Shown here: in pieces, positions 1 through 64,000 of the stretch
Position numbering within the stretch: the first letter of the stretch is position 1
Layout of the letters: the number at the start of each line of letters is the position of its first letter
From: Gemmatimonadaceae bacterium
Lineage (GTDB): Bacteria; Gemmatimonadota; Gemmatimonadetes; Gemmatimonadales; Gemmatimonadaceae
NCBI GenBank assembly: GCA_020846935.1
Contig: JADLCY010000014.1
Span: 186,001-250,000 of the forward strand
DNA: 64,000 nucleotides
Direction of reading: 5' to 3'
Position numbers and translations under genes: made by a program
The notes under the pieces: generated by a model
Databases searched by the model: none
What the model was told of the DNA's origin: nothing
Seen by the model: only the letters and a program-made list of their open reading frames with translations

Positions 1-213
1 TTCAACGAGGTGCTCCTCGGGTCCGACGGACAGACGTCGCGGGTCGGCGTCCCCACGCTCTCCGGGGCCAAGGTGACGGGCGAGATCGTCAAGCATGGCC
101 GCGGCGACAAGATCGTCGTCTTCAAGTTCAAACGCCGGAAGAACTACGCCCGCAAGCAGGGCCACCGGCAGGGCTTCACCGAAGTCCGCATCAAGGACAT
201 CACTCTCGGCTGA
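1..213 (+). CDS. rplU: Ribosomal protein bL21, 5' end cut off by the window
   Basis: Structural protein of the large ribosomal subunit that binds 23S rRNA. The frame is open from base 1 (FNEVLL...), so the start codon lies outside the window and only the C-terminal two thirds is seen. The basic stretch KRRKNYARKQGHRQ followed by FTEVRI is the typical bL21 tail. It is followed 12 bases later by rpmA, the usual bL21-bL27 pair. Nothing looks damaged; the missing N-terminus is due only to the window edge. Confidence 0.95.
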   Translation, partial: FNEVLLGSDGQTSRVGVPTLSGAKVTGEIVKHGRGDKIVVFKFKRRKNYARKQGHRQGFTEVRIKDITLG

Positions 214-225
214 CACGAGGATACC

Positions 226-483
226 ATGGCTCACAAGAAAGGCGTCGGCTCCTCGCGCAACGGCCGCGACTCGAATCCCAAGTATCGAGGAATCAAGAAG
301 TACGGCGGTGAGTCCGTCGTGCCAGGGAACATCATCCTCAGGCAGTGCGGTACCCGCTGGCACCCCGGTCGCAACGTGGGTCTCGGCACGGACTACACCA
401 TCTTTGCGCTGGTGGCCGGCACGGTGAAGTTCGAGCACAAGGACAAGAAGCGCATCCGCGTGTCCGTCGAGCCCGCGGCCTGA
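226..483 (+). CDS. rpmA: Ribosomal protein bL27
   Basis: Small large-subunit ribosomal protein near the peptidyl-transferase centre. It is 85 residues, the usual length, and starts [19 protein letters not shown], which is the conserved N-terminus. There is no cleavable N-terminal extension of the kind found in Firmicutes. The core [15 protein letters not shown] and GTDYTIFAL is intact. It directly follows rplU, almost certainly in the same transcript, and ends 20 bases before a strong terminator hairpin. Confidence 0.98.
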
Positions 484-502
484 CCGCGAGCATCACGGTA
501 AG

Positions 503-531
503 AAAGCGCGCCCGGTTCGGGGCGCGCTTTT
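503..531 (+). terminator. Intrinsic terminator after rplU-rpmA
   Basis: A perfect 11-bp inverted repeat, AAAGCGCGCCC / GGGCGCGCTTT with a 6-base loop, is followed by T residues. The A-tract on the left arm means it can also act on the convergent minus-strand amidohydrolase transcript, which ends at 604. Confidence 0.9.
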
Positions 532-603
532 GCGTTTCCGCACCTGCTGCACCTGGTCCGCCCGGGCCCGGTACCAGTGCCGGGCCTGGGCTGCCTGGCC
601 GCG

Positions 604-1872
604 CTACGGCTTGCGGTAGTCCGCCGGGACCGTCCGGTACCGCCGCATGAGTTCGTCCTGCCGGGACGGCCCCTGCACCTCGGCACCCTGGACGAAGACA
701 TGTTCGGCGCGCGTCGACGGTTCGAACGGGTCACCGCTCCACACGACCAGCGTCGCGTCCTTGCCGTTTTCGAGTGATCCGACGCGATTGGCCACGCCGT
801 ACAGTTCCGCCGGCGTCAGCGTCACCGCCCGGAGGGCCGCGTCCCACGGCAACCCGAACGCCACCGCCACGCCGGCCTCGAACCGCACGTTGCGCGCGTT
901 GAACGCGTCCGTGCCGCCCGAGATGATCACGCGAGCCCCCGCGGCGTGCAGCAGCGCGGCGTTGTCCTGCCGCGCACCGAGCGAGGAGAAGTCGCGCGGG
1001 ATGTTGTTGAGTGCGCCGACCAGCACGAACGCCTTCGCCGCCCCGAGCTGATCAGCCACCTTCCAGCCTTCGGTCGCCGAACCCACGGCGATGCGGAGAC
1101 CGTACTGCCTGGCCAACGTGAGCGCCTCCTCGATGTCCGTCGCCCGGTCCGCGTCGACCACGAGCGGAAGCGTACCAGCCAGGACCGGTTGGAGCGCCCG
1201 CAGGTCGGCGAGTCCGGCCGCGAGCGGGCGAGACGCGTTGCGCTCATAACCGGCCCGGAGCGTCGGCAGCGCCCGCGCGTCGTCGAAGACATCACGCAGC
1301 CGCGCATACACCTCCGCACGCGCCGCCCCGATGCGTGCGCCGCGCGCGTTGAGGTCAGCGAACATTGCTGCCGGGCCGCGCATGAGCACATCGGCCAGGG
1401 AGCCGTTGCGCAGGGCAACCACCGCGCCCTGGCCGCCGACCAGCGATCCACTCGGGATGATGCCCACCGTGGTGATGCCGTCGTTCCGCGTCACCTGGAG
1501 CAGCGGTGACGCCGGGTTGAATCCCTCCCACACCCGGAACGATGCCGTGACGCCGTCACCAGTCCCCTGGGCGCCGGCGTCGTACGATCCGGGGATCTGC
1601 CCGATCTCCGAGACGCCTAACGACGTCGTGGCATTGAAGATGCCCGGCGTCACCCACTTGCCCGTGCCGTCGATGCGCCTGGCGCCCGCCGGAACCGCTA
1701 CGCCGGCGCCCACGGCGCTGATGCGACCGTTGGTGATGACCACCGTGGCGTTGTCGACCGGCGGCCCATTCACCGGAAACACTCGTGCGCCGGTGATCGC
1801 GACCACCTGGGCGGGCAGTGGCAAGGTGGTGGTGGCGGCCAGCGCTGCCGCCGCTACGATGCGCGCGATCAT
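604..1872 (-). CDS. Secreted amidohydrolase paralogue lacking the metal-binding histidines
   Basis: A 422-residue protein of the metal-dependent amidohydrolase (imidazolonepropionase-like) superfamily. A cleavable signal peptide (MIARIVAAAALAATTTLPLP, then AQ) sends it to the periplasm. The fold markers are present: an N-terminal beta domain with ITNGRISAVG, VTPGIF near residues 74-79, GGTDAF, and the C-terminal GSLENGKDATLVVW strand. The metal-binding HxH that should follow is replaced by T82 and S84 (NATTS), and the later ligand histidines are also absent, so a hydrolase role is doubtful. The start is the ATG at 1872, which overlaps the upstream gene's TGA by four bases. It is therefore translationally coupled to the intact paralogue at 1869-3329 and may be its non-catalytic partner. 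Confidence 0.85.
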   Translation of the reverse strand: MIARIVAAAALAATTTLPLPAQVVAITGARVFPVNGPPVDNATVVITNGRISAVGAGVAVPAGARRIDGTGKWVTPGIFNATTSLGVSEIGQIPGSYDAGAQGTGDGVTASFRVWEGFNPASPLLQVTRNDGITTVGIIPSGSLVGGQGAVVALRNGSLADVLMRGPAAMFADLNARGARIGAARAEVYARLRDVFDDARALPTLRAGYERNASRPLAAGLADLRALQPVLAGTLPLVVDADRATDIEEALTLARQYGLRIAVGSATEGWKVADQLGAAKAFVLVGALNNIPRDFSSLGARQDNAALLHAAGARVIISGGTDAFNARNVRFEAGVAVAFGLPWDAALRAVTLTPAELYGVANRVGSLENGKDATLVVWSGDPFEPSTRAEHVFVQGAEVQGPSRQDELMRRYRTVPADYRKP

Positions 1873-3329
1873 CGCTTGCTCCCTCCCGCCGGCTCCGGCA
1901 CAAAGCCCAGCTCGAAGTCCGTGCGCCAGCGTTGCGTCGGATCGAGCCGATCGAAGCTCAGCGCGCCGTCGATCCAGACCTTCTCCGGCCTCGCGTAAAT
2001 GCTGAACGGGTGCTTGTCCCACAGCACCACGTCCGCGTTCTTGCCCGCCTCCAGCGAACCAATGCGATCGTCGAGGCCGAGCACCCAGGCTGGGTTGATC
2101 GTGATCCACTTGATCGCGTCCTCGTCCGAGACATTGATCCCGAGCCCGCGCGCCTCGCTCACACTTTTGGCGACGTCCTGGTTGAGGCGTTGCATGCCGC
2201 TTCCATCGTCGGAGTGCACCACCGCTCGCCCGCCGGCGTTGTGGAACAGCGCCAGGTTCGCGCGCACACCGTCCATCGCCTCGATCTTGAAGCCACCCCA
2301 GTCAGACCAGAGCGATGCCGAGATGCCCTTGGACGTGAGCAGGTCGGCGATCTTGTACGCCTCAACGCCGTGGTGAAACGAGCGGATGCGGAACCCGAAC
2401 TCGTCGGCGACTTCCATGGCGCCTTCCATGTCCGCGGCAGTGTAGCAGTGCCACTGCACGAAGATGTTGCCGCGCAGGACCTCGGCGAGCGATTCCATCG
2501 CCAGGTCGCGGGCCGGCGGCTCTCCCTTACGGTCCGCGAGCCACTTGTCCCAGCGCCGCCGGTATTGCTCGGCCTGGATGTACTGTGCCCGCCACCCCGC
2601 CACATTCCCCATGCGGGTGGACGGTCCCCGTTGCGCGTACACACGCTTCGGGTTCTCGCCGCAGGCTTGCTTGAGCCCGTAGCGCGCGCCGGGAAACTTC
2701 ATCCCGCGCACGGTGGCCGAGGGGACGACCTTGAGCACGACCGAGCGTCCGCCGATGAGGTTCGCGGAGCCGGGAAGGATCTGGATGGTCGTTACGCCCG
2801 CGGCGAGCGCCCGCGGGAACTGCGGATCCTGAGGCCAGACCGAGTGCTCCGCCCACACGTTAGGCGTCGATGGGTTGGTCATTTCGTTCCCATCCGAGAG
2901 GGCCTCGACGGGCGGAGCCGCGTACACGCCCAGGTGCGAATGCGTATCGATGATACCGGGCGTGATGAACTTCCCGGTGCCGTCGATCGTCACTGCGTCC
3001 GCGGGCGCGGACACGGTGGCGCCGACGGCGACGATCTTGCCCCCCTGCAGGAGGACGGAGCCGCCCCGGATGGTGGTCCCCGTGGCGGTCATGACCGTCG
3101 CATTCCGGATGACGGTCGTGCGCGCCGGGCCGGGGCGGTACGTGCTCGGGAAGGGGTTGGCGTTGGGCTCCGACAGGGCTCCGGCTCCGGGAGCGACACG
3201 CTGGGCGGTGTCCGGAGTCTGGGCGGCGGGGGCGGGCATCGGGACCGGCGTCGGGGGCGGGGCGGCCTGTGGGGTGTTACACCCGGTGACGGCCAATCCC
3301 AGAGCCAGCGGCAGGGCGCGGATTTTCAC
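1869..3329 (-). CDS. Secreted lipoprotein amidohydrolase with intact HxH site
   Basis: A 486-residue amidohydrolase-superfamily protein. The start is GTG at 3329, chosen because a strong GGAGGAGG ribosome site lies just upstream and because it gives a lipoprotein signal peptide (VKIRALPLALGLAVTGC, lipid-modified Cys at 17). A Pro/Ala linker to about residue 40 precedes the enzyme domain. FITPGIIDTHSHLG at about 122-134 carries the two metal histidines (H130, H132); later WHCY, SFHHG and VHSDDG supply the other ligands. The substrate cannot be read from sequence; relatives cleave cyclic amides or dipeptides. It is first in a two-gene minus-strand unit with the histidine-less paralogue and is divergent from the ECF sigma gene. 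Confidence 0.88.
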   Translation of the reverse strand: MKIRALPLALGLAVTGCNTPQAAPPPTPVPMPAPAAQTPDTAQRVAPGAGALSEPNANPFPSTYRPGPARTTVIRNATVMTATGTTIRGGSVLLQGGKIVAVGATVSAPADAVTIDGTGKFITPGIIDTHSHLGVYAAPPVEALSDGNEMTNPSTPNVWAEHSVWPQDPQFPRALAAGVTTIQILPGSANLIGGRSVVLKVVPSATVRGMKFPGARYGLKQACGENPKRVYAQRGPSTRMGNVAGWRAQYIQAEQYRRRWDKWLADRKGEPPARDLAMESLAEVLRGNIFVQWHCYTAADMEGAMEVADEFGFRIRSFHHGVEAYKIADLLTSKGISASLWSDWGGFKIEAMDGVRANLALFHNAGGRAVVHSDDGSGMQRLNQDVAKSVSEARGLGINVSDEDAIKWITINPAWVLGLDDRIGSLEAGKNADVVLWDKHPFSIYARPEKVWIDGALSFDRLDPTQRWRTDFELGFVPEPAGGSKR

Positions 3330-3438
3330 TCGGCGGAACCTCCTCCAGGAGGCAATGGAGACGATGAGCGCAAGGTATGCGTCGTGCCAGGGGATGGCGA
3401 GCAACCGGGCCCACGCGGCCTCCGTGCAACGTCGGCGG

Positions 3439-3444
3439 TATCTT
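3439..3444 (+). promoter_or_regulatory. Possible -10 box for the sigma-factor operon
   Basis: TATCTT lies in the 170-base divergent gap between the lipoprotein amidohydrolase and the sigma gene. No good -35 box sits 16-18 bases upstream, so a housekeeping promoter is uncertain and an autoregulated ECF promoter is equally possible. Confidence 0.3.
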
Positions 3445-3499
3445 GCGTCGTCCGCCCTTAACGTCCCGTCCCATCCTCCCGTCGAATCCACGTAGCGAC

Positions 3500-4054
3500 A
3501 TGACCGCAGGTGACCGTTTCCCACCCGATGCGACGGATGCCGACCTCATCGCCCGCTGGCAGGGCGGGGACGAGCGGGCGGCGACGTTTCTGGTGGAGCG
3601 CCACGCGGAGCCGGTCGCGCGCTATGTAGCGAGTCTCGGACTGCGGAGCGGGGTGGAGGAGGTCGTCCAGGACACGTTCGTGCGGGCGTTTGGCTCGCTC
3701 GGTTCGTTCCGGGGCGACAGTACGCTGAGGACGTGGTTGTTCACGATCGCGCGACGCCTGGTGGCGGATTCGCGGCGGACGTTGCGGCGGCAGCGCGATG
3801 TGGTCGAAGTGCAGGAGGGCGATGCTTCCACCGAGTTCGACCCGCTGGACGACCTGATCGCCGATGAGTCGCGCCAGCGGATGCACGAGGTGATCGGTCG
3901 GCTGTCGCCGACCCAGCGCGAGGTCTTCCTGTTGCGGGTGAACGAAGGGTTGTCCTACAAGGAAATTGCAGGGGTGGTCGGGACCACCGAGGGCGCGGCC
4001 CGGGTGCACTACCACAATGCTCTGCGGCATGTGAAGGAGAGTCTGTATGTCTGA
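3500..4054 (+). CDS. ECF-family RNA polymerase sigma factor
   Basis: A 184-residue extracytoplasmic-function sigma factor that redirects RNA polymerase. Region 2 covers about residues 18-90 (DADLIARWQGGDERAATFLV, then EEVVQDTFVRAF and FRGDSTLRTWLFTIARR). Region 4 covers about residues 125-180 (LSPTQREVFLLRVNEGLSYK followed by the EIAGVVGTTEGAARVHYHNA helix-turn-helix). There is no region 3, as expected for ECF sigmas. The start ATG at 3500 was chosen because the open frame upstream has no sigma similarity. The next gene starts eight bases before its stop and encodes a zinc-finger anti-sigma factor, its likely inhibitor. Confidence 0.93.
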   Translation: MTAGDRFPPDATDADLIARWQGGDERAATFLVERHAEPVARYVASLGLRSGVEEVVQDTFVRAFGSLGSFRGDSTLRTWLFTIARRLVADSRRTLRRQRDVVEVQEGDASTEFDPLDDLIADESRQRMHEVIGRLSPTQREVFLLRVNEGLSYKEIAGVVGTTEGAARVHYHNALRHVKESLYV

Positions 4055-4628
4055 TTGCCTGAACGTCGAGGTGCGTGAGCGCCTTCCCGAGCTGCTGCTC
4101 GGCGCGCTCCCCTCCGGGGAGCGGGCCGTCGTCGAGGCACACCTGGCGACGTGCGCGGAATGCGCTGCCGAACTCGAGGTGCTGCGCGGTGCGCAAGCGG
4201 TGTATCGAGGCAGGCGCGTGCCGCGCATCGATACGGCCGCCATCGTGGCCGCGTTGCCGCGGCGGCCAGCGGCGGCCCGGCCACCCGCACGGCGGTCCTT
4301 TGCCACGCAGTGGCGCATCGCGGCGGTGGTGACGTTCGTGGCCCTGGGCGGGCTCTCGCTGACCACCGTGCGTCGCTACTTCGGGCACGTCCCCACGGTC
4401 GACACGCTCGCAGTCGCGCCGGCGGTCGCCACCACGGGGCCTGCGGTGGATTCTCCGTCCGCGGTGCGGCCGGTGGGACTGTCGGCGGGCGGAGGACTCA
4501 CCGACCTCCAGGACGATGACATCGAGACCTTGATCGGCGCCCTCGACCGGATCGAAGCGGCGCCGCACGTCGAGCCGGATACGAGCGCGTTCCTTCGCAT
4601 CGTATCCGGGGCGACCGGAGGGAACTGA
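4047..4628 (+). CDS. Membrane anti-sigma factor with zinc-binding anti-sigma domain
   Basis: A 193-residue protein predicted to hold the adjacent sigma factor at the membrane. The N-terminal domain has the HxxxCxxC signature of zinc anti-sigma domains (AHLATCAECAAEL, residues about 31-43). A single transmembrane helix at about residues 90-107 (WRIAAVVTFVALGGLSLTTV) separates it from a short periplasmic tail with no recognised sensor domain. It overlaps the sigma gene by eight bases and is followed one base later by a Spy-like secreted protein. The three form one likely operon: sigma, anti-sigma and a periplasmic partner. Confidence 0.9.
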   Translation: MSDCLNVEVRERLPELLLGALPSGERAVVEAHLATCAECAAELEVLRGAQAVYRGRRVPRIDTAAIVAALPRRPAAARPPARRSFATQWRIAAVVTFVALGGLSLTTVRRYFGHVPTVDTLAVAPAVATTGPAVDSPSAVRPVGLSAGGGLTDLQDDDIETLIGALDRIEAAPHVEPDTSAFLRIVSGATGGN

Positions 4629-4629
4629 C

Positions 4630-5160
4630 GTGGGACGAACCATGCTGTTGTTGGTCGCTATCGCCACGGTGGCCGCGCCGCTCGGCGCGCAGCGTCCTCA
4701 GACGGCGCGCGAAGACCGCGCCACGCTCGAGAAGCGCTTTCACGAGCGGCTCGAGGCGGTGTTGCGTCAGCGCCTGGGGCTGACCGATGACCAGGTTCGG
4801 CGGCTGCAGGATGCCAACGGCCGATTCGAGGCACGCCGTCGCGACTTGTTCACCGAGGAGCGCCAGGTGCGCACGGACCTGCGGCGTGCCGTCGGCAGCG
4901 ATAGCGCGACGGCCACCAACGACGAAGTCGCGGCGCTGCTCGATCGCGCGATGCGCGTCCAGCGACAGCGCTTCGACCTCATGGAGGCGGAGCAGAAGGA
5001 GCTGGCCACCTTCCTCACACCCATCCAGCGCGCGCGCTATTTCGGCTTGCTGGAGCAGGTCCGCCGGCAGATGGATGACATGCGATATCGCCGGGAGGAC
5101 AGCGCCAGGCGCAGCCCGTCGCCGGTGCGTCGACCGTACCCGTCGCGCGGGGGCCCTTGA
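4630..5160 (+). CDS. Secreted Spy/CpxP-like helical protein (LTxxQ motif)
   Basis: A 176-residue exported protein. The signal peptide is MGRTMLLLVAIATVAAPLG ending AQ. GTG at 4630 gives the positively charged n-region; ATG at 4642 is the alternative start. The mature part is almost all charged amphipathic helix, with LTDDQVRRLQ matching the LTxxQ motif of Spy/CpxP/CnrX-type periplasmic proteins, and a second LTPIQRARY. Family members are folding chaperones or metal/stress sensors that tune a membrane anti-sigma or sensor kinase. The location one base after the anti-sigma gene favours a sensor or feedback role, but this is inference. The C-terminal 30 residues are Arg/Pro/Ser-rich and probably disordered. 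Confidence 0.75.
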   Translation: MGRTMLLLVAIATVAAPLGAQRPQTAREDRATLEKRFHERLEAVLRQRLGLTDDQVRRLQDANGRFEARRRDLFTEERQVRTDLRRAVGSDSATATNDEVAALLDRAMRVQRQRFDLMEAEQKELATFLTPIQRARYFGLLEQVRRQMDDMRYRREDSARRSPSPVRRPYPSRGGP

Positions 5161-5185
5161 GGAACGCGCCACGTCTGTCTAGGCT
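5157..5185 (+). promoter_or_regulatory. Sigma70-type promoter for tRNA-Leu
   Basis: TTGAGG (5157-5162), a 17-base spacer and TAGGCT (5180-5185), placing transcription start a few bases before the mature tRNA at 5195. The -35 box contains the TGA stop codon of the upstream Spy-like gene. Confidence 0.7.
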
Positions 5186-5194
5186 CCATCGCCT

Positions 5195-5278
5195 GCCCGG
5201 GTGGCGGAACTGGCAGACGCAGTGGACTCAAAATCCACCGGGCTCCGGCCCTTACGAGTTCGAGTCTCGTCCTGGGCA
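5195..5278 (+). tRNA. tRNA-Leu(CAA)
   Basis: An 84-base type II tRNA. The acceptor stem GCCCGGG pairs with CCTGGGC (one G-T pair). The anticodon stem GTGGA/TCCAC encloses loop CTCAAAA, giving anticodon CAA at 5229-5231 (reads UUG). A long variable arm is typical of Leu, and the T-arm is ACGAG-TTCGAGT-CTCGT. The discriminator base is A5278. The 3' CCA is not encoded and must be added enzymatically. Confidence 0.97.
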
Positions 5279-5290
5279 CTCATGACGATC

Positions 5291-5317
5291 ACGGCGCTCC
5301 CTTCGGGGCGCCGTTTT
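5291..5317 (+). terminator. Intrinsic terminator after tRNA-Leu
   Basis: Hairpin with ACGGCG pairing CGCCGT and further C/G pairing around a TTC loop, followed by TTTT. It lies 13 bases after the tRNA and isolates it from the downstream dehydrogenase. Confidence 0.8.
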
Positions 5318-5360
5318 CGTTGGCACTCGGCCCGCTCGGGTGCGCGTGACAGATTGCGTC

Positions 5361-6332
5361 ATGCGTCTTCCCTCGATCCTCGTCACGCGGCGCCTTCCCG
5401 AGGCGATTGAGTCCGTCCTCAGGGACCGCTATGCGGCACAGCTCAACACCGACGACCACCAGATGGATGCCGTGGAGCTGGCCGACGCGTTGCGTCGCCA
5501 CGACATCGTGCTCTGCACCCTCACCGATCGCCTGACCCGCGAGGTTCTCGCGGTGCCGGATCGGCGAGCCCGTCTCCTCGCCAACTTTGGCGTCGGGACC
5601 AACCACATCGACCTCGAGGCGGCGCGCGCGTCGGGACTCGCGGTGACCAATACGCCCGGCGTCCTCACCGAAGACACGGCCGACCTCACGATGCTCCTGC
5701 TGCTCGCGGTCGCCCGCCGCGCGTGGGAGGGGGACCGGGAGTTGCGCGCCGGAGCCTGGACCGGCTGGCGTCCGACGCACCTGCTGGGCGCACGCGTCGC
5801 CGGCAAGACGTTAGGCATCGTGGGCATGGGGCGGATCGGCCAGGCCGTGGCTCGCCGTGCGCGGCATGGATTCGCCATGCCGGTGTCGTACTGGTCACGG
5901 ACCAGGCTGCAGCCTGACGCCGAGTCCGCGCTCGGAGTGACCTGGGTGTCGACGCTCGACCGGCTCGCCGAGGCCAGCGACTTTCTCTCGCTCCATTGTC
6001 CCGCCACGACCGAAACCACCCATCTCATCAACGACGCGATTCTCGCGAGGATGCCGCGGCACGCGTTCCTGGTGAATACGGCGAGAGGCGATGTGGTGGA
6101 CGAGCGCGCGCTCGTGCGAGCGCTCGTCGCGGGACGCCTTGGTGGCGCGGCGCTCGATGTGTTCGATGGCGAGCCACACGTCAACCCGGCGCTGCTCGCG
6201 CTGCCGAACGTCGTCACGCTGCCGCACCTCGGGAGCGCGACCGTGGAGTCCCGTGTGGCGATGGGGCAGGTCGCCGTGCGGAACATCACGGCGTTTGTGC
6301 AGGGGGCCCCGCTCCCCGATCGGGTCGTCTGA
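5361..6332 (+). CDS. D-isomer-specific 2-hydroxyacid dehydrogenase (glyoxylate/hydroxypyruvate reductase-like)
   Basis: A 323-residue NAD(P)-dependent cytoplasmic oxidoreductase that interconverts 2-keto acids and D-2-hydroxy acids. The Rossmann motif GMGRIGQ is at about residue 155. The catalytic triad motifs are NTARGDVVD (Arg), VFDGEP (Glu) and LPHLGS (His), all intact. ANFGVGTNHIDLEAA is the family's substrate-side loop. ATG at 5361 gives the expected MRLPSILVTRR beta strand; an upstream GTG at 5340 is less likely. The family covers glyoxylate, hydroxypyruvate and related reductases, and sequence alone does not settle the substrate. It is a stand-alone gene between the tRNA terminator and pepA. 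Confidence 0.9.
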   Translation: MRLPSILVTRRLPEAIESVLRDRYAAQLNTDDHQMDAVELADALRRHDIVLCTLTDRLTREVLAVPDRRARLLANFGVGTNHIDLEAARASGLAVTNTPGVLTEDTADLTMLLLLAVARRAWEGDRELRAGAWTGWRPTHLLGARVAGKTLGIVGMGRIGQAVARRARHGFAMPVSYWSRTRLQPDAESALGVTWVSTLDRLAEASDFLSLHCPATTETTHLINDAILARMPRHAFLVNTARGDVVDERALVRALVAGRLGGAALDVFDGEPHVNPALLALPNVVTLPHLGSATVESRVAMGQVAVRNITAFVQGAPLPDRVV

Positions 6333-6349
6333 TGGTCCGCTGCGCTCGC

Positions 6350-6379
6350 TTGTGGTCGTTGGTCGGCGGTCAATAGCTT
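6350..6379 (+). promoter_or_regulatory. Candidate promoter for pepA
   Basis: TTGTGG (6350-6355), an 18-base spacer and TAGCTT (6374-6379), in the 93-base gap before pepA. The leader to the ATG would be about 40 bases. Confidence 0.45.
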
Positions 6380-6425
6380 TCCGCACCGCCCGAACCGCCG
6401 GGCCACTCCTGCACCCCACCTGGAC

Positions 6426-7901
6426 ATGTCCCTGGAGATTTCTGCGCGCGCCGGTCGGCCCGCGGCTGCCGCCACGCCGCTGCTCGCCTGTCTCGTGGTC
6501 GCCGGCGAGGGCATGCCGGCCGCACTCCGCGAGATCGACAAGTCGTTAGGCGGCGCGCTGCGACGCTCGTTCGATCGCCGGGACTTCCGGGCCAACCGGG
6601 ACGAGACCTTTCACCTGGTCGGCGGGCGCAAGGGTCCGCGCCGGATTCTGCTGGTCGGTGCCGGAAAGCCGAGGGAGCGCGCGCTCGCATTGCGCCGGGC
6701 CGCCACACTCGCCGCGCGCCAGGCCCATCGTCTCGGTGTGGGTGCCCTCACCGTGCTCGCCGCCGGCATGTCGAACGACGAGGTGGAGCAGGTCGCGATT
6801 GGCGCACAACTCGGCGCGTGGGAGTACAGCGAACTCAAGACGCCACCGCCGGACGCGGAGCGTCGCGACCCCCTCTCCGCGATCACGCTGCTCGTGGATG
6901 ACGTTCGGCAAACGGCGGGCGCGATCGCGGCCGCGGGCGCCCTCGGCGCGGGCTACGCGCTGGCGCGTCGGCTCGCCAATACACCGGGGAACGTGTGCAC
7001 ACCGGACCACCTCACCGAGGCGGCGCGCGACATCGGCAAGCGCCACGGTCTCAAGGTCACGGTCCTTGGCCGCAAGGAGATGGAGAAGGAGAAGATGGGT
7101 TCGTTCCTGTGTGTCGCGCAGGCGACGACCCAGGATCCGCGGCTCGTGGCCATCGAATACCGCAAGGGACCAAAGGGCGCGGCGCCGATCGTCCTCGTGG
7201 GCAAGGGGCTCTGCTTCGATACGGGCGGCATCTCCATCAAGCCCGCGGAGCGAATGGAGTTCATGAAGTTCGACATGTGCGGCGCGGCCGGCGTGTTGGG
7301 CGCCATGGAGGCGATCGCACGACTCGGCCTCGCCGTGAACGTCGTCGGCGTGTTCGGAGCCACGACCAACATGCCGGGGTCCAACGCCGTGAAGCCAGGC
7401 GACGTCGTGACTGCCTCGTCAGGCAAGACGATCGAGATCATCAACACCGATGCCGAGGGTCGGCTCGTGCTGGCCGATGTGCTGCATTGGGTTCGGCGCT
7501 ATGAGCCCGCCGCGGTGATCGATGCCGCCACGCTCACCGGGGCCTGCGTGATCGCGCTGGGCAACACGACGACGGGCGCGCTGGGCAACGACGACGCCCT
7601 CGTCGCGGAAGTGATCGCGGCCTCACGCCGCGCGGCCGAGCCGGCGTGGCAACTTCCCCTGACTGATGAGTACAAGGAGCAGATCCGCTCGGTGGTGGCC
7701 GACATCAAGAACACCGGCGGGCGCGCGGCGGGCACCATTACCGCCGCCGCGTTCCTCAATGAGTTCGTCGCGTACCCATGGGTGCACCTGGACATCGCTG
7801 GCACCGCGTACACCGAATCCGACCTGACCGTGATCCCGGTCGGTGCGACCGGTGTGCCGGTGGGAACATTCGTGGAATTCGTTCGGAGGCGCGTCACCTG
7901 A
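6426..7901 (+). CDS. pepA: Leucyl aminopeptidase, family M17
   Basis: A 491-residue cytosolic metallo-aminopeptidase that removes N-terminal residues from peptides, normally a hexamer with two metal ions. An N-terminal macro-like domain (residues about 1-165) is followed by the catalytic domain. The metal and active-site motifs VGKGLCFDTGGISIKP (about residue 257), FDMCGAAGVLG and NTDAEGRLVLAD (about 340) are all present. The length matches the bacterial family. The next gene starts three bases after its stop, so the two are probably co-transcribed although functionally unrelated. Confidence 0.95.
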   Translation: MSLEISARAGRPAAAATPLLACLVVAGEGMPAALREIDKSLGGALRRSFDRRDFRANRDETFHLVGGRKGPRRILLVGAGKPRERALALRRAATLAARQAHRLGVGALTVLAAGMSNDEVEQVAIGAQLGAWEYSELKTPPPDAERRDPLSAITLLVDDVRQTAGAIAAAGALGAGYALARRLANTPGNVCTPDHLTEAARDIGKRHGLKVTVLGRKEMEKEKMGSFLCVAQATTQDPRLVAIEYRKGPKGAAPIVLVGKGLCFDTGGISIKPAERMEFMKFDMCGAAGVLGAMEAIARLGLAVNVVGVFGATTNMPGSNAVKPGDVVTASSGKTIEIINTDAEGRLVLADVLHWVRRYEPAAVIDAATLTGACVIALGNTTTGALGNDDALVAEVIAASRRAAEPAWQLPLTDEYKEQIRSVVADIKNTGGRAAGTITAAAFLNEFVAYPWVHLDIAGTAYTESDLTVIPVGATGVPVGTFVEFVRRRVT

Positions 7902-7903
7902 CG

Positions 7904-9817
7904 ATGCTGCGCCGCTGGCTCGCGCGCGCCGGCCTCGGCCTCCTGGTCGGGGCCGTTTTACATACGCCCGTCGCTGCCCAGGGGCGTGACACGGTGCGCA
8001 CCCGTGCCGACTCGCTCCGGGCCGACTCGTTGGCGCGCGCTCGGCTGCGCGCGGATTCGCTCGCGCGGGCCCGCGCCGACAGTCTGCGGTCGGACTCGCT
8101 GATGCGCGAAGACCTGGCGATCATCGCCGAACAGCGCAAGCGAGCTGACAGCATCAAGGCCCCGCTGGCGGCGGCGGAATCGCCCGTGCTCACCGAACAT
8201 CCCGGCGTCCTCTCCTGGAACCGCGAGCAACTGGGCGCGAGCGGCGCCATGACGTTAGGCGACCTGCTCGAAGGCATCCCGGGACTCACCGTTTTTCGCA
8301 CCGGGTGGATCGGGTCGCCAGAACAGGCCGCGTACCTCGGCGATTTCGGGACGGTCCGCGTGTTTTACGATGGCCTGGAGGCGCCCGCACTCGACCCTCG
8401 CAATGGCGGCACGCACGACCTCTCGCTCATCCAGCTCTGGCAGCTGGAGGACGTTCGCATCGAGCGCGGTGCGACGGAGCTGCGGATTCACCTGCGCACG
8501 TGGAGTGTGCGCAACGTGACGCCCGCCACCCGCGTGGACATCGGGACGGGCGACCTCTCGACGAACGCGTATCGCGGCTACTTCGGCCGACGCTTTGCGC
8601 ACGGCGAGGTGCTGCAGCTCGGCGCCTATCAGTATTCGACACGCGATCCGCGATCCATTGGCGAGGCCGACAATCTGTCGCTGTTTGGCCGCGTCGGATG
8701 GGCGATCCGCGGTTTCAGTATCGATGGCTCGTTCCTGCGCACGCGCCGTGAGCGCACCGAACAGCCGCGCACCACGGAAAGCGGCCGCGCCAACCTGCCG
8801 CCGATCGACGTCACGGGTACCGATGCGTACGCGCGCGTGGCGTGGCAGGACACGACGAAGAAGCTGTGGGCGCAGGTGATGGCGGCGTCATTTGCGCATC
8901 GCCAGTCGTCCCGGCTCGATGCTTCGGAGCCCGGCGTTGGTGCGCCGTCCGACACGACGACGGACTCCACGGCGTTTCGCACCAGTCGTCCGCAGTACGT
9001 GGCGGCGGTGGGCTGGTCGCGGCGGGCGCTCTCCCTTTCCGCCACGACGCGGATCGAGCGCAACGGTGGTGACACATTCGTGTCGCCCATGCTGCGTGGT
9101 GCCTGGGACACGAGGCGGCTTGCTCTGACGGGAACCGCCGAGCGTCGCGACGCAGCCGAACTCACGCGGCTCGAGGGTTCGGCGCGGCTCGAGCCGCTGT
9201 CGTGGTTCGCGCTGAGTGGCGCCGCGAGTCGGACGCGGTTCGATGACCGGACCATCTCCGGCCAGCCCCAGTCCTACCGTGGCGAGGTTGCCCTTCGGTT
9301 CCGGCGGATGTGGGCCGGCATCGGATTTCTCTCACGCGACCCGGCGCGGCTGATCGCCCCCGTGGTGTTCGATACCGGATTTCGACCGGTCGGCGACTCC
9401 ACCGCTGCCACCGCCACGTTTGTCACGGCGCGCGGGAAGTTCTGGAAGGACGTGGGCGTGGACTTCGCCGCCACCAAGTGGGGAGCGGAACGCGCGTTCC
9501 GACCCGCGTACCAGGTGCATACGCGACTCTTTGTCGATACGAGCTGGCCGTCGCGCTTCCCGTCAGGCAACCTCAACATTCTGTTTGCGCTGACGCACGA
9601 CTACCGCACACAGGTGCCCTTCGTCGTGGACGACGGCGACGTCGTGCGCTCAACCCAATACCGCACGATCGGCCTGCAACTCGAGATCCGACTGCTGCAG
9701 GCCACGGTGAGCTACCAGTTCAGGAACGTGATGAATGCGCAGTACGAGCAGGTGCCGGGCTTCCTGGCGCCGCGGCCCGTGCAGTTCTACGGGGTCCGGT
9801 GGAACTTCTTCAATTGA
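7904..9817 (+). CDS. Outer-membrane plug/barrel protein (TonB-receptor-like) with DSL repeats
   Basis: A 637-residue exported protein. The signal peptide runs to about residue 26 (cut after VAAQ). Residues 34-84 form a repetitive arginine-rich stretch in which RADSL-type units recur (DSL at 36, 41, 51, 59, 64; DSI at 82), likely a helical or coiled spacer. A plug-like motif follows (LGDLLEGIPGLTVFRTGWIG). Then come alternating strands typical of an outer-membrane barrel, ending in an aromatic terminus (YGVRWNFFN), the usual Bam signal. No clear TonB box is seen. The start ATG at 7904 gives the signal peptide; open frame upstream is coincidental. The ligand is unknown. Confidence 0.75.
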   Translation: MLRRWLARAGLGLLVGAVLHTPVAAQGRDTVRTRADSLRADSLARARLRADSLARARADSLRSDSLMREDLAIIAEQRKRADSIKAPLAAAESPVLTEHPGVLSWNREQLGASGAMTLGDLLEGIPGLTVFRTGWIGSPEQAAYLGDFGTVRVFYDGLEAPALDPRNGGTHDLSLIQLWQLEDVRIERGATELRIHLRTWSVRNVTPATRVDIGTGDLSTNAYRGYFGRRFAHGEVLQLGAYQYSTRDPRSIGEADNLSLFGRVGWAIRGFSIDGSFLRTRRERTEQPRTTESGRANLPPIDVTGTDAYARVAWQDTTKKLWAQVMAASFAHRQSSRLDASEPGVGAPSDTTTDSTAFRTSRPQYVAAVGWSRRALSLSATTRIERNGGDTFVSPMLRGAWDTRRLALTGTAERRDAAELTRLEGSARLEPLSWFALSGAASRTRFDDRTISGQPQSYRGEVALRFRRMWAGIGFLSRDPARLIAPVVFDTGFRPVGDSTAATATFVTARGKFWKDVGVDFAATKWGAERAFRPAYQVHTRLFVDTSWPSRFPSGNLNILFALTHDYRTQVPFVVDDGDVVRSTQYRTIGLQLEIRLLQATVSYQFRNVMNAQYEQVPGFLAPRPVQFYGVRWNFFN

Positions 9818-9842
9818 CAAGGTTGTTGTGCCGCAATAAGTT
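9814..9842 (+). promoter_or_regulatory. Strong sigma70-type promoter for the yicC-gmk-rpoZ operon
   Basis: TTGACA (9814-9819, consensus), a 17-base spacer and TAAGTT (9837-9842). The -35 box contains the TGA stop of the barrel-protein gene. The expected transcription start (about 9849) leaves only about six bases before the yicC ATG. Confidence 0.85.
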
Positions 9843-9854
9843 GCGCCCCCTATC

Positions 9855-10724
9855 ATGATCCGAAGCATGACGGGGTACGGGTCGGCGACCGGCATGGTCG
9901 GCGCCCGACGTGTGACGGTCGAGGTCCGGTCGGTCAACCACCGGTTCTTCAATGCGACCATCCGGTTGCCCAGCGAGCTCTCGCGTTGGGAGAACGACGT
10001 GCGCGAAGCGCTGCGTCGAAAGGTCGCCCGCGGCCACGTGACCCTGAGTGCACGCTCCGACAGCAGCGCCCCGGGTGCCATCGTCATCGACGAAGCCCGG
10101 TTCGCCGCCTACGTGACGATCGTGCGCACGCTGCAGGAGCGGCATGAACTGGGTCGTGAACTTGACGCATCGGCTATCCTCCGTTTGCCTGATGTCCTGG
10201 CCGGCATTCCGGAGGCCGACGAGTCGAGTGTCGGTGAGCTGGTCGCGTTGGTCGACGAAGCCGCCGACCAGCTCACGAGGTCCCGCGCGGAGGAGGGTCG
10301 GAGACTCGTGGCGTTTCTGCTCGAGCGGCTGGCCGTGGTTGAGGGGGCACTGGTCAGGATCGGGGTGCGTACACCTGAGCGGCTCGAAGCGCATCGTGAC
10401 CGGCTTCGAACGGCGGTGAAGGAGCTCACCGACGGCATCGTCCTCGATGAGCAACGGCTTGCGGTGGAGATTGCGCTGCTTGCCGAGCGGTTGGACGTGC
10501 AGGAAGAGCTCTCCCGGTTTGCGGCGCACAATGCGGCCTTCCGGGCGACGCTGGGTTCCACCGGCGCGCCGGTGGGCAAGCGGCTGGGCTTTCTCCTCCA
10601 GGAGATGCTGCGCGAGGCCAACACGACCGGCAGCAAGGCGAACGATGCGGCCATCGTCGGTGACGTGGTGATCATCAAGGAGGAACTCGAGCGCCTCCGA
10701 GAGCAGGTGGAAAACCTCGAGTGA
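9855..10724 (+). CDS. yicC: YicC-family endoribonuclease
   Basis: A 289-residue protein of the YicC family, whose E. coli member is an endoribonuclease acting on small RNAs. The N-terminus MIRSMTGYGSA and VEVRSVNHRFFN are hallmarks. The C-terminal half carries KRLGFLLQEMLREANTTGSK, the DUF1732 signature, with the ENDAAI-like NDAAIVGDVVIIKEELER end. No ribosome site is visible: the sequence before ATG is CCCCCTATC and the predicted leader is only about six bases. Its stop overlaps the gmk GTG start (GTGA), the common yicC-gmk arrangement. Confidence 0.93.
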   Translation: MIRSMTGYGSATGMVGARRVTVEVRSVNHRFFNATIRLPSELSRWENDVREALRRKVARGHVTLSARSDSSAPGAIVIDEARFAAYVTIVRTLQERHELGRELDASAILRLPDVLAGIPEADESSVGELVALVDEAADQLTRSRAEEGRRLVAFLLERLAVVEGALVRIGVRTPERLEAHRDRLRTAVKELTDGIVLDEQRLAVEIALLAERLDVQEELSRFAAHNAAFRATLGSTGAPVGKRLGFLLQEMLREANTTGSKANDAAIVGDVVIIKEELERLREQVENLE

Positions 10725-11368
10725 ATCCGTTTCCGATCATCCTCTCGTCGCCCTCCGGGGGCGGGAAGACGACCATCGCTCGGCTGCTGCTCGAGCGTCG
10801 CCGGGACCTGGGGTACTCGGTCTCATGCACGACCCGGTCACCCCGTGCCGGGGAACAGAACGGGCGCGACTACCGATTCCTCTCGCTGGACGAGTTTGCC
10901 GACCACCACGCCCGCGGAGAGTTTGCCGAGCAGGCCGAGGTCCACGGCAATCACTACGGGACCCTCCGGTCGGAGGTGGAGCAGGTCTTTTCGGCCGGCC
11001 GGCACGTCGTGATGGATATCGATGTCCAGGGGGCTCGTCAGTTTGTCGTCGCCTACCCCGAGTCCGTGTTAGTTTTCCTGTTGCCTCCGTCGGCCGATGC
11101 TCTTGTTGGGCGGCTGACGGGGCGAAAAACGGAAGACCCGGCGGCGACCTTGCGCCGGCTCACGGCGGCGAGGGATGAATTGGCCGCCGTGCATCAGTAC
11201 CAATACGTGGTGGTCAACGACGATCTCGAGACGGCGTACGCACAGGTCTCGGCGATCATCGACGCCGAAACGGTGCGTCACGCGCGGTTGCCGTTGTTGT
11301 CGGATCGGGTTCGTCGGCTGGTCGAAGCACTGGACCGGCGGATCGCGCAGTTTCCCGGAACCTCCTGA
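10721..11368 (+). CDS. gmk: Guanylate kinase
   Basis: A 215-residue enzyme that phosphorylates GMP to GDP with ATP. The P-loop is SSPSGGGKTT, and the GMP-binding motifs SVSCTTRSPRAGEQNGRDY and VVMDIDVQGARQF are present. The start is GTG at 10721, fused to the yicC TGA in a GTGA junction that implies translational coupling. It is five bases upstream of rpoZ. Length and motifs are normal. Confidence 0.95.
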   Translation: MNPFPIILSSPSGGGKTTIARLLLERRRDLGYSVSCTTRSPRAGEQNGRDYRFLSLDEFADHHARGEFAEQAEVHGNHYGTLRSEVEQVFSAGRHVVMDIDVQGARQFVVAYPESVLVFLLPPSADALVGRLTGRKTEDPAATLRRLTAARDELAAVHQYQYVVVNDDLETAYAQVSAIIDAETVRHARLPLLSDRVRRLVEALDRRIAQFPGTS

Positions 11369-11373
11369 ACCTC

Positions 11374-11583
11374 ATGCGAGTCTTCACGCCAGACGAAATC
11401 TCCAGCGGGTCGGCCAACAAGTACCTCGGCGTGCTGGTGGCCGCCAAGTATGCCCGCGTCCTCAACGAGTTCCCGCGCGACCGTTCGTCGACGCGCGAGA
11501 AGAAGCTCACCACGCGGGCCATGGAAGAGCTGTCGCGGGGGGATGTGGACTACAAGATCGTCACGAAGCCGCGTTCGGAGTAA
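11374..11583 (+). CDS. rpoZ: RNA polymerase omega subunit
   Basis: A 69-residue omega subunit that helps assemble and stabilise beta'. Visible features are the N-terminal MRVFTPDEI and the SANKYLGVLVAAKYARVLNE helix corresponding to the conserved YxLxxxxAxRARxL region, then LTTRAMEELSRGDVDYKI. Its position after gmk and before coaBC is the classic gmk-rpoZ-coaBC order. Its TAA is in the same frame as coaBC, with no standard start codon between the two. Confidence 0.9.
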   Translation: MRVFTPDEISSGSANKYLGVLVAAKYARVLNEFPRDRSSTREKKLTTRAMEELSRGDVDYKIVTKPRSE

Positions 11584-11589
11584 TCAGCC

Positions 11590-12795
11590 GTTCGTCCGTT
11601 CCGGGGTCGTCGCGTCCTCCTTGGGGTCACGGGAGGCATCGCCAGCTACAAGTCCGCGTCCCTCGCACGCCTGCTGACGCAGGCTGGCACGGAGGTCGAT
11701 GTGGTGCTGTCGCGCTCGGCCCGGGAGTTCGTCGGTGCCGTGACGTTTGAGGCGCTCACCGGCCGGCCGGTGCATGCGGCGCTCATCGCCGAAGGCCATG
11801 CGCTGGACCACATCCGACTGGCCCGCGCGGCACACGCCGTGATCGTGGCGCCGGCGACGGCCGACTTTCTCGCCCGCGCGGCGACGGGTCAGGCCGACGA
11901 CCTGTTGACGGCGTGTCTGTTGGCCACGACCGCGCCGGTTCTCGTCATGCCGGCCATGAACGACCGGATGTGGGCGCATCCACAAACGACCCGCAACGTG
12001 GCGCACTTGCGCGAGATCGGGTACACGGTCGTCGATCCCGACGTGGGTGAACTTGCCGTGGGTGAGGGAACGGGGCCGGGGCGGATGCCCGAGCCAGAGG
12101 CCATCCTGGCGCATATCGGCCGGATGCTCGAGCCGCGCGGACCGCTGAGCGGCCGCTCCGTGCTCGTGACTGCCGGGCCGACGCGCGAGGCGCTCGATCC
12201 GGTGCGGTTTCTCTCAAACCGTTCGAGCGGCAAGATGGGTGTGGCGATCGCGGCCGCGGCCTGGCGCCGTGGCGCACACGTGACGCTCGTGACCGGCCCG
12301 ACGGGAACTCCGGCGCCGGTCGGCGTTCGCCTCGTGCCCGTGCAGTCGGCCGCGGACATGCACGCGGCGGTGGCCGCGTCGCTGCCAGCGAGTGATGTGC
12401 TCGTGATGGCCGCTGCGCCGGCGGACTTCCGACCAGAGTCGGTCGCCGAACAGAAGATCAAGAAGGCGGATGCGCCGGAGGCCATCGCGCTTGCGCCGAC
12501 AGCGGACATTCTCCGTTCCACCGCGGGCCGGCGCCGCGACGGGACGGTCGTCGTGGGCTTTGCGCTCGAGACGGAACGCGTGATCGAGAACGCACGGGCC
12601 AAGCTGGCCACCAAGGCGCTCGACCTCATCGTCGTCAATGACGCGACCGAGGCCGGGGCCGGGTTCGAGGTGGATACCAATCGCGTGACACTGATCGCCG
12701 CAGGGTGCGAACCCGAGGCACTCCCATTGATGAGCAAGGCCGAGGTGGCGGACGCGATTCTCGATCGCGTGGAGAGGATGGTCTGTGGACCCTAG
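11590..12795 (+). CDS. coaBC: Bifunctional CoaBC (PPC decarboxylase / phosphopantothenoylcysteine synthetase), unusual start
   Basis: Coenzyme A biosynthesis: the CoaB half joins 4'-phosphopantothenate to cysteine and the CoaC half decarboxylates the product with FMN. Similarity begins with RPFRGRRVLLGVTGGIASYK right after rpoZ, but no ATG, GTG or TTG is available in frame before GTG 11701, which would cut off the FMN loop. GTT at 11590, nine bases after GGAG, is annotated here as the probable initiation point and gives 401 residues. H74 and N124 match E. coli His75 and Asn125, but the residue matching catalytic Cys158 is V157 (LAVGEG...GRM). CoaB motifs VTAGPTREALDPVRFLSNRS, AAPADFRP and KIKK are intact. 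Its stop overlaps the glycosylase gene by 11 bases. Confidence 0.85.
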   Translation, partial: VRPFRGRRVLLGVTGGIASYKSASLARLLTQAGTEVDVVLSRSAREFVGAVTFEALTGRPVHAALIAEGHALDHIRLARAAHAVIVAPATADFLARAATGQADDLLTACLLATTAPVLVMPAMNDRMWAHPQTTRNVAHLREIGYTVVDPDVGELAVGEGTGPGRMPEPEAILAHIGRMLEPRGPLSGRSVLVTAGPTREALDPVRFLSNRSSGKMGVAIAAAAWRRGAHVTLVTGPTGTPAPVGVRLVPVQSAADMHAAVAASLPASDVLVMAAAPADFRPESVAEQKIKKADAPEAIALAPTADILRSTAGRRRDGTVVVGFALETERVIENARAKLATKALDLIVVNDATEAGAGFEVDTNRVTLIAAGCEPEALPLMSKAEVADAILDRVERMVCGP

Positions 12796-13870
12796 AGAGC
12801 AGATTCGGCGATTCCTCGAACAACGACGCGAACTGGGCGAAACCGAGTTCGTGCTCGACGCGATGGGCGTGGACGACGTGCTGCGAGTGCTGGGGGCGGG
12901 CACGGGTGTCGGTGCGGGCGCGGGCCCTCGTGCGGGCGCGGTGGGCACCGGCGGTGATCGTGCGCCTGACGCCAGCGGTGCGCGGATTGACTGGCGCGCC
13001 GCGCTGGGCGCGGCCGATGCTGGAAGTGCGCGCGCGGAGCGACGCGAGCCGCAAGCACCGGGAGGGCCTCCCGACCGAACGGTGGCCGCGCCCAGTGGGG
13101 CGGGGGCCCCCCCCCGTTCGAAAGATCGCCCGATTCCTCCCGATCTGCGTCATCGTCCTGTCCCCGCTCCAACCGTTTCCCCGCCACCCGCCGAGTCCTC
13201 CGCGGCCGCTCCCGACAATGCGCTCATATCCCTCGACGACCTGCCGACCGGGCTCGTCGTGGGGTCGGCCGCGCACGACATGTTCGAGGCATCGCGATCG
13301 CCGTGGCAGAGCCTGGACGACATCGCCCAGGCGGTCGCCGGATGCACCAGGTGCGCGCTCTACCAGACGGCGAAGAACCCGGTCCCCGGCGTCGGAAACC
13401 CGAACGCCGATTTCGTGTGTGTCGGCGAGGCGCCCGGCGCTAACGAAGACGAGCAGGGTCTGCCGTTCGTCGGGCCCGCCGGCCAGCTGCTCACGAAGAT
13501 CCTCGGTGCGATCCAGCTGACGCGCGACGACGTCTTCATCTGCAACGTCCTCAAGCACCGTCCGCCGGGGAATCGCAACCCGTCTCCGGACGAGGTGACG
13601 GCTTGTTCACCATACCTCGTCCGTCAGATCGAGCTGCTGCGCCCAAAGGTCTTGCTCGCTCTCGGCACCTTTGCGGCGCAAACACTGTTGCAGACGAAGG
13701 AGCCCATCGGCAAACTCCGCGGCAGAATCCACCGCTACTACGGAGTGCCCTGCGTGGTCACGTATCACCCGGCCGCGCTGCTTCGCAACCCGTCGTGGAA
13801 ACGCCCCACCTGGGAAGATGTCCAGCTTGCTCGAAGACTCCTCGACCGCGCCATCCCAGGCGCGCAGTAA
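12785..13870 (+). CDS. Family 4-like uracil-DNA glycosylase with long N-terminal extension
   Basis: A 361-residue base-excision enzyme that removes uracil from DNA. The catalytic domain starts near residue 180, with CTRCALYQTAKNPVPGVGNP, GEAPGANEDEQGLPFVGPAG and the C-terminal VTYHPAALLRNP. Probable iron-sulfur ligands are C187, C190, C274 and either C253 or H258; the position usually cysteine in KCRPPGNR is His here (KHRPPGNRNP). Residues 1-35 form a small conserved-looking helix region. Residues 38-170 are Ala/Gly/Pro/Arg-rich linker containing a run of nine C bases, much longer than typical 200-residue relatives. It starts at GTG inside the end of coaBC, and its 3' end overlaps dnaB by 53 bases. 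Confidence 0.88.
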   Translation: MDPREQIRRFLEQRRELGETEFVLDAMGVDDVLRVLGAGTGVGAGAGPRAGAVGTGGDRAPDASGARIDWRAALGAADAGSARAERREPQAPGGPPDRTVAAPSGAGAPPRSKDRPIPPDLRHRPVPAPTVSPPPAESSAAAPDNALISLDDLPTGLVVGSAAHDMFEASRSPWQSLDDIAQAVAGCTRCALYQTAKNPVPGVGNPNADFVCVGEAPGANEDEQGLPFVGPAGQLLTKILGAIQLTRDDVFICNVLKHRPPGNRNPSPDEVTACSPYLVRQIELLRPKVLLALGTFAAQTLLQTKEPIGKLRGRIHRYYGVPCVVTYHPAALLRNPSWKRPTWEDVQLARRLLDRAIPGAQ

Positions 13871-15245
13871 CGCGTTCCGGGACCGGCGTCCGCCGTTTTC
13901 CGAGGACGCCGAGCAGGCCGTGCTGTCGGCCATGATGATGGACCGGAACGCCATCGTGCGGGCCGGGGAGTTCGTGGACGAGACGATGTTCTACCGCGAG
14001 GCCCATCGCCGCATCTTCCGCGCGATCCTCTGGCTGAGCGAAAAGGGCACGGTCGTCGACGCGCTCACCCTGAGTGATGAGCTGGGGCGCCGCGGCGAGC
14101 TGGACGCGTCAGGCGGCAAGGACTACCTCGCCTCCATCGTGGACGCCGTCCCGACCGCCGCCAACGTCGAATACCACGCACGCATCATCCGCGAAAAGGC
14201 CGTCGTCCGGCGCCTCATCGAAACGTCCACCGACATCGTGAGCGAGGCGTTCGAGGGCAAAGTCAGCTCGGCGGACCTTCTCGACAAGGCGGAGCAACGG
14301 ATCTTCCAGATCAACCAGACGCGGAAGGCCGAAGGGTTCCATCGCATGAAGGAGCTCCTCTGGACCGCGATGGAGCGCATCGAGGAACTGAGCAAGCACG
14401 GTGAGGAAGTCACCGGCGTGCCGTCGGGCTTCACCGATCTCGACAAGCTCACGCTCGGCTTCCAGCGCTCCGAGTTGATCATCGTCGCGGCGCGCCCCTC
14501 GATGGGAAAGACGGCGTTCGTGCTGAACGTGGCGCAGAACGCGGCTTACCTCGGTCACACCCCCGTGGCGATCTTCTCGCTCGAGATGGCCAAGGAGCAG
14601 CTCGTCACCCGGATGCTCGCGGCCGAAGGGTGGGTGGACGCGCAAAAGCTCCGCAGCGGCAAGCTTTCGGACGACGACTTCCGCAATCTGGGCAAGGCGT
14701 CCGGCATCCTGGGCTCGCTGCCGATCTGGATCGATGACACGCCCGGCCTCACCGCGCTCGAGATCCGCTCGCGGGCGCGGCGGCTCAAGGCCGAGAATGA
14801 CGTCGGGCTCATCATCATCGACTACCTGCAGCTCATTCAGGGTCCCGCCGACTCGGAGAATCGGCAGCAGGAGATCAGCTATATCTCGCGTTCGCTCAAG
14901 ATCCTTGCACGTGAGTTGCAGGTTCCGGTGGTGTGCCTTTCGCAGCTCTCGCGCGCGCCCGAGCAGCGGACGGGCGAGAACCGTCGGCCCCAACTCTCGG
15001 ACCTCCGCGAGTCCGGCGCCATCGAGCAGGATGCCGACGTCGTTATGTTCCTCTTTCGGCCGGAGTACTACGACGGCGCGCACGACGAACGGGGCGAGCC
15101 CCGCCGCCTCGCCGATGGCACGCCGCTCGAGGGCCTCGCCGAGATCATCGTCGGCAAGCAGCGCAACGGTCCGACCGATACCGTCCGGATGTACTTCCAC
15201 AAGCGCTTCACGCGCTTCGACAACTACGCGCCACGGCGCGAATAG
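13818..15245 (+). CDS. dnaB: Replicative DNA helicase DnaB
   Basis: A 475-residue hexameric 5'-3' helicase at the replication fork. The N-terminal domain (FSEDAEQAVLSAMMMDRNAI, residues about 27-130) is followed by a linker helix and the RecA-like motor: Walker A ARPSMGKTAF, Walker B LIIIDYLQLI, and SQLSRAPEQR with LSDLRESGAIEQDADVVMFL. The start ATG at 13818 lies within the glycosylase gene (53-base overlap in another frame). A later start would remove part of the N-terminal domain. No intein is present in the P-loop, a common insertion site. It is followed in the same frame by radA. Confidence 0.95.
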   Translation: MSSLLEDSSTAPSQARSNAFRDRRPPFSEDAEQAVLSAMMMDRNAIVRAGEFVDETMFYREAHRRIFRAILWLSEKGTVVDALTLSDELGRRGELDASGGKDYLASIVDAVPTAANVEYHARIIREKAVVRRLIETSTDIVSEAFEGKVSSADLLDKAEQRIFQINQTRKAEGFHRMKELLWTAMERIEELSKHGEEVTGVPSGFTDLDKLTLGFQRSELIIVAARPSMGKTAFVLNVAQNAAYLGHTPVAIFSLEMAKEQLVTRMLAAEGWVDAQKLRSGKLSDDDFRNLGKASGILGSLPIWIDDTPGLTALEIRSRARRLKAENDVGLIIIDYLQLIQGPADSENRQQEISYISRSLKILARELQVPVVCLSQLSRAPEQRTGENRRPQLSDLRESGAIEQDADVVMFLFRPEYYDGAHDERGEPRRLADGTPLEGLAEIIVGKQRNGPTDTVRMYFHKRFTRFDNYAPRRE

Positions 15246-15272
15246 CGCCTGACCCCTCGACCCGACCGCACC

Positions 15273-16634
15273 CTGCGAACGAAGACGACGTTCCGATGCA
15301 CCGAGTGCGGTGCCGATCACCCCAAGTGGCAGGGGCGCTGTGACGCGTGTGGCGAGTGGAACACGCTCGTCGAGGAAGTCGTCTCGCGGCCGAGTCGGGC
15401 GGCTGCGCCGCGCGCCGCCATCCCGGGACCGACGGCGCGTCCCACGCGACTGCGGGACGTGGGGTCCGCGCGCACGAGCCGGTTCTCGTCAGGCATCGAA
15501 GAGCTCGACTTTGTGCTCGGCGGGGGTGTCGTCCCGGGCTCCCTGATCCTGGTCGGCGGCGAACCCGGCATCGGCAAGTCGACGCTCCTGCTGCAGGTCG
15601 CGGGCGCCGTCTCCGCGCGCGGCACCGAGGTGCTCTACGTCTCCGGCGAAGAATCGGCGCTGCAGGTCAAGCTCCGTGCGGAGCGCCTGCGCCTCGGTGA
15701 GTCGGTGTCGCTGCTCTGCGCCACGTCGCTCGAGGACGTCCTGGAGGCCGCCGAGGGCGCACGCCCCGGTCTCATGATCGTCGACTCCATCCAGACGGTG
15801 GCAACGGACGATCTCGAGGGTGCGCCCGGGAACGTGGGTCAGGTGCGCGAATGCGCCGCGCGTCTCATGCGCCACGCCAAGGCCAGCGGTGCGGCCGTCG
15901 TCGTGGTCGGGCACGTGACCAAGGGCGGCAGTATCGCCGGTCCCCGGACCCTCGAGCACATCGTCGATACGGTCCTGTACTTCGAAGGCGAAAGCTCGGC
16001 GGACCATCGGGTGCTCCGTGCCACGAAGAATCGGTTTGGTTCGGTCGACGAGATCGGCGTGTTCCGAATGACCGAAGACGGACTTGCGGGCGTGGCCAAT
16101 CCATCAGCGCTCTTCCTGGCCGATCGCGAGTCGCGCGCATCCGGAAGCGCCGTCACGGCCCTCATGGAGGGGACGCGGCCGGTGCTGGTCGAAGTGCAGG
16201 CGCTGGCCGCCAAAGCGGGGTTCGGGACGCCGCAACGCGTGTCCACGGGCTTCGACGGGCGCCGCCTTGCCCTGCTGCTTGCCGTGCTGGACAAGCGCAC
16301 GGGGTTGTCCTGTGGGGCGCTCGACGTGTTCCTCAACGTGGTCGGTGGTTTGCGCATGGTGGAGCCGGCCGGCGACCTCGCGGTGGTCAGCGCGCTTGCC
16401 TCGAGTATCTATGACCGCCCGCTCGCCGGCGACGCGGTGTTCATTGGCGAAGTCGGATTGGGCGGCGAAGTCCGGCCCGTGTCGCAGGTCGAACGGCGCC
16501 TGGCCGAAGCGGCGCAGCTCGGATTTGCCTCGGCGTTCGTGGCGGCGCGCGGCATTCCGCGCCGACCGCCCGAGGGGCTGCGCGTCGTTGGGGTCGAGAC
16601 GATCGGCGCCCTGTTCGCGCACCTGTTTCGTTAG
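15273..16634 (+). CDS. radA: DNA repair protein RadA, apparent CTG start
   Basis: A 453-residue branch-migration ATPase that processes recombination intermediates. The N-terminal zinc finger CTECGADHPKWQGRCDACGEW is complete, so translation must begin upstream of it. Between the dnaB stop (15243-15245) and the finger the only plausible initiators are CTG at 15273 (LRTKTTFRC, matching the usual M-x-KxKT start) and CTG at 15249. Walker A GEPGIGKSTLLLQ, the RadA-specific KNRFGS motif (ATKNRFGSVDEIGVF) and a Lon-protease-like C-terminal domain are intact. Using the first GTG (15459) would delete the finger, so it is rejected. Confidence 0.88.
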   Translation: MRTKTTFRCTECGADHPKWQGRCDACGEWNTLVEEVVSRPSRAAAPRAAIPGPTARPTRLRDVGSARTSRFSSGIEELDFVLGGGVVPGSLILVGGEPGIGKSTLLLQVAGAVSARGTEVLYVSGEESALQVKLRAERLRLGESVSLLCATSLEDVLEAAEGARPGLMIVDSIQTVATDDLEGAPGNVGQVRECAARLMRHAKASGAAVVVVGHVTKGGSIAGPRTLEHIVDTVLYFEGESSADHRVLRATKNRFGSVDEIGVFRMTEDGLAGVANPSALFLADRESRASGSAVTALMEGTRPVLVEVQALAAKAGFGTPQRVSTGFDGRRLALLLAVLDKRTGLSCGALDVFLNVVGGLRMVEPAGDLAVVSALASSIYDRPLAGDAVFIGEVGLGGEVRPVSQVERRLAEAAQLGFASAFVAARGIPRRPPEGLRVVGVETIGALFAHLFR

Positions 16635-16637
16635 GCG

Positions 16638-17411
16638 ATGACCGACGACCACGACGGCGAGCGCGCCGCAGGCCATCTGTCGCGGGACACCACGCCCGCG
16701 GAACTGCGCCCAGAGCCCGCCGCCCCGCCGGATGTCGGGGTCGTCATCGTTGCCGCCGGCACCGGTTCGCGAACCGGAACGGCGGAACTCAAGCAGTTCC
16801 GATGGGTCGCCGGGAAGCCGATGCTGCTCCACAGCCTTCAGGCCTTCCATCGGCGGCCCGACGTCGCCCTCGTGGTCACGGTGCTGCCGCGCAGCCACGC
16901 CGGCGACCCGCCCCCCTGGTTGTTCCAGTGCGACGTCGATCGCCTGCTCGTGTCCACCGGCGGGCGTGAGCGCATGGATTCGGTGTGGAGCGGCATCGAG
17001 GATCTCCCCGACGAAGCCGGGATCGTCGTCATTCACGACGCCGCCCGCCCGCTCGTGACCGATGAGACGATCGCCGCGGTCATCGCCGAAGCGCGCGCCG
17101 GCCGCGGTGCGATCGCGGCGCTCCCGGTGGTGGATACGCTCAAGGAAGTGCACGACGACGGGCGGGTCGTGCGCACCATCGATCGCGCGCGGCTCTGGCG
17201 CGCACAGACGCCTCAGGCGTTTCCACGGGCCATGATCGAAGCCGCGCACCTCCACGCTCGCCGCGACGGCATCGTCGCCACCGACGACGCCGCGCTCTGT
17301 GAGCGGCTGGGCTTCGAAGTGGTCGTCGTGCGCGGCAGCGAGCGGGCAATGAAGGTGACGGAGGCTGATGACTTTGCGCGCGCCGAGCGCCTGGGCGACC
17401 TCCCCGCGTGA
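16638..17411 (+). CDS. ispD: 2-C-methyl-D-erythritol 4-phosphate cytidylyltransferase
   Basis: A 257-residue enzyme of the MEP isoprenoid pathway that makes CDP-ME from MEP and CTP. The nucleotide-binding motif is VIVAAGTGSRTGTAELKQF, with the key Arg and Lys present and ELKQ where PKQ is more usual. Further motifs are STGGRERMDSVWSGI, VIHDAARPLV and KVTEADDFARAE. About 30 charged residues precede the catalytic start, so a shorter N-terminus is possible. The pathway partner ispF lies far away at 63.5 kb. Its stop overlaps tsaC by four bases (GTGA). Confidence 0.93.
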   Translation: MTDDHDGERAAGHLSRDTTPAELRPEPAAPPDVGVVIVAAGTGSRTGTAELKQFRWVAGKPMLLHSLQAFHRRPDVALVVTVLPRSHAGDPPPWLFQCDVDRLLVSTGGRERMDSVWSGIEDLPDEAGIVVIHDAARPLVTDETIAAVIAEARAGRGAIAALPVVDTLKEVHDDGRVVRTIDRARLWRAQTPQAFPRAMIEAAHLHARRDGIVATDDAALCERLGFEVVVVRGSERAMKVTEADDFARAERLGDLPA

Positions 17412-18079
17412 GCGTCGCGAACATCGCGGTCCCGTTCTGGTCGCCCGGCGAAGTCGACGCCGCGATTCCGCGCACCATCGATCATTTGCGCGAGGGTGGC
17501 GTGCTCGCGTACCCCACGGAAACGCTGTATGGCTTCGGGACCGCGGTCGATCGTGAGGCGGTCGAGGCGCTCGTGCTGCTCAAGCAGCGACCGGCGAGCA
17601 AACCGTTTCTTCTGCTCATCGCCGGCAGCGACATGATCGAGCGACTCGGTCTGCGCCTGACGAGGGACGCCTCGATCCTCGCGGCGCGACACTGGCCGGG
17701 CCCGGTGACGCTCGTGCTTCCCGGCGGAGAACGGCGCGTTCCCGATCGGCTGCGCGGCCCGGAGGGCGGCATCGCCGTACGTTGGACCTCGCATACGGGC
17801 CTGCAGCAGTTGATCCGCGCGTACGGGGACCCCATGACGAGCACGAGCGCCAATCGCCCTCGACAGCCGCCGGCAATGTCGGCGTTCGAGATCCTCGAGC
17901 AGTGGCCGGATCCGGTGCGCGCGGGTCGTATGCGCGTCCTCGATGGCGGGCGACTCTCGCCGTCGGAGCCGTCGACCGTCGTGGATTGCGTGGGGGCGCG
18001 CCCGCGCGTGATCCGACCTGGTGCGATCCCCGCGTCGGTGCTGCGGGAGTCGTTGCCACGGCTCATCGGCGATCGATGA
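17408..18079 (+). CDS. tsaC: L-threonylcarbamoyladenylate synthase (TsaC/YrdC/Sua5 family)
   Basis: A 223-residue protein for the first step of tRNA t6A37 modification, making threonylcarbamoyl-AMP from Thr, bicarbonate and ATP. The YrdC signatures are GVLAYPTETLYGFG, LLKQRPASKPFLLLI, HWPGPVTLVLPG and MTSTSANRP. It is the short YrdC form with no separate Sua5 domain. It starts at GTG in a GTGA overlap with ispD, indicating translational coupling. Confidence 0.92.
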   Translation: MSVANIAVPFWSPGEVDAAIPRTIDHLREGGVLAYPTETLYGFGTAVDREAVEALVLLKQRPASKPFLLLIAGSDMIERLGLRLTRDASILAARHWPGPVTLVLPGGERRVPDRLRGPEGGIAVRWTSHTGLQQLIRAYGDPMTSTSANRPRQPPAMSAFEILEQWPDPVRAGRMRVLDGGRLSPSEPSTVVDCVGARPRVIRPGAIPASVLRESLPRLIGDR

Positions 18080-18088
18080 GCGGCGCAA

Positions 18089-18118
18089 GTGACGCGGCGC
18101 CACCACGCGGGTTACGTT
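18089..18118 (+). promoter_or_regulatory. Weak candidate promoter before the phosphatase gene
   Basis: GTGACG (18089-18094), an 18-base spacer and TACGTT (18113-18118) in the 64-base gap after tsaC. The match is modest; read-through from upstream may suffice. Confidence 0.3.
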
Positions 18119-18143
18119 TCAGGCCCGTCGCCTGCGCCGCTCC

Positions 18144-18611
18144 GTGAAGCTCCTCTTCGTTTGCACCGGGAACACCTGTCGTTCACCCATGGCCGAAGCC
18201 ATCGGGCGCCGCGAGGCGATCGAACGCGGCCTCCTCGGGTTCGACGTGGAGAGCGCGGGAACCAGCGCCTGGGACGGCGCGCCGGCATCGGACGGTTCGC
18301 TCCTCGTCGCGCTCGAGCGGCACCTCGACCTCGCGAATCACCGCGCGCGCTCGCTGACGCGTGACCTCGTGCGGGCGGCGGACCTCATCCTGGTGATGTC
18401 GCCGAATCACCTCGAGCGCGCGTTGTCCCTGGGCGGCGAAGGGAAAGCCGTGTTGTTGTCCGCGTTTGCCACGGGCGGTGAGGGGGTCGCGATCAGCGAT
18501 CCCTTTGGCGGCGACCTCGCAGGGTATCGCGCGACGGCCGATGAGCTGACGACCTACGTGCGCTCGGTGTTCGACCGCCTCACGCGGGATCGCGCGGCCA
18601 CGTCGGCGTGA
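18144..18611 (+). CDS. Low-molecular-weight protein-tyrosine-phosphatase family protein
   Basis: A 155-residue cytosolic phosphatase-fold protein. The P-loop LLFVCTGNTCRSPMAEA fits the C(X)5R(S/T) catalytic motif, with Cys at residue 7. The acid loop appears as SDPFGGDL where DP(Y/F) supplies the general acid. Relatives include tyrosine phosphatases, arginine phosphatases (YwlE) and arsenate reductases. The Thr after the catalytic Cys (CTGNTCRS) is the arginine-phosphatase-like choice, so YwlE-type activity is a reasonable alternative. It starts at GTG, and its stop overlaps the aroE GTG. Confidence 0.85.
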   Translation: MKLLFVCTGNTCRSPMAEAIGRREAIERGLLGFDVESAGTSAWDGAPASDGSLLVALERHLDLANHRARSLTRDLVRAADLILVMSPNHLERALSLGGEGKAVLLSAFATGGEGVAISDPFGGDLAGYRATADELTTYVRSVFDRLTRDRAATSA

Positions 18612-19438
18612 GTCGAACTGCGGCGTGGCCTGGTCGCCTGGTCCTCCTCGGCCATCCCGTCGGTCATTCGCGATCCCCGGCATTCCAGAATGCGGCGCTC
18701 GAGGCCGCCGGGATTCCGCTGCGATACACCGCGCTCGACGTCGCGCCTGCGGAGTTGGGGCAGGTGCTCGCGGACCTGCGTGCAGTTCGCGGGGCAGGGA
18801 ACGTCACGATTCCCCACAAGCGCGCGGTGTACGAAGCCTGCGAGGTGCGCCTGCCCCGCGCCGAGCAGGCGGGGGCGGTGAACACCTTCTGGCATGATGA
18901 GGAGGGACGGCTCTACGGCGACAACACCGATGTTGCAGGGTTCGAAGCCGCCGTGGATTCGTTAGGCACCACCCGACCGGGCGCCGTGGTGGCTCTGCTC
19001 GGCGCGGGGGGAGCGGCGGCGGGTGTGTGCGCCGCGGTGGCCACATGGGCCGGTGCCACGGTGGGGATCTTCGCTCGCTCGCCCGAGCGCGCGAACGAAC
19101 TGCGTCAGCGTTTCCCGCACACACGGCCGGCCTCGAGCGCCGCGGCCGCGCTGTCAGGGGCGTCGCTCGTGGTGAACGCAACGCCCGTTGGCATGACGGA
19201 TGACGCACATCCGGTGGAGGTCGCATGGCTCCCGCGTGACGCGCACGTGATGGATCTCGTGTACCGTGATGGTGAGACGTCATGGGTGCGTGCGGCGCGC
19301 GCACGCGGTCTCCGGGCCATCGACGGACGCGCGATGCTCCTCTCGCAGGGAGCCGAGGCGTTCCGGTGCTGGTTTGGCCGTGATCCTGATCTCGAAGTCA
19401 TGCGGACGGCCCTCGGGCACTCGACGCGGAGCGAGTGA
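18608..19438 (+). CDS. aroE: Shikimate dehydrogenase
   Basis: A 276-residue NADPH-dependent enzyme reducing 3-dehydroshikimate to shikimate in aromatic amino-acid and chorismate synthesis. The substrate domain shows GHPVGHSRSP and the catalytic Lys in NVTIPHK, then GAVNTFW and GDNTDVAGF. The cofactor domain has LLGAGGAAAGVCAAV, and the VNATPVGM loop is conserved. The start is GTG at 18608 in a GTGA junction with the phosphatase gene. Chorismate from this route is also the substrate of MqnA, encoded at 61.5 kb. Confidence 0.94.
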   Translation: MSRTAAWPGRLVLLGHPVGHSRSPAFQNAALEAAGIPLRYTALDVAPAELGQVLADLRAVRGAGNVTIPHKRAVYEACEVRLPRAEQAGAVNTFWHDEEGRLYGDNTDVAGFEAAVDSLGTTRPGAVVALLGAGGAAAGVCAAVATWAGATVGIFARSPERANELRQRFPHTRPASSAAAALSGASLVVNATPVGMTDDAHPVEVAWLPRDAHVMDLVYRDGETSWVRAARARGLRAIDGRAMLLSQGAEAFRCWFGRDPDLEVMRTALGHSTRSE

Positions 19439-19456
19439 GGCGTCCGGGAGGACGCC

Positions 19457-21260
<1,804 letters not shown>

Positions 21261-21272
21261 GGTCGGCGACCA

Positions 21273-21296
21273 CCGGCTCCGCAACCGCGGAGCCGG
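21273..21296 (+). terminator. GC-rich hairpin between gap and pgk, without T-tract
   Basis: A perfect 10-bp stem, CCGGCTCCGC / GCGGAGCCGG with loop AACC. No T-run follows, so it may attenuate or stabilise the gap message rather than terminate fully. Confidence 0.5.
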
Positions 21297-21329
21297 CGTC
21301 GGTCGTCGTGTTGCCTTGCACCCGCCTCG

Positions 21330-22526
21330 ATGAACAAACGCTCCATTCGCGACCTCCCGGACGCCTCGCTCGCCGGCAAGCGTGCGCTCGTCCGCGTCGA
21401 CTTCAACGTGCCCCTCGACGGTGACGGTCGTGTCACCGACGACACACGCGTGCGCGCTGCACTGCCAACCATCGAATACCTCGCGGCCCGCGGTGCTCGT
21501 GTCGTGTTGCTTTCGCATCTCGGGCGACCAAAGGGCGGCCCCGATCCGAAGTACTCCCTGGCACCGGTGGCCGCGTGTCTCGATGGGCTCATCGACTGGC
21601 CCGTGAGCTTTTGCCCGACGTCGATTGGGTCGGAAGCCGAAGCGCGCACGAAGGCCATGGGAGACGGCGAAGTGCTGCTCATGGAGAATACGCGCTTTCA
21701 CCCGGGCGAGGAGAAGAACGACGAGGCGCTGTCAAAGGCATTTGCGGCCCTCGGGGATCTCTACGTGAACGATGCGTTTGGGTCGGCGCATCGGGCACAC
21801 GCCAGCACGGCCGGTGTCGCGGCCTTCCTCCGCCCATGCGTGGCCGGGTTCCTCATGGAAAAGGAACTGGGGTACCTGGGGAGCGCGGTCGCTGACCCCA
21901 GGCGCCCGTTCGTGGCCATCCTTGGCGGCGCCAAGGTGTCGGGGAAGATCGACGTGATCGAGGCGCTGCTCCCCAAGGTGGACGGTCTTCTCGTGGGCGG
22001 CGCGATGGCCTGCACGTTCTTCAGGGCGATGGGACTCGAAACCGGGAAGTCGCTCGTGGAACTCGATCGGGTCGATCTGGCGCGCGAACTGGTGCAGCGG
22101 GCCGGCGTTCGTCTGACCCTCCCGCATGACGCGACCATCGCGCCCTCCATGACCGACGGGGCGCGCGCCACCAACGTCAGGCGGGACGCGATTCCCTCCG
22201 ACCAGGCGATGTTCGACATTGGCCCCGAGACGCAGGCGTCGTATGCGCGCGCGATCGCCAGCGCGAAGACGGTGCTGTGGAACGGACCCATGGGCGTCTT
22301 TGAAACCAAACCATTCGATGCCGGCACGAACGCCATCGCGCATGCGATGGCCGACGCCACCTCACGCGGAACGACCACCATCGTGGGTGGGGGAGACTCC
22401 GCGGCGGCCGTCGCCGAGGCCGGCCTCGAGGCGTCCATGAGCCACGTGTCGACCGGTGGTGGCGCGTCGCTCGAGTTCCTGGAGGGCAAGGTGCTCCCCG
22501 GGGTAGCCGCCCTCGACGATCGGTGA
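21330..22526 (+). CDS. pgk: Phosphoglycerate kinase
   Basis: A 398-residue glycolytic kinase transferring phosphate from 1,3-bisphosphoglycerate to ADP. The N-domain markers are [29 protein letters not shown] and [15 protein letters not shown]. The C-domain markers are [26 protein letters not shown] and the nucleotide loop [13 protein letters not shown] with [14 protein letters not shown]. Length is normal. Its TGA overlaps a GTG that could start tpiA. Confidence 0.97.
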
Positions 22527-22531
22527 CCTTC

Positions 22532-23281
22532 ATGCGTCGTCCTGTCTTTGCCGCCAACTGGAAAATGCATCACGGACCGTCCGACACCCGGGCGTTCCTT
22601 CGGTCGTTCCTGGCGCACTATGCGCGTCGCCCCGATCGGCAGGTGCTGTTCTTCCCGCCGGCCGTGAGCCTCACCACCGTCGTCGACGGACTGCGGGAAC
22701 GCCAGGACATTCAGGTGGGGGCGCAGAACATCCACTGGCAGGACAAGGGCGCGTTTACGGGCGAGCTGAGTGCGCCGATGGCCCGCGATGCGGGGGCGAC
22801 GATGGCACTCGTGGGCCACTCGGAGCGCCGCCACGTATTCGGGGAAACCGATGAGCAGACCGCGCTCAAGGTGGCGGCCGCCGTGCGGGCTGGCCTGGTC
22901 CCGATGCTCTGTGTGGGTGAAACGCTGGAGGAGCGCGAACGAGGCGAGACTCAGCTGGTCGTCCTTCGCCAGCTCCGCACCGGCATCTCGGCGATCGAAC
23001 CCGCGGCAATTGCGACGATGATGATCGCGTACGAGCCGGTGTGGGCCATCGGCACCGGAAAGACCGCCACCCCCGACGATGCATCGCTCATCCATCAGGT
23101 GATCCGTCAGGAACTGCTCGCGATCCTGGGCGAGAAGGCGCGCGCGATCCCGATTTGCTATGGGGGTAGTGTGAACCGAGGGAATGCGGCCACCCTGCTC
23201 GAGGCCCCGGAAGTCGATGGCCTGCTCGTGGGGGGCGCGTCGCTGGACGCGGAAGGGTGGAGCTCGATCGTCCGGAGCTGA
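22532..23281 (+). CDS. tpiA: Triosephosphate isomerase
   Basis: A (beta/alpha)8 enzyme interconverting DHAP and GAP. ATG at 22532 gives MRRPVFAANWKMH, the expected N-terminus with catalytic Lys. A GTG at 22523, overlapping the pgk stop, would add three residues and is possible. Catalytic His is in VGHSERRHVFGE, catalytic Glu in IAYEPVWAIGTGKTA, and the phosphate loop is YGGSVNRGN. It completes the gap-pgk-tpiA cluster. Confidence 0.96.
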   Translation: MRRPVFAANWKMHHGPSDTRAFLRSFLAHYARRPDRQVLFFPPAVSLTTVVDGLRERQDIQVGAQNIHWQDKGAFTGELSAPMARDAGATMALVGHSERRHVFGETDEQTALKVAAAVRAGLVPMLCVGETLEERERGETQLVVLRQLRTGISAIEPAAIATMMIAYEPVWAIGTGKTATPDDASLIHQVIRQELLAILGEKARAIPICYGGSVNRGNAATLLEAPEVDGLLVGGASLDAEGWSSIVRS

Positions 23282-23308
23282 AGGGGCGATCTCATCCCCT
23301 TACCCCTC

Positions 23309-23338
23309 TTGCACTTGGCCGCGTGGACCGGCGATAAT
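23309..23338 (+). promoter_or_regulatory. Candidate promoter for secG
   Basis: TTGCAC (23309-23314), an 18-base spacer and GATAAT (23333-23338). It lies in the 93-base gap between tpiA and secG, about 36 bases before the secG ATG. Confidence 0.6.
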
Positions 23339-23374
23339 TAGCGGCTGGAACCACGTCGCTCCGCGCCGCATCCC

Positions 23375-23749
23375 ATGTATACCTTTCTGCTCGTCATTCT
23401 CATCCTCGTCAGTCTGGCCGTGATGGTCGCGGTCCTGCTCCAGGCGGGCAAGGGCGGTGGTCTGGCCGCCTCGTTCGGCGGCGCCACCACAGCCGCGGAC
23501 TCGCTCATCGGGAGCCGTCAGGCCGGCAACCTCCTCACCAAGGTCTCCTGGTACGGTGGTGGTCTGTTCCTGCTGATCGCGTTCGTCCTTGGCCTGATGT
23601 CCAAGAGCGCTCGGGTACCGCGCTCGGTGCTCGACCAGCCATTTTCGAGCGCACCGGCCACGGCTCCCAAGGCAGGCGCCGCCGCAGTGCCTGTGACGCC
23701 GCCGCCTGCGGCCACCACGCCGCCGACCACTCCGCCCCCCAAGCAATAG
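23375..23749 (+). CDS. secG: Preprotein translocase subunit SecG
   Basis: A 124-residue inner-membrane component of SecYEG. Two transmembrane helices (about residues 3-22 and 53-73) flank the conserved LLQAGKGGGLAASFGG loop. The C-terminal 45 residues are Ala/Pro/Thr-rich and probably extend as a disordered tail, as often seen in this family. It follows tpiA, a common neighbour. Confidence 0.93.
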   Translation: MYTFLLVILILVSLAVMVAVLLQAGKGGGLAASFGGATTAADSLIGSRQAGNLLTKVSWYGGGLFLLIAFVLGLMSKSARVPRSVLDQPFSSAPATAPKAGAAAVPVTPPPAATTPPTTPPPKQ

Positions 23750-23761
23750 TCCGACGTGAGC

Positions 23762-24889
23762 ATGCCCGTTGCAATCAAGGGGTTCCTCCTCCTCGAGGAT
23801 GGAACCCTTTTTCTCGGCCGGCTCAGCGGCCGCATCCCGCCCACCGTGGCGGAGGTGGTGTTCACCACGAACATGACCGGGTATCAGGAGGTCTTTACCG
23901 ACCCGTCATACCGCGGGCAGATCGTGGTGATGACCTCCACCATGATCGGCAACTACGGCATCAATGCCGAGGATCCGGAATCCGAGAAGCCCCACGTCGC
24001 CGGCGTCGTGGTGCGCGAGCTCTCCCGCGGGTTTTCCAATTGGAGGGCGAGCGGAGACCTCGCCTCATGGCTCACGGGGGCCGGCATTCCGATCCTGCAT
24101 GACGTGGACACGCGCGAACTCACGAGGCGACTCCGTTCCGTTGGCGTGATGCGCGGCGTCATCGGGGTTGGCGACCAGGCGTCAGACGAGGCGCGTGCCG
24201 CGCTCGATGCCTGTCCGAGCATGGAGGGCCTCGATCTGGCGTCCGAGGTGACGACGGATCGAGAGTACACCTGGGGGCCGGGCGATGCGCCGTATCACAT
24301 CGTGGCCTACGACTACGGCATCAAGCGAAACATCCTCCGGTTGTTCGAAGCGCACGGCTGCCGGATCACGGTCGTTCCCTCGACGACGGCGCCTGAGGCG
24401 GTGCTCGCCCGCGAACCGCATGGCGTCTTCTTCTCGAATGGTCCGGGTGACCCGGCGGCGGTAGCCTACGCGCCGAAGGCCATCCGGACCATTGCCGACA
24501 AAGGGGTGCCCGTCTTCGGCATCTGCCTCGGCCACCAGCTGATCGGGCTCAGCTACGGCGCCGAGACCGTCAAGCTCCCGTACGGGCACCGCGGCGGGAA
24601 TCACCCTGTGAAGGAGCTCTCCACCGGGCGCGTGGTGATCACGTCCCAGAACCACGGCTTTGCGGTGAAGGGTGGCGAAGATGGCATCCCGGGCGCGCCC
24701 GCCCTCGAGGTAACCCACGTCAACCTCAACGACGGGACAGTCGAGGGGCTTCGGCATCGAGATCTCCCGCTGTTTGCCGTGCAGTATCACCCCGAAGCGG
24801 CACCTGGTCCGCATGACGCCCGGCCGCTGTTCAAGCAGTTCATGAGTGCCGTCCGGGGTGAGGTAACGCGAAGCGGCACAAACGCTTGA
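23762..24889 (+). CDS. carA: Carbamoyl-phosphate synthase small (glutaminase) subunit
   Basis: Hydrolyses glutamine and channels ammonia to CarB for arginine and pyrimidine synthesis. The N-terminal domain has GFLLLEDGTLFLGR and TTNMTGYQEVFTDPSY. The class I glutamine amidotransferase domain (from about residue 175) has the nucleophile in FGICLGHQLIGLSYGA, FFSNGPGDP, and the His-Glu pair in VQYHPEAAPGPHD. ATG at 23762 is preferred; GTG at 23756 would add two residues. The large subunit carB is not adjacent, which is less usual. Its TGA stop lies inside the -35 box of the hup promoter. Confidence 0.95.
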   Translation: MPVAIKGFLLLEDGTLFLGRLSGRIPPTVAEVVFTTNMTGYQEVFTDPSYRGQIVVMTSTMIGNYGINAEDPESEKPHVAGVVVRELSRGFSNWRASGDLASWLTGAGIPILHDVDTRELTRRLRSVGVMRGVIGVGDQASDEARAALDACPSMEGLDLASEVTTDREYTWGPGDAPYHIVAYDYGIKRNILRLFEAHGCRITVVPSTTAPEAVLAREPHGVFFSNGPGDPAAVAYAPKAIRTIADKGVPVFGICLGHQLIGLSYGAETVKLPYGHRGGNHPVKELSTGRVVITSQNHGFAVKGGEDGIPGAPALEVTHVNLNDGTVEGLRHRDLPLFAVQYHPEAAPGPHDARPLFKQFMSAVRGEVTRSGTNA

Positions 24890-24914
24890 CACTCAACAGG
24901 TGACGGTCTATGTT
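24886..24914 (+). promoter_or_regulatory. Strong sigma70-type promoter for hup
   Basis: TTGACA (24886-24891), a 17-base spacer and TATGTT (24909-24914). The -35 box overlaps the carA TGA stop codon. A leader of about 40 bases follows, with GAGG upstream of the hup ATG. Confidence 0.88.
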
Positions 24915-24959
24915 CGACCCACCTAACGGGCTTTTGGCTGCCCCTCCTGAGGCAACGAA

Positions 24960-25292
24960 ATGACCAAGGCCGACCTCGTCGAGCACGTCACGCAGCAAAT
25001 CTCCCGTACCGCGGGCCCGCTCATTTCCAAAAAGGATTGCGCGCGGGTGGTGGATGCATTCCTCGACGCGATCAAGGAAGCCCTCCAGGAGCAGCGCAAC
25101 ATCGAGGTTCGCGGCTTCGGTACGTTCAAGATTCGGCATCGCAAGACGCGCATGGCCCGCAACCCGCGCACCGGCAGCCCGGTCGAGGTGTCTGCACGAC
25201 CGGTGCCCGTGTTCAAGCCCAGCAAGGAGTTACGCGCGATGGTCGCCGACCTCGAGCCGCTCCCTGACGGCGAGGGACACGACGAAGACTGA
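24960..25292 (+). CDS. hup: HU/IHF-family DNA-binding protein
   Basis: A 110-residue nucleoid protein that bends DNA as a dimer. The family core includes MTKADLVEHV, the dimer helices to about residue 45, and the arm region EVRGFGTFKIRHRKTRMARN with the intercalating RNPRTG turn. A 15-residue acidic tail (PLPDGEGHDED) extends beyond the usual 90-95 residues. It is a single-gene transcript between its own strong promoter and a terminator. Confidence 0.95.
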   Translation: MTKADLVEHVTQQISRTAGPLISKKDCARVVDAFLDAIKEALQEQRNIEVRGFGTFKIRHRKTRMARNPRTGSPVEVSARPVPVFKPSKELRAMVADLEPLPDGEGHDED

Positions 25293-25308
25293 CGCGCCGC
25301 ACGTGGGC

Positions 25309-25338
25309 ACGCCCCGGTTCTCCGGGGCGTTTTGTTTT
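25309..25338 (+). terminator. Intrinsic terminator after hup
   Basis: A 9-bp stem ACGCCCCGG / CCGGGGCGT with loop TTCT, followed by TTTTGTTTTT. Confidence 0.93.
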
Positions 25339-25383
25339 TCCACTGGCAGGGAACGGGCGCCTGCGCGTAGAGTTGGTACGAAC

Positions 25384-25623
25384 ATGAATGTCCGCGTCCT
25401 CCTCTTTGCCTCCTACGCCGACGCCCTCGGTGCCGACTCCATCGAGGTGGCGGTGGGCCCCGAGGCGCGCGTGCGCGATCTCCTTGCCGCCATTCAGGAT
25501 CGGGCGGCACACGCGGTGCCGCCGCGGCCTTTGGTTGCGGTCAACGCGGAGTACGCCGAGTTGGATCAACGGCTGGACGTGGGCGACGAGGTCGCGATCA
25601 TTCCCCCGGTTGCCGGCGGCTGA
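25384..25623 (+). CDS. moaD: Molybdopterin synthase sulfur-carrier subunit MoaD
   Basis: A 79-residue ubiquitin-like protein that carries the thiocarboxylate used to make molybdopterin. It begins MNVRVLLFASYADALG and ends IIPPVAGG; the terminal Gly-Gly is the site of activation. The spacing of three bases to moaE supports co-translation. The start ATG at 25384 is supported by family length; open frame upstream covers the hup gene and is coincidental. Confidence 0.93.
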   Translation: MNVRVLLFASYADALGADSIEVAVGPEARVRDLLAAIQDRAAHAVPPRPLVAVNAEYAELDQRLDVGDEVAIIPPVAGG

Positions 25624-25626
25624 CCG

Positions 25627-26073
25627 ATGCGCAGCGCACTCGTCCATGAGCCGATCGATGGCGCGGCGTTGCTCGCCGAGGTCGCGTCGCACGCCTCGGG
25701 AGCGTCCACGCTTTTTGTCGGGACTGTGCGCGACGTGAACGATGGGCGATCCGTCGTGGGCATCGACTACACAGCCTACGAGACCATGGCAGCCCGCGAA
25801 CTCGCGAGCATCGTGAGCGAGGCCAGTACTCGATTCGAGACGCCGCACGTCGTGGTCGTGCATCGGCTTGGAACGCTCGACCTGGGCGAGGCCAGCGTGG
25901 CGATTGCGGTGTCGCACGAGCGACGGGCACCGTCGATGGACGCCGCCCGATGGATCATCGAGGAACTCAAGCGACGCGTTCCGATCTGGAAGCGCGAGCA
26001 CTACGTCGACGGTTCGCGCGAGTGGGTCGATCCCACCCGTCTGGGGGCCGCGGTGACGGGAGGTGAACCGTGA
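25627..26073 (+). CDS. moaE: Molybdopterin synthase catalytic subunit MoaE
   Basis: A 148-residue catalytic subunit that inserts dithiolene sulfur into precursor Z (cPMP) using MoaD thiocarboxylate. Family motifs are TLFVGTVRDVNDGRSV, YTAYETMAARELASIV, HRLGTLDLGEASVAIAVS and the catalytic-lysine region IIEELKRRVPIWKREHY. It ends GGEP, and its TGA overlaps the moaA GTG start. Confidence 0.94.
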   Translation: MRSALVHEPIDGAALLAEVASHASGASTLFVGTVRDVNDGRSVVGIDYTAYETMAARELASIVSEASTRFETPHVVVVHRLGTLDLGEASVAIAVSHERRAPSMDAARWIIEELKRRVPIWKREHYVDGSREWVDPTRLGAAVTGGEP

Positions 26074-27056
26074 ACCAGCCCGAGACGCTCCAGGACCAGT
26101 TCGGTCGAAGCATCGAGTACCTGCGCATCTCCATCACCGACCGCTGCAACTTCCGGTGCCAGTACTGCATGCCGCTCGAAGGTCTGCAGTGGCTGCCCAA
26201 GCAGGATCTGCTCTCGTACGAGGAGATCGTCGCCGTGGTCGCGCAGCTGGCGCCGCTCGGCCTCCGCCGCCTGCGCATCACGGGCGGCGAGCCCACGATT
26301 CGGCCGGACCTCGCGTCGCTGGTGAGGCAGCTTCGCGCGGTGCCGGGCGTGGAGGACATCGCGCTCTCGACCAATGGCGTCAAGCTGCCGGCGCTGGCCT
26401 CGGAGCTGGCCGCGGCCGGGCTCGATCGTGTGAACATGAGCGCCGACTCGCTCCGCGCGGATCGCATCGTGGCCATCGCACGTCGGAACCTCGCGTTTGA
26501 TCCGGTGGCGAGCGCGCGCGCGGCGGTCGACGCCGGGCTGGGTCCGGTCAAGCTGAATGTGGTCGTGCTGCGCGGCGTGAACGACGACGAGGTCACGGAC
26601 TTCGCGCGATTGACGCTGACGCATCCGTTTCACGTGCGCTTCATCGAGCTGATGCCGGTCGGTGACCTGCGCGAGCTGACCTGGGAGCACGTGGTTCCGT
26701 CGGACGAAGTCCTGGCGCGCATCGCCACGTTGGGCGCGCTCGAGCCGGTCGCGGGGCCGCGCGGAAATGGTCCGGCGAAGTACCATCGCCTCGAAGGTGC
26801 GCAGGGCACCGTGGGCGTGATCACGCCGATGTCGCACACCTACTGCGGCTCCTGCAATCGGGTCCGCCTAACGGCGGACGGGCGCCTGCGGACGTGCCTG
26901 TACGGCGACCACGAGGTGAACCTGAGGGATCCGCTGCGCGCGGGGCAGCCGCTCGAGCCACTGTTTCGGCAGGCGCTCGCCGAAAAGCCCCGCGAGCACC
27001 AGCTGTTGCAGATGAAGGTGGGTGGCCTGCGCGCCCTGTCGCAGGTTGGCGGATAG
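26070..27056 (+). CDS. moaA: GTP 3',8-cyclase MoaA (radical SAM)
   Basis: A 328-residue radical-SAM enzyme for the first step of molybdenum cofactor synthesis (GTP to 3',8-cH2GTP, with MoaC). The SAM cluster motif is DRCNFRCQYCMP. The GTP-side second cluster is CGSCNRVRLTADGRLRTC, and the C-terminus ends in the conserved Gly-Gly (SQVGG). RITGGEPTIRPDL and FIELMPVG are also present. It starts at GTG in a GTGA overlap with moaE. No moaC, moeA or mogA is seen in the window. Confidence 0.96.
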   Translation: MNQPETLQDQFGRSIEYLRISITDRCNFRCQYCMPLEGLQWLPKQDLLSYEEIVAVVAQLAPLGLRRLRITGGEPTIRPDLASLVRQLRAVPGVEDIALSTNGVKLPALASELAAAGLDRVNMSADSLRADRIVAIARRNLAFDPVASARAAVDAGLGPVKLNVVVLRGVNDDEVTDFARLTLTHPFHVRFIELMPVGDLRELTWEHVVPSDEVLARIATLGALEPVAGPRGNGPAKYHRLEGAQGTVGVITPMSHTYCGSCNRVRLTADGRLRTCLYGDHEVNLRDPLRAGQPLEPLFRQALAEKPREHQLLQMKVGGLRALSQVGG

Positions 27057-27078
27057 CGCGCGGCCCCGGGCGGCTGAT

Positions 27079-27084
27079 TACCTT
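27079..27084 (+). promoter_or_regulatory. Possible -10 box upstream of mdh
   Basis: TACCTT in the 63-base moaA-mdh gap, 36 bases before the mdh ATG. No matching -35 box is visible. The same TACCTT occurs before nuoA and mqnC. Confidence 0.35.
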
Positions 27085-27119
27085 TCGCCATCCCTCCCGC
27101 CCTTCATTTTCCCCGACAC

Positions 27120-28046
27120 ATGGTCAACAAAATCACGGTCGTTGGCGCCGGCAACGTGGGCGCCACTGCAGCGCAGCGCGTCGCCGAGAAGGAACTTGCG
27201 AAGCAGGTCGTTCTGGTCGACATCGTCGACGGTGTGCCGCAGGGAAAGGGACTCGACCAGTGGCAGTCGGCGCCGATCGAGCTGTACGACTCGCGAATCG
27301 TTGGCACGAGCGGCTACGACGAGACCGAGAACTCGGACATCGTCATCATCACCGCCGGCATCGCGCGCAAGCCGGGCATGTCGCGTGACGACCTGATGAA
27401 CACGAACGCCGGGATCGTGAAGACCGTCTCCGAGAACGTGGCGCGCACGTCGCCAAACGCGATCGTGATCGTGGTCTCCAATCCGCTCGACGTGATGTGC
27501 TACGTCGCCAAGAAGGCGACGGGCTTCCCGCGTGAGCGCGTTCTGGGCATGGCGGGAGTGCTCGACACGGCGCGCTACCGCGCGTTCCTCGCCGAGGCCC
27601 TGGATATCTCGGTGCGCGACATCCAGGCGATGGTGCTCGGTGGCCACGGGGATACGATGGTCCCGCTCATCTCGTACACGACCGTGAGCGGCATCCCGAT
27701 CACGCAGCTGCTCGAGCGCACCGCGCTCGACAAGATCGTGGACCGCACGCGCAACGGGGGCGCCGAAATCGTCAGCTTCCTCAAGACGGGTTCGGCGTAC
27801 TACGCACCCTCGGCCGGCGCGGTGCAAATGGCCGAAGCGATCGTGCAGGATCAGAAGCGCATCCTGCCGTGCGCCGCGTGGCTCGAAGGCGAATACGGAA
27901 TGAGCGGGCTGTTCCTCGGCGTGCCGTGCAAGCTGGGTCGCAAGGGGCTGGAGAAGGTGATCGAGGTGGAGCTGACTCCGGCCGAGCGTGTGGCGCTGGG
28001 CAAGAGCGCCGATGCGGTCCGCGAACCGATGGCGAAGCTCTCGTAG
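27120..28046 (+). CDS. mdh: Malate dehydrogenase (LDH-like type)
   Basis: A 308-residue NAD-dependent enzyme interconverting malate and oxaloacetate. The Rossmann motif is [13 protein letters not shown], the substrate loop [11 protein letters not shown] (the first Arg distinguishes malate from lactate dehydrogenases), the NAD/substrate Asn is in VVSNPLDVM, and the catalytic His in [11 protein letters not shown]. Length is typical of the bacterial tetrameric type. It lies upstream of sdhCAB with a 24-base gap, so the two TCA steps are probably co-expressed. Confidence 0.96.
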
Positions 28047-28070
28047 GCGCTCCCCCCACCGTCCGTCCAC

Positions 28071-28858
28071 ATGGCTGCTTCCACCCTGCCGTCGGCCGCC
28101 GCGTCTCCGCGGCCGGCGGGTCGGTTGCGCCGGTTCTGGGATTCGTCGGTCGGCAAGAAGACCGTCATGGCCGTTTCCGGAATCAGCGGCATCGCGTTCG
28201 TGTTCGTGCACATGGCGGGCAACCTGCAGATGTTCAAGCCGGTTGGCGCTGCCCCCGCCATGCACGACTATGCCGTCGCCCTTCGCAAGCTGGGCGCGTT
28301 GCTCTGGGTCGCGCGCCTCGGTCTGCTGGCGAGCGTCAGCGTGCACGTCGTGGCGGCGTGGCAGTTGACCATGCGCAATCGTGCCGCGCGACCCGTGGCC
28401 TACGCGCGACGACACGGACAAACGTCCACGCTCGGCGCGCGCACGATGCGCATCGGAGGCGTGGTGCTGCTCGCCTTCATCGTATTTCACATCGCCGACA
28501 TGACGTTTGGCGTCGGGCACCCGGGCTTCACGCACCTCGACCCGTACAACAATCTCCGGTTGGGCTTTACCCGATGGTGGGCGACGGCGTTCTACGTGAT
28601 CGCCACGGTGTTCCTGGGTCTGCACCTCTATCATGGCGCCTGGTCGTCGTGGCGCACCCTCGGCGCGCGCCGCCCGTCTCCCCATCCGCTGCATCGGCCA
28701 ATCGCCGTCGTCCTCGCGGTGGTGATCGCCGTGGGACTCGCCGCCGTCCCGATTGCCGCGGCGCTCGGCGCCTTTCCCGAGGCTGCGGTGCCCCTGGAGA
28801 TGGACGCGAGCGTTCTCGCGGCACCCACGGGCCCGGCCCTGCCGCCCGGAGGTGGGCG

Positions 28859-28862
<4 letters not shown>
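28071..28862 (+). CDS. sdhC: Succinate dehydrogenase cytochrome b558 subunit
   Basis: A 263-residue single-polypeptide membrane anchor of B-type succinate:quinone oxidoreductase, with five transmembrane helices and two hemes expected. Helix-borne histidines that could bind heme are in [24 protein letters not shown] and [12 protein letters not shown] Pro/Ala-rich C-terminal tail of about 30 residues follows the last helix. Its stop overlaps the sdhA ATG (ATGA). The B-type anchor fits a menaquinone-using organism. Confidence 0.93.
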
Positions 28863-30768
<1,906 letters not shown>

Positions 30769-30772
<4 letters not shown>

Positions 30773-31545
30773 ACCTGACCCTTCGGGTGTGGCGACAGGC
30801 GGGTCCCTCGGCCGCGGGTGCGTTTGTCGAGTACCGCGCCCACGACGTGAGCCCCGACATGTCGTTCCTGGAGATGCTCGACGTCGTCAACGAGGAGTTG
30901 ACGGCAAAGGGCGAGGCGCCGATTGCCTTCGATCACGACTGCCGCGAAGGCATCTGCGGCATGTGCGGCATGATGATCAACGGATTGGCGCATGGGCCGG
31001 TACAGGCGACCACCACGTGTCAGTTGCACATGCGTTCATTCACGGATGGTGAGACGCTGACCATCGAGCCGTGGCGTGCGGCGGCGTTTCCGGTGTTGCG
31101 TGACCTCTGCGTGGACCGTGGGGCGTTCGACCGCATCATCCAGTCCGGCGGGTACGTGTCGGTGGCGACGGGCAACGCGGTCGACGGCAATGCGATGCCC
31201 ATCTCGAAGCCCGATGCGGACGCGGCGATGGATGCGGCGGCCTGCATTGGTTGCGGGGCCTGCGTCGCGGCGTGCCCCAACGGCTCCGCGTCGCTGTTCA
31301 CGGCGGCCAAGGTCTCGCACCTGGGACACTTGCCACAGGGCCAGCCGGAACGCTACCGGAGGGCGCTCCGGATGGTGGCGCAAATGGACCTCGAGCACTT
31401 CGGGGGCTGCACCCTGTTCGGTGAGTGCCAGGCGGCTTGCCCCAAGGAGATCTCGATCGACGAGATCGCGCGCATGAACCGGGACTTCTTGTATGCCTCC
31501 GCGTCCGAACTGGAAGAGAGCGCGAAGACGGGCGGCGCGGGGTAA
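30769..31545 (+). CDS. sdhB: Succinate dehydrogenase iron-sulfur subunit
   Basis: A 258-residue electron-transfer subunit. The [2Fe-2S] ligands are in [13 protein letters not shown] plus the later TTTCQL; the [4Fe-4S] motif is [14 protein letters not shown]; the [3Fe-4S] motif is [14 protein letters not shown]. The start is GTG at 30769 in a GTGA junction with sdhA. It is last in the sdhCAB unit, and the following 295 bases hold no convincing gene. Confidence 0.97.
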
Positions 31546-31840
31546 CGACGGTTACTCGCGGCCCCGGCTGAGTCGGGCGCGCTTCATGGCGAGCCCGGCG
31601 TGTGATGCATAGCCAAGCCGCCTCGCGGGCACCGAGATTCCTTGGGCGCTCTCGACGTACCATGCATCGGGAAGCAGGCCTCGCGCTCGGGGTACCGGCC
31701 GAGTATCTCTGCGTTGACAACAGTCCCGTGGCGTTCGCGGATGACCAGGAGGGCCTCCGCGTCTGCACGAGCGGTATGTCGCTGTTAGGCAGGCCGTGGA
31801 GCGCCAGCAGTCCTCGGTCGAGGATCCTTCGCCTTTCAGG
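31546..31840. other. Intergenic stretch without a recognisable gene
   Basis: Short open frames occur on both strands, but none has a plausible start, ribosome site and known motif together. A minus-strand stretch (about 31662-31763) has coding-like third-position GC and could be a gene remnant. A TTGACA at 31714-31719 has no matching -10. No hairpin terminator with a T-tract was seen after sdhB. Confidence 0.5.
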
Positions 31841-33028
31841 ATGACGCCAACCATGAAACGACCTCTTCCGGTTCGCGCTTGCACGTTCCGTAGGGGATGG
31901 GCTGGCCGCTCCGAGCGTCGGCGTCACATCGCGAGGCACATCATAGCCGCTGCGGGAGCACTGTTCGCAAGCGTCGCTGGCGCTCAGCTTCCCGTGCGCG
32001 TTGATACCGTACCCGAGTTGACGCTTCTCGCGTCATCGCCGACCGGCGAAGTTCTGCTGGAAATGCCTTCGGCCGCGCTGATCGAGCCCGCAGGTGGGAT
32101 CGTGGTCGCTGAAGCCGCAGCGGGGGTCGTCAAGTTCTTCGATCTCCGCGGTCAGCTCACGAGAAGCGTGGGGCGTCGGGGCTCGGGACCCGGCGAGTTC
32201 AGATCGATCTCATGGCTCGGACGCTGTGGCGCCAACGCTCAGTTGAGCGTTTGGGATCCGGCGCAGCGAAGGATGACGACTCTGAGTGCCACGGGCACTC
32301 TGCTCAGCCAACAGCCGTTCCTGCACGAGCAGTCGGCGGGACGGCCGGCGTTCTGGGTGTGCAACAGGAACGGGCTGTTTGGATTTGTCGTTCTGAGCTG
32401 GCCGAGCCCACAGACGGCGTCGGCGCGGACCGCGTCCCCGGTGTTCATGTGGAGCGATCCGAGTGCTCCTCCAGTCCAGCTCGGGACGGTGCCCGGGGTG
32501 GAGATGACGCGAACGCCCTCCGGAGAATGGTTGCCGCGGCCCCTCGGCAGGCAGCCCCATCTCGCACTCGGCCAGGCCCGTCTGTTCGTGGGATCGGCCG
32601 ACTCCGGCTTTGTCACCTCCTACGACGTGGCGGGGAGTGGAACCCGGGCGATCAAGTTTGCGGTTCGCCCGAGACGGGTGAGCGCAGAGCACGTCGAGGC
32701 CGCGCTGGAGGAGATGGCGGGTCCCGTTGCGGGCGCGACACGTGACACAGTGATCGCTCGCCTGCGCGGTCTGGATGCCGCCCGAGTGCTGCCTGCTTAC
32801 ACTGGTCTCATCGCCGACGAGTACGGGGTGCTGTGGATCGTTCAGGGTGCACCTGGGGAGGCGCGACTTCGCCGGCTCGCGGTCGATGAAACGGGGAAGG
32901 AACTCGCCGATCTGTGGGTGCCGGGGACCCGAGTGTACGACATCGGCCGCGACCACGTTCTCGCGGGGGGCGCTGTGGATGGAATGCCCAGTATCGCGAA
33001 GTACAGACTCCACCGCCGCGGCCGGTGA
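31841..33028 (+). CDS. Secreted six-bladed beta-propeller protein
   Basis: About 395 residues, exported by an N-terminal signal (basic region, then HIIAAAGALFASVAGAQ). The repeat VVKFFDLRGQLTRSVGRRGS with GPGEF is the signature of six-bladed beta-propeller (NHL-like, DUF5128-type) proteins, abundant in Gemmatimonadota and Bacteroidota. Other weaker blades are visible (WDPAQRRMTTLSATGTLL, VTSYDVAGSGTRAIKF, LRRLAVDETGKELADLWV). Such proteins usually bind or sense ligands outside the cytoplasm; no enzymatic residues can be named. ATG at 31841 or 31853 are both possible starts. It stands alone between sdhB and the nuoA promoter, with codon use looser than its neighbours. Confidence 0.7.
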   Translation: MTPTMKRPLPVRACTFRRGWAGRSERRRHIARHIIAAAGALFASVAGAQLPVRVDTVPELTLLASSPTGEVLLEMPSAALIEPAGGIVVAEAAAGVVKFFDLRGQLTRSVGRRGSGPGEFRSISWLGRCGANAQLSVWDPAQRRMTTLSATGTLLSQQPFLHEQSAGRPAFWVCNRNGLFGFVVLSWPSPQTASARTASPVFMWSDPSAPPVQLGTVPGVEMTRTPSGEWLPRPLGRQPHLALGQARLFVGSADSGFVTSYDVAGSGTRAIKFAVRPRRVSAEHVEAALEEMAGPVAGATRDTVIARLRGLDAARVLPAYTGLIADEYGVLWIVQGAPGEARLRRLAVDETGKELADLWVPGTRVYDIGRDHVLAGGAVDGMPSIAKYRLHRRGR

Positions 33029-33151
33029 GCGCATGTCCCCCGACCGGGCTGGTGGATGGTGCATGCCCAGCACCAACATCCCGCACCGGCGCGCGATTTT
33101 CGCGACTGCGCGCGACGGCATAAAGCAAGGGTAGTGCGTCGGTTACGTCCG

Positions 33152-33181
33152 TTGACACCGCCTGACGCGGCCGGGTACCTT
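33152..33181 (+). promoter_or_regulatory. Sigma70-type promoter for the nuo operon
   Basis: TTGACA (33152-33157), an 18-base spacer and TACCTT (33176-33181), leaving a leader of about 38 bases before nuoA. AGGAG at 33217-33221 is the ribosome site. Confidence 0.82.
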
Positions 33182-33191
33182 CTCCGTGCCG

Positions 33192-33211
33192 TTCACGTGA
33201 AAAATTTCACG
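33192..33211 (+). promoter_or_regulatory. Nested palindromes in the nuoA leader, possible operator
   Basis: TTCACGTGAA is a perfect 10-base palindrome (33192-33201). It shares its right half with a second perfect inverted repeat, CGTGAAA-AA-TTTCACG (33196-33211). The site lies just downstream of the expected transcription start and before the ribosome site. A repressor site or small RNA hairpin are both possible. Confidence 0.5.
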
Positions 33212-33225
33212 AAGTCAGGAGCGCG

Positions 33226-33630
33226 ATGGATCGCACCTACCTCCCGGTTCTGCTCTTACTCGGATTCGTGGCCCTGAACGCGGTCGCGATGGTCGCCATC
33301 TCGACGATCATCCTGCGTCGCCGCCCCACGCCGGTGAAGGACCAGCCCTACGAGTCCGGCATTCCGCCGTTGGGTGACGCGCGGGAGCGCTTTTCCGTGA
33401 AGTTCTACATGGTCGCGATGTTGTTCATCATCTTCGACATCGAGACCGTGTTCATGATCCCCTGGGGGGTCTACTTCCGTCAGTTGTCGTGCACCGCGCC
33501 GCTGGTCAACCTGGCGTGTCCGGCGGGCATGACCTCGTTCTTCGGGCTCGGCGAGATGCTGGTCTTCATGGCCATCCTCGTCGTCGGCTTCGTGTACATC
33601 TGGAAGAAGGGAGCGCTGCAATGGGACTAG
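33226..33630 (+). CDS. nuoA: NADH-quinone oxidoreductase subunit A
   Basis: A 134-residue membrane subunit of complex I with three transmembrane helices (about residues 5-27, 62-85 and 102-122). Conserved loop residues are [19 protein letters not shown] and the [11 protein letters not shown] helix. It is first in the operon, preceded by AGGAG and by a strong promoter. Its stop overlaps nuoB by ten bases. Confidence 0.96.
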
Positions 33631-34247
33631 CGCCACGATCTGAGCGTGCGACAGTCACGGTGGACCCGCAGTCGCAGGAGGGCTGGGTCACGACGCGCCT
33701 CGATTTTCTCGTGAACTGGGGCCGGGCCAACTCGCTGTGGCCGATGCCGTTCGGCACGGCCTGTTGCGCGATCGAGTTCATGGCCACGGCGGCCAGTCGG
33801 TTCGATCTCGCGCGGTTCGGCATGGAACGCATGTCGTTTTCGCCGCGCCAGGCCGACGTGCTGATCTGCGCCGGCCGCGTGCCGTTCAAGCTTGCACCGG
33901 TGATCCGTCGCATCTACCAGCAGATGCCGCAGCCCAAGTGGGTGATCTCCATGGGCGCGTGCGCTTCCACGGGCGGCATGTTCGACACCTACGCGGTGAC
34001 GCAGGGGATCGACACGATCATTCCCGTGGACGTCTACGTACCGGGGTGCCCGCCGCGCCCCGAAGGCCTCATGTACGGCATCATGATGCTGCAGGAGAAG
34101 ATCAAGCGGGAGCGGATGAGTGATACGTCGTTGCGCACCGAGATGGAGCCCGACCCGAAGAGCAACCTCTACATCCCGCCGTCGATGATCGACGAGTTGT
34201 CCGAGCCGTTCGGGAACTCGGTGCACCAGACGCGCTCCAGCCTGTGA
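33621..34247 (+). CDS. nuoB: NADH-quinone oxidoreductase subunit B
   Basis: A 208-residue hydrophilic subunit that binds cluster N2, the electron donor to quinone. The cysteine motifs [20 protein letters not shown] and GCPPRPEGL are all present. ATG at 33621 overlaps the end of nuoA. A charged tail of about 45 residues follows the core. It ends in a GTGA junction with nuoC. Confidence 0.96.
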
Positions 34248-34942
34248 GCGCCGCGTTCTCGCCGGTGATGGCCGGCCACGCGGCGCCGGGGGACGTCCCC
34301 TCGACGCCGAAGCAGGTTCCGCATCGCGGTGGGGCCGCGAATCCCTCGGCCGGCCGACTGCAGGAACGGTTCCCGCTGGCCTTCGTGCGCGCCGAGGTCG
34401 TGTGGGGCGAAACGACCGTCTTCGTGAAGCCCGAACACGTGTTCGCCGTCGTGCAGTACCTGCACGACGATCCCGCGGAGCAATACGACTATCTCTCGGA
34501 CGTCACCGCGGTCGAGTATCGTGACCTCGAACTCCCGCTGGAAGTTGTCTGGCACCTGCGTTCGCTGCCGCATCGCCGATTTCTTCGCGTGAAGGCACAG
34601 CTGCCCAAGGGGCAGCCGCTGCGCATCGCGAGCGTGTGGCCGATCTACAGGGCCGCGGACTGGATGGAGCGCGAGTGTTACGACATGTTCGGCCTGGTGT
34701 TCGACGGGCACCCGGACCTCCGTCGCATCCTGCTGTGGGAGCAATACAAGGAAGGCTTTCCGCTCCGGAAGGACTTCCCGTTGCGCGGCCGCTTCTCGCG
34801 CGCCGAGCAGTTGCGTCAGGCCCTCGCGGCCAACCCTGAGGCGCGCTACTCGATGGAGGAACTCAGGATTGCCGACGCCTTCGAGGATCTGCCGCAGGAC
34901 ATGCGTCGGCGCCTCGCCGGCGGCGAACAGACGGGAGAGTAG
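34244..34942 (+). CDS. nuoC: NADH-quinone oxidoreductase subunit C
   Basis: A 232-residue hydrophilic subunit of the peripheral arm. The first 45 residues are variable. The 30-kDa-subunit core follows, with [29 protein letters not shown] and HPDLRRILL. It is separate from nuoD here, unlike the fused NuoCD of E. coli. The C-terminal 50 residues ([17 protein letters not shown] on) extend past the usual end. GTG start. Confidence 0.94.
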
Positions 34943-34944
34943 CG

Positions 34945-36255
34945 ATGGCGACCAAACGCACCATCGAGGTAGCGCTGTCCACCACCGGACTCGACGCGGA
35001 AGGGCGGCCGCAGCGCGTGCCGCTGGTCGTGGATGGTGGCGGCACCCTCACGGCGCTCGAGGCCCCGCCGGCGCTGGAGCCCGATCTCGAAGGCGAGCAC
35101 ATGCTCCTCAACCTCGGCCCACAGCACCCGGCGACGCACGGCGTGCTGCGCCTGGTGCTCGAACTCGACGGCGAGACGGTCGTGCGATGCATCCCGCACG
35201 TTGGGTACCTGCATTGCGGCTTCGAGAAGATCGGCGAATATCGCCAGTACAACCAGATCATCCCCTGGACCGACCGCGAGGACTACCTGAACTCGCCGGG
35301 GAACAATGTTGCGTTCGCGCTCGGCGCCGAACGCCTGTTCGGGATCGAGATCACGCCGCGATGTACCGTGCTTCGCGTCATCGCGATGGAGTTGTCGCGG
35401 ATCATCTCGCACCTGGTGTGGCTCGGCACGACCTGCATCGACATCGGCGCGTTCACGCCGTTCCTCTGGGCGTTCCAGGAGCGTGAGCGGGTCTACAACC
35501 TGCTCGAGGGCTGGATCGGCGCCCGCCTGACGACGTCGCTCACGCGCGTCGGCGGCATGGCGGCCGACATTCCCGACGGGTGGATGGACGGGCTGCGCGA
35601 CTTCATCAAGACGTTCCCGCGCACCATCGCCGAAGTCGACAAGATGGTGACGCGCAACGGCATCTGGGTGGGGCGCACGATCGGGATCGGCGCGCTCTCG
35701 GCGACCGAGGCGGTGAACTACGGGCTGTCCGGTCCGATGGTCCGCGCGGCTGGCGTCGCGTGGGACATCCGGCGCGACTTCCCGTACCTCGACTACGAGA
35801 CGTACGACTTCGAGGTGCCGGTGGGCAGCGCGGGCGACGTGTACGATCGGTTCCTCGTGCGCATGGAAGAGTTGCGGCAGTCGGTGCGCATTCTCGAACA
35901 GGCGGCGAGCCGCCTGCCTGATGGGCCGGTGAACGTCGACGACGCCCGCGTCATCCTGCCGCCCAAGAGCAAGGCGACGAGCGAGATGGAATCGATGATC
36001 CATCACTTCAAGCAGGTGATGGAAGGCCCGAGGCCACCCATCGGCGAGACGTACGTCGCCGTCGAGAGCCCGAAGGGCGAGAAGGGCTACTACATGGTCT
36101 CCGACGGGACGTCCAAGCCGGTGCGCTGGCGCATCCGGCCGCCGTCCTACGTGAACCTCTCGGCGATCCCGAAGATGGTCGAAGGGCACCTGCTGTCCGA
36201 CGTCATCGCGATCAACGCGAGCATCGATATCGTGATGGGAGAGATTGACCGATGA
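34945..36255 (+). CDS. nuoD: NADH-quinone oxidoreductase subunit D
   Basis: A 436-residue 49-kDa-type subunit forming the quinone site with NuoB. LNLGPQHPATHGVLRLVLEL contains the quinone-binding His; CGFEKIGEYR and the C-terminal DIVMGEIDR are hallmarks. About 45 N-terminal residues precede the conserved core. GGGAGAGTAGCG before the ATG supplies a good ribosome site. Normal length for an unfused NuoD. Confidence 0.97.
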   Translation: MATKRTIEVALSTTGLDAEGRPQRVPLVVDGGGTLTALEAPPALEPDLEGEHMLLNLGPQHPATHGVLRLVLELDGETVVRCIPHVGYLHCGFEKIGEYRQYNQIIPWTDREDYLNSPGNNVAFALGAERLFGIEITPRCTVLRVIAMELSRIISHLVWLGTTCIDIGAFTPFLWAFQERERVYNLLEGWIGARLTTSLTRVGGMAADIPDGWMDGLRDFIKTFPRTIAEVDKMVTRNGIWVGRTIGIGALSATEAVNYGLSGPMVRAAGVAWDIRRDFPYLDYETYDFEVPVGSAGDVYDRFLVRMEELRQSVRILEQAASRLPDGPVNVDDARVILPPKSKATSEMESMIHHFKQVMEGPRPPIGETYVAVESPKGEKGYYMVSDGTSKPVRWRIRPPSYVNLSAIPKMVEGHLLSDVIAINASIDIVMGEIDR

Positions 36256-36304
36256 ACGCAGTGAGTCGGAAGAGCACGACGGTATCCATGGGAGCGATCG
36301 ATCA

Positions 36305-36847
36305 ATGAGTCATGGTCCTTCGGCTGCCGGCGGCGCCATCATCAAGGGCGGTCACGGCGCGCATGAACCACATGAGCCGGTCTTCGTCGGTGCGACGAAG
36401 GCGAGGCTCGATGATCTGCTCACCCGCTATCCCACCAAGCAGGCCGCCCTGCTGCCGGCACTCTGGATGCTGCAGGAGGCCCGCGGCTGGGTGAGCGAGG
36501 CCGGCATGGCCGAGGTGGCGCAGGTACTCGACCTCACCCCGGCGTACGTGCAGGGCGTGGTCACGTTCTACACGATGTACCACCAGCACCCGGTGGGGAA
36601 ATTCTTCATCCAGGTGTGCACCACGTCGCCCTGTCACGTGTGCGGTGCCGAAGACGTCGTGAAAGCATTCCTGCAACAGACCGGTTGCGGCGAGTTGGGC
36701 GTGACGTCCGATGACGGCCGGTATACGGTCATCGAGGTGGAGTGCCTCGGTGCCTGCGGCTTTGCGACGCCCGTGATGATCAACAGCGACTTTCTGGAGT
36801 CGATCACGCCGGAGTCCGTCCCGGAGGTTCTCAAGCGATATGGATAG
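36305..36847 (+). CDS. nuoE: NADH-quinone oxidoreductase subunit E
   Basis: A 180-residue 24-kDa-type subunit carrying [2Fe-2S] cluster N1a. The ligands are in CTTSPCHVCG (first pair) and ECLGACGFATPV (second pair). A Gly/His-rich N-terminus of about 25 residues precedes the helical domain. ATG at 36305 is preferred because GGAG lies ten bases upstream; a TTG at 36245 overlapping nuoD would add 20 unconserved residues. Confidence 0.95.
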   Translation: MSHGPSAAGGAIIKGGHGAHEPHEPVFVGATKARLDDLLTRYPTKQAALLPALWMLQEARGWVSEAGMAEVAQVLDLTPAYVQGVVTFYTMYHQHPVGKFFIQVCTTSPCHVCGAEDVVKAFLQQTGCGELGVTSDDGRYTVIEVECLGACGFATPVMINSDFLESITPESVPEVLKRYG

Positions 36848-36898
36848 GCGTTTCACGCGTTGCGCGCCGGCCACCGATCAACGGTCCACGGACTGATC

Positions 36899-38215
36899 AT
36901 GGGTTACCCACATACGCCACATCCCAGGGAAACGCGCGTCCTCTCGGAACACTTCGGTGTCGCCGAGGCGCGCTCCCTGGACGGGTGGAAGAAGCGCGGT
37001 GGCTATCAGGCGTTGCAGCAGGCGCTGGGCATGGAGCCGACGGCCATTCAGCAGGTCGTGAAGGATTCCGGACTCCGCGGTCGTGGCGGCGCCGGGTTCC
37101 CCACGGGTCTCAAGTGGTCGTTCATGAAGCTCGGGGACGGCAAGCCGCACTACCTGTGCTGCAACGCCGACGAGTCCGAGCCCGGCACGTTCAAGGACCG
37201 CGAGATCATGCGCTGGACGCCGCACGCCCTCATCGAGGGCTGCGCGATCGGCGCGTACGCGATCGGAGCGGAGAACTGCTACATCTATATTCGCGGCGAG
37301 TTCACCGAACCGCTCGACGTGATGGAGCGTGCGTGCGCCGAGGCGCGCGCGGCAGGCATCATCGGCCCGAACGCGATGGGTTCCGGCAAGACGGTGAACG
37401 TCTGGGTGCACAAGGGCGCGGGCGCCTACATCTGCGGTGAAGAGACGGCCCTCATGAACTCGATCGAGGGCAAGCGCGGCAACCCGCGCATCAAGCCGCC
37501 GTTTCCCGCGGTGGCCGGACTCTTCGGCCTGCCCACGACCATCAACAACGTCGAGACGCTGACCGCGGTGCCGCACATCCTCAATCGGGGTGCGGCGTGG
37601 TACAAGCAGATGGCGCGGCCGGACAACCCGAAATCCACGGGCACCAAGCTGTGGAGCGTGTGCGGCAACATCGCGCGGCCGGGCAACTACGAGGTGCAGA
37701 TGGGTTTCCCCTTTGGGGAGTTCCTGCAGGATGTGTGCGGGGGCGCGCCGCATGGCCGAAAGATCAAGGCCGTGATCCCGGGCGGGTCGTCGGTGCCAAT
37801 CATCACGTGGGAAGAAGCGGAGTCGGCGGTGATGGACTATGAGGGCATGGTCGCCGCCAACACGATGCTGGGCTCCGCGGGGTGCATCGTGATCGATGAC
37901 GCGCAGTCGATGCCGAGGCAGATCGCGCGGCTCGCGCGCTTCTATGCCCACGAGTCCTGCGCCCAGTGCACGCAGTGCCGCGAAGGGACGGCGTGGACGA
38001 CAAAGATCCTCGAGCGCATCGTGGCCGGTGACGGCACGGCCGAGGACTTCGACACGCTCCTCTCGATCGCCGACAACATGACGGGAAAGACGATCTGCGT
38101 GCTGTCCGACTCGTGTGCGACGCCGGTGGTGAGCGGGCTGCAGCGCTTCCGGCATGAGTTCGAGGCGCTGATCACCCGCACGACCGTTCACGCCGTTCCC
38201 GTACTGGTGGGCTGA
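36899..38215 (+). CDS. nuoF: NADH-quinone oxidoreductase subunit F
   Basis: A 438-residue subunit that binds NADH, FMN and cluster N3. The FMN/NADH loops are GLRGRGGAGFPTGLKW and CNADESEPGTFKDR, with GAGAYICGEETALMNSIEG. The N3 ligands are in ESCAQCTQCREGT plus the downstream CATPV region. ATG at 36899 gives MGYPHTPHPRETRVLSEHFG; an upstream start at 36860 seems less likely. Its TGA overlaps the nuoG ATG. Confidence 0.96.
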   Translation: MGYPHTPHPRETRVLSEHFGVAEARSLDGWKKRGGYQALQQALGMEPTAIQQVVKDSGLRGRGGAGFPTGLKWSFMKLGDGKPHYLCCNADESEPGTFKDREIMRWTPHALIEGCAIGAYAIGAENCYIYIRGEFTEPLDVMERACAEARAAGIIGPNAMGSGKTVNVWVHKGAGAYICGEETALMNSIEGKRGNPRIKPPFPAVAGLFGLPTTINNVETLTAVPHILNRGAAWYKQMARPDNPKSTGTKLWSVCGNIARPGNYEVQMGFPFGEFLQDVCGGAPHGRKIKAVIPGGSSVPIITWEEAESAVMDYEGMVAANTMLGSAGCIVIDDAQSMPRQIARLARFYAHESCAQCTQCREGTAWTTKILERIVAGDGTAEDFDTLLSIADNMTGKTICVLSDSCATPVVSGLQRFRHEFEALITRTTVHAVPVLVG

Positions 38216-39780
38216 TGGCCGACACATCCAGGGTCAACCTCACGATCGAAGGCCGCCCGGTTGCGGTGCCTGCGGGCACCAACCTGATCGAGGCGGCCAA
38301 GCAGGCGGGGGTGCTCATCCCGCACTACTGCTACCACCCCGGGCTTCCCGTCGCCGGCGTCTGCCGCATGTGCCTGGTGGAGGTGGAGAAGGCGCCCAAA
38401 CTCGCGCCAGCCTGTGCCACGGCGGTCGCCGAGGGGCAGGTGGTGCATGTGCACTCCGAGAAGGCCCGCGAGGCTCGCAAGGGCGTGCTCGAGATGCTGC
38501 TCATCAATCACCCGCTCGACTGTCCGATCTGTGACCAGTCGGGCGAGTGCGAGCTGCAGGACTACACGTACCAGGAAGGCCGCGCGGACTCGCGCTATCG
38601 CGAGCCCAAGCGGTTCAACCCGGTCGAAGACTTCGGCGGCGACGTGGTCTACGTCACCTCGCGCTGCATCCTGTGCACGCGCTGCGTGCGCTTCATGGAC
38701 GATGTGGCGCACGACGCGGTCCTGAACGTGAGTGAGCGCGGAGACCGCGCGACCATCGGCAAGTTCGAGGGGAAGGATCTCACCAACCCCTGGGCCGCCA
38801 ACGTCGTCGACCTCTGCCCGGTCGGGGCGCTTCTCTCCAAGGACTTCCTGCACAAGGCGCGCGCCTGGGAACTGGACCGCACTGCCTCGGTGTGCACGGG
38901 CTGCTCGCAGGGCTGCAACATCATCGTCGAGACGCGGGACAACGTGGTGATGCGGGTGCGGCCGCGGTCCAACGAGAGCGTGAACCAGTTCTTCATGTGC
39001 GATGAGGGGCGGTTCGGCTACCGGAAGTTCAATGCGCCCTCGCGGCTCGAGGCGCCGTCGATCCTCGGGCCCCGCGGCCACGAAGCCGTGGACTGGGACA
39101 TCGCGCTCGAGGCGGCGGCCCGGGTGCTGCGCGGCAAGCGCGCGTTTGTCGTGGCCTCCCCGAACCTCTCCAACGAGACGCTGTATCTGCTGGGGCGGCT
39201 CATGAAGAAGTTCAGCGGCGTGGGAACCTACCGCGTGGCGCGCGGGCCAGAAGCGCCGTTGCCGGGCGTGGACGACCTCGCGCTGCGCGCCGATCGTGCG
39301 GCCAATCCCCGTGGCGCCGACCTGCTCGGCTTCTCGCGCAGTGACACACCGTTCGCCGGCCTTGCCGCCGGCGACGCACTGGTGCTGGCCGATCATGAAC
39401 TCACCGACGCGGACCTCGCCGCCGTGTCCAGGGCCTCGGCGGTGATCGTGCTCGCCACGGCCATGCCGCAGGGCCTGCCGCGCGCGGACGTGGTGCTTCC
39501 GATCGCCACCACGGTGGAAGAAGAAGGGACGTTCACCAACCTGCGTGGACGCGTGCAGCGTTTCCTCCAGGCGAAGGCGGCGCCGGGCCTCGCGCGGCCG
39601 AGCTGGTTCGTGATGTCCGATCTCCTTGGGGCCACCGGCGAGACGACGACGTACTTCACGGCCAGTGACGTCTTCGAGGGACTGGCCACGAGCCATGACG
39701 CCTTCCGCGGACTGACCTACGACACCCTCGGAGTGCGTGGCCTGCCGATCGCGGGTGCCATGGCGGGAGCCTCCGCATGA
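38215..39780 (+). CDS. nuoG: NADH-quinone oxidoreductase subunit G, short form
   Basis: A 521-residue iron-sulfur subunit. N1b ligands: CYHPGLPVAGVCRMC; His-ligated N5: HPLDCPICDQSGEC; N4: CILCTRC with DLCPVG. A further CTGCSQGCNI with a later Cys about 27 residues on matches the extra cluster N7. The molybdopterin-like domain is reduced: the total is well short of the 700-900 residues common elsewhere, though the retained end (LPIATTVEEEGTFTNLRGRV) is conserved. No frameshift is evident. ATGA overlap with nuoH. Confidence 0.93.
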   Translation: MADTSRVNLTIEGRPVAVPAGTNLIEAAKQAGVLIPHYCYHPGLPVAGVCRMCLVEVEKAPKLAPACATAVAEGQVVHVHSEKAREARKGVLEMLLINHPLDCPICDQSGECELQDYTYQEGRADSRYREPKRFNPVEDFGGDVVYVTSRCILCTRCVRFMDDVAHDAVLNVSERGDRATIGKFEGKDLTNPWAANVVDLCPVGALLSKDFLHKARAWELDRTASVCTGCSQGCNIIVETRDNVVMRVRPRSNESVNQFFMCDEGRFGYRKFNAPSRLEAPSILGPRGHEAVDWDIALEAAARVLRGKRAFVVASPNLSNETLYLLGRLMKKFSGVGTYRVARGPEAPLPGVDDLALRADRAANPRGADLLGFSRSDTPFAGLAAGDALVLADHELTDADLAAVSRASAVIVLATAMPQGLPRADVVLPIATTVEEEGTFTNLRGRVQRFLQAKAAPGLARPSWFVMSDLLGATGETTTYFTASDVFEGLATSHDAFRGLTYDTLGVRGLPIAGAMAGASA

Positions 39781-41072
39781 GCGCCGCCATGCCGACCGTC
39801 TTCGCGCTGCTGCAGACGGCTGATCCACAAGGGCCGATGCATTTCTGGCCATGGCTCCTTGCCACCGCCGTCAAGCTGCTCGCGTTCTTCACGATCTACA
39901 TGCTCGGCGTGGCCTACCTGACCCTTGCCGAACGCAAGATCTCGGCGTGGATTCAGCACCGGCACGGCCCAAACCGCGTCGGACCCAACGGGTTCTTCCA
40001 GCCGCTCGCCGACGGCGTGAAGAACTTCATGAAGGAAGAGACGCTGCCGCCATACGTGAACAAGGCGCTGTTCGTGCTCGCGCCCATGATGGCGTTCATC
40101 CCGGCCATGACCATCTGGGCGGTGATTCCGTGGGGCGCGTCGTGGGCTTCGCCGTGGGGCCGGGTGGACATGGTCCTCGCGGACCTGCCGATCGGGTTCC
40201 TGTTCACCATCGCCGTCGCCTCGCTCGGCGTGTACGGCATCGTGATCGCCGGCTGGGCGTCCAACAACAAGTACGCGCTGCTCGGCGGGCTGCGCTCGAG
40301 CGCGCAGATGGTGTCGTACGAGATCTCGCTCGGGCTGTCGCTGATCCCGGTGCTGCTCTTCACGGGCAACGTGACGCTCTCGACTGTGGTCAACGCGCAG
40401 GCGAGCATGCACCTGTGGAACGTGCTGACGCTGTCGGTGGCGTTCCTGGTCTATCTGATCTCGGCCTTTGCCGAGACGAACCGACTGCCGTTCGACATGC
40501 CCGAGGCCGAGTCGGAGCTGATCACCGGGTACCACACCGAATACAGCGCGATGAAGTTCTCGTTGTTCTTCATCGCCGAATACGCGAACATGGCCACGCA
40601 GTCGGCGATGATCGCGACCCTGTTCTTCGGCGGCTGGGACGTCCCGTTCACGCAGGCCGACAACACCGGGGCAGTGTCGTTCCCGCTCGTGCTGCTGTCG
40701 ATGGCGATCATGATGGCGAAGACGCTGTTCTTCCTCTTCGTCTACATCTGGATTCGCTGGACCCTCCCGCGCTTCCGCTATGACCAGCTCATGTCCCTGG
40801 GCTGGAAGGTGCTGTTGCCGACCGGACTCGGATACATCCTGGTGGTGGCGTCGCTGATGCTCGTGCTCGACGCCGCGGGCATCGAGCGCGGACTGGTCTA
40901 CGGGCTGATCTTCCTCGGCGTGAACGTCGTGCTGGTGGGCGTGTTCCTCGCAATCCTCGACCGGGGCAGGATCCTGAGCGCGGCATATGGTCGCGCCTCG
41001 ACCGACGAACTCCAGCGGCTGCGCGGCATCACGGCGTCGCGCTCCCGCCTCTCGACCTCTGCGGGAGACTAG
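39777..41072 (+). CDS. nuoH: NADH-quinone oxidoreductase subunit H
   Basis: A 431-residue membrane subunit with about eight to nine helices at the base of the quinone tunnel. Conserved motifs are LAERKISAWIQHRHGPNRVG, FNxADGVK-like QPLADGVKNFMKEE, the acidic loop SAFAETNRLPFDMPEAESEL, and GYHTEYS. The C-terminal 60 residues extend past the core. Its stop abuts the nuoI ATG directly. Confidence 0.96.
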   Translation: MSAAMPTVFALLQTADPQGPMHFWPWLLATAVKLLAFFTIYMLGVAYLTLAERKISAWIQHRHGPNRVGPNGFFQPLADGVKNFMKEETLPPYVNKALFVLAPMMAFIPAMTIWAVIPWGASWASPWGRVDMVLADLPIGFLFTIAVASLGVYGIVIAGWASNNKYALLGGLRSSAQMVSYEISLGLSLIPVLLFTGNVTLSTVVNAQASMHLWNVLTLSVAFLVYLISAFAETNRLPFDMPEAESELITGYHTEYSAMKFSLFFIAEYANMATQSAMIATLFFGGWDVPFTQADNTGAVSFPLVLLSMAIMMAKTLFFLFVYIWIRWTLPRFRYDQLMSLGWKVLLPTGLGYILVVASLMLVLDAAGIERGLVYGLIFLGVNVVLVGVFLAILDRGRILSAAYGRASTDELQRLRGITASRSRLSTSAGD

Positions 41073-41570
41073 ATGGCGATCACAGTGAAGGTCGTCGAGC
41101 GACCGATCGAGGACACCACGTACGTGCGGGCCACGCTCAAGGGCATGGCCAACACGTTCAAGCACCTCATCGATCCGCATCGCGTGACGACGCAGTATCC
41201 CGACCAGCGCGAGTCGATCACGCGTCGCTGGCGTGGGACGCACCGCATGCTCACGACCGAAGACGGCAAGGCCAAGTGCGTGGCGTGCGGCCTGTGTCCG
41301 ACGGTCTGCCCGTCCAACTGCATCAAGCTGGTCCCTGGGGAAGACGAGAAGGGGAACCGCTACCCGCTCGTCTTCGAGATCGACGAGTTCCGCTGCATCT
41401 TCTGCGGGTACTGCCAGGAAGTCTGCCCGGAGGAGGCGATCCACCTCGGCAGGCACTACGAGAACGCGGAGTTCAATCGCGAGGCGTTCATCTACGACCT
41501 GGAGCGACTCATGGCGCAGACGCACCCCGTGACCGAGTTGTGGGATCCTGCCGACCCGAAGGGGGAGTGA
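41073..41570 (+). CDS. nuoI: NADH-quinone oxidoreductase subunit I
   Basis: A 165-residue ferredoxin-like subunit carrying clusters N6a and N6b. The two motifs are [15 protein letters not shown] and [15 protein letters not shown]. It begins at the base after the nuoH stop with no spacer, and its TGA overlaps the nuoJ ATG (TGATG). Confidence 0.97.
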
Positions 41571-42106
41571 TGTCGGACTTCTTCTATCGCGTACACTTCT
41601 ATCTGTTCGGGCTGCTCGCCATTGCATCGGCGATCACGTTCATCACGCGCAAGGGTCCGGTGGCCGCCGCGCTCTGGCTGGTCAACACGATGTTCTGCCT
41701 GGCGGCGATCTACGTGATGATGGACGCGCATTTCATCGGCGCGATCCAGGTGCTGGTGTATGCCGGGGCGATCATGGTGGTGTTCCTGTTCGTGCTCATG
41801 CTCCTCAACCTTGGCCACCCCGACGAGATCTCCGACATCCGGGGCAAGTGGGGACGCATCGCCGCAGCGTTCATTGGCCTTGCCGTGCTGGCTCAGGTGA
41901 TGGCGCTGGCGCGTTCGCAGGCCCCGGAGGAACTGCTCGTGCCGGCGGCGACCGCCGCGGCAGAGCTGCGGGACCTCAACGCCGTGGGCAGCATCGCCAA
42001 GCCGATGTTCACCGAACATCTGCTGGCGTTCGAGCTGACGTCGGTGCTGCTGCTCGTGGCCATTGTCGGCGCGGTCGTCCTGGGGAAGCGGAGGGCCACC
42101 GCATGA
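41570..42106 (+). CDS. nuoJ: NADH-quinone oxidoreductase subunit J
   Basis: A 178-residue membrane subunit with five predicted helices. The conserved third helix [20 protein letters not shown] carries the pi-bulge region. ATG at 41570 overlaps the nuoI stop. A short hydrophilic loop (about residues 120-145) precedes the last helix. ATGA junction with nuoK. Confidence 0.95.
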
Positions 42107-42399
42107 TGGTCGCCGAAGCCCTCGCGCTCTCCGCCGTACTGTTCGCCATCGGCGTGATCGGCGTGCTGACCCGCCGAAACGCGATCGTGATCTTCATGTG
42201 CGTGGAGCTCATGCTCAACGCGGTGAACCTGTCCTTCGTGGCGTTGTCGCGGTTGTACGGCGCGACGGGGCAGGTCTTCGTGGTCTTCGTGATGACCGTG
42301 GCCGCGGCCGAGGCGGCCGTGGGACTCGCAATCATCATTTCGATCTTCCGCCACCGGCAGACGGTCGACCTCCAGAACATCAACATCCTCAAGGGCTGA
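42103..42399 (+). CDS. nuoK: NADH-quinone oxidoreductase subunit K
   Basis: A 98-residue, three-helix membrane subunit. The two proton-path glutamates are visible in [13 protein letters not shown] and [12 protein letters not shown]. It starts ATGATG, so either Met could initiate, and ends in a TGATG overlap with nuoL. Confidence 0.96.
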
Positions 42400-44576
42400 T
42401 GCTCCTTCTCCAGGAAGCCGCGGCCGCGGGCGCGCACCCGTTGGCGGGAACGGTGGCGGAGTGGATCTGGCTGGTGCCGGTTCTTCCGCTGATCGGGTTC
42501 TTCGTCAACGGCTGGCTGTCAATCGGCAGCGCGTCGACCATCGGCCCGAAGGATCCGACGGCGCACCACGCGCACCACGGACCCGACGACGCGCACGGAC
42601 ATGCCGACGACCACGGTCACGATCATCACCCCACGGCGCACCGACATGCGGCGCTGGTGAGCCTGGTTGGACCGGCGGTGCTGCTGCTTTCCTTTGGCCT
42701 TGCCGCGGCGATCTTTGTCGCGCTGGTCGGTGCGCACGCCGAGGCTCCGTTCGTCAGAACGCTGTTCTCCTGGATGCCCGCCGGTGCGATGCAGATCGAC
42801 GCCGCGTTCCAGGTCGACCAGCTCTCCATGGTGATGACGCTGGTGATCACCGGCGTCGGATCGCTGATCCACGTGTTCAGCGTCGGGTACATGCGCGAGG
42901 ATCCCGGCTATCCGCGATACTTTGCGTACCTCAACCTCTTCGTGTTCTTCATGCTCCTGCTCGTGCTGGGAGCGAACTACCCGATGCTGTTCGTGGGGTG
43001 GGAAGGGGTCGGCCTGTGTTCGTACCTCCTCATCGGCTTCTGGTACAGCGACAAGGCCAACGCCGATGCCGGCAAGAAGGCGTTCATCGTCAACCGGATC
43101 GGCGACTTCGGCTTTCTGGTGGCGATGTTTCTGCTGTTCGCCAACCTGGGCACGCTGGACTTTGCCGGCGTGAATGCCGGGGCGACGCAACTGTCGCCGC
43201 TCGTCGTCACCGCGATCTGCCTCTTCCTGTTCCTCGGCTGCACGGGCAAGAGCGCGCAGATCCCGCTCTACACCTGGCTTCCTGACGCGATGGCCGGCCC
43301 AACGCCGGTCTCCGCGCTCATCCACGCGGCCACGATGGTGACCGCCGGCGTGTACCTCGTGGCACGCAGCTCGGTCCTCTTTTCGCTGTCGCCGGTCGCC
43401 AGTCTGACCGTGGCCTCCGTTGGCGCGCTGACGGCGCTGTTCGCCGCGACGATCGGCCTCAAGCAGTGGGACATCAAGAAGGTGCTGGCGTATTCCACGG
43501 TCTCGCAGCTCGGCTACATGTTCGTCGGTGTCGGGGTGGGCGCCTATGCGGCCGGCGTGTTCCACCTCGTGACGCACGCGTTCTTCAAGGCCCTCCTGTT
43601 CCTCGGGTCCGGCTCCGTGATCTACGCGATGCACCACGCGTATCACCACACCGGCAATCACGACGACGCGCAGGACATGCGCAACATGGGCGGGCTGCGG
43701 AAGTACATGCCGGTCACGTTCGCGCTGATGTGGATTGCCACGCTCGCGATTGCCGGCATCCCGCCGTTTGCCGGATTCTTCTCGAAGGACGAGATCCTCG
43801 GCAGCGTGTTCGCGCGGGCGCATGGTTCGACGCTGGCCGATGCCTCGCTGCTCGGCATTCCGGGCGGCGTGCTGCTGTACGCGATCTGGGCGGTCGGTCT
43901 CTCCGCCGCGCTCCTCACCGCGATCTACATGACGCGGATGATGCTGTACACCTTCCACGGCGCCAACCGCACGGGTGACGGGGAGCGTGCGCACCTGCAC
44001 GAGGCGCCCTGGGTGATGACCGGCCCGCTCGCCGTGCTCGGCGTGCTCAGCCTCGCCGGTGGGTGGCTCAACCTTCCGACCTTCTTTCCCGCGGGCCCGA
44101 TCCAGGCGCTGCACCACTGGCTCGAACCGGTGACGGGGGCCGCCGCGTTGCGGGTCACGCACGGCGCCGAGGCGCACCTCGAACACTCCACGGAATACAT
44201 GCTCGTCGGCATTGCGATCGCCATCGCGGTCGTCGGCATCGCCTTCGCGGTCACTCGACTCCGAACCGAGCGGCTGGTTCCCAAGGCGCAGGCGCCGGAG
44301 AGCGAAGGCTTTGCGCGGGTCCTCGAGCACAAGTACTTCGTCGACGAAGGGTACGACAAGGTCGTCGTGCAGCCGTTGGTCGGCGTCTCGCGCTCGGTGT
44401 TGTGGAAGGGTGTGGACGCCGGTCTCATCGACGGCCTGGTCGTGAACGGAAGCGCGCGGCTGGCCCGCGGCTTCGGCTGGCTTGGCGCCAGGCTGCAGTC
44501 AGGGCAGGTCGGCACCTATGCATGGGTGCTGGTGATCGGCGTCCTCGGCGTGCTCGGCGCCTTCTCCCTCCGGTAG
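42399..44576 (+). CDS. nuoL: NADH-quinone oxidoreductase subunit L with His-rich loop
   Basis: A 725-residue distal antiporter-like proton-pumping subunit. The antiporter core is clear: FVGWEGVGLCSYLLIGFW (key Glu), LPDAMAGPTPVSALIHAATM, GLKQWDIKKVLAYSTVSQLG, and the lateral helix plus C-terminal helices. The unusual part is residues 56-83, between the first two helices, where 12 of 28 residues are His interspersed with Asp/Gly/Ala. ATG at 42399 overlaps the nuoK stop. Confidence 0.96.
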   Translation: MLLLQEAAAAGAHPLAGTVAEWIWLVPVLPLIGFFVNGWLSIGSASTIGPKDPTAHHAHHGPDDAHGHADDHGHDHHPTAHRHAALVSLVGPAVLLLSFGLAAAIFVALVGAHAEAPFVRTLFSWMPAGAMQIDAAFQVDQLSMVMTLVITGVGSLIHVFSVGYMREDPGYPRYFAYLNLFVFFMLLLVLGANYPMLFVGWEGVGLCSYLLIGFWYSDKANADAGKKAFIVNRIGDFGFLVAMFLLFANLGTLDFAGVNAGATQLSPLVVTAICLFLFLGCTGKSAQIPLYTWLPDAMAGPTPVSALIHAATMVTAGVYLVARSSVLFSLSPVASLTVASVGALTALFAATIGLKQWDIKKVLAYSTVSQLGYMFVGVGVGAYAAGVFHLVTHAFFKALLFLGSGSVIYAMHHAYHHTGNHDDAQDMRNMGGLRKYMPVTFALMWIATLAIAGIPPFAGFFSKDEILGSVFARAHGSTLADASLLGIPGGVLLYAIWAVGLSAALLTAIYMTRMMLYTFHGANRTGDGERAHLHEAPWVMTGPLAVLGVLSLAGGWLNLPTFFPAGPIQALHHWLEPVTGAAALRVTHGAEAHLEHSTEYMLVGIAIAIAVVGIAFAVTRLRTERLVPKAQAPESEGFARVLEHKYFVDEGYDKVVVQPLVGVSRSVLWKGVDAGLIDGLVVNGSARLARGFGWLGARLQSGQVGTYAWVLVIGVLGVLGAFSLR

Positions 44577-44580
44577 ACCC

Positions 44581-46176
44581 ATGGCAACGTTTCTGCAATC
44601 GATCGGTTACCACGGGTGGGTGCTGCCGGCGCTGCTGGTGATCCCGACGCTCGGCGCGCTGGTGGTGTGGCTGCACGGCTTCACGCGGCGCGGAGCATCC
44701 GAGGCCGATCAGGCCGCCGGCGCGATGGTGGCACGCCGCCTCACGTTCGCGATCCTCGTCATCGAGTTCCTCGTGTCCGTTGGACTGTGGTGGTCGTTCG
44801 ACCCCGCGTCCAGCGGCTGGCAGGCGGCGGTGGACTGGCCGTGGATCGACTCCTGGGGCGCGCGCTTCTCGCTCGGCATCGACGGCCTGTCGCTGATGAT
44901 GGTGCTGCTCACGACCTTCCTCATGCCGCTGGCGGTGCTCGGCGGCTGGACGAGCGTGCGCCACAAGGTGCACACGTACCACGTCCTCATGCTCCTCCTC
45001 ACGGTCGGCATGCTCGGCGTCTTCGTGGCGAAGGATCTCTTCCTGTTCTACGTCATGTGGGAAGTGATGCTCATCCCCATGTACTTCATTATCGGGGTGT
45101 GGGGCGGGGAGCGTCGGATCTACGCGAGCATCAAGTTCTTCATCTACACCATGGTCGGGTCGTTGCTGATGCTGGTGGCGATCATTTACCTGGGCTGGCA
45201 GGCGGGAATCCTCGAGGGTCGGCCGAACTTCGCGTTCGACGCGATTCTCAACCTTCCTGAGTTCCGGCCCATGGTGGCCTTCTGGCTGTTCGTCGCGTTC
45301 TTCGTGGCGTTTGCGGTCAAGGTGCCGATGTTCCCGTTCCACACCTGGCTGCCGGACGCGCACGTCGAGGCCCCGACGGCAGGTTCGGTGATTCTGGCCG
45401 GTGTGCTGCTCAAGCTCGGCACCTACGGGTTCCTCCGGCTCGCGGTCCCGTTGTTCCCGGGTATCGCTCTGCACCCCACGGTGCGCGCCGTGATCATTGC
45501 CCTCGCGGTGATCGGCGTGATTTACGGGTCACTCGTCGCGCTGGTACAGCCGGACTTCAAGAAGCTGGTGGCCTACAGCTCGGTGGCGCACCTCGGCATG
45601 GTGATGCTCGGCATCTTTGCGCTCACGCGCGAATCGGTGCAGGGCGCCCTGATGGTGATGATCGGCCACGGGATCTCGACCGGTGCGCTGTTCTTTCTCA
45701 TCGGCATGATCTACGAGCGCCGTCACTCGCGCCTCTTTGCCGACTACGGCGGCATCGCGAAAGTGATGCCCATCTACGCGACGCTGCTCACCATCGTCGC
45801 GCTCAGCTCCATCGGCCTGCCGGGCACCAACGGATTCATCGGTGAGTTCCTGGTCATGGTGGGCTCGTTCCGCACCGTGCCGGTGATGACCACGATCTCG
45901 GCGATCGGGGTGATCCTCGCCGCTGCATACCTCCTTTGGGCGTTGCAGCGCATCCTGTACAACCGGCTCGACCAGCCAGCCAATGCGCACCTCACCGACC
46001 TGAACTGGCGGGAGATCGGGCTCCTCGCCCCGCTGATCTTCGTCATCATCTGGATGGGCGTCTATCCCAAGCCCGTGCTGACCCGCATGGAGGCCTCGGT
46101 GACGAAGTTCGTGCAGACGGTGGAGACAAAGGCGGCGCAGCAGTCGGCGACGATCTCGATGGGCGGAGGCCGCTGA
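44581..46176 (+). CDS. nuoM: NADH-quinone oxidoreductase subunit M
   Basis: A 531-residue antiporter-like membrane subunit with about 14 helices. The conserved Glu is in FYVMWEVMLIPMYFII, the Lys region is FFVAFAVKVPMFPFHTWLPD, and AHVEAPTAGSVILAGVLLKL, KLVAYSSVAHLGMVMLGIF and GLPGTNGFIGEF follow. It begins four bases after nuoL and ends one base before nuoN. Normal length. Confidence 0.97.
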   Translation: MATFLQSIGYHGWVLPALLVIPTLGALVVWLHGFTRRGASEADQAAGAMVARRLTFAILVIEFLVSVGLWWSFDPASSGWQAAVDWPWIDSWGARFSLGIDGLSLMMVLLTTFLMPLAVLGGWTSVRHKVHTYHVLMLLLTVGMLGVFVAKDLFLFYVMWEVMLIPMYFIIGVWGGERRIYASIKFFIYTMVGSLLMLVAIIYLGWQAGILEGRPNFAFDAILNLPEFRPMVAFWLFVAFFVAFAVKVPMFPFHTWLPDAHVEAPTAGSVILAGVLLKLGTYGFLRLAVPLFPGIALHPTVRAVIIALAVIGVIYGSLVALVQPDFKKLVAYSSVAHLGMVMLGIFALTRESVQGALMVMIGHGISTGALFFLIGMIYERRHSRLFADYGGIAKVMPIYATLLTIVALSSIGLPGTNGFIGEFLVMVGSFRTVPVMTTISAIGVILAAAYLLWALQRILYNRLDQPANAHLTDLNWREIGLLAPLIFVIIWMGVYPKPVLTRMEASVTKFVQTVETKAAQQSATISMGGGR

Positions 46177-46177
46177 C

Positions 46178-47707
46178 ATGACATTCGATCTCTCGATTCC
46201 GTCGCAGCTCTCGACGGCGCTCGCGCCGGACCTGCTCCTGTTCGCCGGTGCGATGGTGCTCATGCTCGTCGCGGCCTGGCGACCCGACAGCGCCGCGCAT
46301 CAGCGCACCGTCGGTCTCGCCAGTCTCGGGCTCTGCGTCCTCGTGCTCGTGGCGTGCGTCGCGATCGCGGGGCAGGGTTGGTCGGCCGGGAACGGTGTGG
46401 TGGCGGTGGACGCATTCCGCTGGTCGTCCAACGTGGTGTTCCTGCTCGCAGCGATCATCACGATCGCGCTTTCGGTCGAGTACAATGCGCGCGAAGGCAT
46501 CGTAATGGGCGAGGCACACGTGCTCGTGGTCTTTGCCACCGGAGGCATGATGCTCATGGCCGCCGCCCGCGACCTCATGGTGCTGTTCCTGGGCATCGAG
46601 CTCATGTCGGTGGCGGTGTACGTGCTCGCGGGCCTCAACCGTCGCTCCAACCGCAGCGCGGAGGCCGCGCTCAAGTACTTCCTGCTCGGCGCGTTTTCCA
46701 CCGGGTTCCTCCTGTACGGGATCGCGCTGGTGTACGGCGCCACCGGCAGCACCAACCTCGCGACGATCGGCGAGCGCATCGCGACCATGAACCTGGCACA
46801 GAGCCCGATGCTCCTGGTCGGCGTCGCGCTCCTGCTCGTCGGTTTCGGGTTCAAGCTGGCGGCGGCGCCGTTCCATATGTGGGCGCCGGACGTGTACGAG
46901 GGTGCGCCCACGCCGATCACCGGATACATGGCCGCCGGCGTGAAGGCGGCAGCCTTCGCCGCGTTTCTCCGCGTCTGGCTCGAGGCGTTCCCGGCGGTGT
47001 ACGGGGAGTGGCACCGCGCCGTCTGGTGGCTGGCCGCCATCACGATGATCGTCGGCAACGTCGTGGCCCTTCAGCAGCGCAATCTCAAGCGCATGCTCGC
47101 CTACTCGAGCATCGGACACACCGGGTTCATCCTGGTCGCGCTCGCCGCCGGGACGCCGCAGGCGGCCACGGCCTTCATCTTCTACCTCGTGGCGTACACG
47201 CTGGCCACGATGGGCGCGTTTGCGGTGATGGTCGCGCTCGGTACCGCGGCTCAGCCGCGCGAGACCATGGAGGACTATCACGGGCTCTGGCACGAGCGGC
47301 CGGGGATGGCGGTCGCGATGGCGGTCTTCATGCTCGCCCTGCTCGGGTTCCCGATCTTTGGCGGCATGGGGTTCTTTGCCAAATGGTACGTGCTGCAGGC
47401 TGCGTTGCAGGCGCCGGCACCGCAGACGCGACTCGCGGTGATCCTCGTGATCGCCACGTCGATTTCGGCGGGGTACTACCTGGCGCTGGTCATGGCGATG
47501 TTCATGAAGCCGCGACCGGCCGGGGCGCAGGCCCTGCCGCCGACCGGCGGCATCGTGCGGGCGGTGATCGTGGCATCGGTGGCCATCATTCTTGTCTTCG
47601 GCGCGTGGCCCGAGCCACTCGTGAAGCTCGTGCAGCGCGGCTCCACGATGGGTGCCCCGCCTGGTGCACCGGCGGCGCCCGCCGCGCAGACGGCCACGTC
47701 ACGTTAG
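46178..47707 (+). CDS. nuoN: NADH-quinone oxidoreductase subunit N
   Basis: A 509-residue antiporter-like membrane subunit with 13-14 helices. Conserved Glu is in LFLGIELMSVAVYVLAG, the Lys region in GFKLAAAPFHMWAPDVYEGA, then QRNLKRMLAYSSIGHTGFIL and FPIFGGMGFFAKWYV. The C-terminus is an Ala/Pro-rich tail. It is the last gene of the operon, six bases before a strong terminator. Confidence 0.97.
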   Translation: MTFDLSIPSQLSTALAPDLLLFAGAMVLMLVAAWRPDSAAHQRTVGLASLGLCVLVLVACVAIAGQGWSAGNGVVAVDAFRWSSNVVFLLAAIITIALSVEYNAREGIVMGEAHVLVVFATGGMMLMAAARDLMVLFLGIELMSVAVYVLAGLNRRSNRSAEAALKYFLLGAFSTGFLLYGIALVYGATGSTNLATIGERIATMNLAQSPMLLVGVALLLVGFGFKLAAAPFHMWAPDVYEGAPTPITGYMAAGVKAAAFAAFLRVWLEAFPAVYGEWHRAVWWLAAITMIVGNVVALQQRNLKRMLAYSSIGHTGFILVALAAGTPQAATAFIFYLVAYTLATMGAFAVMVALGTAAQPRETMEDYHGLWHERPGMAVAMAVFMLALLGFPIFGGMGFFAKWYVLQAALQAPAPQTRLAVILVIATSISAGYYLALVMAMFMKPRPAGAQALPPTGGIVRAVIVASVAIILVFGAWPEPLVKLVQRGSTMGAPPGAPAAPAAQTATSR

Positions 47708-47712
47708 GGTCC

Positions 47713-47743
47713 GGGGCCGTGAGAACGGCCCCGTCTCGTTTTC
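47713..47743 (+). terminator. Intrinsic terminator of the nuo operon
   Basis: An 8-bp stem GGGGCCGT / ACGGCCCC with loop GAGA, followed by GTCTCGTTTTCC. Confidence 0.85.
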
Positions 47744-47758
47744 CTTCGAGGGTTCGCC

Positions 47759-49126
47759 ATGACCATCACGGCAGGGATCTTCCGGCAGTATGACATCCGG
47801 GGCATCGTCGACCAGGATCTCACGACCGAGGCGGCCCTGGGCATCGGTCGGGCTTACGCCGCGCACGTGCGTGGGCTCGGTCTCTCCGGCGCCATCGCCG
47901 TTGGCCGCGACAACCGGCCCAGCGGCCCCGCCTTGCGAGACGCGCTCGTGGAGGGGCTCACCTCGAGCGGGTTCGATGTCGTCGACGTGGGCGTCGTCCC
48001 GACGCCGCTCCTGTACTGGAGCCTGCACCATGTCGGCGTCGTCGGTGGTATCCAGATCACCGGCTCGCACAACCCGCCCGAATACAACGGCTTCAAGCTC
48101 TGCGTCGGGCATGAGTCGTTGCACGGATCGGGTATCCAGCGCCTGCACGCGATCATCGTGGCCGGAGCGTTCGTGCAGGGGCAGGGCCGGGTGCGGCACG
48201 AGGCCATCATCGATCGCTACATCGACGATGTGGTGGCGAAGATCGGTCGCCTCTCACGCCCGCTCAATGTGGTGTTCGATGCCGGCAACGGCGCCGGCGC
48301 GCTGGTCGCCGAGAAGCTCTACAGTCGACTGGGCCTGACCGGGACCTACATCTTCTGTGAGAGCGACGGCACGTTCCCGAACCATCACCCCGATCCCACC
48401 GTCGTCGAGAACCTGCACGACATCATCGCCGAGGTGGCGCGGCAACGGGCCGATCTGGGCATCGCCTTCGACGGCGACGCCGATCGCATTGGCGTGGTGG
48501 ACGCGAAAGGGAACATCGTGTGGGGCGACCACATCCTGATTCTCTACGCGCGCGATGTGCTCGCCCGCACGGGTCAGGGCCAGTCGGTCATCTTTGACGT
48601 GAAGTGCTCGCAGGCCCTGCCGCACGCCATCAGCGAGGCGGGTGGAGTCCCGGTCATGTGGAAGACGGGCCACTCCCTCATCAAGGACAAGATGAAGGAG
48701 ACGCGCGCACCGATCGCCGGTGAGATGTCGGGCCACATGTTCTTCGGTGAAGGGTTCTACGGGCATGACGACGCCCTGTATGGCGGAGCGCGCCTGCTGC
48801 GCATCGTGGCCGACAGCGGCAAGTCGGTCGAGGAGCTGCTGGCCGACGTACCGAAGTTTGTCTCCACCCCGGAGATCCGCGTCGATTGTCCGGACGAACG
48901 CAAGTTCGCGATCGTCGACGAAGCCGTGCGGCACTTCCGTGCGTCGCACGAGGTGATCGACGTTGATGGGGTGCGCGTCCTCTTTGGCGATGGATGGGGC
49001 CTCATCCGCGCGTCCAACACGCAGCCGGTCCTCGTGACCCGGTACGAGGCCATGACACCGGATCGGCTCGCCACCATCCAGGGCGAGATGGAGGCGTGGT
49101 TGCGGTCGCAGGGCATCAGCCCCTAG
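47759..49126 (+). CDS. Phosphomannomutase/phosphoglucomutase
   Basis: A 455-residue alpha-D-phosphohexomutase moving phosphate between C1 and C6 of mannose or glucose phosphate, feeding sugar nucleotides for polysaccharide synthesis. Substrate loop FRQYDIRGIV, catalytic phosphoserine in TGSHNPPEYNGFK, metal loop FDGDADRIG, sugar loop GEMSGHMFF and phosphate-binding RASNTQPVLVTR are all present, matching the AlgC/ManB group. GEMSGH typifies the PMM/PGM dual-specificity subfamily. It follows the nuo terminator and is three bases upstream of the UPF0182 gene. Confidence 0.93.
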   Translation: MTITAGIFRQYDIRGIVDQDLTTEAALGIGRAYAAHVRGLGLSGAIAVGRDNRPSGPALRDALVEGLTSSGFDVVDVGVVPTPLLYWSLHHVGVVGGIQITGSHNPPEYNGFKLCVGHESLHGSGIQRLHAIIVAGAFVQGQGRVRHEAIIDRYIDDVVAKIGRLSRPLNVVFDAGNGAGALVAEKLYSRLGLTGTYIFCESDGTFPNHHPDPTVVENLHDIIAEVARQRADLGIAFDGDADRIGVVDAKGNIVWGDHILILYARDVLARTGQGQSVIFDVKCSQALPHAISEAGGVPVMWKTGHSLIKDKMKETRAPIAGEMSGHMFFGEGFYGHDDALYGGARLLRIVADSGKSVEELLADVPKFVSTPEIRVDCPDERKFAIVDEAVRHFRASHEVIDVDGVRVLFGDGWGLIRASNTQPVLVTRYEAMTPDRLATIQGEMEAWLRSQGISP

Positions 49127-49129
49127 CGG

Positions 49130-51610
49130 ATGCGGCGCCGCTGGCTCCTCGGTCTCGTGCTCGGCGCGGCGGTGCTTCTGCTCGCCGGCCGGGTCGTGGC
49201 CGGCTGGGTGGTGGACTTCCGATGGTACGAATCGCTGGGTGCAACGCGGCTGTTCTGGGCGAAGGCCACGAATCTCGCGCTCCTGCGCGGCGTGGCCTTC
49301 ACGGTGGGCACCGCGCTGGTCTTCGTGAATCTCTACGCGGTCCGGCATTCAGTGCAGTCGGTCTCGCTTCCGCGACGCGTCGGCAACATCGAGATCGGTG
49401 AGGAAGTATCCGGGCGCTACCTGCTCGGGGCCGTGCTCGTGTTGTCCGTCGCAATCGGCCTGCTTCTCGCGTTTAGCTGGGGTGACTGGACGTCGCTCGA
49501 GCTGATCCGGCACGGCGAAACCTTCCGGGAGAGCGATCCCTACTTCCAGCTCGATCTCGCGTTCTGGGTGTACTGGCTGCCCGTCGAGAGCGCGCTGCAC
49601 ATCTGGGCGCTGATCGCGGTGCTCGGTGTGACCGTGCTCGTCATGTTCCTGTACGCGCTGACGCCCAGCTTGCGCTGGGAACAGGGTCGACTGGTGATCA
49701 CCAACTATGTCCGTCGCCACCTGTTCGTGCTCGGTGGGCTGTTTCTCCTGCTGCTGGCGTGGAGCTACCGGCTGGACGCATACGGCCTCCTGCTCGACGG
49801 GAGCGGGGACAACGGAACATTCGTGGCCCTCGACCATCGCGTCGGGATCCCGGCCAACCTGGTGCTCGCCCTTGCCACGATCGTCGGTGCGATGCTGCTG
49901 GTCTGGTCGGGATGGATCGGTCAGCTCCGCCTCGCCTTCGTGACGCTGGCGTCGGTGTTGGTTCTGTCGCTCGGGCTGCGTCAGTTGGTCCCACCGATCG
50001 CCGCCAGGTTCCTCACGCCGGCTGACGCGGAGGCACGCGACCGCCCGTATGCGTCCATCCGCGCCGGCTTCACGCGCCGCGCGTTCGACGTGGACCGCAT
50101 CGCCGCTCCCGATTCCGTACGCCGGGTCGGGCCGATCTCCGACATTGCCGGCCCGACCCCGCTGTGGGATCCCGAGGCGATTCAGCGCTCCGTGGCCTTC
50201 ATGCGGCTCTCGGGGCGCGCCCTGGGTTCGTTAGGCTGGGAGCTGCGCGATCATCGACTTCAGGCCCTGGTGGTGGAACAACCGATCGGGCCCGACGCCG
50301 CCGACTTGCTTGCGGCGTGGTACGTCTCCCGCCTCGATGCGGGCCTCACCGGCGAAAATGGCGTCCTGATGCGTCCCGGCGTGACGGCCGACGGGGTGCA
50401 GCGGGTTCCGGCAGCGATGGTCGCCGACTCGCTCACCGGCTACGCCGTGGTGTTCGACTCCATCGGCAACATCGCCGCGCCGGTGCTGCGGAGCCAGGGC
50501 GACCGCCTGGCCCACGCGTGGGGACTGCAGAACCCCCGACTCCTGCGCCACCGCGACGGCGCCCAGGATCCCAAGGTGGTCCAGTATCGCGGAGTGCGCG
50601 AACGCGTTCAGCGGTTGTTCCCGTTCTTCATGCAGGGCAATCGCGTGTTGCCGATGCTGCTGGGTGATTCGCTCACGTGGGCTGTGCACCTGTATTCGGC
50701 GTCGGCGACGTATCCGCTGGCCGACCCGATCGCGCTCACCGGAGCCGACGTGCGGTACGCGCGCCATGCCGCGGTTGCCCTGGTCAATGCGCACACCGGG
50801 CGCGTCGTGGCGGTCGGCGATCCCGAACCCGATCCCGTCGCTGTCACCTGGATGCGGCGGTTCCCGCGTCTCTTCGTGCCGGTGAGTGCGGTGCGCGAAG
50901 AGGTCCTGCGGCAGATTCCGCCGCCGGGCGACGGTGCGATGACGCAGGCAAGAGTGCTCGCGCGATTCGGCCGTCGTGGAGAGGCCGGACCGCCCTCACA
51001 CCTCGCGCGCGTTACCGGCGGTGACACACTGTTTGCCTTTCCTGCCTACACACCGTTTGTGGATTCAGCGCGCCAGCGGATCGCGGTGGCTTGGCCCGTC
51101 GTCGACGCGGCCGAGCGACTGCGGGGTGCGGTGGTAGCTTCGGGTGGAGCGGACGTGAGTCTTCGGTGGCTCCCCGTTGACTCTATCGGCCCGCGCTGGC
51201 AGGGCGTGATCGAGCTTCTGCGGCGCGGGCTCGACTCTGCAGCCAGCGCAGGGCGCGGCGATCCGGTCACGTTGGCCCGCGGTCCCGCGCGCGTGGTGGC
51301 CGCTGGCGATCGACTCGCCGTCGTTCAGACCGCGTACCTGTGGCGCAGCGAGAGCGCGCCCGCGGTCCGTTTTGCCGCGGCCATGTACGGAGCCGACTCG
51401 GTGCGCATCGGCCGAACGGTCATGAACGCGCTGGGCGTTCCGGAGCCGGCGGTGAACACGATTCCGCTCACGCCGGAGGCGTTCCGGGCCCGCGTGACCC
51501 AACTCTATGCGCAGATGCGCGAGGCCCTGGCGCGCGGCGACCTGTCCGGCTTCGGCGTCGCCTACGACGCACTGGGCCGCCTGCTTCGCGCCAGTCAAAC
51601 CGCGCCTTGA
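49130..51610 (+). CDS. UPF0182 (COG1615) family membrane protein
   Basis: An 826-residue protein of unknown function. The N-terminal 300 residues hold about seven transmembrane helices, starting with RRRWLLGLVLGAAVLLLAG and the conserved VDFRWYESLG loop. The rest is a large soluble domain, probably extracytoplasmic, with YASIRAGFTRRAFDVDRI, SATYPLADP and the family's C-terminal helix ALARGDLSGFGVAYDALGRL. No catalytic motif can be assigned. Family members are widespread in actinobacteria and several other phyla. Its TGA stop forms part of the -35 box of the sucCD promoter. Confidence 0.85.
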   Translation: MRRRWLLGLVLGAAVLLLAGRVVAGWVVDFRWYESLGATRLFWAKATNLALLRGVAFTVGTALVFVNLYAVRHSVQSVSLPRRVGNIEIGEEVSGRYLLGAVLVLSVAIGLLLAFSWGDWTSLELIRHGETFRESDPYFQLDLAFWVYWLPVESALHIWALIAVLGVTVLVMFLYALTPSLRWEQGRLVITNYVRRHLFVLGGLFLLLLAWSYRLDAYGLLLDGSGDNGTFVALDHRVGIPANLVLALATIVGAMLLVWSGWIGQLRLAFVTLASVLVLSLGLRQLVPPIAARFLTPADAEARDRPYASIRAGFTRRAFDVDRIAAPDSVRRVGPISDIAGPTPLWDPEAIQRSVAFMRLSGRALGSLGWELRDHRLQALVVEQPIGPDAADLLAAWYVSRLDAGLTGENGVLMRPGVTADGVQRVPAAMVADSLTGYAVVFDSIGNIAAPVLRSQGDRLAHAWGLQNPRLLRHRDGAQDPKVVQYRGVRERVQRLFPFFMQGNRVLPMLLGDSLTWAVHLYSASATYPLADPIALTGADVRYARHAAVALVNAHTGRVVAVGDPEPDPVAVTWMRRFPRLFVPVSAVREEVLRQIPPPGDGAMTQARVLARFGRRGEAGPPSHLARVTGGDTLFAFPAYTPFVDSARQRIAVAWPVVDAAERLRGAVVASGGADVSLRWLPVDSIGPRWQGVIELLRRGLDSAASAGRGDPVTLARGPARVVAAGDRLAVVQTAYLWRSESAPAVRFAAAMYGADSVRIGRTVMNALGVPEPAVNTIPLTPEAFRARVTQLYAQMREALARGDLSGFGVAYDALGRLLRASQTAP

Positions 51611-51635
51611 ACCGCCTTTTTTTCCCCGATAGCTT
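51607..51635 (+). promoter_or_regulatory. Sigma70-type promoter for sucCD
   Basis: TTGAAC (51607-51612), a 17-base spacer containing a T7 run, and TAGCTT (51630-51635). The -35 box overlaps the UPF0182 stop codon. A leader of about 110 bases precedes sucC. Confidence 0.72.
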
Positions 51636-51752
51636 GCCCCGCCAGCGCCTGCGCGCGCACGCGGGACGCAACGTGTTCCGCTCGATTCACCCTGCCGGCC
51701 GGCGGGCGCAACGTCAGCCGCGGGCCGCCTGCTCACCACGCACGGAGACTCC

Positions 51753-52898
51753 GTGAACATCCACGAGTACCAGGCGAAGGACATCCTTCGCACCCTTGGT
51801 GTCCCGATCCCCGCCGGGGAGATCGCCACCACACCCGCGGAAGCCGAGGCCATCGCCACCCGCATCGGCAAACCCGTGGTCGTCAAGGCCCAGGTGCATG
51901 CCGGCGGCCGCGGCAAGGCCGGTGGCGTGAAGCTCGCACAGGATCCTTCTGAGGCGCGCGCGCGAGCAACCGCGATCCTCGGCATGCAGATCAAGGGTCT
52001 CACGGTGTACAAGGTGCTTGTCACCGAGGCCGCGGACATCGCGAGCGAAGCCTACGTCGGCATCATCCTCGACCGGGCGACGCGGAAGCCGGTGTTCATG
52101 GTCAGCCCGGCGGGAGGGATCGACATCGAGGAGGTCGCCGCGACGACGCCGGAGAAGATCCTCAAGCTGCCGATCGACACCCGATTCGGTCTGATGCCGT
52201 TCCAGGCGATGCGGCTGGGCTTCTTCCTGTACGACGACCTCGCCAAGGCGCGCGCCGCGGCCCGGATCATGGGGCAGCTCTACCGGGCGTTCATGGCGAA
52301 CGGATGTTCGCTCGCCGAGATCAATCCGCTGATCGTGAATCCCGCGGGCGAGGTGATCGCCCTCGACGCCAAGATGAGCATCGACGACAACGAACTCGAT
52401 CGGCTGCCCGCGATTGCCGCCTTGCGCGACGAAACCGCGGAGGAGCCGAGTGAGGTTCAGGCGCGCAACGCGAACCTCACGTTCATCAAGCTGGACGGCA
52501 ACGTCGGGTGTTGCGTCAACGGCGCCGGGCTCGCCATGGCGACGATGGATCTCGTGAAGTACTACGGCGGCGAGCCGGCGAACTTCCTCGACATCGGCGG
52601 CAGCTCCAACCCGGAAAAGGTGGTGAATGCTCTCCGCATCATCACCGCCGACCCGAACGTGAAGGCGATCCTGTTCAACATCTTTGGTGGCATCACCCGC
52701 ACCGACGACGTGGCCAATGGCATCGTGACCGCGACAAAGGAGAACCCGCTCACGGTGCCGATCGTCATTCGCCTCACCGGTACCAACGAAGAGATCGCAA
52801 TGAAGATTCTGACGGACAACGGCTTCTCGGCATCCAGCGACATGGACGAAGCCGTGAAGAAGGCCGTGGCACTCGCCACCGGGAGGACCGCCGCGTGA
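51753..52898 (+). CDS. sucC: Succinyl-CoA synthetase beta subunit
   Basis: A 381-residue subunit giving nucleotide binding (ATP-grasp) and CoA-ligase specificity in the TCA cycle. [20 protein letters not shown] is the canonical start, initiated here by GTG with GGAG seven bases upstream. [40 protein letters not shown] and [17 protein letters not shown] are conserved. It is coupled to sucD by a GTGA junction. Confidence 0.97.
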
Positions 52899-53767
52899 GC
52901 GTCTTCATCGACCGGAACACCAAACTGATCGTGCAGGGCATCACGGGGCGCGATGGCTCGTTCCACGCCCGGCAGATGATCGACTACGGCACCCAGGTCG
53001 TCGGTGGCGTCACTCCTGGCAAGGGAGGGCAGACGTTCGAGGGCAAGGTGCCGGTGTTCAACACGGTGGCCCAGGCGGCCGAGGCCACCGGCGCCAACAC
53101 GACGGTGATCTACGTGCCGCCGATGTTCGCGGCGGATGCCATCATGGAAGCCGCCGACGCGGGGATTCAGCTGATCGTCGCAATTACCGAGGGCGTACCG
53201 GTCCTCGACATGACGAAGGTCTATCCGTACGTGAAGGAACGGGGCGTTCGGCTCATCGGCCCCAACTGCCCGGGGCTCATCTCGCCCGGGCAATCCAAGG
53301 TCGGCATCATCCCGGGCCGCATCTGCACCCCCGGACCGGTTGGCGTGGTTTCGCGCTCCGGGACGCTCACCTACGAGATCGTCTACCAGCTCACGCGGGC
53401 CGGAATCGGCCAGACCACGTGCGTCGGCATCGGTGGCGATCCGATCAACGGGACGAACTTCATCGACTGCCTCGAGGCCTTCGAGCGCGACCCGAGCACC
53501 CAGGCGATCTGCCTGATGGGCGAGATTGGCGGGACCGACGAACAGAACGCGGCGGAATACGTGCAGCGCCACATGAAGAAGCCGGTCGTGGGCTTCATCG
53601 CAGGTCAGACGGCGCCGCCCGGACGGCGGATGGGCCACGCGGGCGCGATCATCTCCGGATCGTCCGGCACGGCGGCCGAGAAGATCGAAGCGTTCCAGGC
53701 GGCCGGGATGGGCGTGGCCAAGCGTCCGCTCGACTTTGTGGAACTCATCAAGGCACGACTCGCCTGA
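52895..53767 (+). CDS. sucD: Succinyl-CoA synthetase alpha subunit
   Basis: A 290-residue CoA-binding subunit carrying the phosphohistidine. CoA-binding [49 protein letters not shown] and the catalytic His in [18 protein letters not shown] are present. The start is GTG at 52895; longer open frame upstream covers sucC. A GC-rich hairpin follows at 53772. Confidence 0.97.
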
Positions 53768-53771
53768 GACG

Positions 53772-53803
53772 GCGGCGTCCGGTCCCGTGAGACGGGGCGC
53801 CGC
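53772..53803 (+). terminator. GC-rich hairpin after sucD
   Basis: Outer stem GCGGCG / CGCCGC and inner stem CCCGT / ACGGG with loop GAG. The following TATTCC is a poor T-tract, so termination may be partial. Confidence 0.5.
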
Positions 53804-53830
53804 TATTCCCTCGTACCTGAATCACTGACG

Positions 53831-54250
53831 ATGCCCGGTAATCGCACCCTGACGATCATCAAGCCCGACGCCTTCGGCGCCGGCAAGGCGGGGAAGGTCC
53901 TCGCCCATCTCGAGGCCGGCGGCTTCCGGCTCGTTGCGGCGCGCGTCATGCGCCTGACGACCGCGCAGGCGGAGGAGTTCTACGCCGTCCATCGCGAGCG
54001 CCCGTTCTATGGGTCGTTGGTCACGTTCATGACGTCGGGCACCTGCATGCCGATGATACTGGAAAAGGCGGACGCCGTCGCGGAACTCCGGAAGGCGATC
54101 GGGTCGACCGACCCCGCGGAAGCCGCGGCGGGAACGGTTCGGAAACTGTACGCCGAGTCGAAGGAGAGAAACGCGATTCACGCCTCGGACTCAGACGACA
54201 ACGCGATCCGGGAAGCGCGGTTCTTCTTCGCCGAGTCGGACGTTCTGTAG
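53831..54250 (+). CDS. ndk: Nucleoside diphosphate kinase
   Basis: A 139-residue enzyme balancing NTP pools by phosphate transfer through an active-site His. [32 protein letters not shown] and the catalytic [20 protein letters not shown] segment are present. Length is normal. It stands between the sucD hairpin and the yceD promoter. Confidence 0.97.
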
Positions 54251-54315
54251 GCACATGGGCAGGGTTCGCGGGTCACGGCGGGTATGGCGCGGCTAAGTCT
54301 ATCTGCCATCGTGAC

Positions 54316-54344
54316 TTGAAAGTCTCATGCAGGCGGCCTAGATT
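54316..54344 (+). promoter_or_regulatory. Sigma70-type promoter for yceD-rpmF and the fab cluster
   Basis: TTGAAA (54316-54321), a 17-base spacer and TAGATT (54339-54344). The yceD ATG (54353) is only nine bases beyond the -10, so the transcript is predicted to be leaderless or nearly so. Confidence 0.8.
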
Positions 54345-54352
54345 GCCGGGCT

Positions 54353-54856
54353 ATGCTGTCCTTCGACCTCAGGTCCCTCGAGTCGAATGCCGTCAAGGTC
54401 GAGGCCGACCTTCGCGCCGATGATGCGGTGTGGAGGGAGGGGGACACGCGGCCCGACGCTGGTGTGCAGGTGACCGGTCGGCTGTCCGCCGCTGGAGCAG
54501 GCAGGTTCTACTTCAGCGGACGGCTGGAAGGGCAGGCGGCCACATCATGCCGTCGCTGCCTCGACCACGTGTCCCTGCGCGTGGACCAGGAGGTGCACTT
54601 GCTCCTGGTCGACGGCGCAGCCGAGGAGGCGGACGAACCGGATGTGTATCTGATCGACGTCCGTCAGCACGACCTGGACTTGCGTCCAGCAATTCGCGAG
54701 GAGTGGTTGCTCGCTGTCCCGCCATACGCCGTGTGTTCCGAGAGCTGCCAGGGCCTGTGCCCAAAGTGCGGTGGCAACCGGAATCACGGTGCCTGTACGT
54801 GCACGACCGCGATCGATCCGCGCTGGGGCGCCCTGTCGGCCCTGCGCAACCCGTAG
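54353..54856 (+). CDS. yceD: YceD family protein (DUF177)
   Basis: A 167-residue protein of the YceD/DUF177 family, linked genetically to 23S rRNA accumulation and almost always found before rpmF. CRRCLDHVSLRVDQEVHLLL in the middle and the C-terminal cysteine cluster CSESCQGLCPKCGGNRN suggest zinc binding. The biochemical role is not established. ATG at 54353 lies at the predicted transcription start with no ribosome site. First gene of the rpmF-plsX-fab cluster. Confidence 0.9.
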   Translation: MLSFDLRSLESNAVKVEADLRADDAVWREGDTRPDAGVQVTGRLSAAGAGRFYFSGRLEGQAATSCRRCLDHVSLRVDQEVHLLLVDGAAEEADEPDVYLIDVRQHDLDLRPAIREEWLLAVPPYAVCSESCQGLCPKCGGNRNHGACTCTTAIDPRWGALSALRNP

Positions 54857-54889
54857 CACTCGCGTCCTCACCACTCTCCGAGCACCACC

Positions 54890-55072
54890 ATGGCTGTCCC
54901 GAAGCGACGAACATCCAAGCGGAAAAAGCGCGCCCGCAATACCCACAAGACCGCGCCCGCCATCATCATCCAGAACTGCCCGCGGTGTGGCAGCCCCAAG
55001 CGTCCGCATCGCGTGTGTGGCGAGTGCGGATACTACGCGGGCAAGCAGCGAGTCGAACCCGCCGAGGCGTAG
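54890..55072 (+). CDS. rpmF: Ribosomal protein bL32 (zinc-binding form)
   Basis: A 60-residue large-subunit protein. MAVPKRRTSKRKKRARN is the conserved start, and CPRCG...CGECGYY forms a zinc ribbon with four cysteines (the C+ version). It lies between yceD and plsX, the classic arrangement. No ribosome site is obvious before the ATG. Confidence 0.97.
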   Translation: MAVPKRRTSKRKKRARNTHKTAPAIIIQNCPRCGSPKRPHRVCGECGYYAGKQRVEPAEA

Positions 55073-55075
55073 GCG

Positions 55076-56107
55076 TTGGCGCGAATCGCGCTGGACGCCA
55101 TGGGGGGCGATCACGCGCCGGATGCACCAGTCGCCGGCGCGTTGCTCGCGCTGGCGGATCTCGCAGAAGAGCACCGCATCCAGCTGATCGGTAGTCCCTC
55201 CGTGATCGAAGGGGCGCTCGATCGGCTTCTCGCTGGCGACTATTCCAGTCATGCCGGCCTGCGTTCGCGCATCGACATTGTCCCCGCGTCGGATGTGATC
55301 GAGATGTCGGACAAGCCCTCGGCGGTCCTGCGTGGGAAGCCGAACAGCTCCATGCACGTGGGCCTGCGCCTGCAGGCCGATGGCAAGTCCGACGGGTTCG
55401 TCTCGGCGGGCAACACCGGAGCACAGATGGCGATCTCCTCGCTCGTGCTCCGACTCCACGAGGGACTCTCGCGACCCGCGATCGGTACCTTCTTTCCCAC
55501 CGCGCGAAAGCCCGTCGTGGTGCTCGATTCGGGGGCCAACGTCGACTGCTCCGCGGCAGAGCTCGTGCAGTTCGCTCGGCTCGGCGCGGTGTATGCCGAA
55601 GACATCCTTGGACGGCAACATCCCGTCATCGGACTCCTCAGCATTGGCGAGGAACCGGAAAAGGGAAACGCCGTGGTGAAGGAAGCCCACCAACTGCTCG
55701 TGCAGTCGGGCCTGAACTTTCAGGGCAACGTGGAAGGGCGCGACCTCCCGGCGGGCGCCAGCGACCGCGGCCCGTTCGACGTGGTGGTCTGCGATGGGTT
55801 CACCGGCAACGTGCTGCTCAAGTTCTACGAAGGCGTGGCTCCGTTCCTCTTTGGCCTCGTCGCCCGAAGCGCCGGCCTGTCAAAGGAACAGCTGTCTGGC
55901 GCGTTCAGGGAACTTGACTACTCGGAACACGGCGGCGCGCCCCTGCTTGGCGTGAAGGGCGTCAGCATCATTTCGCACGGCAAGTCCGATCCGCGGGCGC
56001 TCAAGAACGCGGTGCGCGTGGCCGTGCGCGCGATCGAGTCGCACATGAACGACCACATCGGGCGCCGGTTGTCGACGCCTGCCTCACAGCCGGCTCGCGC
56101 CTCATGA
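55076..56107 (+). CDS. plsX: Phosphate acyltransferase PlsX
   Basis: A 343-residue enzyme making acyl-phosphate from acyl-ACP for phospholipid synthesis with PlsY. ARIALDAMGGDHAPDAPVAG is the typical N-terminus, initiated by TTG at 55076. Further motifs are SAGNTGAQMAISSL, DSGANVDCSAAELVQFA, VVCDGFTGNVLLKFYEG and GAPLLGVKGVSIISHGKSD. ATGA overlap with fabH. Confidence 0.95.
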   Translation: MARIALDAMGGDHAPDAPVAGALLALADLAEEHRIQLIGSPSVIEGALDRLLAGDYSSHAGLRSRIDIVPASDVIEMSDKPSAVLRGKPNSSMHVGLRLQADGKSDGFVSAGNTGAQMAISSLVLRLHEGLSRPAIGTFFPTARKPVVVLDSGANVDCSAAELVQFARLGAVYAEDILGRQHPVIGLLSIGEEPEKGNAVVKEAHQLLVQSGLNFQGNVEGRDLPAGASDRGPFDVVVCDGFTGNVLLKFYEGVAPFLFGLVARSAGLSKEQLSGAFRELDYSEHGGAPLLGVKGVSIISHGKSDPRALKNAVRVAVRAIESHMNDHIGRRLSTPASQPARAS

Positions 56108-57093
56108 AGCGACCGATCGCCTACCTGGCGGGCCTCGGCACCTACGCGCCCGCCCGCGTGATGCGCAACGCCGACTTCGCGGCGCTGGGGCTGGAAACGA
56201 ACGACGAGTGGATCGTGCAGCGGACGGGGATCAGCGAACGGCGTATCGCGGCCCCGGACGAGACCAACTGCTCGATGTCGGCGGCTGCTTCACGCGTCGC
56301 GATGGAGCGCGCCGGTGTCTCCCCCGGTGAACTCGACATCATCGTCCTCGGCACCGCGTCCCCTGATCGCCTGCTGCCCAGCACGGCGGTCGACCTGCAA
56401 GCGGCGCTTGGCGCCAAGCGAGCCGCTGCGTTCGACGTGATGGCCGCGTGTTCGAGCTGGTTGTACGGCCTCATTGTCGCCGAGGGCCTGATGGCGAGCG
56501 GAGGCGCCGAGACCGCGCTCGTCATCGGCACCGAAAAGCTCACGACCATCGTGGACTGGAAGGATCGCTCGACGTGCGTGCTGTTTGGCGACGGCGCCGG
56601 TGCAGCGGTCCTCAAACGTTCGCGCCACGGCAAGGGGATCCTGTCGACCTTCATGCGCAGCGACGGCACGCTCGCTGAGTTGCTGTACCGACCGCACGGC
56701 GGCGCAGCGCACCCGTTCAGCCAGCAGGTGCTCGATGACCGGTCCTTCTACGTCAAGATGGAAGGTCGCGAGGTCTTCAAGCACGCCGTCCGCTCGATGT
56801 CCGAAGCGGCCGATCGTGCGCTCGACGGTGCGCGACTCACCGGGGCGGACATCGACCTCATGATCCCGCATCAGGCCAACATCCGGATCATCGAGGCCAC
56901 GGCCAAGCACGCCGGCGTGCCGATGGACAAGGTGTACGTCAACGTCGACCGCTACGGCAACACCTCGTCCGCATCCATCGGGCTCGCGCTCGACGAAGCC
57001 GTGCAGCGTGGGCGCGTGACCGAGGGCTCGACGGTGCTGCTTGTCGCGTTCGGCGCCGGGTTCACCTGGGCATCGCTCGTCGTTCGCTTCTGA
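56104..57093 (+). CDS. fabH: 3-oxoacyl-ACP synthase III
   Basis: A 329-residue enzyme starting fatty-acid synthesis by condensing acetyl-CoA with malonyl-ACP. The catalytic triad is intact: Cys in FDVMAACSSWLYGL (about residue 115), His in MIPHQANIRII and Asn in DRYGNTSSASIGLAL. TNDEWIVQRTGISERRI is the family N-terminal motif. It is two bases upstream of fabD. Confidence 0.97.
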   Translation: MKRPIAYLAGLGTYAPARVMRNADFAALGLETNDEWIVQRTGISERRIAAPDETNCSMSAAASRVAMERAGVSPGELDIIVLGTASPDRLLPSTAVDLQAALGAKRAAAFDVMAACSSWLYGLIVAEGLMASGGAETALVIGTEKLTTIVDWKDRSTCVLFGDGAGAAVLKRSRHGKGILSTFMRSDGTLAELLYRPHGGAAHPFSQQVLDDRSFYVKMEGREVFKHAVRSMSEAADRALDGARLTGADIDLMIPHQANIRIIEATAKHAGVPMDKVYVNVDRYGNTSSASIGLALDEAVQRGRVTEGSTVLLVAFGAGFTWASLVVRF

Positions 57094-57095
57094 AC

Positions 57096-58040
57096 ATGGA
57101 CATCGTCGCGCTGTTTCCGGGCCAGGGCTCGCAGAAGCCCGGCATGGGCAAGGACCTCGCCGAGGCGTTTCCCGCCGCGCGCGATGTCTTTGGGCGCGCG
57201 GACGCGGCCCTGGGCGAGTCTCTTGCAACGCTCTGTTTCGATGGACCGGCGGAAGCGCTGACCCTGACGCACAACGCACAGCCGGCTCTGCTCACGCATG
57301 GTGCGGCGGTATGGGCGGTCTTGCGTGAAGCGCTCAGCGGGCGCATGCGCGCGGCGGCCGGGCACTCTCTGGGCGAATTCACGGCGTGGCATGCGGTCGG
57401 ATCGATCTCCCTCGAGGATGCCGTGCGGCTCGTCAGGCGGCGGGGGCAGCTGATGTACGAGGCTGGCCGTGTGCGCGCGGGCTCCATGGCGGCAATCCTT
57501 GGCGATCCGTCCGAGTCCATCGACGTGATCTGTCAACGCGCGTCGAGTGAAGCGGACGGGGGCCTCGTGGTTGCCGCAAACTTCAATTCGCCGGGTCAGG
57601 TCGTGATCTCCGGAGAGGTGGCTGGCGTGCAGAAGGCGATGGAACTGGCCAAGGCCGCGGGAGCCAAGCGCGCCATCGCACTCAACGTCAGCGGCGCGTT
57701 TCATTCGCCGCTCATGATTCCCGCCCGGGAGGGGCTGGCGACCGCGCTCTCCGAGGCGAGGTTCGACGAGCCGAAGGCGCCGGTCTGCGCGAACGTGGAT
57801 GCCACCATGGTGTCGAGCGCCGACGTGGGGCGGCGGCTCCTGGTGGAGCAGCTCACCTCGCCGGTTCGATGGACCGACGTGGTCGCGCGCCTGGCCGCGC
57901 AATTCCCTGATGCGCTCTTCGTGGAGATGGGACCGGGCACCGTGCTGTCCGGGCTCGTCAGGAAGATCGCGCCGACGATCCAGACGACGACCTGCGGCAC
58001 CGCGGCCGAGGTCGAGTCGATGCTTGCGAAGGTGGCCTGA
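57096..58040 (+). CDS. fabD: Malonyl-CoA:ACP transacylase
   Basis: A 314-residue enzyme loading malonyl groups onto ACP. Motifs are VALFPGQGSQKPGMGK, the nucleophile serine in AGHSLGEFTAW (about residue 90), His in SGAFHSPLM and the C-terminal EMGPGTVLSGL. Its TGA overlaps the fabG ATG (TGATG). Confidence 0.96.
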   Translation: MDIVALFPGQGSQKPGMGKDLAEAFPAARDVFGRADAALGESLATLCFDGPAEALTLTHNAQPALLTHGAAVWAVLREALSGRMRAAAGHSLGEFTAWHAVGSISLEDAVRLVRRRGQLMYEAGRVRAGSMAAILGDPSESIDVICQRASSEADGGLVVAANFNSPGQVVISGEVAGVQKAMELAKAAGAKRAIALNVSGAFHSPLMIPAREGLATALSEARFDEPKAPVCANVDATMVSSADVGRRLLVEQLTSPVRWTDVVARLAAQFPDALFVEMGPGTVLSGLVRKIAPTIQTTTCGTAAEVESMLAKVA

Positions 58041-58777
58041 TGCAGATCGATCTCTCGGGAAAGAACGCGCTGGTCACGGGAAGCACTCGTGGCATAGGAC
58101 GCGGTATCGCGGAGGCACTGGCAGCGGCGGGGGCGCGCGTGGCAGTGGTCGGACGTGACAAGGCGCGTGCCGACGCCGCCGCCGCAGAGATTGGGCGCGG
58201 GGCAGCGGGCTTCACGTGCGACGTGAGCGATGTGGCTCAAGTGACTGCACTTGTTGAAGATGTGGAAAAGACCTTTGGTGGCATCGACATACTTGTCAAC
58301 AACGCCGGCCTCACGCGCGACAACATCATGCTTCGTTTGAAGGACGAGGATTGGGACGCGGTCATCGACACCAATCTGCGCGGCGCGTTCGTCGCGATGC
58401 GCGCGGCGACTCGTGGCATGATGAAGCGACGAAGCGGACGGATTATCAACATCGCGAGCATCGTGGGCCTTATTGGAAACAAGGGCCAGACGAACTACAG
58501 CGCGTCGAAGGCCGGGCTGATCGGCCTGACGAAGTCGGTGGCGAAGGAGTTCGCGTCGCGCGGGATTCTGGCGAACGTGATCGCGCCGGGATTCATCGAG
58601 ACGGACATGACCGCGCAGATGACGCCCGAGGCGCGCAGTGGCCTGTCCTCACAGATTCCGTTGGAGCGGTTGGGTACGCCCGCGGATATCGCCGGCGCCG
58701 TGCTGTTCCTCAGTTCCGACCTTGCCGCGTATATCACCGGCCAGGTCCTCGTGGTGGACGGCGGTATGGTGATGTAA
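58040..58777 (+). CDS. fabG: 3-oxoacyl-ACP reductase
   Basis: A 245-residue NADPH-dependent short-chain dehydrogenase reducing beta-ketoacyl-ACP. Cofactor loop [35 protein letters not shown], catalytic Ser in [12 protein letters not shown] and YSASK (Tyr-Lys) and the C-terminal [13 protein letters not shown] are complete. Located between fabD and acpP. Confidence 0.97.
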
Positions 58778-58792
58778 GTCGGTTCTCCTCGT

Positions 58793-58798
58793 TATCTT
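58793..58798 (+). promoter_or_regulatory. Possible -10 box for acpP
   Basis: TATCTT in the 56-base fabG-acpP gap, 35 bases before the ATG. The -35 region is weak. A separate promoter would fit the high demand for acyl carrier protein. Confidence 0.4.
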
Positions 58799-58833
58799 GG
58801 CTTCACCCACTTTGCACTAACGGAGACAGCGTC

Positions 58834-59073
58834 ATGGCGGACATGAGTGAGAAGGTCAAAGACATCATCGAGAAGGAGCTCGGGGTTGAGCGGGAGAAGC
58901 TCACGAACGAAGCGAGCTTTATCGAGGACCTTGGCGCTGACAGCCTCGACATCGTCGAGCTCGTGATGGAGTTCGAGAAGGAGTTCAACATCGACATCCC
59001 GGACGAGGATGCCGAGAAGCTCCGCACGGTCGGGGATGCCCTGAAGTACCTGCAGGAGAAGGGCACGCCGTAA
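58834..59073 (+). CDS. acpP: Acyl carrier protein
   Basis: A 79-residue acidic carrier of growing acyl chains. The phosphopantetheine serine is S37 in [18 protein letters not shown] at 58834 is preceded by CGGAGA, a good ribosome site. Its TAA overlaps the fabF ATG (TAATG). Length and charge are typical. Confidence 0.97.
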
Positions 59074-60317
59074 TGAAGCGTCGGGTCGTCGTCACGGGGC
59101 TTGGCGCCCTCACCCCTGTCGGGAATGACGTCGCGTCGACGTGGAGCGCGCTGCTCGCCGGCCAGTCCGGCGCGGGGCCGATCACGCAGTTCGACGCGTC
59201 CTCGTTTCCTGTGCGCATCGCGTGCGAGGTCAAGGGCTTCGATCCGCTCCAGTACATGGACCGGAAGGAGGCCAAGCGCTCTGACGTCTACACGCAGTAT
59301 GCCATAGCGGCCTCCGTGGAGGCGATGCGCGATGCCGGGTTTGGCGACGGCACCGGTTTCGATCCGTTCGAGAGCGGCGTGATCATGGGGAGCGGCATCG
59401 GCGGCCTCAAGATCTTCGAGGCGCAGCACGATGTGTACCGGACGCTCGGCCCGAGCAAGATCTCACCGTTCTTCGTTCCGATGTTCATCTCGAACATCGC
59501 GGCGGGGATCGTGTCCATGCGGTTTGGGCTCAAGGGTCCCAACCTGGCCACCGTGTCCGCGTGTTCGACCAGCGGGCATTCGATCGGCGAGGCATACCGG
59601 ACGATCCAGTACGGCGATGCCGACGTGATGCTTGCCGGTGGCGCCGAGGCGACGATCACCCCGATGGCGATCGGTGGGTTCGCCAACATGAAGGCGCTTT
59701 CCGAGCGCAACGACGACCCGAAGGCCGCGTCGCGTCCCTTCGACCGGGATCGCGACGGCTTTGTCGCGGGTGAAGGTGCAGGAGTCGTGGTCCTCGAGGA
59801 GTTGCAGCATGCGCTGCGACGCGGTGCGACCATTCACGCCGAGGTCCGCGGCTACGGTGCCACCGGTGACGCCTACCACCTCACGGCCACCGCGCCCGAA
59901 GGGGAAGGCGCACAACGTGCCATGCGACGCGCCCTCAGGGACGGTGGAATCGCGCCGGAGCAGGTGGACTACATCAACGCGCACGGGACGTCGACGCCGC
60001 AGGGCGACCCGAACGAGATCCGCGCGATCAAGGCGGTCTTCGGGGATCACGCGCGCCAGCTCAACGTCAGTTCCACCAAGTCGATGACCGGACACCTGCT
60101 CGGAGCGGCCGGAGGCCTCGAGTTCATTGTGGCACTGCTGGCCACGCGCGAGGGGAAGGTTCCGCCGACGATCAACCACGAGCACCCGGACCCCGAGTGC
60201 GACCTCAACGTGACGCCTAACGTCGCGGTGGAGCGACCGGTTCGCGTCGCCCTCAGCAACGTCTTCGGGTTCGGGGGTCACAACGTGTCGCTCGCCGTCT
60301 CGGGATACGAGTCCTGA
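59073..60317 (+). CDS. fabF: 3-oxoacyl-ACP synthase II
   Basis: A 414-residue condensing enzyme for fatty-acid elongation. The nucleophile is C164 in VSACSTSGHSIGEAY; the histidines are in INAHGTSTPQGD and KSMTGHLLGAAGG; the N-terminus KRRVVVTGLGALTPVGND and the C-terminal NVFGFGGHNVSLAV are conserved. Overlaps acpP by one base of the stop codon. Confidence 0.97.
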   Translation: MKRRVVVTGLGALTPVGNDVASTWSALLAGQSGAGPITQFDASSFPVRIACEVKGFDPLQYMDRKEAKRSDVYTQYAIAASVEAMRDAGFGDGTGFDPFESGVIMGSGIGGLKIFEAQHDVYRTLGPSKISPFFVPMFISNIAAGIVSMRFGLKGPNLATVSACSTSGHSIGEAYRTIQYGDADVMLAGGAEATITPMAIGGFANMKALSERNDDPKAASRPFDRDRDGFVAGEGAGVVVLEELQHALRRGATIHAEVRGYGATGDAYHLTATAPEGEGAQRAMRRALRDGGIAPEQVDYINAHGTSTPQGDPNEIRAIKAVFGDHARQLNVSSTKSMTGHLLGAAGGLEFIVALLATREGKVPPTINHEHPDPECDLNVTPNVAVERPVRVALSNVFGFGGHNVSLAVSGYES

Positions 60318-60325
60318 GGGCAGGG

Positions 60326-61483
60326 ATGTCGCCGGCCATCGACCTGACCCGGCTTTCCGATCCGGTCCTGCGGCCGATCGGAGAGAAGCTGCTCGCGGGA
60401 ACGCGCCTCAACGCCACAGACGCCATCGCCCTCTATCGCTCGGGCGACCTGCTCGGCGTTGGCCACATGGCCGACGCGGTGAACCGGGCGGCGAACGGTG
60501 ATGTCGTCACGTTTGCGGCCAACCAGCACATCAACCCGACCAATGTCTGCGTCCTGCGAAAGACGTGTGTCTTCTGCGGCTACGCGCGACTGCCGAAGGA
60601 GGACGGGGCATACCGCTACACGCTCGACCAGGTGATGGCCGAGGCCGAGCACGCACGCGATGGACTCACGCGCGAGTTCCACATCGTGGGTGGGCTCGAC
60701 ATGCAGGCGGGGCTCGAGTACTACACGACGATGTTCCGCGCGCTCAAGCGCGAGTTTCCGCACGTCCACATCAAGGCACTCACGGCCGTCGAGATCGCAC
60801 ATGTCGCCCGTATCGAGAAGCTGAGCTGGACGGAGGTGCTGGTGGCGCTGCGCGAGGCCGGGCTGGATACGCTGCCCGGCGGCGGCGCCGAGACGTTCAG
60901 CGCAGCGGTGCGCGAGCAGATCGCCGATCGCAAGCTCGGTGGTGCGGACTACATCGGGGTGCATCGGGCCGCGCACGCCCTCGGCATCCGCTCGAATACG
61001 ACCATGCTGTACGGCCATGTGGAGACCATCGAGGACCGCGTGGCGCACCTGCAGATGCTCCGGGATCTGCAGGATGAGACCGGCGGGTTTCTCGCCTACA
61101 TCCCGCTGGCCTATCATCCCGATGACAACGAGCTCGGTAAGCGGCTCGGGCGCCAGGGTCATGGTACGACGGGCTTCGACGACCTGCGCATGCTGGCGGT
61201 TGGTCGGCTCTTTCTCGACAACGTGCGGCACATCAAGACGCACTGGATCATGGTCACGCCGTTCCTCTCGCAGGCCTCGCTTGCATTCGGGGTGAATGAC
61301 CTCGAGGGGACCGTGGTGCGCGAGAAGATCTACCACGCGGTCGGCGCCACGACTCCGCAGGGCATGACGCTGGACCAGATTGTCGCGCTCATTCGCGGGG
61401 CCCAGCGGGTGCCGGCGGAGCGCGACTCGTTCTACAACGTGCTCCGCACCTTCGACGAACGGCCCGCCCACGCGGCGGCCTGA
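60326..61483 (+). CDS. mqnE: Aminofutalosine synthase (radical SAM)
   Basis: A 385-residue radical-SAM enzyme joining the MqnA product to SAM to give 6-amino-6-deoxyfutalosine for menaquinone. HINPTNVCVLRKTCVFCGYA carries the cluster cysteines C75, C81 and C84 with CX5CX2C spacing instead of the usual CX3CX2C. FHIVGGLDMQAGLEYY and LDTLPGGGAETFS, then YIPLAYHPDDNELG, match the MqnE family. It starts eight bases after fabF and leads into mqnA, so quinone genes are tied to the fatty-acid operon. Confidence 0.92.
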   Translation: MSPAIDLTRLSDPVLRPIGEKLLAGTRLNATDAIALYRSGDLLGVGHMADAVNRAANGDVVTFAANQHINPTNVCVLRKTCVFCGYARLPKEDGAYRYTLDQVMAEAEHARDGLTREFHIVGGLDMQAGLEYYTTMFRALKREFPHVHIKALTAVEIAHVARIEKLSWTEVLVALREAGLDTLPGGGAETFSAAVREQIADRKLGGADYIGVHRAAHALGIRSNTTMLYGHVETIEDRVAHLQMLRDLQDETGGFLAYIPLAYHPDDNELGKRLGRQGHGTTGFDDLRMLAVGRLFLDNVRHIKTHWIMVTPFLSQASLAFGVNDLEGTVVREKIYHAVGATTPQGMTLDQIVALIRGAQRVPAERDSFYNVLRTFDERPAHAAA

Positions 61484-61484
61484 C

Positions 61485-62324
61485 ATGCGCGTCGGGCGCA
61501 TTCCGTACATCAACTGCTTTCCGGTCTACGGGGCGATCGACCGTGGCCTCGTGGCGCTCGACGGGGAACTGGTGACCGGCGTGCCGAGCGCGCTCAACCG
61601 GCAGATGGCGGCCGGAACGCTCGACGTCTCCGTGGTCTCGGCGGTGGAATACGCGCGGGACTCGCGTCGATACGTGCTGCTGCCCGACCTGGCGATTTCC
61701 TGCCACGGCCCGGTGCGGAGCGTGTTGCTCTTCTCCAGGCGACCGGCGTCCGCACTCGGCGGACGACGCGTGATCGTCTCCCGCAGTTCGATGACCAGCG
61801 TGCTGCTCACGGAGCTGCTGTTCGAGTCCGTGTGGAAGGCGCGCCCCGAGTTCGTGCCGGGAGACGCCGAGGTCTCCGACATCGAGGGGTTTCCGCAGGA
61901 GGAGCACGAAGCGCGGCTGGTCATTGGCGACGCGGCGCTCCTGCTGCGGACCCGGGGCCGCGAGGCGCCCGACGGCGTCGGCTACCCATACGTGTACGAC
62001 CTCGGGCTGGAGTGGCAGGCGTGGACGGGGTTGCCGTTCGTGTTTGCCGTCTGGGTGGCACTGCGCGCGACGCCGGTGGCGCAGTCGTTAGGCGCGCACG
62101 CGTCGCTGATCGCCTCGCGCGACTGGGGGCTCGCGCACCTCGACGAACTGTCGCGCCAGGCCGCGGCACAGACCGGCGTGCCGGCGGGGGCCTGCCGCGA
62201 TTACTTCCGCGGACTCGACTACGGGCTGGGCATCGAGTACCTCGGCGGATTGACGGAGTTCTTTGGCCGGCTGGCGGCGAGCGGGCGCGTGCCGGCCACG
62301 CAGCTACAGTTCCTGGCCGCGTAG
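61485..62324 (+). CDS. mqnA: Chorismate dehydratase
   Basis: A 279-residue periplasmic-binding-protein-fold enzyme converting chorismate to 3-enolpyruvyl-benzoate, the first step of the futalosine pathway. The N-terminus MRVGRIPYINCFPVYGAI and VSVVSAVEYARDSRRYVLLP with GPVRSVLLFSR are typical; VIGDAALLL and DLGLEWQAWTGLPFVFAVW are conserved. ATG at 61485 is one base after the mqnE stop. No signal peptide. Confidence 0.92.
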   Translation: MRVGRIPYINCFPVYGAIDRGLVALDGELVTGVPSALNRQMAAGTLDVSVVSAVEYARDSRRYVLLPDLAISCHGPVRSVLLFSRRPASALGGRRVIVSRSSMTSVLLTELLFESVWKARPEFVPGDAEVSDIEGFPQEEHEARLVIGDAALLLRTRGREAPDGVGYPYVYDLGLEWQAWTGLPFVFAVWVALRATPVAQSLGAHASLIASRDWGLAHLDELSRQAAAQTGVPAGACRDYFRGLDYGLGIEYLGGLTEFFGRLAASGRVPATQLQFLAA

Positions 62325-62393
62325 CGGAAACCGCGCACGACGGCTGGCGTTTCGGGCCTGGCGGACACTGCCCCATCTGGTCGCCCGGCCTTG

Positions 62394-62399
62394 TACCTT
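62394..62399 (+). promoter_or_regulatory. Possible -10 box for mqnC
   Basis: TACCTT in the 99-base gap between mqnA and mqnC, 24 bases before the mqnC ATG. No clear -35 is visible. Confidence 0.35.
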
Positions 62400-62423
62400 T
62401 CCGGTGTTCCGCGACCCTCTGCC

Positions 62424-63461
62424 ATGTCCCGCGATCTCCTCGACCTGTACGCGAACGCTCCGCTCCTCGAACTCGGACTCGAGGCTGATCGCGCGCGCCA
62501 GGCCCGGCACCCGCACTCCACGGTCACCTACATCGTCGACCGCAACATCAACTACACCAACGTCTGCGTCGCCGACTGCGGCTTCTGCGCCTTCTACCGT
62601 CGCCCGAAACACGCCGAGGGGTATACGCTGTCCTTCGAGGAGATCGGGCAGAAGATCGAAGAAACCAAGGCGCTCGGCGGCGTGCAGATCCTCATCCAGG
62701 GCGGGCACAATCCCTACATCCCGTTCGAGTGGTACCTGGATCTGCTGCGCTACATCAAGGCCAACCACCCGATCCACATTCACGGCTTTTCGCCGAGCGA
62801 GGTCGACTTCTTCTCGCAGGTCTTCCGGATGGATGCGGCCGAGATCATCAGGGAGCTGCGGAAGGCCGGGCTTGACTCGATCCCGGGTGGTGGCGGCGAG
62901 ATCCTGGTGCAACGCGTGCGCGATTACGCCGCGCCGGGCAAGGCCGGCGCCGACCGATGGCTCGAGATCATGGAGCTGGCGCATCGTGAGGGCATGAAGA
63001 CCTCCGTCACGATGATGTACGGACTGGGCGAGACACTGGCCGAGCGCATCGAGCACCTGCAGCGCGTGCGAGAACTGCAGGCCCGGACCGGCGGCTTCAC
63101 CGCGTTCATTACCTGGCCGTTGCAGCCCGAGAACACGCCCGCGTTCTCCCACCAGCCCAAGACGACCGCGGTGGACTACCTGCGGACCGTTGCCCTCTCC
63201 CGCATCGTGCTGGACAATGTGCCCAATCTGCAGGCCAGCTGGGTGACGATGGGCATGAAGATCGGGCAGTTGGCACTCCGGTTCGGCTGCAACGACTTCG
63301 GATCGTTGATGATCGAGGAGAATGTAGTCAGCGCCGCCAACACGACCCACCGCACCACCACGGAGGAGCTCGAACGGCTGATTCGCGACGCCGGCTTCAC
63401 GCCGGCCCGCCGCCGTCAGGACTACTCCATCATCCCGATCGACCACCCGGCCGCTGCCTGA
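62424..63461 (+). CDS. mqnC: Cyclic dehypoxanthinyl futalosine synthase (radical SAM)
   Basis: A 345-residue radical-SAM enzyme cyclising dehypoxanthinyl futalosine in menaquinone synthesis. The cluster motif is canonical CX3CX2C (NVCVADCGFCAFYRRP, cysteines 48, 52 and 55), in contrast to MqnE upstream. ILIQGGHNPYIPFEWYLDLL, IHGFSPSEVDFFSQ and LDSIPGGGGEIL are typical. ATG at 62424 is preferred over TTG at 62391, which overlaps the putative -10. mqnB and mqnD are not in the window. Confidence 0.95.
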   Translation: MSRDLLDLYANAPLLELGLEADRARQARHPHSTVTYIVDRNINYTNVCVADCGFCAFYRRPKHAEGYTLSFEEIGQKIEETKALGGVQILIQGGHNPYIPFEWYLDLLRYIKANHPIHIHGFSPSEVDFFSQVFRMDAAEIIRELRKAGLDSIPGGGGEILVQRVRDYAAPGKAGADRWLEIMELAHREGMKTSVTMMYGLGETLAERIEHLQRVRELQARTGGFTAFITWPLQPENTPAFSHQPKTTAVDYLRTVALSRIVLDNVPNLQASWVTMGMKIGQLALRFGCNDFGSLMIEENVVSAANTTHRTTTEELERLIRDAGFTPARRRQDYSIIPIDHPAAA

Positions 63462-63474
63462 ACGCCGCGGCGTC

Positions 63475-63948
63475 ATGAGCTACCGCACCGGGATCGGGTA
63501 CGACTCGCATCGCTTCGCGGCCGGGGGCCCGATGCGCCTCGGGGGCGTGGATATCCCCGGTGACCTGCGGCTGAGCGGGCACTCCGACGCCGACGCCATT
63601 TGCCACGCCGTGACCGACGCGCTGCTCGGCGCGGCGTCGCTCGGCGACATCGGGTCGATGTTCCCGGACACCGACCCGGCCAACCGTGGCCGCGATTCGA
63701 TCGAGATGCTGGCGCTCGCTCTCGATCGGCTGCGTGCCCGGGGACACCGGGTGATCAACGTGGACGTCACCGTGATTTCGGAACGGCCAAAGATCGGCCC
63801 GCATCGGGACGCGATCCGCGCGCGGCTCGCCGCCACGCTGGGCGTCGGTGTCGACATGGTGAGCGTCAAGGGAAAGACGAACGAAGGCATGGGATTCGTG
63901 GGTCGCGGCGAGGGCCTTGCCTGCATCGCCATCGCCACCATCGCCTGA
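63475..63948 (+). CDS. ispF: 2-C-methyl-D-erythritol 2,4-cyclodiphosphate synthase
   Basis: A 157-residue trimeric zinc enzyme of the MEP isoprenoid pathway. RTGIGYDSHRFAAGGPMRLG gives the Asp-His zinc ligands, LSGHSDADAICHAVTDALLG the rest of the site, then SMFPDTDPANRGRDS and KGKTNEGMGFVGRGEGLAC. The pathway makes the isoprenoid side chain that menaquinone needs. It follows mqnC by 13 bases. Confidence 0.97.
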   Translation: MSYRTGIGYDSHRFAAGGPMRLGGVDIPGDLRLSGHSDADAICHAVTDALLGAASLGDIGSMFPDTDPANRGRDSIEMLALALDRLRARGHRVINVDVTVISERPKIGPHRDAIRARLAATLGVGVDMVSVKGKTNEGMGFVGRGEGLACIAIATIA

Positions 63949-63952
63949 CGCG

Positions 63953-64000
63953 ATGGGCAGCCTCGATGCCGCCCTCACCTGGCTCGCGGCGCAACCGCAG
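63953..64000 (+). CDS. Start of an unidentified gene, cut by the window end
   Basis: ATG at 63953, four bases after ispF, opens a frame of 16 codons (MGSLDAALTWLAAQPQ) that runs off the end. The N-terminus resembles that of DedA-family membrane proteins, but 16 residues are too few to decide. Confidence 0.35.
   Translation, partial: MGSLDAALTWLAAQPQ

Follow-up and report, generated by a model that had tools for sequence, protein, structure and literature searches.

The window analysed here, a stretch of 64,000 nucleotides from a Gemmatimonadaceae bacterium, contains two adjacent genes of the amidohydrolase superfamily, which are designated A and B (Table 1). Gene A starts with GTG at 3329 and ends with TGA at 1869, and its product possesses the lipobox LAVTGC, whereas gene B extends from an ATG at 1872 to a stop at 604 and encodes a signal peptide ending in ...LPAQ, the A-Q end of which is kept in 41-43 of 44 orthologues. 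Both mature proteins would be located in the periplasm. A first-pass annotation of this DNA had described an ATGA overlap between the two genes and a common fold for their products. The overlap is borne out, with both genes lying on the minus strand (no strand had been given previously), and translational coupling of A and B through it is likely. The common fold is also upheld, as the two proteins are paralogues with 28% identity over 412 columns (BLASTP, E 7e-32) and both are closest to the same solved structure. Divergent from gene A, on the plus strand at 3500-5160 of the window, is a group of genes identified by reading alone: an ORF for an ECF-type sigma factor comes first, and behind it lie what appear to be an anti-sigma gene and a gene for a small, secreted, helical product; as far as could be seen, this group has no relation to the A/B pair.

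Table 1. Features of the A/B gene pair, in window coordinates
Feature	Position	Strand	Evidence
Gene A, amidohydrolase-superfamily lipoprotein, predicted active, 486 aa	1869..3329	-	3ooq match E 4.7e-70, invariant ligands
Gene B, pseudo-amidohydrolase, 422 aa, Sec signal	604..1872	-	3ooq match E 7.9e-42, metal ligands absent, predicted fold intact
ATGA stop/start overlap of A and B	1869..1872	-	sequence
A HSH (H130-x-H132), metal ligands after strand 1	2934..2942	-	sequence, orthologue alignment
A K220 in LKQACGENPKR	2670..2672	-	invariant
A H294 (QWHCY), metal ligand	2448..2450	-	invariant
A H320 (SFHHG), metal ligand	2370..2372	-	invariant
A D374 (VHSDDG), catalytic/metal Asp	2208..2210	-	invariant
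B T82-T-S84 in place of HxH	1621..1629	-	sequence, orthologue alignment

Metal site and fold of the two proteins

Both proteins scored over the cut-offs of the Pfam models PF01979 and PF07969 (25 and 29.7 bits, respectively), with 55.8 and 60.6 bits for A and 46.2 and 30.6 bits for B. In NCBIfam, no model came near its cut-off with either protein, and the Xaa-Pro dipeptidase model NF051886 reached 46 bits with A and 44.7 bits with B, far under its cut-off of 500 bits. The closest solved relative of A as well as of B is PDB 3ooq, an amidohydrolase of Thermotoga maritima to which the records consulted assign no function.

All the motifs that the first-pass annotation had listed for A (H130/H132, WHCY, SFHHG and VHSDDG) are present. 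The first of them, TPGIIDTHSHLG, holds H130 and H132; within SFHHG, conservation across the wider family falls on the second His. When A is aligned with 3ooq, H130, H132, K220, H294, H320 and D374 are all found together with the GENPKR stretch, and this set is common to A and 3ooq. Judging from its position, K220 is probably the carbamylated bridging Lys, a residue conserved in A and absent from B. The substitution of Thr82 and Ser84 for the HxH histidines of B, which had been proposed along with the replacement of the later ligands, is evident in the alignment: the B motif TPGIFNATTSLG, containing T82 and S84, falls where A has HxH, and DAD, GSA and GGTD occupy the later ligand positions. Aligned with 3ooq, the ligand columns of B read T82 and S84, then F, D, S and G.

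This contrast was examined in 44 gene pairs of Gemmatimonadota. One of the 44 aligned A orthologues is cut short, and the ligand residues are invariant in all 43 that have letters at these columns, whereas the B columns show a scatter of unconserved residues across the 44 orthologues, which indicates that the difference between the A and B metal sites did not arise by chance. While approximately 114 residue positions of B are conserved at a level of at least 88% among the 44 orthologues, no His reaches this level, so a replacement site based on His is unlikely, and an alternative metal site in B was rejected on this ground.

Structure prediction of the window B protein with AF2 yielded an intact amidohydrolase barrel, comprising a full barrel and a composite beta domain (pLDDT 88.6, pTM 0.89); a complete alternative metal site, the finding that would speak against the first-pass interpretation, was not detected in this ordinary and well-predicted fold. 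In a Foldseek search with the B model, 3ooq ranked first (E 1.5e-34, TM 0.78-0.86), followed by Cc2672, molinate hydrolase and prolidases. Inside the chain, pLDDT falls below 50 only at residues 95-101, just after the strand that formerly carried HxH, and this stretch is surrounded by residues conserved in B (E89, G103, N119, S122 and R129). From the model, this region may be a loop that contacts the partner.

Distribution, arrangement and history of the partnership

Conserved pairing was found in Gemmatimonadota. Among the loci in which close B relatives were examined, 44 of 44 have the B gene immediately downstream of an A orthologue and in the same orientation, with degenerate columns in place of HxH in B. 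Pairwise dN/dS values are 0.14-0.30 for B and 0.11-0.22 for A, the former implying that B is constrained by purifying selection. A second locus in the genome of the window (L021) encodes a 1048-aa fusion. A pseudo domain, designated P (DASADLG), makes up its N-terminal half, and an A domain with the metal set (DPHTHSG; 40% to window A) its C-terminal half; a B relative (DAYSTVG) follows this P-A fusion with a four-base overlap. At the locus L042 (G019:C6:145118-149392), the A beside B survives only as its C-terminal 182 residues and a full A-like match lies approximately 2.5 kb upstream (142180-143340), possibly as a result of a frameshift, insertion or partial duplication.

A wider survey, in which named genomes were searched with an A-domain alignment, gave 80 loci belonging to Bacteroidota, Ignavibacteriota, Balneolota, Planctomycetota, Verrucomicrobiota, Acidobacteriota, Eisenbacteria, Marinimicrobia, Fimbriimonadales, Gemmatimonadota and Pseudomonadota, so that the partnership of an active and a dead domain spans at least nine, about ten, bacterial phyla. 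In eight tracked columns the A domain reads HHKENHHD at all 80 loci, and neither P nor B keeps this set; the B of one Planctomycetaceae locus (L104, 2878-4359) has His at both HxH columns and lacks the other metal ligands. The commonest arrangement is a P-A fusion followed by B, and others include separate P, A and B genes, P with an A-B fusion (L099, L114 and L116, the last a 951-aa form from Acidobacteria) and one P-A-B triple fusion of 1394 aa in a single ORF (L151). The two-gene view of the first-pass annotation holds for the window, which has the two-part A-B form without P, but most lineages add the second pseudo domain before A. The joining of A to P, to B or to both in one protein is classic evidence for joint action of the products. 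A second subtype, in which KMANGTN replaces GENPKR, likewise consists of an adjacent active (HHKTNHHD) and degenerate pair and was found in Bacteroidota and Gemmatimonadota (L090, L097 and L180-L184). Clustering of 484 ORFs around the 80 loci revealed no family present in more than seven loci, and those that recur are lineage-specific, thus offering no pathway context for the system.

An AF2 model of a natural P-A fusion from Balneolales has a pTM of 0.89 over 956 aa, which suggests two barrels with a defined relative placement; among the best PDB matches, no chain spans two such barrels. In the P-A fusion of L170 (model ma98732c46f33), residues 416-513 form a predicted all-beta domain of approximately 100 residues between the barrels, for which Pfam gave no identification.

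The association is also preserved where the genes are separated. B is not next to P-A in 8 of the 80 loci, and in 7 of these 8 it is found elsewhere in the genome. Among 80 sampled genomes of Bacteroidota, A and B (E <1e-150 and <1e-115, respectively) occur in exactly the same 42 genomes (Fisher p 1e-23, shared ancestry not being corrected for), and in 5 of the 42 (G178, G200, G204, G220 and G236) the two lie on different contigs or approximately 1 Mb apart. Such co-occurrence of unlinked genes rules out operon hitch-hiking as the sole explanation. The active and degenerate members of the second subtype co-occur in 22 of 22 cases. A His-less gene occurring alone, which would likewise have told against the first-pass interpretation, was never observed, given the 44 loci with B after A, the 42 shared genomes and the natural fusions. 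One MAG (G176) lacks B, and G185, from Bacteroidota, is the only sampled genome that has P-A, in a damaged form, and no B. Its locus (L185, G185:C2, ORF from 3453) is an open frame of 2531 aa containing P and then a truncated A without the Asp column, which may reflect decay or rearrangement of this copy.

In a careful tree of 71 domains, all active domains (A, the second subtype and 3ooq) fall on one side and the pseudo domains on the opposite side (support 80/90), with L090_Bq as a single long-branch exception; P and A each form a clade (both 100/99). This topology favours, but does not prove, a history in which the metal site was lost once, early on, since support at the deepest nodes is modest and the outgroups are long-branched, one of them falling on the pseudo side. 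Across the 80 loci, the A, B and P distances are correlated (r 0.69-0.85; 0.75 for A and B), and the pseudo domains evolve faster than A.

Active and dead paralogues as proposed subunits of one enzyme

We consider it likely that A and B belong to a single cell-envelope enzyme, an obligate periplasmic heteromer in which A is the catalytic and B a non-catalytic subunit, and the heteromeric periplasmic enzyme suggested by the first-pass annotation is supported, as a prediction, as the best reading of the data. A would be a metal-dependent amidohydrolase (HxH, Lys, His, His, Asp) anchored by its lipid at the periplasmic side. B, an old paralogue of A without metal ligands and with the barrel kept, would be made right after A by means of the overlapping start codon and would bind it, most likely providing part of the oligomer interface and a loop that closes the active site of A, which would be stable or active only together with B. 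Where present, P may serve as a further non-catalytic paralogous subunit that, like B, completes the interface and probably the lid of A. Both the physical complex and the dependence of A activity on B are what we infer from these data. The recurrence of active and dead domains together across phyla suggests a hitherto uncharacterised complex dependent on dead copies of its own enzyme, and probably a widespread, unnamed envelope enzyme whose active amidohydrolase works only with one or two of them (A-B or P-A-B); the metal site would have been lost once, long ago, and the arrangement retained in about ten phyla. The active lineage may also occur on its own, 3ooq being crystallised as one protein.

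Other explanations were weighed against this one. B, and P as well, could be a separate enzyme or binding protein of the same pathway, with a pocket that works without metal or has been altered and that might, for example, bind the substrate or product of A. The intact barrel and the conserved polar residues N290, R327, N328 and E89 near its mouth agree with such a role; however, there is no conserved His, the columns that once carried ligands are filled by small, hydrophobic or polar residues without conservation, and the fusions of A to either pseudo partner, as well as the triple fusion, suit subunits better. Moreover, ligand binding and a subunit role are compatible in one protein. On balance, an independent function of this kind is unlikely. 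Even less probable is that B does no more than assist the folding or export of A as a chaperone, without becoming a lasting subunit: although B is made immediately after A, probably coupled in translation, and shares its compartment, the natural A-B and P-A-B fusions hold the domains together permanently, and the fold of B is the enzyme's own barrel.

It may also be asked whether B is simply a decaying duplicate of A held by operon linkage, so that the pairing reflects shared inheritance and not function, as the paralogy, the tandem layout and the faster evolution of the pseudo domains might suggest. This idea is scarcely tenable in view of the dN/dS of B, its retention in all 44 loci and in about ten phyla, its persistence when unlinked from A and its intact predicted fold; the dN/dS and the retention led us to reject it.

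Enzymes that need a dead relative are a kind already known, and the A/B pair matches the enzyme-pseudoenzyme heteromer in its obligate co-occurrence (42/42 genomes and 44/44 loci) and its natural partner fusions. Heterodimeric M16 peptidases of the mitochondrial processing peptidase type combine a catalytic and a degenerate paralogous subunit into one enzyme, but their fold and metal motif are unrelated to those of A and B. The dihydropyrimidinase-related proteins (CRMPs, e.g., PDB 4b90 and 1kcx) have an amidohydrolase fold without a metal site and oligomerise; unlike B, they are eukaryotic cytoskeletal regulators and are not obligate partners of an adjacent active paralogue. Within the open-licence papers searched, nothing was found on an active amidohydrolase in complex with inactive paralogues of itself, and the only item on point for tandem or pseudoenzyme amidohydrolases was the class A2 aspartate transcarbamoylase of Pseudomonas, in which a pseudo-dihydroorotase is inactive yet needed for assembly and activity (PMC7053772). 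That complex, the nearest parallel in the superfamily, also places an inactive chain of the amidohydrolase superfamily beside an active enzyme; however, its active partner is an unrelated transcarbamoylase and it is cytosolic, whereas in the window the active partner is the pseudoenzyme's own paralogue and resides in the envelope, and the P-A-B system has up to two pseudo domains.

Such genes are probably annotated simply as 'amidohydrolase family protein' in many genomes, a generic name under which the non-catalytic members pass for enzymes, and any work on the active member is likely to leave its partners out. The pairing also offers a possible explanation if amidohydrolases of this type do not work when expressed alone. 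The linked, unlinked, fused, split and triple-fused forms provide a natural experiment on why an enzyme keeps dead copies, with interface, lid or regulation as candidate roles. Although 3ooq has the same fold as A and B, it is a single protein in its entry, with no pseudo partner known from these data, and its aligned chain lacks a visible secretion signal. The next-best structural neighbours, Xaa-Pro dipeptidases and an Arg/Lys carboxypeptidase (PDB 3feq, 3n2c and 3mtw), are metal-dependent C-N hydrolases of the same superfamily and, unlike A and B, single-gene enzymes as deposited; by analogy with these fold neighbours, the substrate of A might be a periplasmic dipeptide or a related amide.
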